Made by a program: the position numbers and the translations under genes. This document shows positions 1 to 45,072 of a DNA stretch of 45,072 nt, in pieces (the first letter of the stretch is position 1; every line of letters begins with the position of its first letter). The notes under the pieces are model-generated. The model had not been told where the DNA came from, ran no database searches, and saw nothing but the letters and a program-made list of their open reading frames with translations. This DNA comes from Bacteroidales bacterium (GTDB taxonomy: Bacteria > Bacteroidota > Bacteroidia > Bacteroidales > UBA932), in the NCBI GenBank assembly GCA_012515395.1, contig JAAYYL010000017.1, positions 1 through 45,072 on the forward strand, written 5' to 3'.

Positions 1-1
1 A

Positions 2-1591
2 GAAAACAACTGGCTGATACGCCAGGGATTTTCGGTAAAAGGATCGCTCAAAGAGGTAAATGCCCGGGTGCTCAACGCGCTGACTCGGGGCGTGGAATCC
101 ATAGGATTTCGTCTGGACAAAGAAAAGGATTATTCTGAAAAAGACATGGCAACGCTGCTGGCAGGGGTCTATTTACCTGCCGTGGAGATTTCTTTTGAAG
201 GGGTTTCCTGTAAAAAGCCTCAGGTGCTGGATGCTTTTCTGAGCTATATAAAAACGGAAGGCACAGATCCTTTACAGGTCAGGGCCCGTTTTGAGTTCAA
301 TCCGCTTGGCCGGGCTTATGACGAAGGCAGAAACCCGTCAGTGAAAGAACTTGATGTTTTAAAAATACTTATAGAAAGTAGCAGGGATTATCCGCATATT
401 CGCGTAATATGCGTCAGGGGATATGACTACAGGAATAACGGTTCGGGCATCGTACAGGAACTGGCCTTTTCCATGGCCATGGGTAGTGAATACATTCGCT
501 TGTTAAAGGAGAAAGGCATGGCGCCTTCCATAGCTGCGCGTTCCATTCATTTTCATACCGGGATAGGATCCCATTATTTTCTGGAAATCGCAAAATTTCG
601 TGCTGCCAGGGTTTTCTGGAGCAGGATTGTGAAAGAACAAGGTGTCGGGGAACCGGAAGATCAAAAGATCCGGCTCCATGCCACCACCAATTTTTGGAAC
701 CAGACGGCTTACGATATGTATGTGAACCTGCTCAGGGGAACGACACAAGCCATGTCGGCAGCTATCGCAGGGGTGGATTCAATGGAAGTAATCCCGTTTG
801 ACCGTGTGGTTCATGATGTAAACGATTTTAGTGATCGCCTGGCCAGGAACATACAGACCATATTAAAAGAAGAAGCTCATTTTGACCGGGTAACGGATCC
901 GGCGGCAGGGTCCTATTATGTTGAAAATCTGACGCATTCCATCCTTGCCGAGTCGGAAAAAATGTACAAACAGCTGCTGGAAAAAGGGGGCTTTTCTTCT
1001 GAAACCGGAAGGTTATGGGTAATGGAAAACATCCGGGCTGCCCGGGAACGCTCCTTGAAAAACCTGGCTTCCCGCAAAGAGATCCTGGTGGGTGTCAATC
1101 AGTATCCCGATGCTGCAGCACAAGCTCCCGCAATGCTTTCAGAGATAGCGGAAGAGAAATGGGTCCGGGCTGCTGCCCCGTTTGAAAAATTGCGTTTGGA
1201 AACTGAAAAAGCATCCGTGATTCCTCAGGTTTTCCTGCTTACATTCGGAAATCCGGCCATGTGTCGCGCAAGAGCGCAATTTTCTGCCAATTTCTTTGGT
1301 GTTGCCGGATTCAAGGTTACGGACAACAACCGTTTTGCTTCAGTGGAAGAAGGCATACAGGCCGCTTTGAGCTCCGGTGCCCGTATAGTTGTAGCCTGTT
1401 CATCAGACGAAGAATATTGCGATGCTGTTCCGCAGATAGCCCGTTCCCTGGGAGATGACATTATACTGACTGTTGCCGGAGAACCTGCTTGCAAAGAAGA
1501 ACTCATAAAGGAAGGGGTTACTCATTTCATCAGTCTCAGAAGCAATGTGCTTGAGACGCTTCTTCAATACCAAAAAGAACTGGAATTATGA
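2..1591 (+). CDS. mutA: Methylmalonyl-CoA mutase small subunit (beta), 5'-truncated by window start
   Basis: Frame stays open upstream of the listed start (68 is GTG) to base 2 ([23 protein letters not shown]...). MCM catalytic-fold sequence ([13 protein letters not shown]) with a C-terminal B12-like domain lacking DXHXXG. Overlaps mutB by ATGA. Confidence 0.93.
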
Positions 1592-3624
1592 AAAAGTATT
1601 ATACAGCCTCAGATCTGGAAAACATGGAACACCTGCAATATGCCGCAGGTATACCTCCTTACCTTAGGGGACCGTACAGTACCATGTATGTACAAAAACC
1701 ATGGACTATAAGACAATATGCAGGTTTTTCCACAGCCGAAGAATCAAATGCCTTCTACCGCAGGAATCTGGCTGCCGGGCAAAAAGGCCTTTCCGTTGCT
1801 TTTGATCTGGCTACGCATCGCGGGTACGATGCCGATCATCCCCGTGTAGTCGGAGATGTGGGCAAAGCAGGGGTGAGCATCTGTTCTGTGGAAGATATGA
1901 AAGTCCTTTTTGACCAGATTCCGTTGAACAAAATGTCCGTATCCATGACCATGAACGGAGCAGTACTGCCCATCCTGGCCTTTTATATTGTTGCGGGGCA
2001 GGAACAGGGTGCCGGTCTTACCGAATTGACGGGCACTATCCAGAATGATATATTGAAAGAATTCATGGTCCGTAACACGTATATCTATCCTCCCGATTTT
2101 TCCATGCGTATCATCGGAGATATATTTGCATACACTTCCCGCAACATGCCACGTTTCAATTCCATATCCGTATCGGGGTACCATATGCAGGAAGCCGGTG
2201 CTACCAGTGAAATAGAAATGGCCTACACGCTTGCTGACGGATTGGAATACCTGCGTACCGGGGTTAAGGCAGGTATGGATATAGATGCATTCGCCCCCAG
2301 GATATCTTTCTTCTGGGCTATTGGAATGGACCATTTCAAGGAGATTGCAAAAATGCGAGCGGCCCGGATGATCTGGGCCCGGATCGTTAAAGGTTTCAAT
2401 CCGAAAAATCCAAAATCGTTGTCTCTGAGAACACACTGTCAAACTTCAGGTTGGTCTTTGACCGAGCAGGATCCTTTCAACAACGTTTCCCGGACCTGCA
2501 TAGAAGCCATGGCCGCAGCTTTGGGACATACGCAGAGTCTGCACACCAACGCACTGGACGAAGCCATTGCATTGCCCACGGACTTCTCGGCAAGGATCGC
2601 CCGCAATACCCAATTGTACCTGCAGGACGAGACGGAAATATGCCGCAGCATTGATCCCTGGGCAGGATCCTATTACGTGGAATCATTGACTCACAAGATT
2701 GCACACGATGCATGGGAGCTCATACAGGAAATCGAAGATCTGGGAGGTATGGCCAAAGCCATTGAAACAGGGATTCCAAAATTGAGAATTGAAGAAGCAG
2801 CGGCACGCACACAGGCACGCATTGATTCCGGGATTGATGTGTTGGTGGGTGTTAACAAATACCGTCTGGACAAAGAAGATCCAATTGAAATATTGGACGT
2901 AGACAATACCAAAGTACGTCTTTCGCAAATTGCCCGGCTGGAATCATTGCGAAAAAACAGGGATTCCGCAAAAGTGGAGGCTTCCCTGGAAGCTATCACC
3001 CGGGCTGCGCGTGATAAAACGGGAAATTTACTGGAACTGGCTGTTGAAGCAGCCCGCAACAGGGCCACTTTAGGAGAGATCTCCGACGCCTGTGAAAAAG
3101 TGGCGGGACGTTATAAAGCAGTAATACGTATGAACAAGGGAGTTTATTTATCTGAAGTAAAAGACGATGCTCACTTTGCCAAAGCCAGAGAAATGGCGGC
3201 TCGTTTTGCTGAACGGGAAGGCCGTCAGCCCAGGATAATGATAGCCAAACTGGGTCAGGACGGGCATGATCGCGGAGCAAAAGTAGTGGCTACCGGATAC
3301 GCAGACATAGGTTTTGACGTAGATATGGGGCCTTTGTTCCAGACTCCGGAAGAAGCAGCTCGCCAAGCAGTGGAGAACGATGTTCACATCCTGGGTGTTT
3401 CTTCATTGGCTGCCGGACATAAAACACTTGTACCACAGGTAGTTAATGCATTAAAAGAATTGGGACGCGAAGACATCCTGGTGATCGTAGGCGGTGTAAT
3501 TCCTGCCCAGGACTACCAGGAATTGTATGATGCGGGAGCCGTGGCCGTTTTCGGGCCCGGAACACCGGTCGCTTTATGTGCCGTCAGGATGTTGGAATTG
3601 CTGGAAAAGCAATCAGAGGAGTAA
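1588..3624 (+). CDS. mutB: Methylmalonyl-CoA mutase large subunit (alpha)
   Basis: 678 aa; [25 protein letters not shown]-like block, [12 protein letters not shown] cobalamin-binding motif, C-terminal GGVIPAQDY. Confidence 0.97.
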
Positions 3625-4599
3625 GTCTGTGAAATCTTCCGGAGGAATGTTGCGAAAGTAATCTTCCATCCGGAAGTTTTGCAGTTTTTTCCCAATAGCT
3701 TCTTTTGTGTGTGGACAGCCTTTCAGGGCTGCTTCAATGTCTTGTGTGGGTGCCAGAAAAAAATAATCTCCGAAAATCTTTGCATCTTCTATCACTCCGT
3801 TGCGAATATCCAGGATTACTTCCATATTGCCTCCGGCAAATCGTTTTTTACGGACTGTTCCATTGTTTGCGTCTTTTCCGTAGTTCCAGGAGTCCGTCCT
3901 GTATTTGCTGTCACATAAGGCACGGATGATTTCTTGTTCCTGTTGGTTCAACGGTTCATCTTTGTATGTTTTATCAGGGTTGCCTGCAATATGTTCTTTC
4001 AGGATATCCAGGAATCCTGCAGCATCCGTTTTTTGCTTCAGGTATTCGGAAATATTACACACAGCACGCGGGTTACTGGGTACACCGCGTTTTTTTTCAC
4101 GTGCTTTTGTTTTCAGGGCAAGAGACAGGTCCTTGATAGATGCACTGAACAGCAGGGTGCCGTGCAATAAGATACGGTTTTTATGGAGCGCTATGGCATT
4201 GCCGGAGAACTTGCGTCCGTCTATGACCAGATCATTCCTTCCTTCCAGACAGGCATTCACACCCAGTTTATGCAATACATCCAATATGGGTTGCGTAAAA
4301 CGGGCAAAGATTTCGGACGTGTCTGTCCCGGGAGGGTAACGGTCCACAAACGTATAATTGATATTTCCCAGGTCATGAAAAACCGCACCTCCTCCGCTAA
4401 GCCTGCGGACTACGGCAATATTGTTTTCCCGGACATATTCACTGTTGATCTCCGAGGGGGTATGTTGGTTGCGTCCTACAATGATCGCGGGAGCATTTCG
4501 CCATAGTCTGAAAACAGGTATATGCAAGCGGGTCAGTAAATATTCTTCAACGGCAAGGTTCCAGTACGGATCCGTTGTTTTATCTATTAAACAGCGCAT
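3613..4599 (-). CDS. lplA: Lipoate-protein ligase A
   Basis: 328 aa; [50 protein letters not shown] motifs of LplA. Confidence 0.93.
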
Positions 4600-5170
4600 G
4601 TTTTTCCATTTTTATGATGACAAAGAGATATATCCTGTATACGATCCATCCGAGCAACATTCCCGCCAGAGCCCCGCATACCACATCAGCCGGAAAATGC
4701 TTTCCTACATAAATACGGCTGTAAGAAACCAGGAAAGCCCAAATAAAAATGAATGTCGTGTACCATTTTTTCCGGTATACCAGTCCCGTAAATGTTGCCA
4801 ATCCAAAAACATTTGCGGCATGGGACGAAACAAAAGAGTATAGTCCCCCTTTTCCCTCAAGCAAACGGATACTGTCTTCCCATTGGGGAACGTGACAAGG
4901 TCTTACCCTTTGAACCCATTCCTTGATCAGGGAAGACGATACCTGGTCCGTCAGTAAAAAAGTAAGTAAAATGCCCGCCAGGGCGATCAACGCTTTTTTC
5001 CATGGAAGTATCACAAAAAGCCCGCCCGTGATCAGCAGGTACAGCGGTATCCATACAGGTATGTTTGAAAAGGTTTTCATCACCGGATCCAACAGGGGAC
5101 AGTGAGCTCCGTTGATGATAAAAAAGAGATCATGATCCAACCGGATTATTGATTCCACAAGGTGTTCCAT
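4580..5170 (-). CDS. PAP2-family membrane phosphatase (phosphatidic acid phosphatase-like)
   Basis: 196 aa, several TM segments; KEWVQRVRPC, SFVSSHAANVFGLA, SRIYVGKHFPADVVCGALAG phosphatase motifs. Confidence 0.9.
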   Translation of the reverse strand: MEHLVESIIRLDHDLFFIINGAHCPLLDPVMKTFSNIPVWIPLYLLITGGLFVILPWKKALIALAGILLTFLLTDQVSSSLIKEWVQRVRPCHVPQWEDSIRLLEGKGGLYSFVSSHAANVFGLATFTGLVYRKKWYTTFIFIWAFLVSYSRIYVGKHFPADVVCGALAGMLLGWIVYRIYLFVIIKMEKHALFNR

Positions 5171-6141
5171 ATCTGCTCTTTGAGTTGGGTAATGTTTCTT
5201 CCGGTTACAGATGAAATTAACATTACGGGCAGGGAACGCGGTATACGTCTTCTAAGAGCTTTTTCCTGCTGTTCGTCCAAAAGATCTGCCTTGGTAACGG
5301 CCAGCATCTTCTGCTTGTCCATGAGTTCTGCTTTGTATTGTCTCAATTCCTGAAGCAATATTTTGTATTCGGCCGTAATGTCCGGACTGTCTGCGGGAAT
5401 AAGGAACAACAACATGGAATTTCGTTCAATATGTCTCAGGAAGCGGAGTCCCAGCCCCTTTCCTTCATGAGCTCCCTGGATTATACCGGGTATGTCTGCC
5501 ATAACAAAAGACCGGTTATCGGACAGGGATACAATACCCAACTGAGGAACAAGTGTAGTGAAGGGATAATCCGCGATCTTTGGTCTTGCGGCAGAAACAG
5601 CTGTTAATAAGGTGGACTTTCCGGCGTTGGGAAATCCTACAAGCCCTACATCGGCAAGCAGTTTCAATTCCAGGACAAACCAGTTTTCCTCACCCGGTTG
5701 ACCCGGCTGTGCGTAGCGGGGTGTCTGGCGGGTAGCAGATTTGAAATGGTTGTTTCCCAGGCCGCCTTTACCTCCGCGGCATAAAATGAATTCTTCACCG
5801 GCAGTGGTCAATTCAGCCAGATATTCTTCAGTATCTGCCCGTTTAATGACAGTCCCCGGAGGTACATCAACGTAAATGTCATCTCCGTCTGCGCCGTGAG
5901 CCAGGTTGCCCCGTCCGGGTTCTCCGTTACCGGCGCGGATGTGTTTTCTGTATTTCAGGTGTATTAACGTCCAAAATTGCGGATTGACTTTCAGGATAAT
6001 ATGGCCTCCTCGTCCCCCGTCGCCCCCGTCGGGGCCTCCTTTGGGAACGTACTTGGCCCGCAGCAAATGCACGGATCCGGCACCTCCGTTACCGGAGGCA
6101 CAGAAAAGTTTGACATAATCTACAAAATTGGTTTCAGACAT
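5146..6141 (-). CDS. obgE: GTPase Obg
   Basis: 331 aa; Gly-rich Obg fold (GGPDGGDGGRGGHIIL) and G1 GFPNAGKSTLL, G3 DIPGII, G4 TKAD. Confidence 0.97.
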   Translation of the reverse strand: MSETNFVDYVKLFCASGNGGAGSVHLLRAKYVPKGGPDGGDGGRGGHIILKVNPQFWTLIHLKYRKHIRAGNGEPGRGNLAHGADGDDIYVDVPPGTVIKRADTEEYLAELTTAGEEFILCRGGKGGLGNNHFKSATRQTPRYAQPGQPGEENWFVLELKLLADVGLVGFPNAGKSTLLTAVSAARPKIADYPFTTLVPQLGIVSLSDNRSFVMADIPGIIQGAHEGKGLGLRFLRHIERNSMLLFLIPADSPDITAEYKILLQELRQYKAELMDKQKMLAVTKADLLDEQQEKALRRRIPRSLPVMLISSVTGRNITQLKEQIWNTLWNQ

Positions 6142-6698
6142 TCACTTACCTGGTTGAAAGTATATTCCGGAGTTTTGGAGCTGTCAACGGAAACAAATTT
6201 ATCTTGTTGTTTATAATGATCAATGATCGGTTCTGTTTGGGTATGGTATGTAGCCAGACGGTGACGTACCCTTTGGGCGTCGGTATCGTCCGGCCTGTTT
6301 TCAATGGTGGCACGGCGTAACAACCTCATTTCACATATGGAATCGTCAATATCGAGCAATATGAGCAGCTTCAGCGGATGGCCCTTTGCCTCCAGAAACT
6401 CATCCAAAGCACGAGCCTGGGGCAATGTTCGGGGGAACCCGTCAAACAGGAAACCGCGTGCCTTGGGATGAGCTTCCAGGTTGTTGGCTATCAAGGAAAT
6501 GACGATCTTATCGGAAACCAGATCGCCCTTGGAAAGTATGGATTCCACTTCCTTGCCAAGCGGTGTTCCCCGTTCAATTTCGTTTCTAAGCATATCTCCG
6601 GTGGAAAGATGGACAAACCCGAATGCTTCCACCATCAATTTAGCCAGTGTCCCTTTCCCCGAACCGGGAGGGCCTGCAATAATAATATTTACCATCAT
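6120..6698 (-). CDS. adk: Adenylate kinase
   Basis: 192 aa; GPPGSGKGT P-loop, STGDMLRNEI, FDGFPRTLPQA. Confidence 0.96.
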   Translation of the reverse strand: MMVNIIIAGPPGSGKGTLAKLMVEAFGFVHLSTGDMLRNEIERGTPLGKEVESILSKGDLVSDKIVISLIANNLEAHPKARGFLFDGFPRTLPQARALDEFLEAKGHPLKLLILLDIDDSICEMRLLRRATIENRPDDTDAQRVRHRLATYHTQTEPIIDHYKQQDKFVSVDSSKTPEYTFNQVSECLKPIL

Positions 6699-7235
6699 TC
6701 AATCTATTACGTAAAGGTCTTTGTATTGTCTTCCCAGATTGTTGTAATCCAGACCGTATCCTACAACAAAATCGTTGGGGATCTTGATGCACGCATAATC
6801 TATGGGAATATCTGCCTTGTAGGCGTCAGGTTTCAACAGAAGGGTGCAAATCTTTATTTGTTTGGGATTTCTTGTTTTCAGATCTCCAAGCAGGTTGGAG
6901 ATGGTAGTTCCGCTATCTACGATATCTTCCAGCACAATGACGGTCCTGTCTTTAATGTCACTGCACAAACCCAGCACCTGGCGGACAGTTCCGGTACTTT
7001 CGGTTCCGCTGTATGAAGAAAGTTTGACGAAAGTGACTTCGCAATTGAGCGTAATTTTCTTCATCAGATCTGCCGTAAACATGAATGACCCGTTAAGTAT
7101 ACTAAGGAATACGGGTTTTTCTTCGTTGCTCAGATCCCGGTTCAGTTGTCCGGCTATGCGGGAAATAGCTTTGTCAATTTCCGCATACGGGATATATGTC
7201 CGGAAAGTTTTGTCTTGAAGGGTTATGCGTTCCAT
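6699..7235 (-). CDS. hpt: Hypoxanthine phosphoribosyltransferase
   Basis: 178 aa; VIVLEDIVDSGTT PRPP-binding motif; LNGSFMFTADL; immediately upstream of adk. Confidence 0.95.
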   Translation of the reverse strand: MERITLQDKTFRTYIPYAEIDKAISRIAGQLNRDLSNEEKPVFLSILNGSFMFTADLMKKITLNCEVTFVKLSSYSGTESTGTVRQVLGLCSDIKDRTVIVLEDIVDSGTTISNLLGDLKTRNPKQIKICTLLLKPDAYKADIPIDYACIKIPNDFVVGYGLDYNNLGRQYKDLYVID

Positions 7236-7252
7236 GGAACAAAAATAATGAT

Positions 7253-7260
7253 TAAATTTG
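7253..7260 (+). promoter_or_regulatory. Candidate Bacteroidota -7 element (TAAATTTG) upstream of purE
   Basis: Matches TAnnTTTG; 21 bp before the purE ATG; no convincing -33 element. Confidence 0.4.
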
Positions 7261-7281
7261 AACTTTTAACAGCAATAGATC

Positions 7282-7791
7282 ATGAATCCTCAAGTCAGCA
7301 TCATCATGGGCAGTTTATCGGATATGCCGGTAATGGAAGAAGCGGCCCGTTTTCTTGAACAAATGGAAATCCCTTTTGAAATCAATGCCCTTTCGGCACA
7401 CAGGACGCCGGACAAAGTTGCGGATTTTGCCAGAAATGCATCCCAAAGAGGCGTTCGGGTGATCATTGCCGGAGCCGGTGGGGCGGCTCACCTTCCCGGA
7501 GTCATAGCAGCTTATGCTGATATTCCGGTTATCGGAGTGCCCGTTAAGTCTTCCAACTCGTTGGCCGGATTGGATTCCATATTATCCATTCTTCAAATGC
7601 CCGCAGGAATTCCGGTTGCCACCATGGCATTGGACGGGGCACGCAACGCAGCGATTTTTGCTGCCGGTATCCTGGCCCTGGGAAATCAGGAGCTGGCTGC
7701 AAGGATGAAAGATTTCCGCAGTTCACTAACAAGAAAAGTGGAAGAAGCGAATGAATCCATCAAAAAGATCCAATACAGGTACAAGATCTGA
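7282..7791 (+). CDS. purE: 5-(carboxyamino)imidazole ribonucleotide mutase
   Basis: 169 aa; IIMGSLSDMPVMEEA, SAHRTPD, AGAGGAAHLPGV, GVPVKS. Confidence 0.97.
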   Translation: MNPQVSIIMGSLSDMPVMEEAARFLEQMEIPFEINALSAHRTPDKVADFARNASQRGVRVIIAGAGGAAHLPGVIAAYADIPVIGVPVKSSNSLAGLDSILSILQMPAGIPVATMALDGARNAAIFAAGILALGNQELAARMKDFRSSLTRKVEEANESIKKIQYRYKI

Positions 7792-7845
7792 ACAATAGTT
7801 TAACAACAACGCTCATCAGAGGGGAGCGAAAGAGGGGAAAGCGTC

Positions 7846-9753
7846 ATGAGAAAATTTTGTTGTGTGCTCTTTTGCAGCACAGTATGGGGTTTGACTTTCG
7901 GGCAGACCCCGGAACTCTTAATGGAAGAACTTGCTCAATCAGGCAAGTTTAACAAAGATGACTGGGAAGAAATACTGGAATCACGATTAAGTCTGAATGA
8001 AGCTACGCAGAAAGAACTTCAAATGACCGGATTTCTTTCCATGTACCAGGTTCAATCCCTGCTGGATTACAGAAAACGTTACGGGGATTTTCTTACATGG
8101 GCCGAGATCCCGATTATCCCGGGTTTTACGGAAAAAGATGCGAAATGGCTCGCCTTGTTTTTTACCCTGGAACCGAAACCGCGTTCCATGCCTTTGGACC
8201 TGCGTTCGTTTATCCTGCACGGCAAACGTTCACTGATGCTCCAGACACGGACCTTTTTTCCCAGGGGCGGGTATTACGCTCCTGTAACCGAACAGGAATA
8301 CCTGGAACGTCCCAATTCCCGTTACCTGGGCCTTCCCTGGTACCGGTATGCCCGTTACAATTACAACTATTACGGAAAACTGCAATGGGGTGTTACTTTG
8401 GAAAGTGATCCGGGAGAACGATCTTTGGCTGACTACGTATCATGCCATCTGAGTCTGAAAAACAAAGGATTTCTCAAATCTTTGGTCGCCGGGGATTTCC
8501 GGGCGCGTTTCGGTCAGGGATTGTTGTTATGGAACGGTTCTCATTTTGGAGCGTCATGGTCTCCTTCTTCATTATTCAATAAGGAAATGGGGCTTACCGC
8601 ATACACTTCCCGGGACGAGAACAGATCCTTCAGAGGAGCCGGGGCTACCTTCTCGGTAAAAAATTTTGACATATCGGTATTTGGATCGTATCGCAGGCTG
8701 GATGCCCGTATCATTGAGGAAGGATTCACTTCGCTGGTGGAAACCGGCTACCACCGAACCCCTTTGGAAACGGAGAAAAAAAACACACTCGGGGCATGGG
8801 CAGCAGGGGTGAATGCCTCCTATAAGGGAGACGGGTGGAAATTGGGAGCTACTGCTTTGGGATACGGCTACAGCAAACCCGATGCGGGCAATATTACTTA
8901 TTATAACCGATTTAAAAACAGGAATTTGCCTTTTGGCGGCATGTCCGTAGATTACTCGGCAAGATGCGGTAACTGGCTGGTGTTTTCAGAAATGGCAATG
9001 GATGCCGGACTATCACCTGCCTTTTTGGGCGGGGTGATCCGCTATGGCAGTGAAGGTGCCAGGGACGCACTGGTTTTAAGGCTTTTTTCGCCGTCTTTTA
9101 CCTCGGCTTACGGAACGGATGCCGGCAGGAATTCTACCTCTTCCAATGAAATCAGCGTTCAATTTTCTTCCTCCCGGAATGTTCTAAAAAAATGGACCCT
9201 GACAGGCAATGCATGGTTTTATTATTTTCCTGTATCCAGGTATCTGTGTCATGACAAGTCTTACGGATGGGATTACCGCATAAGGCTCCAGCGGGAGAAC
9301 CACCTGTTTTCGCTTCGCCAGCAAAGGTCCATTTCCGACAAAGGGATCACCGACAAACAGTCCCTTCGTTTGCAAACCGCTGTTCCCCTGACAGAGAGTC
9401 TTTCCCTGGGATTGCGGGCAGACGGGGTCAACAGTGTTTTACACGGAACGGAAAATGAATGGGGAACGGCCGCTTATATTCAATTGGCATACCGGGATAA
9501 AAAAGAACGTTTCAACGGATCTTTACGTGTCAGTTTCTTTTATACCGATTCATGGAATACCAGGATCTACGTTTACGAGTCTGATGTGCTTTACGGTTTT
9601 TCTATACCGGCCTTGCACGGAAAAGGAATCAGAAGCTATTTGAATGTCAGGTATACCCCGTTCCCTTTTTTGGATTTGTGGTTCAGGATGTCCTGTACTT
9701 TTAAGAACGAGCCGGATATGGATACTAAGATTCAGGTTCGGGTTCGTTTTTGA
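7846..9753 (+). CDS. Helix-hairpin-helix domain protein with predicted outer-membrane beta-barrel
   Basis: Signal peptide; ComEA-like HHH (LSLNEATQKELQMTGFLSMYQVQSLLDYRKRYGDFLTWAEIPIIPGFTEKDA); then about 500 aa rich in alternating aromatic/polar strands, ending TKIQVRVRF (terminal Phe typical of OMPs). Confidence 0.8.
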   Translation: MRKFCCVLFCSTVWGLTFGQTPELLMEELAQSGKFNKDDWEEILESRLSLNEATQKELQMTGFLSMYQVQSLLDYRKRYGDFLTWAEIPIIPGFTEKDAKWLALFFTLEPKPRSMPLDLRSFILHGKRSLMLQTRTFFPRGGYYAPVTEQEYLERPNSRYLGLPWYRYARYNYNYYGKLQWGVTLESDPGERSLADYVSCHLSLKNKGFLKSLVAGDFRARFGQGLLLWNGSHFGASWSPSSLFNKEMGLTAYTSRDENRSFRGAGATFSVKNFDISVFGSYRRLDARIIEEGFTSLVETGYHRTPLETEKKNTLGAWAAGVNASYKGDGWKLGATALGYGYSKPDAGNITYYNRFKNRNLPFGGMSVDYSARCGNWLVFSEMAMDAGLSPAFLGGVIRYGSEGARDALVLRLFSPSFTSAYGTDAGRNSTSSNEISVQFSSSRNVLKKWTLTGNAWFYYFPVSRYLCHDKSYGWDYRIRLQRENHLFSLRQQRSISDKGITDKQSLRLQTAVPLTESLSLGLRADGVNSVLHGTENEWGTAAYIQLAYRDKKERFNGSLRVSFFYTDSWNTRIYVYESDVLYGFSIPALHGKGIRSYLNVRYTPFPFLDLWFRMSCTFKNEPDMDTKIQVRVRF

Positions 9754-10720
9754 CAAACGGAACAAAGTCATCGCCTACAAGCAGACGCAGGGAAGCGGGA
9801 ATGATCTTGAATAGATAGGGAGGCGTTCCCATAGGCTCCCCGTCGGTTTCCAGAAATCCCGTATTCTTACTGTTAGGGAGGATTTCCACCGTTTTCCCCC
9901 GTCCGTGAAGTGCTTCTTTAAAAGAGTATACCTCGCCGGCAATAAAATGTTTGATCCTCAGCCCCAGAGAAACTTTGTTCATAGGCCCAACCAACGTGAT
10001 GTCAAACAAACCGTCATCGGGAATCGCCAGGGGCAGTGCTTTCATGCCGCTTCCAATGAATTTCCCTATTCCCACACTGCAGGTCAGCACAGGTCCTTCA
10101 TAGAACATTTGTCCGTCAACCAGTATACGAAGGTCCTTGCAGCGATAAAACAGAAACTGGTTTAACAGACTGTTCAGGTATTGTGCTTTTCCCCTCTTGT
10201 TTTCCTGTTCTACTTTTTTTTCATAATGCCTGATTACTGCTGCATCCAGTCCCATTCCCGCGGCATTGGCAAAATAACGGGTTCTTTCAATTCCGAAATC
10301 CTGGAAAGACACCCATCCTACATCAGTAAGGACGCTTTTTCCTTTAATGATCGTTTCCATGGCTTTCTCGTAATCAGTGGAAATATTGTATGAAGAGACC
10401 ATGTCATTGCCGGTTCCTATGGGAATGATCCCCATGGTTATGGATTCTGTGGGCACATCCTGTTGGTAAAAGATTCCGTTTATCACTTCGTGAAAAGTCC
10501 CGTCTCCGCCTATTACCACAAAATGCCGGATCCCTTCACGGATGGCTTCTATGGTAATGGTAACGGCATGATACTTGTGCTTGGTGAAAACACATTCAAA
10601 ATTCAGGTTGTGTTTTATGAAAAAATTAGAAATACGGGGCCACATCACGGCAGTTTTTCCCCCGCCGGCAATGGGGTTAAGTATGATCATCCAGGGTGTA
10701 GAAGACATGATAGCAGGCAT
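9725..10720 (-). CDS. Diacylglycerol/lipid kinase family protein (YegS/DagK-like)
   Basis: ILNPIAGGGK, VVIGGDGTFHEVINGI, IPIGTGNDMVSS motifs. Start could be a few codons downstream (MSSTPW...). Confidence 0.92.
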   Translation of the reverse strand: MPAIMSSTPWMIILNPIAGGGKTAVMWPRISNFFIKHNLNFECVFTKHKYHAVTITIEAIREGIRHFVVIGGDGTFHEVINGIFYQQDVPTESITMGIIPIGTGNDMVSSYNISTDYEKAMETIIKGKSVLTDVGWVSFQDFGIERTRYFANAAGMGLDAAVIRHYEKKVEQENKRGKAQYLNSLLNQFLFYRCKDLRILVDGQMFYEGPVLTCSVGIGKFIGSGMKALPLAIPDDGLFDITLVGPMNKVSLGLRIKHFIAGEVYSFKEALHGRGKTVEILPNSKNTGFLETDGEPMGTPPYLFKIIPASLRLLVGDDFVPFVKNEPEPES

Positions 10721-10745
10721 TGAATTGAATGTTCAAAAATAAGAA

Positions 10746-10772
10746 TATTTGTGGTATTTGTAGTATATTTGT
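10746..10772 (+). repeat. Three short direct TATTTGT repeats upstream of parA
   Basis: TATTTGT at 10746-10752, 10755-10761, 10766-10772; the last lies in TATATTTG (10764-10771), a -7 element match. Confidence 0.5.
10764..10771 (+). promoter_or_regulatory. Candidate -7 element (TATATTTG) for the parAB operon
   Basis: Exact TAnnTTTG match about 30 bp upstream of the parA ATG. Confidence 0.45.
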
Positions 10773-10799
10773 CAAATTGAAATCATATCAGCAAGACTC

Positions 10800-11573
10800 A
10801 TGGGTAAAGTAATCGCCATTGCAAATCAGAAAGGAGGAGTAGGAAAAACAACCACGGCCATTAATCTGGCGGCTTCACTGGCCGTAATGGAAAAGAATGT
10901 TTTATTAGTAGATGCAGATCCGCAGGCGAATACGACTTCCGGACTTTGTTTTGATCCCAATGCCGGAAGCGGTGATACACTTTATGAATGCCTGATTGGG
11001 ACAGTGCCTGTTGAAAAAACCATTATCCAGACTGAAATTGAAGGGCTCAAACTGATCCCTTCACACATTGACCTGGTGGGAGCTGAAATTGAATTGCTTT
11101 CTGTCCCCGAACGTGAACAGGTCCTGAAACAGCACCTGGATTCCATCCGTCAGCATTTTGACTATATCTTTATTGATTGTTCTCCATCACTGGGTCTGAT
11201 CACGGTAAATGCGCTGACTGCTGCTGATTCTGTGATCATACCTGTTCAATGTGAGTTCTTTTCCCTGGAAGGGCTTGGAAAATTGCTCAACACCATTAAG
11301 ATCGTGCAAAGCCGTTTGAACACCAATTTGGCCATTGAAGGTTTTTTGCTGACCATGTATGACGTGCGTCTTCGTTCCCACAATCAGATTGTGGAAGAGG
11401 TCAGGCACCATTTTCAGGATATGGTATTTCAAACCGTTATCCAGCGCAACGTTCGGCTGAGTGAATCGCCTTCACACGGGAAACCCGTGATATTATACGA
11501 TGCCGCATCGGTAGGCAGCAACAATTATCTGAATCTGGCCAGGGAATTTCTAAAGAAAAACAAACATGACTAA
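10800..11573 (+). CDS. parA: Chromosome-partitioning ATPase ParA/Soj
   Basis: IANQKGGVGKTTTAINLAASL deviant Walker A, VDADPQAN, DYIFIDCSPSLG; overlaps parB. Confidence 0.97.
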   Translation: MGKVIAIANQKGGVGKTTTAINLAASLAVMEKNVLLVDADPQANTTSGLCFDPNAGSGDTLYECLIGTVPVEKTIIQTEIEGLKLIPSHIDLVGAEIELLSVPEREQVLKQHLDSIRQHFDYIFIDCSPSLGLITVNALTAADSVIIPVQCEFFSLEGLGKLLNTIKIVQSRLNTNLAIEGFLLTMYDVRLRSHNQIVEEVRHHFQDMVFQTVIQRNVRLSESPSHGKPVILYDAASVGSNNYLNLAREFLKKNKHD

Positions 11574-12462
11574 AAAACCGGCTTTAGGAAAAGGTTTGGG
11601 AGCCCTGATCTCTGAATCACCTTCAATAGGTGACTGGAAACCCCGGAATCCCGTTGTGCTTCCTCAGATGGAAGGGACTTCCATGGTAGATATCTCGCAA
11701 ATTGAAGTAAATCCGGAACAACCCAGAAAAGAATTCAATGAAGAATCCCTTGCCGAGTTGGCTGCTTCCATCAAAACACTCGGTCTGATCCAGCCCATCA
11801 CGCTTCGGAAACTTGCTGCAAACCGTTACCAGGTTGTCAGCGGTGAAAGAAGGCTCAGGGCAGCCCGGATAGCAGGTTTGACAAAAGTCCCCGCCTATAT
11901 CCGCCAGGTAGAGGATAGCGAATTGCTGGAAATGGCGCTTGTAGAAAACATTCAGCGTGAGAACCTGGATGCAATGGAAATCGCGTTCGGATTTCAACGA
12001 TTGATAGAAGAGTGCAGCCTGACGCAGGAGAGATTGGCTGACCGTGTGGGAAAGAAGCGTGCCACTGTAGCCAATTATTTGAGATTGATACAGTTACCTG
12101 CAGAGATTCAGTTGCTCATAAGAGCAGGGGCTTTGACCATGGGGCATGCGCGTGCGTTGCTTTCCCTGGAAAATGATGAAAGCCGTGTGGCGCTGGCTCG
12201 CAAAATAGTAGATAAAGATCTGTCTGTCAGAAAGGTGGAAGAAATGGTGCGTCCTGCAGAGACTTCCGGGACCAGGTCTGAACCCAAAGAAACAGAATTG
12301 CCGGATACCTATTACCGTGTTCTGGAAAAGATCGGCAGGTATTTCAATCACAATATCAGCGTGAAAAGGAATCCGAAAGGAGAAGGGGTCTTGTCCATTC
12401 ATTGCTCCAGTGACGCGGAAATGGAAGCTTTCCTGGATGCACTGGAAAAGAACAATATATAG
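11566..12462 (+). CDS. parB: Chromosome-partitioning protein ParB/Spo0J
   Basis: KPALGKGLGALI N-terminus; NPEQPRKEF, GERRLRAAR, ENIQRENLDAMEIA, HTH and dimer domain. Confidence 0.96.
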   Translation: MTKKPALGKGLGALISESPSIGDWKPRNPVVLPQMEGTSMVDISQIEVNPEQPRKEFNEESLAELAASIKTLGLIQPITLRKLAANRYQVVSGERRLRAARIAGLTKVPAYIRQVEDSELLEMALVENIQRENLDAMEIAFGFQRLIEECSLTQERLADRVGKKRATVANYLRLIQLPAEIQLLIRAGALTMGHARALLSLENDESRVALARKIVDKDLSVRKVEEMVRPAETSGTRSEPKETELPDTYYRVLEKIGRYFNHNISVKRNPKGEGVLSIHCSSDAEMEAFLDALEKNNI

Positions 12463-12477
12463 CCGATTCCCGTACTT

Positions 12478-13362
12478 GTGAAACGTTGTTTGATCATCCT
12501 ACTATACTTGTTTGTTTCCGTAACTTTTGTTTACGGACAATTTGCCGTTGACATGGGTGATCAAAATACACAATCCCGCGGTGACACTACGGTGCAGGCA
12601 AAAGAACCATTCAAGCTGAAAACTTATTTTACAGCCCTGGCCGGCAAGGATTCCTTAAACCTGGGCAGGGTTTTTTCAGGGGCAATTGTCCTTCCGGGAT
12701 ACTCGCAAGCCTATAACCGTCAATACTGGAAGATCCCCGTAGTTTATGCCGGTATGGGTGCCGGGATATACATGGGATACCGTTATAACATGAAATACCT
12801 GGATACGGAAAATGATACGTATGCTTTATACAGGAATTTATTTTATGTAGGAGCAGGCTTGTTTTACTGGGGCAGTTTGCTGGACGGTGTGATGCAGTTC
12901 AGGTATGAAAAAGAAGTATTGCCGGCAAGGGCCACTCTGTATTCGGCACTGTTGCCCGGGCTCGGACAAATCTACAACAGGGACTATTGGAAAATTCCCA
13001 TCATTTACGGAGGCCTTATTGCCTGCGGGTATTTCTGGCAATACAACGGTATGCAGTACCAACGTTATAAAACCATGTACAACCACGCCACAGCCAACCC
13101 TTCCGAATACGACGGATGGATGACTCCGGAAAACATAAAATGGTACCGGGATTCTTTCAGGCGGTACCGGGATTATTCAATCATTGCCACTGTCCTTGTA
13201 TACGCGCTTAACATCATAGATGCCAATGTTTTTGCGCATTTTCAGGATTTTGACATCAGTGATGATCTGACACTTCGTATTGAACCGGGGATCATTCCCG
13301 TAGCCATGTATGCATCCGCCTCTTATCCGGGTGCAGGAATACAAATGAGACTTACTTTTTAA
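12478..13362 (+). CDS. DUF5683-like membrane protein with duplicated module
   Basis: GTG start; signal peptide; two LPGxxQxYNRxYWKIPxxYxG modules (12679-12760 and 12940-13020); follows parAB as DUF5683 genes commonly do in Bacteroidota. Confidence 0.8.
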   Translation: MKRCLIILLYLFVSVTFVYGQFAVDMGDQNTQSRGDTTVQAKEPFKLKTYFTALAGKDSLNLGRVFSGAIVLPGYSQAYNRQYWKIPVVYAGMGAGIYMGYRYNMKYLDTENDTYALYRNLFYVGAGLFYWGSLLDGVMQFRYEKEVLPARATLYSALLPGLGQIYNRDYWKIPIIYGGLIACGYFWQYNGMQYQRYKTMYNHATANPSEYDGWMTPENIKWYRDSFRRYRDYSIIATVLVYALNIIDANVFAHFQDFDISDDLTLRIEPGIIPVAMYASASYPGAGIQMRLTF

Positions 13363-13376
13363 AAAATGAACCTTTT

Positions 13377-15149
13377 ATGAGATCCAAATGCATCTTTTTT
13401 CTGATAATTTTCATGACTTTGTTTTCCCAGAGTTCGCAAGCCCAGATTTTCCGTAAACCCACTAAAAAACAGCTGACTCAGCAGGTGGATTCCCTGTTGA
13501 AACTGACCGATTCCCTGCAGCAGGTCATTTTGACTATGGAAATGCCTGTAAACGATACGCTGATGACCGAGGCAGAGATCAATGAAGGCGGATTTGATAA
13601 CCCCCCCGTAGATTTAACGTTTGAATTCGATTCTCTGACTACCGAACAAAGGCTGAGTCTGTATTACCATCAGAATGTTTTGAATCAGATGCCCGATCCC
13701 ATGACACTGGAAAACCTGGATACGGCCTCCCTAAGGTCCGATATTCCCGACTCGGTCTATATAGACAGGCTTACCCGGATGAATTGTTTTATAAAATTGC
13801 CGTACAACAATATTGTAAAGAACCACATCATTCACTATACCCAGAAAATGCCGGACCGTATTCCCACGATTTTGGGGTTGGCTCAGTATTACATGCCGTT
13901 GTTCGAAGAGATTTTCGATTCCTATGAAATGCCCCTGGAACTTAAAGCCATGGCTGTCATTGAGTCCGCACTGAATCCCCGGGCCGTATCAAGGGCACGG
14001 GCAAAAGGAATGTGGCAATTCATGTACCGGACTGCCTTGAATTACAACCTTACTATCAATTCATATGTAGATGAGCGTCTGGATCCGATCGTATCCGGAG
14101 ATGCAGCAGCACGCTATTTGCTGGATTCCTACCGCATATACGAAGACTGGGTTCTGGCCATAGCCTCTTACAACTGCGGAATAGGAAATGTCAACAAAGC
14201 CATTCGCAGGGCCGGCGGGTCAAGGGAATTCTGGGACATCTATCCGTTTTTACCCCGCGAAACCCGCGGTTATGTGCCGGCTTTTGTAGCGGCCCTGTAT
14301 ACCATGCGTTATTACAACGAACACAACATCAAGCCTCTTCCCGTTGAAATGCCGGCTCATGTAGACACTTTTGAAGTGAACAAAATGCTCCATTTTGAAC
14401 AGGTAACGTCATTTTTGGATATTTCCGTTGACCAGCTGCGGGATCTGAACCCTCAATATGTCAAAGATATAATTCCGGGAGTGGAACGTCCCTATATTTT
14501 ACGTATCCCCTTTGAATATAGCGGAGAATTTGCTGCGCTGCAGGATTCCATATTTTCTTTCAAAGACAGTGTGTATTTCAACCCGCTTATCTTGAATACA
14601 CGTGCCAAGTCAACCGATACTCAGATTACCCACAGGGTTCGCAGCGGGCAGACGCTAAGCCATATAGCGTATCGCTACGGGGTAAGAATTGCTGACATAA
14701 AATACTGGAACGGGCTCCGTTCAGACAGGATCATGCCCAACCAGAGGCTGATCATTTACACAGACAGGAACGCTGCCCCACGCGCTTCGTCTCAAAATTC
14801 CGGTACGGCAGCGGCACAGGGAAACCTGATTACACACACGGTCAGAAGAGGGGAGACATTGGGTGGAATTGCCGAAAAGTACGGGGTAAGTGCAGCCAAT
14901 ATTCGTTCCTGGAACAATATGAGAAGCAGCACCATTTATGCCGGAGGCACCCTGAAAATATATACATCTGCCACGATTGCAACCTCTCATGACGGTAATT
15001 TTGAGTATTATACCGTAAAATCCGGAGACAGCCTATGGGATATTGCCAATAAATTGGGAATAACCGTACAGAACATCCGTTCCCTGAACGGGCTGGGAAG
15101 CGGTTCCAGAATTTATCCGGGGCAAAAGCTGAAGGTCCGGAAAATGTAA
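13377..15149 (+). CDS. MltD-like lytic transglycosylase with three C-terminal LysM repeats
   Basis: SLT motif ESALNPRAVSRARAKGMWQFM...ASYNCGIGNVNKAI; three LysM blocks beginning HRVRSGQTLSHIA, HTVRRGETLGGIA, YTVKSGDSLWDIA. Confidence 0.95.
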   Translation: MRSKCIFFLIIFMTLFSQSSQAQIFRKPTKKQLTQQVDSLLKLTDSLQQVILTMEMPVNDTLMTEAEINEGGFDNPPVDLTFEFDSLTTEQRLSLYYHQNVLNQMPDPMTLENLDTASLRSDIPDSVYIDRLTRMNCFIKLPYNNIVKNHIIHYTQKMPDRIPTILGLAQYYMPLFEEIFDSYEMPLELKAMAVIESALNPRAVSRARAKGMWQFMYRTALNYNLTINSYVDERLDPIVSGDAAARYLLDSYRIYEDWVLAIASYNCGIGNVNKAIRRAGGSREFWDIYPFLPRETRGYVPAFVAALYTMRYYNEHNIKPLPVEMPAHVDTFEVNKMLHFEQVTSFLDISVDQLRDLNPQYVKDIIPGVERPYILRIPFEYSGEFAALQDSIFSFKDSVYFNPLILNTRAKSTDTQITHRVRSGQTLSHIAYRYGVRIADIKYWNGLRSDRIMPNQRLIIYTDRNAAPRASSQNSGTAAAQGNLITHTVRRGETLGGIAEKYGVSAANIRSWNNMRSSTIYAGGTLKIYTSATIATSHDGNFEYYTVKSGDSLWDIANKLGITVQNIRSLNGLGSGSRIYPGQKLKVRKM

Positions 15150-15150
15150 C

Positions 15151-16776
15151 CTAGGCAGGATCTACATCTATCCGGCATTGTGCGGGAGAACAGGAATGCT
15201 GTTTGATAATTGCCGCCAGTCTGTCTTTTACGTTTTGAGCATTGAGGTTTCTGGGTATAATGAGCTGAATACGGTAAGCAAATACAATTTTCCGGGTTCC
15301 GACGGGACAGAATGGGCCCTCGGTACGGGCCGGAAAATCTGCTTTTACAAGCATTTCGCCAATCTCTGAAGCTTTTTTACCGGCAGTAGTTTTCCGGGCA
15401 TGGGATACAGTAAGCCCAATCATGCGTGTATGTGGCGGGTAGTTGTAGCGGATCCTTTCTTCCAATAAATGCGATAAAGTAAGGTAATGATCTTCTTCCT
15501 TAATCCATTGGTAAAACGGATGATCTGTTTCAGCAGTTTGAAATATGACCGGGATTGCAGGTGTTTGTGATGATGCCCAGGTCAATGCATGAACCGCCAG
15601 ATGGAGAGCCTGTTCCGTGGCCCTGAAATGTTTTCGGGACAATAGCTTTTCCGTATGAAGAAAACAGATCATGCCCGTTTTTTCTTCCAGGAAATGATGC
15701 AACCGGTAAGGCCGGCATACTTTTATACCGGAATCTCCGGGGGCATCTTCCAGGTAATCGGGATCGGATTCCACCAGCAGCACTTCTTTTCCATTGTCAA
15801 TTACCTCCCGGGCCGTACGGACAGTCTTTATGTCCAGAACACCTTTCATGGCATTGCTGATCAGGGATTTGACTGTGTCGATAATAATAAGCGGGGCCCG
15901 GAGAAAGTTCTTTTCCTGTACTTCTGCCAAATGTTGAAATTTGTTTTTTTTCAGGTTGTAAAAGGTCTCGAGCGATGGAATTACAGAGCCCAAAATAACC
16001 TGAGCCCGGAACATTTGTCCCATCATCAGGGCTGTATCCCTGGAATGAAGATGCGGTGCTGCATCTTGTTTTTTGTGTCCCGGATGTTCTTCCATATCTA
16101 CCAGGATCAGGCCCAAACGCGTAAAGGGAAGAAACAAGGCGTGATGCATACCGCAGACGATACAGGGATTCCCTGCATAAAGCTCTTTCTGGGCGCGGCT
16201 TTGTTCTTTCATAGGACGTTTTGAATGAAAGCAGAACAGGGTCTGTCCGAATAACGGTAACAACTTTTCGTAAATGTTTTCACAGGCAGCTCTGTCCGGT
16301 TCCAGGATCAGGCACTGTCCACCGGCTTCGATCATATTTTGGAGCTGTTTCCCGTAAAAACCAATCCGTTCAGGACCACTAATATACAGTGGTTTGCCAA
16401 CCTTAGGCAAAAGGAATGTTTCTGTTCCGGAAAATACGCTGCGTCTTTTGAATTTCCACAGGCTCAATGCCTTTTTTGCTACCGTACCGGGGGGACACAT
16501 GTAATAGCGGGCGATCCATTCCCAAAATTTTAAAGTTTGTTCAGGGATTACAGGCAGCGATTTTTCCACCCCTGTGACTTCTTTATAAGTTTCTTCAGAA
16601 CCGGGTAAAGGTTCGTTTTTGTGTATACGCCATACAATGCCCGTGTAGCTTTTTTGACCCACGGGAGCCTGAACCTGTTTCCCGGGAAACACTTCCGGGG
16701 CAAATTCGCCCGGGATCTTGTATGTAAGAAGGTTTTCCAGGGCAAGTGGAAACAAAATATCGGCGTAAGTTTCCAT
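15151..16776 (-). CDS. Compact PriA-like primosomal protein lacking catalytic helicase motifs
   Basis: Start set at METYADILFPLALENLLTYKIP (TAATG overlap with the ispH stop) rather than the listed ORF start at 16842. PriA 3'-DNA-binding N-terminus (KFWEWIARYYMC), relic VDMEEHPGHKKQDAAPHLHSRDTALM, GSVIPSLETFYN, C-terminal YNYPPHTRMIGLTVS...DVDPA; no Walker A and no Cys-rich zinc module. Confidence 0.85.
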   Translation of the reverse strand: METYADILFPLALENLLTYKIPGEFAPEVFPGKQVQAPVGQKSYTGIVWRIHKNEPLPGSEETYKEVTGVEKSLPVIPEQTLKFWEWIARYYMCPPGTVAKKALSLWKFKRRSVFSGTETFLLPKVGKPLYISGPERIGFYGKQLQNMIEAGGQCLILEPDRAACENIYEKLLPLFGQTLFCFHSKRPMKEQSRAQKELYAGNPCIVCGMHHALFLPFTRLGLILVDMEEHPGHKKQDAAPHLHSRDTALMMGQMFRAQVILGSVIPSLETFYNLKKNKFQHLAEVQEKNFLRAPLIIIDTVKSLISNAMKGVLDIKTVRTAREVIDNGKEVLLVESDPDYLEDAPGDSGIKVCRPYRLHHFLEEKTGMICFLHTEKLLSRKHFRATEQALHLAVHALTWASSQTPAIPVIFQTAETDHPFYQWIKEEDHYLTLSHLLEERIRYNYPPHTRMIGLTVSHARKTTAGKKASEIGEMLVKADFPARTEGPFCPVGTRKIVFAYRIQLIIPRNLNAQNVKDRLAAIIKQHSCSPAQCRIDVDPA

Positions 16777-17657
16777 TACATATTCCGGACTTTTTCCGCT
16801 ACCTGTTCCATAAGCCAGTACGGAGTGGACGTGGCTCCGCATATCCCTACCGAGTCGCCCGGTTTAAACCATTGGGGATCAATGTCATTGGGATTCTCTA
16901 TGGAATAACTTCGCGGGTTGGCTTCTTTGCATGTTCTATAAAGAACTTTTCCGTTGGAGCTCTCTCTGCCTGCCACAAAAAGTATCAGCGATTTTCCTGC
17001 GGCAAAGCGTGTGAGCGCTTCCTGCCTGCCGTCAACCTGAGCGCATATGGTATTGAATATTTTTAACAATCCCGGATCAATCCCTTTTTCCACCATTAAA
17101 ATGCGCAATTTGTCGGCTGTTTTTTTGTATTCCCCGGGATTTTTGGTGGTTTGGGAGAACAGGGAAACGGGCCCGCCAGAAAAACGGACCTGATCAATAT
17201 CTTTCAATGTTTCAATTACAATGGCATCACCGGAGACTTGTCCCAGCAGGCCGACCACTTCCGCATGTCCTTTTTTTCCGAAGATCAGGATCTGTCCGTC
17301 CATGGGTTTGATCCTGTCGTATTCTTTCAGGATCTTTTTTTGCAATTGCAGTACTACAGGGCAAGTGCACTCCAGAAGGGCAATGTTGTTGGAACGGGCC
17401 ATGGAATAAGTCAGAGGCGGTTCTCCGTGTGCACGGATCAAAACGGTTGACCCTGTTGAAAGGTCGCTCATATCCTCCCTTGTGATTACACGTAATCCTT
17501 TGGATTCCAAACGGTGCAGCTCCTCGTTATTGTGTACGATGGCTCCCAGAGAATAAACCGTTTTCCTTTCGTCAAGCGCTTCTTCTGCACATTGAATGGC
17601 CCGTATGACTCCGGAACAAAAACCTGACTGTTTATCTATTTCAACCTGATACCCCAT
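16776..17657 (-). CDS. ispH: 4-hydroxy-3-methylbut-2-enyl diphosphate reductase
   Basis: SGFCSGVIRAI, IRAHGEPP, CTCPVV, NTICAQVDGRQEAL: the three Fe-S cysteines are present. Confidence 0.95.
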   Translation of the reverse strand: MGYQVEIDKQSGFCSGVIRAIQCAEEALDERKTVYSLGAIVHNNEELHRLESKGLRVITREDMSDLSTGSTVLIRAHGEPPLTYSMARSNNIALLECTCPVVLQLQKKILKEYDRIKPMDGQILIFGKKGHAEVVGLLGQVSGDAIVIETLKDIDQVRFSGGPVSLFSQTTKNPGEYKKTADKLRILMVEKGIDPGLLKIFNTICAQVDGRQEALTRFAAGKSLILFVAGRESSNGKVLYRTCKEANPRSYSIENPNDIDPQWFKPGDSVGICGATSTPYWLMEQVAEKVRNM

Positions 17658-18337
17658 TTTTCCTCCATGATTTTTTTAAACCAATCCAGTTGTTCTTCTA
17701 CGCTCATACTTCCGTTGTCCAGCAACAGGGCATCAGGCGCTTTCACCAGGGGATGTGTTTCCCGGTGGGAATCCACGTAATCCCGCTGACGCACGTTGGC
17801 CAGCACCTGGGCGAAGGTTGCCTCCATTCCTTTTGCCTTCAGTTCCCGGAGCCTTCGGTCGGCACGGATCTCTGCCGGAGCGGTCATAAAGATTTTCAAC
17901 TCGGCCCGGGGAAACACGGCAGTCCCGATATCCCTGCCGTCCATAACGATTCCTTTTTTCTCTCCCCGTTTTCTAAGCTGAAAATCCACAAAATCCCGGA
18001 CAAGCGGGATTTCAGATACCGGACTTACATGAGCTGAAACTTCCATGCTTCGTATTCGCTCTTCCACATCTTTCCCGTTTACATACGTTCGGTTCTGACC
18101 TGTTTGCGGATCTTTGACAAAAGTAAGCCTGATATCTTTCAGATGGTCAACGATGGCTTGGGCATTTGGTTTCCCTTCCGGACTTATCCATCCGTGATCC
18201 AGGGCGTACAAGGTAACTGCCCGGTATAGCGCTCCGGAATCCAGGTATGTATAATCCATTACCTTGGCAATGGCTTTGGCGAATGTACTTTTTCCCGTAG
18301 AAGAGTGGCCGTCTATGGCTATGATGATCTTCTTCAT
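17636..18337 (-). CDS. cmk: Cytidylate kinase
   Basis: MKKIIIAIDGHSSTGKSTFAKAIAK, YLDSGALYRAVT, DGRDIGTAVFPRAELKIFMTA. Start placed at MKKIII, not the listed 18385. Confidence 0.95.
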   Translation of the reverse strand: MKKIIIAIDGHSSTGKSTFAKAIAKVMDYTYLDSGALYRAVTLYALDHGWISPEGKPNAQAIVDHLKDIRLTFVKDPQTGQNRTYVNGKDVEERIRSMEVSAHVSPVSEIPLVRDFVDFQLRKRGEKKGIVMDGRDIGTAVFPRAELKIFMTAPAEIRADRRLRELKAKGMEATFAQVLANVRQRDYVDSHRETHPLVKAPDALLLDNGSMSVEEQLDWFKKIMEEKWGIRLK

Positions 18338-18385
18338 AATGTGACCCAAATGTAAATGAAAATCTCCTATTTGTGAAATTCCCAC

Positions 18386-18393
18386 TATCTTTG
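18386..18393 (+). promoter_or_regulatory. Candidate -7 element (TATCTTTG) upstream of the NtrC-like gene
   Basis: Exact TAnnTTTG match about 20 bp before the ATG at 18414. Confidence 0.4.
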
Positions 18394-18413
18394 TACCCCA
18401 TAAAAGAGGATGT

Positions 18414-19583
18414 ATGAGAATTTTGATTGTCGATGATGAGAAAAGTATAAGGAATACCCTGAAAGAGATACTGGAGTATGAAAATCATGAAGTAGTACTT
18501 GCAGAAAACGGAGAACAGGCACTTTCGGTACTGGAACAGGGAAAGGTCCAAATAGATACGGTTTTTTGCGATATTAAAATGCCGGGCATAGACGGCATTG
18601 AAGTGCTGGAAAAAATACAGGAAATGGATTTGGATGCGCCGGTTATCATGATCTCCGGTCACGGCAATATTGATACGGCGGTGGAGTGCATCAAGAAAGG
18701 GGCTTACGATTTCATTGAAAAACCTCTGGATTTGAACCGTATCCTGATCACTCTCAGAAATGCCAACGATAAAACCTCTTTGGTTCAGGAAAACAAAAAA
18801 CTGAAAAAGAAAGATTCCAAAGTCCCTCCGCTCATTGGGCAATCTCCCGCCATAAAACGTATATGGGATATCATAGACAAGGTAGCAGCGACCGATGCAA
18901 GGGTGCTTATTACCGGATCCAACGGAACCGGAAAAGAACTGGTGGCACGCTGGCTGCATGAAAAAAGTACACGTTCAAAAATGCCCTTTATTGAAGTCAA
19001 TTGTGCTGCCATACCGGGAGAACTCATTGAAAGTGAGTTGTTCGGACACGAGAAGGGGTCTTTTACTTCTGCCATAAGGCAACACAAAGGAAAATTTGAA
19101 CAGGCGGACGGAGGAACCCTGTTCCTGGACGAAATCGGTGACATGTCGTTGGCTGCCCAGGCAAAAGTGTTGCGCGTATTGCAGGAAAACAAAATTACGA
19201 GGGTAGGTTCGGACAAAGATATCAACGTGAGTGTAAGGGTGATAGCAGCTACCAATAAGGATCTTGTGGAAGAAATAAACAAAGGCACTTTCCGGGAAGA
19301 CCTGTATCACCGGCTGAGTGTAATCATCATGCACGTACCTCCTTTGGCTGAACGTAAAGAAGACATTCCGCTTTTAGCTGAATATTTCATGGAACAAATT
19401 TGTTCCGAATACGGGATGTCAAAGAGGACCATATCTGCCCGTGCCCTTGAAGAACTCGGGAAACTTAACTGGACAGGAAATGTAAGGGAACTTAGAAATG
19501 TTATTGAAAGGCTTATCATTCTCTCTGCAGATAGGATAGAAGAGGAAGATGTGAAAGCTTATGCCGACCCTTTGTTCAAATAA
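18414..19583 (+). CDS. NtrC-family response regulator (REC + AAA+) without a C-terminal HTH
   Basis: REC (IVDDEKSIR, FCDIKMPGIDGIEVL, SGHGNIDTA, EKPL), AAA+ (GSNGTGKELVARWLHEKS, ELFGHEKGSFTSA, GGTLFLDEIGDM); ORF ends about 15 aa after the LNWTGNVRELRNVIERLIIL region. Confidence 0.93.
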   Translation: MRILIVDDEKSIRNTLKEILEYENHEVVLAENGEQALSVLEQGKVQIDTVFCDIKMPGIDGIEVLEKIQEMDLDAPVIMISGHGNIDTAVECIKKGAYDFIEKPLDLNRILITLRNANDKTSLVQENKKLKKKDSKVPPLIGQSPAIKRIWDIIDKVAATDARVLITGSNGTGKELVARWLHEKSTRSKMPFIEVNCAAIPGELIESELFGHEKGSFTSAIRQHKGKFEQADGGTLFLDEIGDMSLAAQAKVLRVLQENKITRVGSDKDINVSVRVIAATNKDLVEEINKGTFREDLYHRLSVIIMHVPPLAERKEDIPLLAEYFMEQICSEYGMSKRTISARALEELGKLNWTGNVRELRNVIERLIILSADRIEEEDVKAYADPLFK

Positions 19584-22500
19584 CGGGCTGTTTTGGAATC
19601 CTTACATTGAAACAGGCTCCTCCCCATTCGGAAGAAGTATAAAATATCTCACCCCTGTATTGTTCTACTATTCCACGGCAAATGGCCAGCCCCAATCCGG
19701 TACCTTTGCTTTTTGTGGTAAAGTTGGGTTTGAACAGTTTGTGATAGTTTTCCGGAGAAACTCCCGGGCCGTTGTCGGCAACGCTAATCAGATACGTTTC
19801 CCCTTCGTCTTTCAATTGGATGCTGATTACTCCGATGGTTTGTTCCTGAACGGATTGAACGGCATTTGACAACAAATTCACCAGGACGCTGACCCATTGT
19901 GTCCTGCGTACTTTTACTAATGCATGGCGGACATCAGATTCAAAATGGATACGTATGTTTTCAAAGGTGGAAAACAATATCATCTGTTCTCTTATCAATG
20001 CGTTAAGATCCACATCTACCGGATCTTCAGTATTGAAGCGTGAAAAATTGGAAAATTCAGATGCTGCATTGGATAATATTTCTATTTGCTCCAGAAGCGA
20101 GGCAACTATTTTATCAAAGTGCTCCAGCCATTTGGGAGAGCCTTCCTGTTTCAGCCGTATCAGGTGCTGGATGCTCAGTCTCATGGGAGTAAGAGGGTTT
20201 TTGATCTCGTGAGCAATTTGCCGGGCCATTTCCCTCCATGCCTGTTCCCTTTCTGATTGTGCCAGACGTTTGGTACTTTCGTTCAAATCGTCTGCCATCT
20301 TATTATAAGCATTTACCAAAACCCCCAGTTCATCGTCGGAATTATAATGTATGTGTTCGGGTTGCCGTGTTACATCCAGGCGGCTGATCTTTTCTTCCAG
20401 TTCTGCAAGCGGCCTTGTAATCTGATTTGAAAATGTAAAACTGACAAAAACCGCTCCCAGTAATAGAAGCAGGTATAAGTTAACAATGGCGGCCACAATG
20501 GAAGAAGTATCCTTGGTAACGTCTGTTTGTCCTGACAGGTAAGGAATGTTGATGTACGCCACCAGATCTCCGTGCGTGTTGTACAAAGGAGCGTACATGG
20601 AATAATAGGTAAGCGAGCCTATCCGTTCTGTTTGAATGTATTGCGGCCTTTCTTCCAAGTGCATCATGCGGAACGCTTCCCAGTTCATCCGTGCCCCTAA
20701 CAGGTGCCTTTCAAAGATTTCCGGCTGGGATGAACGCATAAGTCTTCCGTGAGGATCGTACAGATTGACATGGATTTGTATGTTGGAAGAAAGACGGTTA
20801 ATCGTATTCATCAATTCAACCACATTTTCCATGGGATCAGGGGTTCGGTCTGCAAAGCGGATATATTCTTCCAAAGAAGCCTTGGCCGCATCCATTTGAT
20901 CCTGCATTTGCCGGTTGTTTGTTTCTTCGTATAATTTCAGACCGAATCCGATGCTTCCTACAGCCATTAATACAAGGGCCACAACCAGGAGTCCCACCAG
21001 TAAGAACGTGATCTTGCGCCGGAATGAATTTCGGGGCAGGTTGATCCTAAGATCGTTTTCCTTCAAAAGACCAAGGGCTACGGCAAAAATCAGTCCGTAG
21101 AAAAGGAAAAGGTATGACAGGGACACAAGGTAAGGAACGGGAGTCCTTAAAGGCCGCGATATCGTGAGCACTTTATTCCCCGTTTTGTACATAAAATGAA
21201 AGCTCCGGTCTTCTTTCCGTGAACTGAACCCTTCCCGGGGCGGTTCGGAAAGTTTGCTGGCGTAAACGTATTTACCGCTGTTGGAAACCAGCCTGTCGTC
21301 AATATACTTGGCGTAAGAATGATCGTAGGGTAATTTGAAACGATCCAGCTGCGAGCGGTCGGATAACAGTGACGGGTACCCCAGCGCATCTTTTATATAA
21401 CGCGAATCCAGCTCTATATAAAGATCCTGAGATCCGCTGTAACTGTAATAGGTGAAAACGCCTATATAGCTGATATTCCCCAGTTTATTATCTATGTTGT
21501 AAAACCGGGAATCTTCCGCAAGGGGCGTCCCGTTGCGTAAAAGTTCACTGTGAAAAAACTGGTAACAGGAAACCGGACGGGGTAATCCTGCCACAATAAG
21601 TACGTCTCCCGGTTCGCAAATTGTGATTTGAATCTGGTATTTTTGAAGGAAATCCTGGAAATACGTTTCCCTGATCCGGGACAAGATCAGATCGTAATCC
21701 TGCTCCATTTGTATCATAACCGAAAGTATGGGATCTATGGCAATGCGTTCTTCAACACGCCTGAGTTGCATTTCCAGTTCCAGATCCCTTTCTATGGACA
21801 TTTTCTGTGTCCAGACCTTGTACAGATTCAATTCTTTTTCTTTTCCGTACATGCTGACCGTCAGAAGGCTGTATAAAGCAGCTATGAAAACGAACAGGTA
21901 AGTAAACCGGTTCCCGTTAAAAAAAGATGTTCCCGGAATCCTGTTAACAGATAGCAAGGTGCGAATCAACAGGAACAATGAAAGAAACAGCAAAGCCACT
22001 GCAACATAGGCCACAATGGTATACCAGGTAATCTCATCCAGTTTGAAAAGTTCCAGAACAATGTTCGAATCCATTGTCAGAGCTTTCAGTGTATGGTGTA
22101 TCAGTAACAGGATACCGGTGGAAGAAGACACGATCAGTCCGTCTGTAAGTAAACGGAACGGTCTTTTCAGGTTTTGTCTTATGTTTCCCAGATCTGAACG
22201 GGCCAGGTAGACGGCCCATGCGCCTATAGACACACAAAGAGTGTTGAGGATCATGGCAGCCAGGGAATTTTCCATGGGGCCTCCTGCAAAAAGGAGTGGC
22301 GAAAAGAAAAGAATATCCAGTTGCAGGTATGACGAATAGACGTAGGTAAGGAAACGCAGCATGCATAGGCCGGCTATAAGAGTCATGGCAAAAACCACTT
22401 GCCGGTTCCGGAAATAAAACATCAGCATAGCCAGTAAGGCCATTGCTATTGCGATCCAACGGAGGAACACCCCTTCTGAATATGTTTGCATGGATGTGTC

Positions 22501-23142
22501 GCTCAGGATGGTGAACAACACTCCGTCATCTTTGCCGAAAACGATGAATCCCTCGTCAAGATTTAACGGTACTATGGAGCAATGGCCGGGCAATCTCAGA
22601 TCCCTGTTGACCCTGGATTCCACAAAATTGTTGCTGAAAGGGAAATCGGTCCTGATCAGGATACCGGTGATTATAGTAACCTCCTCCCCGGAGTATGCCC
22701 TGACAACATACCAGGCACTGCCAAGATTCAGATACTGTTCTGTCTGATCCACTCCTGACAACGGTTGATGCATGCTTGTGTTCCTGGAAAAAAAGGAAAA
22801 ATTGGGGAACATGGCCCCCGGGCTGTAACTGTCGTTAATGATGGGGAAGGTGTTGATCCAGGAAATCAGGCTGTCCTTATAATACTTATAGATGACCATG
22901 TCCTGATCCACATCTTTGCCTGAGAGATCCGCAACGGCTTCCTTTTCCAGTTCACGCAAAGCAACTGCCTCAATGGTATTTTGTTTGCGGTGTATGACTT
23001 TTTCCACATTTACCAATCGCATCATGCGACGGTTGTGTGATGTCAGTTCAAAAAAAGACAATACCAGGCATAACACCGAAATGATCAGTGGTATAAGGAA
23101 TTTTCTCTTCCGTATCTTTTCCGGCAGTGTCGGTATCTTCAT
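19576..23142 (-). CDS. Large multi-TM sensor histidine kinase (NtrY-like)
   Basis: 1188 aa; many TM segments, HAMP-like region, HEIKNPLTPMRLSIQHL H-box, NLLSNAVQSV N-box, DNGPGV, GTGLGLAICRGIVEQ. Confidence 0.93.
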   Translation of the reverse strand: MKIPTLPEKIRKRKFLIPLIISVLCLVLSFFELTSHNRRMMRLVNVEKVIHRKQNTIEAVALRELEKEAVADLSGKDVDQDMVIYKYYKDSLISWINTFPIINDSYSPGAMFPNFSFFSRNTSMHQPLSGVDQTEQYLNLGSAWYVVRAYSGEEVTIITGILIRTDFPFSNNFVESRVNRDLRLPGHCSIVPLNLDEGFIVFGKDDGVLFTILSDTSMQTYSEGVFLRWIAIAMALLAMLMFYFRNRQVVFAMTLIAGLCMLRFLTYVYSSYLQLDILFFSPLLFAGGPMENSLAAMILNTLCVSIGAWAVYLARSDLGNIRQNLKRPFRLLTDGLIVSSSTGILLLIHHTLKALTMDSNIVLELFKLDEITWYTIVAYVAVALLFLSLFLLIRTLLSVNRIPGTSFFNGNRFTYLFVFIAALYSLLTVSMYGKEKELNLYKVWTQKMSIERDLELEMQLRRVEERIAIDPILSVMIQMEQDYDLILSRIRETYFQDFLQKYQIQITICEPGDVLIVAGLPRPVSCYQFFHSELLRNGTPLAEDSRFYNIDNKLGNISYIGVFTYYSYSGSQDLYIELDSRYIKDALGYPSLLSDRSQLDRFKLPYDHSYAKYIDDRLVSNSGKYVYASKLSEPPREGFSSRKEDRSFHFMYKTGNKVLTISRPLRTPVPYLVSLSYLFLFYGLIFAVALGLLKENDLRINLPRNSFRRKITFLLVGLLVVALVLMAVGSIGFGLKLYEETNNRQMQDQMDAAKASLEEYIRFADRTPDPMENVVELMNTINRLSSNIQIHVNLYDPHGRLMRSSQPEIFERHLLGARMNWEAFRMMHLEERPQYIQTERIGSLTYYSMYAPLYNTHGDLVAYINIPYLSGQTDVTKDTSSIVAAIVNLYLLLLLGAVFVSFTFSNQITRPLAELEEKISRLDVTRQPEHIHYNSDDELGVLVNAYNKMADDLNESTKRLAQSEREQAWREMARQIAHEIKNPLTPMRLSIQHLIRLKQEGSPKWLEHFDKIVASLLEQIEILSNAASEFSNFSRFNTEDPVDVDLNALIREQMILFSTFENIRIHFESDVRHALVKVRRTQWVSVLVNLLSNAVQSVQEQTIGVISIQLKDEGETYLISVADNGPGVSPENYHKLFKPNFTTKSKGTGLGLAICRGIVEQYRGEIFYTSSEWGGACFNVRIPKQPVI

Positions 23143-23612
23143 TCGTGGTGGTAGGCTTCTCCCTTAATGATCGTAAAACATCTGTAAAATTGTTCCATAC
23201 ACAATAAACGTACCAATTGGTGCGGAAAAGTCAGAGAAGACAAAGACCACGTCTCCTGTGCCCTTTCCCTTACCTGGTTTGAAAATCCGTATGGTCCACC
23301 CACAGCAAAAACAAGCGTGCGGGTTCCTTTTTGCATGTGTTGTTCAATTTGGAACGACATTTGCTTGGATGTACAAGTGCTGCCCTTCTCGTCAAAAAGT
23401 ACCAGATGGTCTCCCGGTTTGATGTTTTTTAACAGCAAAAGGCCTTCTTTCTCTTTGATCTGTTGGCAGGACAATGAAGAAGTGTTCTTTACATCGGGCA
23501 ATTCCAAACGCGTAAAACGAACGTAGTGACCCAATCGTTTTTCATAGTCCAGGATGCCTTCCAGCAGGTACTTTTCCTGCGTTTTGCCAATGCAAAGCAA
23601 CACCATGTTCAT
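23139..23612 (-). CDS. rlmH: 23S rRNA (pseudouridine1915-N3)-methyltransferase RlmH
   Basis: 157 aa; LFDEKGSTCTSKQMSFQIE, FAVGGPYGFSNQV, LVRLLCMEQFYRCFTIIKGEAYHHE C-terminus. Confidence 0.96.
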   Translation of the reverse strand: MNMVLLCIGKTQEKYLLEGILDYEKRLGHYVRFTRLELPDVKNTSSLSCQQIKEKEGLLLLKNIKPGDHLVLFDEKGSTCTSKQMSFQIEQHMQKGTRTLVFAVGGPYGFSNQVRERAQETWSLSSLTFPHQLVRLLCMEQFYRCFTIIKGEAYHHE

Positions 23613-23616
23613 TAGA

Positions 23617-23624
23617 CAAAAGTA
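23617..23624 (-). promoter_or_regulatory. Candidate -7 element (TACTTTTG) for rlmH
   Basis: CAAAAGTA on the + strand is TACTTTTG on the - strand, just upstream of the rlmH ATG. Confidence 0.3.
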
Positions 23625-23664
23625 AGAAATTATGTGTAACTTGCCGTTGATTTAAGTTATTGTT

Positions 23665-24075
23665 ATGATTAGGAAGACGATCTTTTCCCTGTTACTGGCA
23701 TCTTTTTGCGTGATCATTCCATATACTGCATATTCCCAGGATGATGAATCAAAAATCCTGTTTACTTCCATTGGAGACGATCTGAAAAGCGGTGATGCAG
23801 CCGTGTTTTCTAAATGGTTTGCCGAAGATATGGAAGTAGATGTGTTGGGCAATGCGGGTGTGTGCAGCCGCAGCCAGGCAAGACAGCTGATGAAAAATTT
23901 CTACGAAAGATATACTCCCAAATCATTTTCAATTGTTCATACGAGCGGATCCCTTCCCATGCGCTATTGCATAGGAAACATGATAGCAGGCGGAGAACGT
24001 TTCCGGGTCACCCTGTTTGTCAAATCCCAAAGAGAAACCCATCACCTGCAGCAAATCCGGATAGAAAAAGACTGA
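23665..24075 (+). CDS. DUF4783-like secreted protein (NTF2-like)
   Basis: 136 aa with signal peptide; IGDDLKSGDAAVFSKWFAEDMEVDVLG...SRSQARQLMKNFYERYTPKSFSIVH resembles DUF4783, from memory. Confidence 0.75.
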   Translation: MIRKTIFSLLLASFCVIIPYTAYSQDDESKILFTSIGDDLKSGDAAVFSKWFAEDMEVDVLGNAGVCSRSQARQLMKNFYERYTPKSFSIVHTSGSLPMRYCIGNMIAGGERFRVTLFVKSQRETHHLQQIRIEKD

Positions 24076-24076
24076 T

Positions 24077-25381
24077 CTATTTTTGTCTCATGAAGATCTG
24101 TACGGGGGTTCCGGAAAAATCAAAATGCGACCTGAGTTTGTTTTCCAGAAAACGTTTGTAATTTTCACGAACGTATTGGGGCAAATTGCAGAAAAACGCG
24201 AACGAAGGGCATGGTGTCGGCAACTGCGTTATGTATTTGATCTTGACAAATTTTCCTTTGTATGCAGGCGGCGGATAATTTTCAATTTCCGGCAGCATCA
24301 CTTCATTGAGCCGCGAGGTGGGAATGCGTCGCGATCTGTTTTCAAATACTTTAGTGGCAGCATCCAACACATTCATGATGCGTTGTTTTTTTACCACAGA
24401 AGTAAAAATGACCGGAACATCATTGAAGGGAGCCAGACGTTCCCGGATGTTTTTTTCGTACTCTTTGAGCGTATTGGTTTCTTTTTCAATGATATCCCAT
24501 TTATTCACTGCGATCACACAACCTTTTTTATTCCGTATTATGAGCTGAAATATATTCATATCCTGGGATTCTACCCCCAAGCTGGCATCCAGCATCAGAA
24601 TGCAGACATCTGAATACTCGATGGCCCTTATGGCTCTCATGGAAGAGTAAAATTCCAGATCTTCCTTTGTTTTTGTTTTTTTTCTCAAACCGGCCGTGTC
24701 TACCAACATAAAATCATGACCGAATTTATTGTATCGGGTTGTTATGGCATCCCGTGTGGTTCCCGCAAGCGGGGTGACAATGTTTCGTTCTTCTCCCAGA
24801 AAAGCGTTTGTCAGGGACGATTTCCCCACATTAGGCCTTCCCACTATGGCGATATGCGGTATTTCGTGTTCTTCCTCCGGAGACATATTCTGAGGCAGCA
24901 TTTCCAGTACTTTATCCAAAAGATCTCCCGTTCCGCTGCCGCTCACGGCAGCTATCGATACAGGATCTCCCAGACCCAGTGCATGAAATTCAAAAGTGTC
25001 GTAGATTTTGCCTCCGTGATCAACCTTGTTCACGGCAACGATTACGGGTTTGTCCGATTTTCTGAGAATCCGGGCAATGCTCTGATCGTAATCGGTTATC
25101 CCTGTCTGGACGTCAACCACAAAAATCACGGCATCTGATTCCTCTATGGCAAGCATTACCTGTTTGCGGATCTGTTCTTCAAAGATATCATCTGTATTTT
25201 CGGCATAACCACCCGTGTCAATAACGGAAAACTCCTTGCCGTTCCAGTCTGTTTTTCCGTAATGGCGGTCACGGGTCACACCGGCGGTCTGATCCACTAT
25301 CGCCTGGCGTTTTCCTACCAGCCTGTTGAATAAAGTGGATTTTCCCACATTAGGTCTGCCTACAATCGCTACAATGCTCAT
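24077..25381 (-). CDS. der: Ribosome biogenesis GTPase Der
   Basis: 434 aa; tandem G domains [15 protein letters not shown] and [19 protein letters not shown]-like C-terminus. Confidence 0.97.
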
Positions 25382-25565
25382 TTTTTTCTTTTTTCAGTAA
25401 ATTTCGTTCTTCCTGGTTGGGACATCGGATACCCCGGTCCTTCATGTTTTTATTCCGGCCTATGGAAGAATCCGGAAATTTTCCGTTTTTTCTAATAATT
25501 AAGGCAATACTCATACCGGTGATCCCAAGGGCCAGTACAGCAAGTGTTAGCAGGAAAACGGTCAT
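25350..25565 (-). CDS. Small single-TM protein with C-terminal cysteines
   Basis: 71 aa; TM helix then [29 protein letters not shown]...CSDC. Coupled to nadE by ATGA and overlaps der start; resembles a small Bacteroidota family (GKFPETHVG..K.MRK.GI.C), from memory. Confidence 0.65.
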
Positions 25566-26398
25566 GAGTTATACCTTAAACACTTGTATTCAGGGAGTAA
25601 GGGATGATCTGTGACTGCCAAAAGGGGCGGAAGCTGATGCCCTTTAAAAGCACTTTGTTTGACCTTCCGGGCAACCCAGGCCGCTTTTTCTGTTCCTCCG
25701 CCACCCAGTGTGGTATCATTGGCAGAGCGGCCTTCTTCAATGAGTCCGTACAAAATGGGGTCCAGCTCATCGTATTCGGGCATGGTGTCACTGTCTTTCT
25801 GGTCTATGTGCAACTCGGCGGAAGGTTCTTTATTGATGGTATGTGCCGGTATACGTTCCCCGTCCCTGTTCAGGTACGCGGCAAGATCGTAAACATCCGT
25901 TTTGTAAATATCCCCGATCACCATCAGAGCTCCGACCAGATCTCCGTACAATGTTCCGTACCCCATGGCCAATTCGCTTTTATTGCTTGTGTTGAGGACC
26001 AAATGTCCCTTTTTATTGGAATAGGCCATCAGCAGTACGGCACGGATCCGTGCCTGGATATTCTCCTCGGTAACATCATGCGGTGCGTGATCAAAGACAG
26101 GGGCCAATTCACGTACAAATTTGTGAAATATAGGGTCTATGGGTATGATGTTATAAGCGATTTCACTGAGTGTGCATAATTTCAGGGCATCTGTCAGGGA
26201 ATGAACCGTAGAATATGGTCCGGGCATCATCAGTCCGTGTACATTTTCTTTACCCAGGGCATCCTGTGCCAGGCAAGCCACAACAGCGGAATCAATTCCC
26301 CCTGAAAGCCCCAGTACAGCCTTTTCTTTACCGGCTTCATGAAAAAATTGCCTGATCCCGTGGGTCAGTATATTGTAGATTTCTTCTGACGTTTTCAT
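25562..26398 (-). CDS. nadE: NAD(+) synthase (single synthetase domain)
   Basis: 278 aa; LGLSGGIDSAVVACLA, STSNKSELAMGYGTLYGDLVGAL-like block; no glutaminase domain. Confidence 0.95.
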   Translation of the reverse strand: MKTSEEIYNILTHGIRQFFHEAGKEKAVLGLSGGIDSAVVACLAQDALGKENVHGLMMPGPYSTVHSLTDALKLCTLSEIAYNIIPIDPIFHKFVRELAPVFDHAPHDVTEENIQARIRAVLLMAYSNKKGHLVLNTSNKSELAMGYGTLYGDLVGALMVIGDIYKTDVYDLAAYLNRDGERIPAHTINKEPSAELHIDQKDSDTMPEYDELDPILYGLIEEGRSANDTTLGGGGTEKAAWVARKVKQSAFKGHQLPPLLAVTDHPLLPEYKCLRYNS

Positions 26399-27348
26399 TA
26401 CAGCGTGAATTTACTGCTGATTGACTGGTAATTGTAAACCTTGTTTATAATATCGGCAAATTCACGTGCGATGGAAAGCACTTTGATTTTGCTCTTGTCT
26501 ACGTTTGGATCCGAACATAAGGGTATGGTATCGGTTACGATCACTTCCTCCAGGGCGGAATTGGCTATCGTATTGTATGCCAATCCTGAAAGCACCGGGT
26601 GGGTAGCCATTGCCCGAACACTGCGGGCCCCTTTGGACATCATCATTTCCGAAGCTCTGGCGATCGTTCCGGCCGTGTCAATCATGTCGTCCAGAATGAT
26701 AATATTTCTGTCCTTAACGTCACCGATGGCAGTCATACTTCCCACTACATTGGCTTTTTCCCGTGATTTATGACAAATGATCAGCGGACATTCAAGTTTT
26801 CTGGAATAAGCATTGGCTCGTTTGGCGCCTCCCATGTCGGGAGCTGCAACGGAGAGATTCTCCAGGTTCAGGTTCTTGATATATGGCACAAAAACCGAGC
26901 TTGAATACACATGATCAACAGGAAAGTCAAAGAATCCCTGGATCTGGTCTGCATGCAGGTCCATGGTCATGACACGGTCACAACCTGCCGCTTCCAGTAA
27001 GTTTGCCACCATCTTGGCACCGATCGAGACCCTTGGTCTGTCTTTGCGGTCCTGCCTGGCCCATCCGAAATAGGGAATTACGGCTATCACTTTATAAGCC
27101 GAGGCTCTTTTGGCCGCGTCGATGGTCAGCAGTAATTCAAAGAGGTTGTCAACCGGGGGAAAAGTGGATTGAATGATAAAAATTGTGGAACCTCTGACGC
27201 TTTCGTCAAAAGCCGGTTGAAACTCACCGTCGCTGAACACCGTAACCGATGACAGTCCCAGGGGCATACCCAGGTGAGAGGCAATACGTTCGGCAAGATA
27301 TCGGGATCCGCGGCAGGAGAAGATTTTAAATAAATGCAGATGATCCAT
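26398..27348 (-). CDS. prs: Ribose-phosphate pyrophosphokinase
   Basis: 316 aa; FSDGEFQPAFDESVRGSTIFIIQST, YFGWARQDRKDRPRVSIGAK, IILDDMIDTAGTI. Confidence 0.97.
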   Translation of the reverse strand: MDHLHLFKIFSCRGSRYLAERIASHLGMPLGLSSVTVFSDGEFQPAFDESVRGSTIFIIQSTFPPVDNLFELLLTIDAAKRASAYKVIAVIPYFGWARQDRKDRPRVSIGAKMVANLLEAAGCDRVMTMDLHADQIQGFFDFPVDHVYSSSVFVPYIKNLNLENLSVAAPDMGGAKRANAYSRKLECPLIICHKSREKANVVGSMTAIGDVKDRNIIILDDMIDTAGTIARASEMMMSKGARSVRAMATHPVLSGLAYNTIANSALEEVIVTDTIPLCSDPNVDKSKIKVLSIAREFADIINKVYNYQSISSKFTL

Positions 27349-27369
27349 TGTCCCTTAGGTTAGATGGGG

Positions 27370-27377
27370 CAAAGATA
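27370..27377 (-). promoter_or_regulatory. Candidate -7 element (TATCTTTG) for prs
   Basis: CAAAGATA on the + strand; 21 bp upstream of the prs ATG on the - strand. Confidence 0.4.
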
Positions 27378-27393
27378 ATAAGAAAATGGACAA

Positions 27394-27993
27394 TCACCCG
27401 TTTTCCTCGAGTACAGATTCCATATATTCCAGAAGTTCTTCTCTGCCCCAAGCCGTTTTGGAAGATGCGGCAAATATCGGGGGAAGGGGTTCCCAATATT
27501 GGGACAAGGTTTCATGAAACGCATCGGTTTGATTTTGCAAAGCCGTTTTGGATAATTTGTCCGCTTTTGTCAGCACCAACGCAAAAGGAATTTGCCATGA
27601 ACCCAGTTTTAAAAGAAATTCCAGATCGATTTTCTGCAACGGATGCCTGCAATCCAAAAGTACAAAAAGCAGCACCATTTGAGGAGTGTGCTGTATGTAA
27701 TTCCGGATCATGATTTCAAGACTTGCCCTGAGTGTTTTGGAAATTTTGGCGAACCCGTAGCCGGGAAGGTCTGTAATGATCCATTTTCCGTTAATCAGAA
27801 ACTTATTGATGCATTGTGTTTTTCCCGGTGTGGACGAGGTGTGTGCCAGTCCTTTTGTTTTGCATAACATGTTGATGAGGGAAGATTTTCCCACATTGGA
27901 TCTTCCAATGAATGCAAATTCAACCGGGGCCTCTGCAATAAGTCCTTCTGTTTTGGTAAAGCTTCCCAGGAATGTGGCCTGATTTATTTCCAT
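27394..27993 (-). CDS. engB: Ribosome biogenesis GTP-binding protein YsxC/EngB
   Basis: MEINQATFLGSFTKTEGLIAEAPVEFAFIGRSNVGKSSLINMLC, TPGKTQCIN, DLPGYGFA, TKADK. Start placed at MEINQ, not 28041. Confidence 0.95.
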   Translation of the reverse strand: MEINQATFLGSFTKTEGLIAEAPVEFAFIGRSNVGKSSLINMLCKTKGLAHTSSTPGKTQCINKFLINGKWIITDLPGYGFAKISKTLRASLEIMIRNYIQHTPQMVLLFVLLDCRHPLQKIDLEFLLKLGSWQIPFALVLTKADKLSKTALQNQTDAFHETLSQYWEPLPPIFAASSKTAWGREELLEYMESVLEENG

Positions 27994-28027
27994 GAGGCTA
28001 AGATAACGTTTTTCTGAGATTTTAACG

Positions 28028-28035
28028 TAAATTTG
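28028..28035 (+). promoter_or_regulatory. Candidate -7 element (TAAATTTG) upstream of xseA
   Basis: Exact TAnnTTTG match immediately before the ATG at 28040; implies a very short leader. Confidence 0.3.
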
Positions 28036-28039
28036 TAAC

Positions 28040-29206
28040 ATGGAGAGGTTGGATCTGATTGATTTGCAAAAGCGTTTGGAACAAGCTGTTAATGACGCTT
28101 TTAAAGAGCCCTGCTGGGTGCGGGCTGAAATTAACAGGATGGATGTGCGTAACGGCCACTGCCACCTGGAGCTGGTCCAGAAAGAACCTCAAACAGACAG
28201 ACTGCTTGCTAAAGCACAAGCTGTAATCTGGGCCGGTGTTTTTTCCATGCTCGGACCTTTCTTCAGAACAACTGCCGGCATGGAGCTTCGTGCAGGATTA
28301 CAGGTGTTGTTATGCGTGGAACCCCGTTTCCACGCACTCTATGGAATGAGCCTGGTTGTGAGTGATATAGATCCTTCCTATACATTGGGAGGGCTGGAGA
28401 TGGAAAGACGCAAAACGCTGGAACGGCTTGAAAAAGAAGGCATCCTTAACATGAACAGGGAATTGCCTTTTCCACGCCTGCCGCGAAGACTGGCCGTCAT
28501 ATCTTCCCCTACGGCAGCAGGATACCAGGACTTTACCAATCACCTGGAGGCTTCCTCTTTTGGGTTCATTTTACGGTTGTTTCCGGCACTTATGCAGGGA
28601 AGCGAAGCTCCCGAAAGCATCATAAAGGCCATGGAACAGGTGGCCGATGCTTCAGTTCCTTTTGATCTGCTGATCCTGATAAGGGGGGGAGGTGCCGTTG
28701 CTGACCTGCATTGTTACGACAATTACGATCTGGCTGCTCACATAGCGCAGTTCCCACTGCCGGTAATTACCGGGATTGGCCATCAAAGAGATACCCACAT
28801 AGCAGACAGGGTAGCTGCTTTATCGCTGAAGACCCCCACAGCAGTAGCGGATTTTTTGGCAGGCCTGATGGAACAGGAAGAAGACAGCCTTATCCAATTG
28901 TCTCACCGGCTGGAACGTGCCGTCCACAACCGTATCAGTCGCGAAAAGCAAGATCTGCTGCATATGATAAAAGACATTAAAGGTGCCGTCAGATGGCTAA
29001 TACAGCAGCATACCCATACATTGGACATACTGGAGGAGCGCATTCGCAAAAACAATCCGCTGACATTGCTGGAAAAAGGCTATTCCCTGACATTGTGTGC
29101 GGGAAGAACCGTACGCGATGCATCCGCGCTCAAAGCCGGTGACAAAGTACATACCGTCCTTAGAAAAGGGGCTTTTGATGCAACGGTGGAAAATATTGAA
29201 CAATAA
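28040..29206 (+). CDS. xseA: Exodeoxyribonuclease VII large subunit
   Basis: 388 aa; OB-fold N-terminus, ISSPTAAGYQDF, LIRGGGAVADL, PVITGIGHQRDTHIADRVA, KTPTAVADFL. Confidence 0.96.
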   Translation: MERLDLIDLQKRLEQAVNDAFKEPCWVRAEINRMDVRNGHCHLELVQKEPQTDRLLAKAQAVIWAGVFSMLGPFFRTTAGMELRAGLQVLLCVEPRFHALYGMSLVVSDIDPSYTLGGLEMERRKTLERLEKEGILNMNRELPFPRLPRRLAVISSPTAAGYQDFTNHLEASSFGFILRLFPALMQGSEAPESIIKAMEQVADASVPFDLLILIRGGGAVADLHCYDNYDLAAHIAQFPLPVITGIGHQRDTHIADRVAALSLKTPTAVADFLAGLMEQEEDSLIQLSHRLERAVHNRISREKQDLLHMIKDIKGAVRWLIQQHTHTLDILEERIRKNNPLTLLEKGYSLTLCAGRTVRDASALKAGDKVHTVLRKGAFDATVENIEQ

Positions 29207-29212
29207 TCCTAT

Positions 29213-29419
29213 ATGAAAAAGAAAACAGAGCTGAGTTACGAACAGGCAAGGGAAGAACTGGACATACTGGTCTCATCGTTGGAACAACCGGATGCTGATC
29301 TGGGGATGATTTCAGCAAAAGTGAAAAGGGCTTTGGAACTGGTTTCCTATTGCAGGGATTATTTACATCAGGTTCAGGAAGATGCAGAAAAAACACTTGA
29401 TTCGAATGAAAAGGAATAA
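29213..29419 (+). CDS. xseB: Exodeoxyribonuclease VII small subunit
   Basis: 68 aa; SYEQAREELDILVSSLEQPDADLGMISAKVKRALELVSYCRDYL; follows xseA. Confidence 0.92.
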   Translation: MKKKTELSYEQAREELDILVSSLEQPDADLGMISAKVKRALELVSYCRDYLHQVQEDAEKTLDSNEKE

Positions 29420-30635
29420 CATTCGTTTGTTGATTCCGGCAACAATACTGCTTCTTATGGCAGTTGTTCAGCCGCTGGAAGGTCAGGAACGTCTGAAACT
29501 ATCGAAAACCGATACACTTTCCCATCCGCTGTTATCCCTGCTAAAAGAATCTGCATCCCAGGTGTTTCACGATCCTTCCCCTCCTCGTTTTGTAATGATT
29601 GACAGCACGGGAAAATATCTTTTCGGAATGGGCGGGTATGTTTCCTGTTACGCATATTACGACGGAACAGGCTTTTTGTCCAGGGACATGGTCACTGCTT
29701 TGATCCCCATGGACCATTCTTCCCTGCGCAGTGGCCGCTTCAGCCTGGATGCAAGCAATTCCAGGATTTTCTTTCAACTCATAGGAGATACTCCTTTAGG
29801 GAAAGTGCAGGCTTATATTGAAGGCGGTTTTTCTGCCCAGGGGAATACTTTTTCCATGAAACATGCCTACCTGTCAGTAAAACATCTGTTGATAGGGCAG
29901 ACCTGGAGTAATATCATGGACCTGAAAGCATCTCCGGCTACCGTGGACGGAGAAGGCCCTTCGGGGTTGAACGGACTCAGGCAGCCGCAGATACGTTACG
30001 GATGGATGTGGACTAACGGATTCAGGTTCTTCGCATCCCTGGAAGACCCGGAAATAACCATGCTGGATGTACCTGAAAATATGGTGTTGGAAGATGTGCA
30101 GATCATGGGACAACGTTTCCCGGATTTGATACTTTCCACGGGGTACGACAGACCCAAATGGCATATGCAGCTGGCCGGTGTTTTACGTTTTATGGAGAAA
30201 CAGAGGGGATACGGACTTGCCCTGTCCGGTCACATGGACCTGACGCCGCGTGATGTAATTATGTTCCAGGCCACAGGCGGTGCGGGTATAGGGCATTATA
30301 TCCAGGACCTCGGAGGGTTGGGTTATGATGTTTTTATAAATGAAAGCGGAGATTTGGATAAGATCAGGGCTCTGGGTTATTACGCCGCCTGGGAACACCA
30401 TTGGAACGCCAGGTGTTTTACCGGATTGGTTTATTCCGCTGTTCATGTTGAGCCGTACAAGAATGCTCCGGATTATTTTTACCGGAAAACAAATTATGCT
30501 GCCATAAATACTTTCTGGACAGTCTACAAGCACGGAATGCTTGGAATTGAAGCCATATATGGCGACCGGAAAGATCATGACGGCCGGAAAGGATATACAT
30601 GGCGACTGAATTGCATGTTGCGTTATAATTTTTGA
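29406..30635 (+). CDS. DcaP-like outer-membrane porin family protein
   Basis: Signal peptide; KYLFGMGGYVSCYAYYD...GQTWSNIMDLKASPATVDGEGPSGLNGLRQPQIRYGW; ends in ...LRYNF. Start may be 29382. Confidence 0.7.
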   Translation: MKRNNIRLLIPATILLLMAVVQPLEGQERLKLSKTDTLSHPLLSLLKESASQVFHDPSPPRFVMIDSTGKYLFGMGGYVSCYAYYDGTGFLSRDMVTALIPMDHSSLRSGRFSLDASNSRIFFQLIGDTPLGKVQAYIEGGFSAQGNTFSMKHAYLSVKHLLIGQTWSNIMDLKASPATVDGEGPSGLNGLRQPQIRYGWMWTNGFRFFASLEDPEITMLDVPENMVLEDVQIMGQRFPDLILSTGYDRPKWHMQLAGVLRFMEKQRGYGLALSGHMDLTPRDVIMFQATGGAGIGHYIQDLGGLGYDVFINESGDLDKIRALGYYAAWEHHWNARCFTGLVYSAVHVEPYKNAPDYFYRKTNYAAINTFWTVYKHGMLGIEAIYGDRKDHDGRKGYTWRLNCMLRYNF

Positions 30636-30637
30636 CG

Positions 30638-32620
30638 ATGGAAAATCTTGAAATCTGGGAACAGGATCCCTATCTGAAACCTTTCAAACCCGTTATATGG
30701 AGGCGGCACCAGATGCGTCTGGAAAAAGCGCTGGTTTTACAAGGGTCGTACGAGAGGTTCTGTGACGTTTTTAACAACCACTTGTATTACGGTATTCATA
30801 AAACGCCCGGAAAATGGATTTGCCGGGAATGGGCTCCCAATGCAAGTGCTATATACCTGATAGGAGAATGCAACGGTTGGAAAAAGGATCCTTCCTATGC
30901 CTTCAGACCGGTTGGAATGGGGAACTGGGAGCTGGAACTGCCCGGGGAAGCCTTGCAGCACGGACAGTTGTACAAATGGCTCATGGAATGGCCCGGCGGA
31001 TCGGGCGAACGCCTTCCCGCTTATGCCCGGCGTTGTGTTCAGGATCCGGAAACCAAGATATTCTCTGCCCAGGTATGGGACCCCCGCACTCCGTACAAAT
31101 GGAAACATAAGAATCCGCCCCGGGTAAAAAACCCGTTAATATACGAGGCTCATATTGGTATGAGCGGTGAAGAACCTTCTGTTGCGGACTTTGATTGGTT
31201 CCGGAAAAAAGTATTGCCCCGGATTGCAAAGCTCGGATACAATACACTGCAGCTGATGGCTATCCAGGAACATCCCTACTACGGTTCGTTCGGATACCAG
31301 GTTTCCAACTTTTATGCCGTTAGTTCACGTTTCGGCACTCCGGAAGGGTTAAAAAAACTGGTAGACAACGCACATGCCCTGGGTATTGCAGTCATACTTG
31401 ACCTGGTACATTCCCATGCCGTAAAAAACGAAATTGAGGGCCTCAGCCGCTTTGACGGAACGTATGACCTGTATTTTCATGCAGGTCCCAGGGGGGAACA
31501 CAATTTATGGTCTTCCCGTTGTTTTGATTACGGCAAGGGCTCCGTTATGCATTTTCTTCTTTCCAACGTAAAATACTGGCTGGAAGAATACCGTTTGGAC
31601 GGGTTCCGTTTTGACGGAGTTACTTCCATGATGTATTACGATCATGGTCTCGGCAGGGCCTTTACCGAATACGGGCACTACTTTGACGGCAACCAGGACG
31701 AGGATGCCATCACATACCTGGGTTTGGCCAATAAACTGATACACGATTGCAATCCCAATGCCGTTACAGTTGCCGAAGACGTAAGCGGTATGCCTACACT
31801 GGCCTATCCTTTTGAAAAAGGAGGCATTGGATTTGATTTTCGAATGAGCATGGGTGTTGCCGATAACTGGATCAAATGGATCAAAGAAGTCAAAGACGAA
31901 GACTGGCATGTAGGTGATATTTTTTACGAACTGACCAACAAACGCAAAGACGAACATACGATTTCCTACGCAGAATGCCACGATCAGGCTTTGGTGGGAG
32001 ATAAGACCGTTATATTCAGGCTTATAGATAAAGAAATGTATACTTCTATGAGCAAAGACATACAATCGCTTGTGGTAGACAGGGGAATGGCCTTGCATAA
32101 AATCATTCGCCTGCTATCACTGGCAACCGCAGGAGACGGATACCTCAATTTTATGGGTAACGAATTCGGCCATCCGGAATGGATAGATTTTCCAAGGGAA
32201 GGCAACGGGTGGAGTTATCATTACGCCCGCCGGCAATGGTCTCTTGCCGATAACGGTCTGTTACGCTACGGACAGCTTGAAAATTTTGACAGGGATATGA
32301 TCACGCTGGCCGGGGCACAAAATTTGTACGACAATGCCCCGCGTCCTGTAGTACAGGATATCGGATCACAGGTTTTGGCCTTCGAAAGGGGACGGTTGCT
32401 CTTTGTTTTCAACCTTAGTCCTAGCGGGTCATACAAAGATTACGGAATGGAAGTCCATCCGGGTAAATACCGATGCATATTGGATACAGATGATCCCTTG
32501 TACGGCGGATTTGGAAGAAATGACAAAGAAACCGTCCATTTTACGATTCCCCAGAGAGGTACAAATGTCCTCTTCCTGTACCTGCCCGCACGCAGTGCAA
32601 TGGTATTTAATAGAGAATAA
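30638..32620 (+). CDS. glgB: 1,4-alpha-glucan branching enzyme (GH13, eukaryotic-type subgroup)
   Basis: CBM48 region, DLVHSHAVKN, LDGFRFDGVTSMMY, VTVAEDVSGMPTL, FMGNEFGHPEWIDFPREGNGWSYHYARRQWSL. Start placed at the ATG at 30638, not the listed TTG at 30632. Confidence 0.96.
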   Translation: MENLEIWEQDPYLKPFKPVIWRRHQMRLEKALVLQGSYERFCDVFNNHLYYGIHKTPGKWICREWAPNASAIYLIGECNGWKKDPSYAFRPVGMGNWELELPGEALQHGQLYKWLMEWPGGSGERLPAYARRCVQDPETKIFSAQVWDPRTPYKWKHKNPPRVKNPLIYEAHIGMSGEEPSVADFDWFRKKVLPRIAKLGYNTLQLMAIQEHPYYGSFGYQVSNFYAVSSRFGTPEGLKKLVDNAHALGIAVILDLVHSHAVKNEIEGLSRFDGTYDLYFHAGPRGEHNLWSSRCFDYGKGSVMHFLLSNVKYWLEEYRLDGFRFDGVTSMMYYDHGLGRAFTEYGHYFDGNQDEDAITYLGLANKLIHDCNPNAVTVAEDVSGMPTLAYPFEKGGIGFDFRMSMGVADNWIKWIKEVKDEDWHVGDIFYELTNKRKDEHTISYAECHDQALVGDKTVIFRLIDKEMYTSMSKDIQSLVVDRGMALHKIIRLLSLATAGDGYLNFMGNEFGHPEWIDFPREGNGWSYHYARRQWSLADNGLLRYGQLENFDRDMITLAGAQNLYDNAPRPVVQDIGSQVLAFERGRLLFVFNLSPSGSYKDYGMEVHPGKYRCILDTDDPLYGGFGRNDKETVHFTIPQRGTNVLFLYLPARSAMVFNRE

Positions 32621-32658
32621 ATTAGTATCTTGCAAGGTTATGCAATAACAAAAAAACT

Positions 32659-34572
32659 ATGGCATATTTACAGTTCAATAAACACGAATTGGGAAACCTG
32701 GAGTATTCACTGCCCCGGGAAATTCTGGCAACAAACCGTGCCGGAGGATACCTCAACACCACGCTGGTTGGATGCAATACCCGGAAATATCACGGATTGT
32801 TCGTAGTGCCCGTTGACGAACTGGGCGGAGGCAGTTATGTCCTTTTGTCTACTTTGGATGAAACCCTCATTCAGCACAACCAGGCCTTTAACCTGGGCAT
32901 TCACCGTTACCCCGGAATATACGAACCTCGCGGGCATAAATATATTATTGATTTTGAGATAGACAGAAGCATTGTGCTGACATACAGGATCGGTGGCATG
33001 ATCTTTCGCAAAGAAATGGTTTTCCTGCATAACAAAGAACAATTGCTGATCCGGTATACTCTTTTGGAGGCTCATTCACCCACGACATTGAGACTTAAAC
33101 CATTTCTAGCTTTCCGTAACATTCACGAATTAACATATGCCAATCTGACAGCAGACATTTTTCATACCAACGTGGAAAAAGGGGTGGGATATCGTTTGTA
33201 CAAAGGGTTCCCCCGTCTTTATATGCAGCTGAATGTTCAAAATGAGTTCATCAGGTATCCGGACTGGTATAAAAATATTGAATACCTGCAGGAAAATGCC
33301 CGTGGTTATGAACATCACGAAGACCTTTTTGTCCCCGGATATTTTGAATGTCCCATACGCAAAGGGCAAAGCATTGTCTTTTCCGCGTCGCTTGTCCCGG
33401 CCAATCCTGTCCGGCTTAAAACCATATTTACCAATGAAATAGCAAAAAGACCATCGCGGGATTCATTCCGGGATTGTCTGAAACTTTCGGCTTCCCAGTT
33501 TTTGATCAACAGGCACGGAAAAACAAGGGTTATTGCCGGATATCCCTGGTTGGGAGAATGTGCCAGGGATACGGCCATGGCACTTCCGGGTTTGACACTG
33601 GCAGCCGACAATGCTGACAACTGTGTGTTTACTTCTGCAATGGACACACTGATAGCTGACCGGACACATTTGTACCGGTCTGCCGATGGCCCCTTATGGA
33701 TCTTCTGGACATTGCAGCAGTATCTGGCGGTTACGGGAAACAGGAAATCTTTATGGCATTCTTACGAAACCTTTCTCAAAGAGGTGTTGCGTAAATACAA
33801 GAACGGCACGGATACCGTACAAATGCATGCCAACGGTTTGATATGGGCAGAAAAAGAAGGGACTGCACTTACTTGGATGGATGCCTATATTGAAGGAAAC
33901 CCGGTTACCCCCCGTGCCGGATACGCGGTGGAAATTTGCGCCCTTTGGTACAATGCCGTATGTTTTGCATTGGAACTTGCCCGGGACAACGGGGACAAGG
34001 AGTTTGAAAATGAATTCAGGGACATCCCCGAACTGATCAAGGAAAACTTCTTACCCACTTTCTGGTGTGAATCGCTGTCGCAGCTGGCAGATTACGTGGA
34101 CCGGGAAGGACAGAATATTTATACCAGGCCTAATCAGTTGTTTGCCTGTTCCTTGCCTTATACTCCGCTCAACGACGAAAAGATCAATACCGTACTGGAA
34201 ATATGTACCAAAGAATTGCTTACTACACGCGGTCTTAGAACATTATCCCCAAAAAATCCGTTATTTGAAGGTCACTACGAAGGGGACCCCGTGAAAAGAA
34301 CGACAGCATACCACCAGGGATCCGTTTTCCCCTGGCTGCTGGGTCATTATATGGATGCGCAATTCCGTCTTCACGGCAAAGCATTCGCTTCTTGTGCCAG
34401 GGATATCATTCATGTTTTTGAAGAAGACATAGCCGAGCATGGTGTAGGTTCCATTGCCGAGTTGTACGACGGCAATCCGCCTCACCGCCCGCACGGATGC
34501 ATTTCGAACGCCCGCAGTGTTGCCGAATTGTTACGAATAATGAAGATCATAGAAAAATACAGAAAACTATGA
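32659..34572 (+). CDS. Glycogen debranching enzyme / amylo-alpha-1,6-glucosidase (GH133-like)
   Basis: 637 aa; EILATNRAGGYLNTTLVGCNTRKYHGLFV, AGYPWLGECARDTAMALPGLTL, GLIWAEKEGTALTWMDA. Confidence 0.92.
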   Translation: MAYLQFNKHELGNLEYSLPREILATNRAGGYLNTTLVGCNTRKYHGLFVVPVDELGGGSYVLLSTLDETLIQHNQAFNLGIHRYPGIYEPRGHKYIIDFEIDRSIVLTYRIGGMIFRKEMVFLHNKEQLLIRYTLLEAHSPTTLRLKPFLAFRNIHELTYANLTADIFHTNVEKGVGYRLYKGFPRLYMQLNVQNEFIRYPDWYKNIEYLQENARGYEHHEDLFVPGYFECPIRKGQSIVFSASLVPANPVRLKTIFTNEIAKRPSRDSFRDCLKLSASQFLINRHGKTRVIAGYPWLGECARDTAMALPGLTLAADNADNCVFTSAMDTLIADRTHLYRSADGPLWIFWTLQQYLAVTGNRKSLWHSYETFLKEVLRKYKNGTDTVQMHANGLIWAEKEGTALTWMDAYIEGNPVTPRAGYAVEICALWYNAVCFALELARDNGDKEFENEFRDIPELIKENFLPTFWCESLSQLADYVDREGQNIYTRPNQLFACSLPYTPLNDEKINTVLEICTKELLTTRGLRTLSPKNPLFEGHYEGDPVKRTTAYHQGSVFPWLLGHYMDAQFRLHGKAFASCARDIIHVFEEDIAEHGVGSIAELYDGNPPHRPHGCISNARSVAELLRIMKIIEKYRKL

Positions 34573-35867
34573 AAGTATTAATGTTCGGATGGGAGTTTCC
34601 CCCGCATATAGCCGGCGGACTGGGCACTGCCTGTGACGGCCTTACACGGGGACTGGCAAAACAGCAGGTTGAAGTGCTGTTTGTAATGCCGTCTGCCTCG
34701 GGAGATGAGGATCAGACAGCCGTTCGTATAATCAATGCAAGCGACGTGGCCGCTTTTCATACCAAACAGGAAGCTCGCCGGATCTTTGATAAAGTGCAAT
34801 TCCTCAAAGTAACATCCAACCTGATCCCTTACCTGGGGCCCGATGAATTTGAAGAAAAAGTTGATCTGGAAAGGGAAAAGGAATGGAATGAATTCAGGAT
34901 CTCATTCGGACAGAAATACCAGTTTTCCGGTAAGTACGGGAAAAACCTGATGGAAGAAGTCATGCGCTATTCCCTGGTAGCTGCCGCCATAGCCCGGCAA
35001 AACCAATTTGACGTGATCCATGCGCACGATTGGCTTACCTACATGGCCGGAATCGCTGCCAAACGCGTATCCGGAAAGCCATTGGTCATACACGTTCATG
35101 CCACAGAATTTGACCGTTCAGGGGAAAACATAAATACGCAGGTTTATGACCTTGAAAAAAGAGGTATGGAAGCGGCAGACAAAGTGATAGCCGTGAGTCA
35201 TCTCACGCGCAACACCATTATAAACCGTTACCATATTGATCCTGAAAAGGTGATAACCGTTCACAATGCCGTTGATTTCAGTACCCGTGAGCAACGGGAG
35301 ATCACACGCGGCGTACCTGAAAAAATTGTCACGTTCCTGGGAAGAATCACTTTCCAGAAAGGTCCTGAATATTTCATAGAAGCAGCCTACAAAGTGCTGC
35401 AGAAAACCAAAAACGTACGGTTTGTCATGGCTGGCAGCGGGGATATGTTCAACCGGGCTGTCCGTCGTGTGGCAAAACTGGGAATCTCCCCGAATTTTCA
35501 TTTTACCGGTTTCCTGAAGGGTGAAGATGTCAAGAACATGTTCGCATATTCGGATGTCTACGTAATGCCTTCGGTCTCTGAACCATTCGGAATATCACCA
35601 TTGGAAGCCATGCGGGCCAACGTGCCAACGATCATATCCAAACAATCCGGAGTGGCCGAGGTCTTGCATCACGCTATAAAAGTAGATTTCTGGGATGTGA
35701 ATGCACTGGCCGATGCCATTTACGGGCTGCTTACCTGGCCCGCCCTTTCTGCCATGACAGTGAGATGCGGTCTGGAAGAAGTCAACGCTCTTAAGTGGGA
35801 CAATGCCGCCCTGAAGGTCAGGGAAATCTACGAATCCGTTACCCGGGAAAAATCAAAAATCCAATAA
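34569..35867 (+). CDS. GT4-family glycosyltransferase (glycogen synthase-like)
   Basis: MKVLMFGWEFPPHIAGGLGTACDGL, DVIHAHDWLTYMAG, GRITFQKGPEYFIEA, PSVSEPFGISPLEAM. ATGA overlap with the preceding stop sets the start. Confidence 0.9.
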   Translation: MKVLMFGWEFPPHIAGGLGTACDGLTRGLAKQQVEVLFVMPSASGDEDQTAVRIINASDVAAFHTKQEARRIFDKVQFLKVTSNLIPYLGPDEFEEKVDLEREKEWNEFRISFGQKYQFSGKYGKNLMEEVMRYSLVAAAIARQNQFDVIHAHDWLTYMAGIAAKRVSGKPLVIHVHATEFDRSGENINTQVYDLEKRGMEAADKVIAVSHLTRNTIINRYHIDPEKVITVHNAVDFSTREQREITRGVPEKIVTFLGRITFQKGPEYFIEAAYKVLQKTKNVRFVMAGSGDMFNRAVRRVAKLGISPNFHFTGFLKGEDVKNMFAYSDVYVMPSVSEPFGISPLEAMRANVPTIISKQSGVAEVLHHAIKVDFWDVNALADAIYGLLTWPALSAMTVRCGLEEVNALKWDNAALKVREIYESVTREKSKIQ

Positions 35868-35868
35868 T

Positions 35869-37062
35869 ATGAAAAAGACACTTTGCTTGTACTTTCAGGT
35901 GCATCAACCCTACAGGTTACGTCAATACAGGTTTTTTGACATAGGTAAGAACCACGACTATTTTGATGATTTTGCCAACAAGACCATCATGTCGCGGGTG
36001 GCTGACCGCTGCTACGTGCCGGCCAACCGGCTGATGCTGGATTTGATAAAAAAATACGACGGTGCCTTTCGGGTCGCCTTTTCCGTAAGCGGGATCGCCC
36101 TGGAACAAATGGAGCAATTTGCTCCCCGGGCGCTGGATTCTTTCCGGGAGCTGGCAAAGACCGGCTGTGTGGAATTTCTTGCCGAGACTTACTCCCATTC
36201 CCTGTCATCTTTGATTTCTCCAAAAAAATTCCGGGACCAGACCACCATGCATGTGAAAGCAGTGGAAAAATATTTCGGACAAAAGCCGACCGCATTCAGA
36301 AATACCGAGCTGATCTACTCGGACACCATCGGAGAAATGGTATCCGGAATGGGGTTCAGCACCATGCTGACAGAAGGTGCGCGTCATATAATGGGATGGA
36401 AAAGCCCGAATTATCTTTATGTCAACGCACTGAATCCCAAATTGAAATTGCTTCTGAGAAATTTCAGGCTTAGTGATGACATCGCTTTCCGTTTTTCAGA
36501 CAAAAACTGGGGAGACTGGCCGCTTACGGCTGAAAAATACGCTTCCTGGATAGCAGGTACACTGGAAAAAGACGATATCCTGAATATTTTTATGGATTAT
36601 GAAAGTTTTGGAGAACACCAGAAGGCTTCTTCCGGGATATTTGACTTCCTGAAGGCTTTACCTGGAATGGTGTTGAATCATTCCAACCTTGAAATTCTTA
36701 CTCCTACACAAGCTGCAACAAAACACCAGCCCATTGCTCCCCTGAACGTTCCTTATGCCATTTCCTGGGCAGATGAGGAACGGGATATCAGCGCCTGGCT
36801 GGGAAATGAGCTGCAAAAAGAAGCTTTTGAAAACTTATACAAGATAGAGAACCAGGTCAGGGAAAGCAACGATGAGAGACTGCAGCGTGATTTTCGCAGG
36901 CTGCAGGCAAGTGACCATTTTTATTATATGTGTACCAAATTCTTTTCGGACGGGGATGTACATAAATATTTCAATCCTTACGATACCCCGTACGAGGCAT
37001 TTATTAATTATATGAACGTGCTGAGCGACATTACGCTGCGCACTACTAAAAAGAAAGTATGA
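35869..37062 (+). CDS. GH57-family glycoside hydrolase/glucanotransferase
   Basis: LCLYFQVHQPYRLRQYRFFDIG; ETYSHSLSSL; FRNTELIYSD; FMDYESFGEHQ. Confidence 0.9.
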   Translation: MKKTLCLYFQVHQPYRLRQYRFFDIGKNHDYFDDFANKTIMSRVADRCYVPANRLMLDLIKKYDGAFRVAFSVSGIALEQMEQFAPRALDSFRELAKTGCVEFLAETYSHSLSSLISPKKFRDQTTMHVKAVEKYFGQKPTAFRNTELIYSDTIGEMVSGMGFSTMLTEGARHIMGWKSPNYLYVNALNPKLKLLLRNFRLSDDIAFRFSDKNWGDWPLTAEKYASWIAGTLEKDDILNIFMDYESFGEHQKASSGIFDFLKALPGMVLNHSNLEILTPTQAATKHQPIAPLNVPYAISWADEERDISAWLGNELQKEAFENLYKIENQVRESNDERLQRDFRRLQASDHFYYMCTKFFSDGDVHKYFNPYDTPYEAFINYMNVLSDITLRTTKKKV

Positions 37063-40000
37063 AGAGTGAATTGAATCTTAGTCCCGATTATTTGTTTGAA
37101 GTGAGTTGGGAAGTCTGCAACAAGGTTGGAGGAATCCACACCGTAATTGCAACCAAGGCGTTGAATATGTCAAAAGAGATGGAAAACAGGCATATTCTCA
37201 TAGGCCCTGATGTCTGGAGGGAAACAAAACAAAATCCCGAGTTCCTGGAAGATCCCCGGTTATTGCGTTCATGGAGAGACCGTGCCGCACAGGAAGGGCT
37301 CAGGATAAGGGTGGGACGCTGGAATGTTCCGGGAAATCCCATAGCCGTACTGGTAGATTTCTCATCGTATATATCAAGAAAAGACGAAATCTTTACCGAG
37401 TTCTGGAAAAAATACAAACTGGATTCGATCAGTGGACAGTGGGATTACATTGAACCCGCATTGTTCGGGTATGCATCCGGGATCGTCATAGAGAGTTTTG
37501 TGCGCTTTAACCTGGCTCCCCATCACAAAAGTGTGGCACAGTTCCACGAGTGGATGACCGGAATGGGCCTGTTGTACCTGAAATCCGTGAAGATTCCGGT
37601 TGCCACTGCCTTTACCACACATGCCACTGTTGTGGGTCGTTCCATTGCCGGCAACATGCTGCCCCTGTACAATAACATGGAAATGTACAATCCGGCTGAA
37701 AAGGCCCGTGAATACAACATAATTGCCAAACATTCGCTGGAAAAGACAGCCGCTTCCAACGCAGATGCCTTTACTACTGTCAGTGACATCACTGCCCGGG
37801 AGTGCCTCCATTTTTTGGAAAAGAAAGTGGATATTGTAACTCCCAACGGATTTGAAAACAGCATAACTCCCAAAGAGGACGTATTTGAAGAAACCCGTCA
37901 ACAGGGTAGGCAAAAGTTGCTGGAGACGGCCTCACGCATGTTGCACCGGGATGTAGACCCGAATGCCTTTCTGGTAGGAATCAGCGGTCGCTATGAATAC
38001 AAAAACAAAGGGATAGATGTTTTTCTGGAAGCCTTGGCAATGCTGGACAGGGAGCGGGGATCCGTTGACCGCGAGATCCTGGCCTTTCTTATGATTCCGG
38101 CTTACCATAAAGGCCCCAGGAAAAATTTTGACGATCCGTTTACCACTCATATTCTGAATGAGCCGGAATACGATCCGGTACTCAATGTCTTGCGGGAGCA
38201 GAATTTATGGAACTCGGAAAAAAACCATGTCAAAGTGTTTTTTATTCCCAGTTACCTTAACGGGGATGACGGACTGATTAATAAGACTTATTATGAATTG
38301 CTTATAGGTCTGGACCTTTCCATATTCCCGTCTTATTACGAGCCATGGGGATATACTCCTCTGGAAAGCCTTGCCTTCCGTGTGCCTACCGTTACAACAT
38401 CCCTGGCAGGCTTTGGCCTGTGGGTTGACAAGATGTACAAGCAGGAACATCCTTCCATTGAGATCATTCACCGCGACGACAACAACCACGAATCTGTTGT
38501 CAGGGATGTAGCGGCTGTTGTAAGGAAGATGAGTCTTTTAACTCCGCAGGAAGCAGAAAAAATCAAAGAAAACGCAAGGGATGTTTCTACGATCGCCTTA
38601 TGGGACAACCAGCTGAAATATTACAGAAAAGCCTATGCCATTGCACTTGAAAAAATTGTGGAGAACATGGGCGCTTTTCCTGTCAAGAGAGATGAATGTT
38701 CCACTTTGCACAGGGATATACTCAGATCCGCACCTACCTGGTCGCCTGTGACCATCCAGAAACAGCTGCCGCAAAGGCTGCTCTTTTTGGAAGTGTTGTC
38801 CAGAAATCTGTGGTGGTCGTGGAATCAGGATGCCCGAAAGCTTTTTTCCGGGATCGATCCCGAACTATGGCGCAAGGTGGAAAAAAATCCCATCGTATTA
38901 CTTGATAAAATTTCCTATAAGAAATACAAAGCCCTGGAAAAAAACAAAGTGTTCCTGGAGCAGTTGGACAGCGTAGAAAAACGTTTTAATGAATATATGA
39001 ACTCCCGGAAGGAAATGAAAGGGCCCCGGATTGCTTATTTCAGCATGGAATACGGTCTGGACTGGACCTTGAAGATCTATTCCGGTGGTCTGGGTATTTT
39101 GGCCGGGGATTACCTGAAAGAATCTTCAGACAAGGCCGTTCCCATTACCGGCGTGGGACTGTTATACCGGTACGGTTATTTCCGTCAATTCCTCTCGGCA
39201 CAGGGAGATCAGGTCAGCGACAGGGAAGTGATAGATTTTCAGAAAATACCTGTAATTCCGGTTAGGGACAGCCGGGACAACTGGACAACCATAAGCATCG
39301 CATTTCCCGGAAGGAATGTTTATGCAAGGATTTGGCGTGTAGACATTGGCAAAACATCGCTGTATCTGCTGGATACCGATTTTGAAGACAACCTGCCCGA
39401 AGACCGTCCCATCACCCACCAACTCTATGGAGGAGACTGGGAAAACAGGCTCAAACAGGAATTGCTTCTGGGAGTTGGAGGTATACGGGCACTGCGTGCT
39501 TTGGGGATAGATGCAGACATTTATCACTGCAATGAAGGACACGCTGCTTTTACCGGGCTGGAACGTATCCGTGAGTATGTGGTTGAAGAAAATCTGTCTT
39601 TTGAAGAGGCCAGGGAAGTGGTAAGGGCATCATCGCTCTTTACCACGCATACACCGGTTCCTGCCGGACACGATGCCTTTACCGAGGACATGTTGCGTCC
39701 CTACTTTTCTCATTACCCGGACAGGCTCAAAACATCCTGGGAAACCCTTATGTCATTGGGCAAATCTGTTGCCTGCGAAGTACATGAGAAATTCTCCATG
39801 AGTTTCCTTGCGGCCAACCTGTCCCAGGAGATCAACGGAGTAAGCAAGCTGCACGGTCATGTAAGCAGGGAGATACTCAATCCCCTTTGGCCCGGATACC
39901 TTCCTCAGGAATCCCATGTGGATTATGTAACCAACGGGGTGCATTACCATACGTGGACTGCGTCTGAATGGAAGCAGGTCCATTCCCGGGTTTTCGGCCC

Positions 40001-41270
40001 GGACTTCGGTACCCATCATTATGACAGAGACTGCTTCAAGGAATTTGTAAACGTCAGTGACAATGATGTCTGGGAAGTTCGCAATAAGCTTAGAGCTAAG
40101 CTTATGGACAGGATCATAGCTGCGTTGTCGAGCACGGAAAAGGCCCCTGAGTTTTATTCTCCCCGGGACGTGGTCTCTATTCGGGCCGCGCTGAGCAAAG
40201 ACATTCTCACAATAGGTTTTGCCCGTCGCTTTGCCACCTATAAAAGGGCACATCTGTTGTTTACCAACCTGGATCGTCTGGACGCACTGGTAAACAATCC
40301 CAAACGTCCGGTACAGTTCCTTTTTGCAGGAAAAGCACACCCACACGACAAAGCCGGTCAGGACCTCATTAAACGAATTGTTGAAGTCTCCCGAATGCCC
40401 CGTTTTATGGGAAAAGTACTTTTTCTGCCCAATTACAACATGGAAATGGCCAAACGCCTGGTACAGGGAGTGGATGTATGGATGAATACGCCTACCCGTC
40501 CTTTGGAAGCCTCCGGTACAAGCGGAGAAAAGGCTTCTTTGAACGGTGTCATGCATTTCAGCGTTCTGGACGGATGGTGGGTGGAAGGATACCGGCCGGG
40601 AGCCGGCTGGGCCCTGTCCGAGGAAAGGACTTATGAAAACCAGGAATACCAGGACGAAATGGATGCCGCTATCATTTACAATATGCTGGAAAACGAGATT
40701 GTTCCTTTGTTCTATAAACGGAATAAAGAAGGAATCCCCGTGGATTGGATCCGGCACATTAAAAACACTGTCGCTTACGTAGCCGGAAATTACACGACCA
40801 ATCGCATGATGGAAGATTACGAAGTGAAATTTTACAGGCCGCTCCAAAAAAGATTGGCCCAAACGATCAAAGACAATTATGCCCAGGCAAGGGAAATGGC
40901 TTTCTGGAAACGCAAAATGGAACGGGAATGGGCTTCACTCGAGGTGTTGTCTTATACGCATCCCAATGACAGTAAAGACATTCTTACATTGGGAAGTGAA
41001 AGCGAATCCCGTGTGAAAATTTATCTGGGGGCACTTTCCGCAGAAGATATTGGTGTAGAAATGGTCATTACCACACGGGGCAAAGACGGAGAAATAATCA
41101 TTGACGAGATCATTCCGTACACTTTGGAAGAAGTCAATAACGGTGAAGCCGTATATGTATGCAAACTGGTCCCTCAATCCGCCGGTTCTTATTACATCGC
41201 TTCCCGTATCTATGCCAATAATCCCAAAATGCCTCACAGGCAGGATTTTGCTTTAGTAAAATGGTTGTAG
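37059..41270 (+). CDS. Fusion: N-terminal GT3-type glycogen synthase + C-terminal GT35 alpha-glucan phosphorylase
   Basis: 1403 aa. N-half: YLFEVSWEVCNKVGGIHTVIATKA, FTTHATVVGRSIAGN, FPSYYEPWGYTPLESLAF. C-half from about 38730: LWWSWNQDARKLF, AYFSMEYGL, YSGGLGILAGDYLKE, YHCNEGHAAF, TTHTPVPAGHD, EASGTSGEKASLNG. Confidence 0.94.
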   Translation: MKSELNLSPDYLFEVSWEVCNKVGGIHTVIATKALNMSKEMENRHILIGPDVWRETKQNPEFLEDPRLLRSWRDRAAQEGLRIRVGRWNVPGNPIAVLVDFSSYISRKDEIFTEFWKKYKLDSISGQWDYIEPALFGYASGIVIESFVRFNLAPHHKSVAQFHEWMTGMGLLYLKSVKIPVATAFTTHATVVGRSIAGNMLPLYNNMEMYNPAEKAREYNIIAKHSLEKTAASNADAFTTVSDITARECLHFLEKKVDIVTPNGFENSITPKEDVFEETRQQGRQKLLETASRMLHRDVDPNAFLVGISGRYEYKNKGIDVFLEALAMLDRERGSVDREILAFLMIPAYHKGPRKNFDDPFTTHILNEPEYDPVLNVLREQNLWNSEKNHVKVFFIPSYLNGDDGLINKTYYELLIGLDLSIFPSYYEPWGYTPLESLAFRVPTVTTSLAGFGLWVDKMYKQEHPSIEIIHRDDNNHESVVRDVAAVVRKMSLLTPQEAEKIKENARDVSTIALWDNQLKYYRKAYAIALEKIVENMGAFPVKRDECSTLHRDILRSAPTWSPVTIQKQLPQRLLFLEVLSRNLWWSWNQDARKLFSGIDPELWRKVEKNPIVLLDKISYKKYKALEKNKVFLEQLDSVEKRFNEYMNSRKEMKGPRIAYFSMEYGLDWTLKIYSGGLGILAGDYLKESSDKAVPITGVGLLYRYGYFRQFLSAQGDQVSDREVIDFQKIPVIPVRDSRDNWTTISIAFPGRNVYARIWRVDIGKTSLYLLDTDFEDNLPEDRPITHQLYGGDWENRLKQELLLGVGGIRALRALGIDADIYHCNEGHAAFTGLERIREYVVEENLSFEEAREVVRASSLFTTHTPVPAGHDAFTEDMLRPYFSHYPDRLKTSWETLMSLGKSVACEVHEKFSMSFLAANLSQEINGVSKLHGHVSREILNPLWPGYLPQESHVDYVTNGVHYHTWTASEWKQVHSRVFGPDFGTHHYDRDCFKEFVNVSDNDVWEVRNKLRAKLMDRIIAALSSTEKAPEFYSPRDVVSIRAALSKDILTIGFARRFATYKRAHLLFTNLDRLDALVNNPKRPVQFLFAGKAHPHDKAGQDLIKRIVEVSRMPRFMGKVLFLPNYNMEMAKRLVQGVDVWMNTPTRPLEASGTSGEKASLNGVMHFSVLDGWWVEGYRPGAGWALSEERTYENQEYQDEMDAAIIYNMLENEIVPLFYKRNKEGIPVDWIRHIKNTVAYVAGNYTTNRMMEDYEVKFYRPLQKRLAQTIKDNYAQAREMAFWKRKMEREWASLEVLSYTHPNDSKDILTLGSESESRVKIYLGALSAEDIGVEMVITTRGKDGEIIIDEIIPYTLEEVNNGEAVYVCKLVPQSAGSYYIASRIYANNPKMPHRQDFALVKWL

Positions 41271-42139
41271 CGGCAACAGGTTTCTTTGACGGGGTCCACC
41301 TGGGACACAAAGCCGTTTTGTCTGCGTTGGTTGAAACGGCGCGGCAAAAGGGAGGCAAGAGCCTTGTGGTAACCTTCTGGCCCCATCCAAGGGCCGTTTT
41401 GCAGCAGGACGCCCAACGCTTCCGTTTGCTGACTACCCTGGAGGAGAAGAAGAAAATGATCCTGGACATAGGAGTGGATGATTTTCAGATCATTCCCTTT
41501 ACCCGGGATTTTTCGGCCATTCCTGCCGGCTCTTTTTTCAGAGACTACCTGTTGGATCATTACGGAGTGAAAATACTTGTTGCCGGATACAACCACAGAC
41601 TGGGTTGTGACGGGGTATACGATCCATCAAAAATGGATCTTCAGGCAAATCAGATGGGATTGCGGGTCATAAGGGTTCCCGAATTTGTTACTTCTGAAAG
41701 GGAACATATCAGTTCAACGAAAATCCGGGCTGCGATTTCATCCGGGAATATGGAATCCGCCAACCGGTGGCTGGGTTACCCGTATAGCTTACACGGTGTT
41801 GTGGTGGAAGGCAACCGTATTGGAAGAACATTGGGTTTCCCCACGGCAAACATGCAACTTTACGAACCATTGAAACAGGTTCCGGCTAACGGTGTATACA
41901 AGGTTGAGGCCCGGGTGAACGATCAATGGTACCACGGCATGATGAACATCGGCTTCCGTCCCACTGTGGCCAATAATTTGGAACATACCATTGAAACCCA
42001 TATCTTTGGGTTTGATGATGACATATACGGACTGGACATTACGGTCCGGGTACTGAAACACCACAGGCAGGAAATTGCATTTCCTACACTGGATGCACTG
42101 AAAGAACAACTCATAAAGGACAAAAAAGCATTGCTATGA
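41261..42139 (+). CDS. ribF: Bifunctional riboflavin kinase/FAD synthetase
   Basis: GFFDGVHLGHKAVL, VVTFWPHPR, STKIRAAISSGNMESANRWLG, GRTLGFPTANM; 10-bp overlap with the upstream fusion gene. Confidence 0.93.
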   Translation: MVVAATGFFDGVHLGHKAVLSALVETARQKGGKSLVVTFWPHPRAVLQQDAQRFRLLTTLEEKKKMILDIGVDDFQIIPFTRDFSAIPAGSFFRDYLLDHYGVKILVAGYNHRLGCDGVYDPSKMDLQANQMGLRVIRVPEFVTSEREHISSTKIRAAISSGNMESANRWLGYPYSLHGVVVEGNRIGRTLGFPTANMQLYEPLKQVPANGVYKVEARVNDQWYHGMMNIGFRPTVANNLEHTIETHIFGFDDDIYGLDITVRVLKHHRQEIAFPTLDALKEQLIKDKKALL

Positions 42140-42456
42140 ATTCCGAAACCCTGGTAACCCTGTTGTTAACCGTACTGGCCATAACTTTTGGGATCATCAA
42201 CGCCCGGCAGAAGAAGAGGAATGCCACGGCAGTTCCGCCCGTAAGGCGTGATCCGGATGATTGGCAAGAATCCGTGCCCACCATAGACGGCAACGTTTTG
42301 CCCGAAGAAGCCGCACCTGCCACTTCCCCGGATGCGATATACGACCAGTATATTGAGAAAAAATCCGCACCGGATACGGCAAAATACGGATTCAATGCCA
42401 AAGAAGCCGTACTTTATTCAGAGATCCTGAAGCCAAAATTCGACGAATTTGGTTGA
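42136..42456 (+). CDS. Hypothetical protein with N-terminal TM helix
   Basis: 106 aa; TM segment LVTLLLTVLAITFGIINA; ATGA overlap with ribF. Confidence 0.65.
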   Translation: MNSETLVTLLLTVLAITFGIINARQKKRNATAVPPVRRDPDDWQESVPTIDGNVLPEEAAPATSPDAIYDQYIEKKSAPDTAKYGFNAKEAVLYSEILKPKFDEFG

Positions 42457-42479
42457 TTCATAAAGAAGTATTATATTTG
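42448..42479 (+). promoter_or_regulatory. Bacteroidota-type promoter for greA (TTTG-N20-TATATTTG)
   Basis: TTTG at 42448-42451, 20-bp spacer, TATATTTG at 42472-42479; matches the -33/-7 consensus. The -33 element overlaps the 3' end of the upstream CDS. Confidence 0.65.
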
Positions 42480-42484
42480 TCATT

Positions 42485-42516
42485 AAGAAGAGTCCTGCAC
42501 ATGCAGGATTCTTCTT
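42485..42516 (+). other. Stem-loop in the greA leader: AAGAAGAGTCCTGC(ACAT)GCAGGATTCTTCTT
   Basis: 14-bp stem with one G:U wobble and an ACAT loop; lies at the predicted transcription start of the upstream promoter. Confidence 0.7.
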
Positions 42517-42540
42517 CTGCTTTAATTAATTAAGAATTTT

Positions 42541-43014
42541 ATGACCAAGACTCATTATCTCACGGCCGAAGGTCTTGAGAAATTAAAAGAAGAATTGCAC
42601 CGTCTGACTTCCGTAGAACGTGAAGCAGCTGCCCGTGCCATAGCTGAAGCCCGGGATAAGGGCGACTTGTCTGAAAATGCCGAGTATGATGCTGCTAAGG
42701 ACGCTCAGGGCTTGTTGGAACTGAAGATTTCCAAATTGCAAAACCTGATAGCAAATGCCAGGGTGGTGGATGAGTCCCGACTCAATACGCATACAGTGCA
42801 GATCATGAACAAAGTGAAGATTCGCAATTTGAAAGACAAATCCATACTTGAAGTTACATTGGTAGGTGAAAGTGAAGCCAACCTGGAAGAGCGGAAACTG
42901 GCTGTTTCATCTCCTATAGGAAAAGGCTTGCTGGGTAAAAAGAAAGGAGAAATTGCCCAGGTCCAGACTCCTTCCGGGATCATTGAGTTTGAAGTTCTAG
43001 AAATATCCCTCTGA
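42541..43014 (+). CDS. greA: Transcription elongation factor GreA
   Basis: 157 aa; YLTAEGLEKLKEELHRL, ARDKGDLSENAEYDAAKDAQG, SPIGKGLLGKKKGE. Confidence 0.97.
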   Translation: MTKTHYLTAEGLEKLKEELHRLTSVEREAAARAIAEARDKGDLSENAEYDAAKDAQGLLELKISKLQNLIANARVVDESRLNTHTVQIMNKVKIRNLKDKSILEVTLVGESEANLEERKLAVSSPIGKGLLGKKKGEIAQVQTPSGIIEFEVLEISL

Positions 43015-43015
43015 T

Positions 43016-43411
43016 ATGGCCAGTATATTTTCACGAATCATTGCCGGAGAAATTCCTTCCTACAAAGTCGCGGAAGACGACCGATTCTATGCATTTCTGG
43101 ACATCAACCCCAAAAAGCCGGGACACACATTGGTTGTGCCCAAACAGGAAACAGATTACATATTTGACCTGGATCCCGACCAGCTGGGAGACTTGTTCCG
43201 GTTTGCCCAACGGGTAGCCCATGCCATCGCCCGGGCCATTCCGTGCAAAAGGGTAGGAGTAGGTGTGCTTGGCCTGGAAGTTCCTCATGCACATATACAT
43301 CTGATTCCCATGCAATCAGAAAAAGACATGAACCTGAGCAATCCCGTATGTTCTGTTCCGGAAGAGGAAATGGAGCGTATTTGCCGTGCCATTGCAGCAA
43401 AATTCGAATAA
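43016..43411 (+). CDS. HIT-family protein
   Basis: 131 aa; IFSRIIAGEIPSYKV, AFLDINPKKPGHTLVVPK, HAHIHLIPM HIT motif. Confidence 0.96.
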   Translation: MASIFSRIIAGEIPSYKVAEDDRFYAFLDINPKKPGHTLVVPKQETDYIFDLDPDQLGDLFRFAQRVAHAIARAIPCKRVGVGVLGLEVPHAHIHLIPMQSEKDMNLSNPVCSVPEEEMERICRAIAAKFE

Positions 43412-43418
43412 CACCACC

Positions 43419-44567
43419 ATGAAATATTTTAAATCTATTATAGCAACCGCCCTTTTGGGAGCGTTGCTGATTACATCATGCAACAAAGGCAACCAGACAC
43501 AGATCAAAGGTATTGTCAAGGACTTTCAACAGGAAGAATCCCTTGTTCTCAAACGCCTTGATTTTACTTCGGAAACCGTTTTGGATACCCTTACGGTTCG
43601 GGAGGATGGCAGTTTCAGCTATCGTTTTGATCCGGGCAACGATATGCCCGGATACTATTACCTCTATGCAGGTAATAAGAAAATTGCATGGCTTATCCTG
43701 CAAAACGGTGTTGATGTGGATCTTGAAGTCACCCGGGACGGAAGAATCCTGAAACTGGAAGGGTCGCCCGAATCACTTCTGCTGCAGGAAGTGAATGAAA
43801 ACCTGAAAACCGCTGCCATAAAATTCGATTCCCTTTATACACATTACGAAAATGCTCCGGAAAAAGAAAAGGAAGCACTAAGCCTTGAGCTGGGACGTCT
43901 TTTTGTAAAATACAAACAGGAAACCATACGGTTCCTGTATGAACATCCCCGGTCTTTTGTAAATACTTCAGTGGTTTTTCAGTCATTACCTCGTCAGGTA
44001 TTTATCTTTTCAGATACCCGGGACGCTGCCTTATTGCAACGTGTTTACGATTCGTTGTCGGTAGATTACCCGCTTTCACCCTATGTTAACGCCATAAGGG
44101 ACCGATACGAAAGCATGCAGAAGGCAATGCAAATGGAAGACGCCTTTTTGAATGCCGAGGTTACTGATTTTCCGAATATCTGTTTGCCCGGGCTCGATGG
44201 GCAGGATGTTTGTTTATCTTCTTTGAAAGGGAAAACCATAATACTGTCTTTCTGGCATTCTTCCAATGTTGACATGAGACTGGACAACCGCGAATTGCAG
44301 GAAATGTACAACAGGTATTCTCCCCGGGGCCTGGAAATCTACCAGGTGGGTCTGGATACCGATAAAACTGCCTGGGCAACCGGTATCAGGGATCAGGATT
44401 TGCCCTGGATCAGTGTATGCGACGGTTTGGGAATTTATTCACCTGCAGTGACAACATACAATGTGGTCGAAATCCCGACGTTTTTTATCATTGACAAGGA
44501 AGGCAATATCCGTCAAAGACTTAGCAATGTGCAGGAAGTGATACGGGAAGTTAAAACTCTGTTTTAG
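43419..44567 (+). CDS. DUF4369/thioredoxin-fold lipoprotein lacking CXXC
   Basis: Lipobox LITSCNKG; DUF4369-like N-domain; AhpC/TSA-like C-domain LKGKTIILSFWHSSNVDMRLDNRELQEMYNRY...EIPTFFIIDKEGNI. Start placed at MKYFKS. Confidence 0.85.
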   Translation: MKYFKSIIATALLGALLITSCNKGNQTQIKGIVKDFQQEESLVLKRLDFTSETVLDTLTVREDGSFSYRFDPGNDMPGYYYLYAGNKKIAWLILQNGVDVDLEVTRDGRILKLEGSPESLLLQEVNENLKTAAIKFDSLYTHYENAPEKEKEALSLELGRLFVKYKQETIRFLYEHPRSFVNTSVVFQSLPRQVFIFSDTRDAALLQRVYDSLSVDYPLSPYVNAIRDRYESMQKAMQMEDAFLNAEVTDFPNICLPGLDGQDVCLSSLKGKTIILSFWHSSNVDMRLDNRELQEMYNRYSPRGLEIYQVGLDTDKTAWATGIRDQDLPWISVCDGLGIYSPAVTTYNVVEIPTFFIIDKEGNIRQRLSNVQEVIREVKTLF

Positions 44568-45072
44568 GACGGATTGCCCGGAATTCTTTCAGGTAAAAAG
44601 GCGTGTAATAAGCTACATCTTCAAATTTTTGATCCCGGAAAGCTTTCAGGGCGGCTTTTGCCATCCCGTCTGCGTGGGAACTTACCGGTAAAAAACGAGC
44701 GTTAGCGTGCACAATGACATCGCGGCATTTCATGGCTCCGTCTCCTGAAAATACAACGGGACCGGCATCAAGGGCTTCCCTAAAGCTTTCTTCCGTCACT
44801 TCTAATGCAACAACAGGTCCCTGACAGTTTGCCATTTTTCCAAGATCTCCTGTTTCTACAATGGAATAGGGTGCCGTATAGACTTCCATTCTGCGGGCAT
44901 CTATCATGGGAAAAATGCGGTAAGGCAGATCTCCGTGATCATTATCCACGGTCAATTGTGCGATCAACTCCAGAGAACTTACCGCGATCATAGGAAGGGA
45001 AGAAGCAAAACACAATCCTTTTGCCGTGGATACCCCCACCCGCAAACCGGTATAAGAACCCGGTCCGCCGCT
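44551..45072 (-). CDS. tsaB: tRNA threonylcarbamoyladenosine biosynthesis protein TsaB, 5'-truncated by window end
   Basis: Reading past the listed start gives SGGPGSYTGLRVGVSTAKGLCFA, the TsaB signature, to the window edge. Confidence 0.93.
   Translation of the reverse strand, partial: SGGPGSYTGLRVGVSTAKGLCFASSLPMIAVSSLELIAQLTVDNDHGDLPYRIFPMIDARRMEVYTAPYSIVETGDLGKMANCQGPVVALEVTEESFREALDAGPVVFSGDGAMKCRDVIVHANARFLPVSSHADGMAKAALKAFRDQKFEDVAYYTPFYLKEFRAIRPKTEF

Follow-up and report, generated by a model that had tools for sequence, protein, structure and literature searches.

A probable PriA pseudohelicase as the only PriA found in a Bacteroidales genus, and repeated loss of the PriA motor in its family

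Why PriA retains a helicase that is dispensable for replication restart in E. coli is an old question; ATPase-dead E. coli PriA is proficient both in primosome assembly in vitro and in restart in vivo (PMC4504706, PMC10175261). The window (the whole stretch of 45,072 nucleotides that was analysed) belongs to a Bacteroidales genome of 1.55 Mb in 199 contigs that is 79% complete, and a sequence-only reading of it had noticed an intact 541-aa frame, coupled to ispH by a TAATG overlap, with PriA-like ends and a gutted middle. The frame is indeed intact and lies on the minus strand, with its ATG at 16776 and its stop codon at 15151-15153, as the third and last gene of a cmk-ispH-priA unit (Table 1), and the ispH/priA junction reads tgTAATGgaa, confirming the overlap.

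Table 1. Features of the compact priA gene and its neighbours, in window coordinates.
Feature	Position	Strand	Basis
Compact PriA pseudohelicase gene (probable), 541 aa	15151..16776	-	ORF, Pfam, NCBIfam, model, Foldseek
3'-DNA-binding domain (3'BD), residues 1-108	16453..16776	-	Pfam PF17764, E 4.7e-22
Short linker, residues 109-128, where the canonical winged-helix domain is absent	16393..16452	-	Landmark spacing
RecA-like lobe 1, catalytically degenerate, residues 129-290	15907..16392	-	Alignment to 4nl4/6dgd; model
GPERIGFY at the place of the P-loop (GVTxSGKTEIY); 3 residues deleted, no GKT	16354..16377	-	Alignment, spacing
Degenerate motif II, VDMEEH for VDEEH	16084..16101	-	Alignment
Motif III GSVIPSLET, kept	15964..15990	-	Alignment
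Reduced RecA-like lobe 2, residues 291-427	15496..15906	-	Model; spacing 50 vs 144
Site without cysteine-rich zinc module and motif V, about residues 337-366	15679..15768	-	Alignment, spacing
LAVHALTWAS at the place of motif VI (QVAGRAGR)	15571..15600	-	Alignment
PriA C-terminal domain, residues 428-541	15154..15495	-	Pfam PF18074; model
ispH, 1-base overlap with priA (TAATG)	16776..17657	-	ORFs, junction sequence
cmk (cytidylate kinase), overlaps ispH; first in cmk-ispH-priA unit	17636..18385	-	ORFs

Both ends of the protein proved to be recognizably PriA. Pfam PriA_3primeBD (PF17764) matches with E 4.7e-22 and PriA_C (PF18074) with E 1e-4, at 23.5 bits just below its cut-off of 26.9, and both domains are found in all 11 members of A1, while the DEAD family leaves only a trace. 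The best NCBIfam match is PRK05580 PriA, at 182.1 bits where the equivalog cut-off stands at 813; a second PriA model scores 140.7 bits against 230.35, and all matches are to PriA models except one at E 0.16. In an automatic alignment from which the motif states were read by eye, the protein lacks the P-loop, the zinc module and motifs V and VI, its motif II is degenerate and its motif III is kept, in agreement with the earlier description of VDMEEH, GSVIPSLET and the lost P-loop and zinc module. The P-loop is absent in all congeners, and the zinc module is missing from every motif-dead PriA that we tabulated. The P-loop GVTSSGKTELY of the canonical Bacteroidales PriA of genome G060 corresponds to GPERIGFY in the window protein; the stretch YISGPERIGFYGKQL, previously placed at 16348-16392, lies at 16342-16386.

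The spacing of landmarks indicates what was deleted. The window protein has 42 residues between the 3'BD and the P-loop, against 222 in the G060 protein, and 50 between the beginning of lobe 2 and the landmark before motif VI, against 144, arguing that the winged helix and the zinc module together with motif V were removed, whereas the 3'BD (90 vs 90 residues), lobe 1 (199 vs 205) and the C-terminal part (155 vs 159) are nearly unchanged in length. The suggestion that LAVHALTWAS replaces motifs V and VI thus stands for motif VI only. The winged helix is missing as had been proposed, but its loss is no mark of dead PriAs, because motif-intact family members are short there too: the same stretch has 67 residues in the motif-intact protein of G028 (a 685-aa open frame). 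Other Bacteroidota have motif-intact PriAs of only 668-683 aa.

An AlphaFold model of the window protein, computed from an alignment of 24 relatives, has a mean pLDDT of 89.2 and a pTM of 0.90 and includes the C-terminal domain. Compared with PriA structures by Foldseek, it gives TMq values of 0.71-0.82, in line with the PriA assignment of the sequence-only reading, and the closest PDB entry is 6dcr, E. coli PriA delta-WH (TMq 0.82), followed by other PriA entries. Because its closest structure is a PriA without the winged helix, the reduced protein is predicted to be still laid out like PriA, with the 3'BD followed by two RecA-like lobes and the C-terminal domain. The SSB pocket of K. pneumoniae PriA includes Trp82, Tyr86 and Lys370 (PMC5531588), and these positions are mostly kept in the compact PriA, as in its canonical relatives. 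The pocket residues Arg697 and Gln701 are unconserved across Bacteroidales generally, and Gln701 was dropped as special evidence since canonical Bacteroidales PriAs do not conserve the equivalent Gln either.

The compact gene is the only priA that we found in its genus. Searches of the window genome and its 12 congeners with TIGR00595, PF17764 and NF004066 recovered no second priA; the remaining matches to PriA models correspond in length to Mfd, UvrB and RecG, and the identity of RecG was confirmed. Orthologues are present in all 12 congeneric genomes, which include public Bacteroidales MAGs such as ADurb.Bin139, UBA5226 and UBA1374; they are 39-67% identical, none is broken by a stop, and more than 100 columns are invariant in an alignment of 11 orthologues. 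A scan of the contigs of the named genomes with the single protein gave no match, and the genus alignment as query did match. A search for signs of phage origin gave no PHROG match. The order cmk-ispH-priA is found in 13 of 13 genus genomes, and the same cmk-ispH place is occupied by a full-length, motif-intact priA in four genomes from other genera of the family (G019, G020, G023 and G033); in G036 such a gene accompanies ispH alone. Two intermediates, G025 and G030, also carry the cmk-ispH-priA order.

Pairwise dN/dS (NG86, with dS near saturation in many pairs and saturated in distant ones) is about 0.16-0.22 for priA in the window genus and about 0.06-0.14 for ispH; dead priA pairs from other genera give 0.08-0.29 and two canonical pairs 0.08-0.12. 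These estimates indicate that priA is under clearly purifying selection that is somewhat relaxed, because it evolves faster than ispH and the canonical priA pairs. Mean identity within the genus is 57% in lobe 1, 56% in the 3'BD and 47% in lobe 2, the lowest among the folded domains, and the dead motor lobe 1, being as conserved as the 3'BD, seems to retain a structural job. Between two species of the genus (loci L038 of G006 and L015 of G009), priA is 84% identical (dS 0.49) and the adjoining ispH 77% (dS 1.35); as priA is far closer than its neighbour, a recent exchange of priA between them is suggested. Both of these priA genes have repeat-like insertions in the linker.

Decay of a pseudogene or paralogue, with the true priA elsewhere, would fit the lost catalytic motifs and the faster evolution relative to ispH; yet the 13 genomes, including nine that are 92-99% complete, yielded no other PriA, and the gene sits at the orthologous priA place under constraint and free of stops in all relatives, making this reading most improbable. 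An assembly or binning artefact that removed the middle of the gene might be suspected in an incomplete genome of 199 contigs, but its probability is practically negligible: the same architecture recurs in 12 other genomes, including MAGs from several sources, so that 13 independent assemblies agree, and an N-run inside priA occurs only in G008. In that genome an apparent frameshift (L037 2520-2735) was rejected, as the split frame is an N-run flanked by short repeats, probably a scaffold gap. The sequence-only reading thus withstands the objections that it had itself named.

Two further alternatives accept a functional gene. The protein could have been repurposed, binding branched DNA or SSB in some other role, such as shielding forks and D-loops or tethering recombination proteins, while restart became independent of PriA. 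Loss of the zinc module, which in E. coli PriA is the element for PriB and the lagging strand (PMC10175261), fits this reading, and restart partners are little studied in Bacteroidota. Against it, the 3'BD and the C-terminal domain are retained, a PriA pseudohelicase in Deinococcus still binds its own DnaB (PMC4504706), and PriC and DnaD were looked for in the genus genomes and not found; with both absent, no other known restart initiator was found. We regard repurposing as unlikely. A cryptic ATPase with a non-canonical site, for which the two predicted RecA-like lobes and the kept motif III might speak, is very unlikely given a P-loop three residues shorter without GKT, the missing motif VI and a similar state in independent lineages.

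Altogether, we favour a model, likely as a whole, whereby the compact gene is the orthologous sole priA of its genus turned pseudohelicase, and its product is an ATP-independent fork-recognition scaffold for reloading DnaB. In this model, the protein would still recognize abandoned forks and D-loops: the 3'BD would read the nascent leading 3' end, the lobes and the C-terminal domain would hold the lagging arm, and the SSB tail would dock at the pocket with the kept Trp, Tyr and Lys positions. The platform so formed would serve to reload DnaB, probably with the loader DciA, which has been proposed to work with PriA at forks (PMC9825169). DnaB, DciA and an SSB with a DDLPF tail are present in all seven genus genomes searched for them; RecG is above cut-off in six of the seven and split in the seventh. 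Restart would proceed without PriC and probably without PriB, and any unwinding of the lagging strand would fall to a different helicase, with RecG as a candidate. The zinc module of E. coli PriA is the dock for PriB, forms a wall of the ssDNA pore and carries a hairpin essential for unwinding (PMC10175261). Since the E. coli route needs this module, handover to DnaB would have to differ without it, and since unwinding needs it too, ATP use would be pointless after its loss; we therefore infer, from one intermediate (G025), that the zinc module was lost first and that the ATP site decayed later. A sole copy kept by selection without a motor suggests that recognizing the fork can be enough for restart.

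The best precedent, experimentally shown and absent from the sequence-only reading, is the PriA of Deinococcus radiodurans, an orthologue that has neither ATPase nor helicase activity, still binds forks as well as its DnaB, and has been proposed to act in DnaB reloading (PMC4504706). For the compact PriA, the same combination of lost activities and retained fork and DnaB binding is a prediction. The Deinococcus protein has Arg in place of the Walker A Lys and a degenerate Walker B, whereas in the compact PriA the P-loop is shortened beyond recognition and the zinc module, motifs V and VI and the winged helix are gone. The two belong to different phyla and have separate origins, and the compact type arose several times in one family. 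The putative actinobacterial orthologue, described as 'smaller and very divergent' (Rocha et al. 2005, PMC1193525), is also reduced. That the window protein is independent of it, as previously proposed, is supported by its scores (182 bits with PRK05580 vs 55 with the actinobacterial PRK14873) and by its nearest relatives outside the genus, which are Bacteroidales PriAs. With the E. coli and K. pneumoniae proteins (4nl4, 4nl8, 6dgd, 8fak) the compact PriA shares the 3'BD, two RecA-like lobes, C-terminal domain and SSB-pocket Trp, Tyr and Lys, but not the winged helix, cysteine-rich region, P-loop or motifs V and VI. The E. coli K230R and K230A proteins assemble primosomes without ATPase activity (PMC4504706, PMC10175261), but they are laboratory mutants with all domains present. 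Because these precedents exist, the compact PriA is a recurrent, more reduced variant and no new kind.

How recurrent it is had been understated. We searched 300 genomes of the family, which we take to be GTDB UBA932, and read PriA closely in about 65 of them. Loss of the P-loop is seen in 13 of 13 genomes of the window genus (g1), in the three read of g13, in the three read of g19, and in 12 genomes of g23, presumably Cryptobacteroides, 16 others of which have a canonical PriA. Each dead PriA is also without the zinc module; a recognizable motif V persists in two g19 proteins, and the intermediate G025 (g14) has lost the zinc module and kept GEPASGKSE and motif VI. By way of control, among Bacteroidota relatives taken from named genomes, nearly all those outside the clade have a P-loop with GKT, a DEEH or DEEQ sequence, the cysteines of the zinc module and an intact motif VI; the single protein lacking a P-loop, L072, carries the label of a different phylum. 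No PriA match was obtained in several g10 and g11 genomes, including G022 (95% complete), which reflects gaps or real loss.

A DnaB tree, used as a stand-in for the species tree, requires no fewer than four changes and speaks against a single dead clade (p-AU 3e-6). When the motif columns are removed, a PriA tree likewise requires four losses, in g1 plus g19, in g13, in G296 plus G317, and in ten other g23 genomes. Judged by these single-gene trees, the motor is lost at least four independent times in one family, two of them inside g23. Horizontal spread of one dead priA was rejected: the dead copies group with their own genera, so they would have arisen in place without transfer between genera, and the DnaB tree rejects one clade. 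A family with at least four losses and intermediates is a natural experiment on the purpose of the motor and the zinc module, and compact PriAs offer small cores with which the ATP-independent restart of DciA-using bacteria could be reconstituted.

An 8-residue GxxRxxxY turn stands at the P-loop in three lineages, g1, the ten-genome g23 branch and G317, each time shortened by three residues and with its Arg at one shared position (L154, L156, L163 and L167 in g23; L152 in G317; 16354-16377 in the window). In G317 the region reads GAGRIPLY, plainly of separate origin since the sister G296 still has GPGDTEKTDIY. It is tempting to speculate, though we think it rather unlikely, that this recurrence, together with the repeated loss of the zinc module and P-loop, reflects convergence on a rigid fork clamp that needs no ATP. 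The Arg turn would then hold the lobes in place of bound nucleotide, and the clamp would work directly with DciA and DnaB. If true, the fork clamp would constitute a minimal restart pathway without PriB, DnaT, PriC or the PriA helicase.

Two observations lie beside these losses. In L072, labelled Candidatus Atribacteria, a 663-aa ORF from 3940 has no P-loop (LSYRERDLYY), a VEQEN motif II and kept zinc cysteines, and may represent a pseudohelicase PriA that arose independently outside the Bacteroidota. In two g12 species, one represented by a single-contig genome, a single open frame of 969 codons, counted from stop to stop, runs through ispH and priA (L217, G023:C1:670300-674600; L216, G253:C88:44300-48200) where the window has the TAATG overlap, pointing to a possible IspH-PriA fusion protein.
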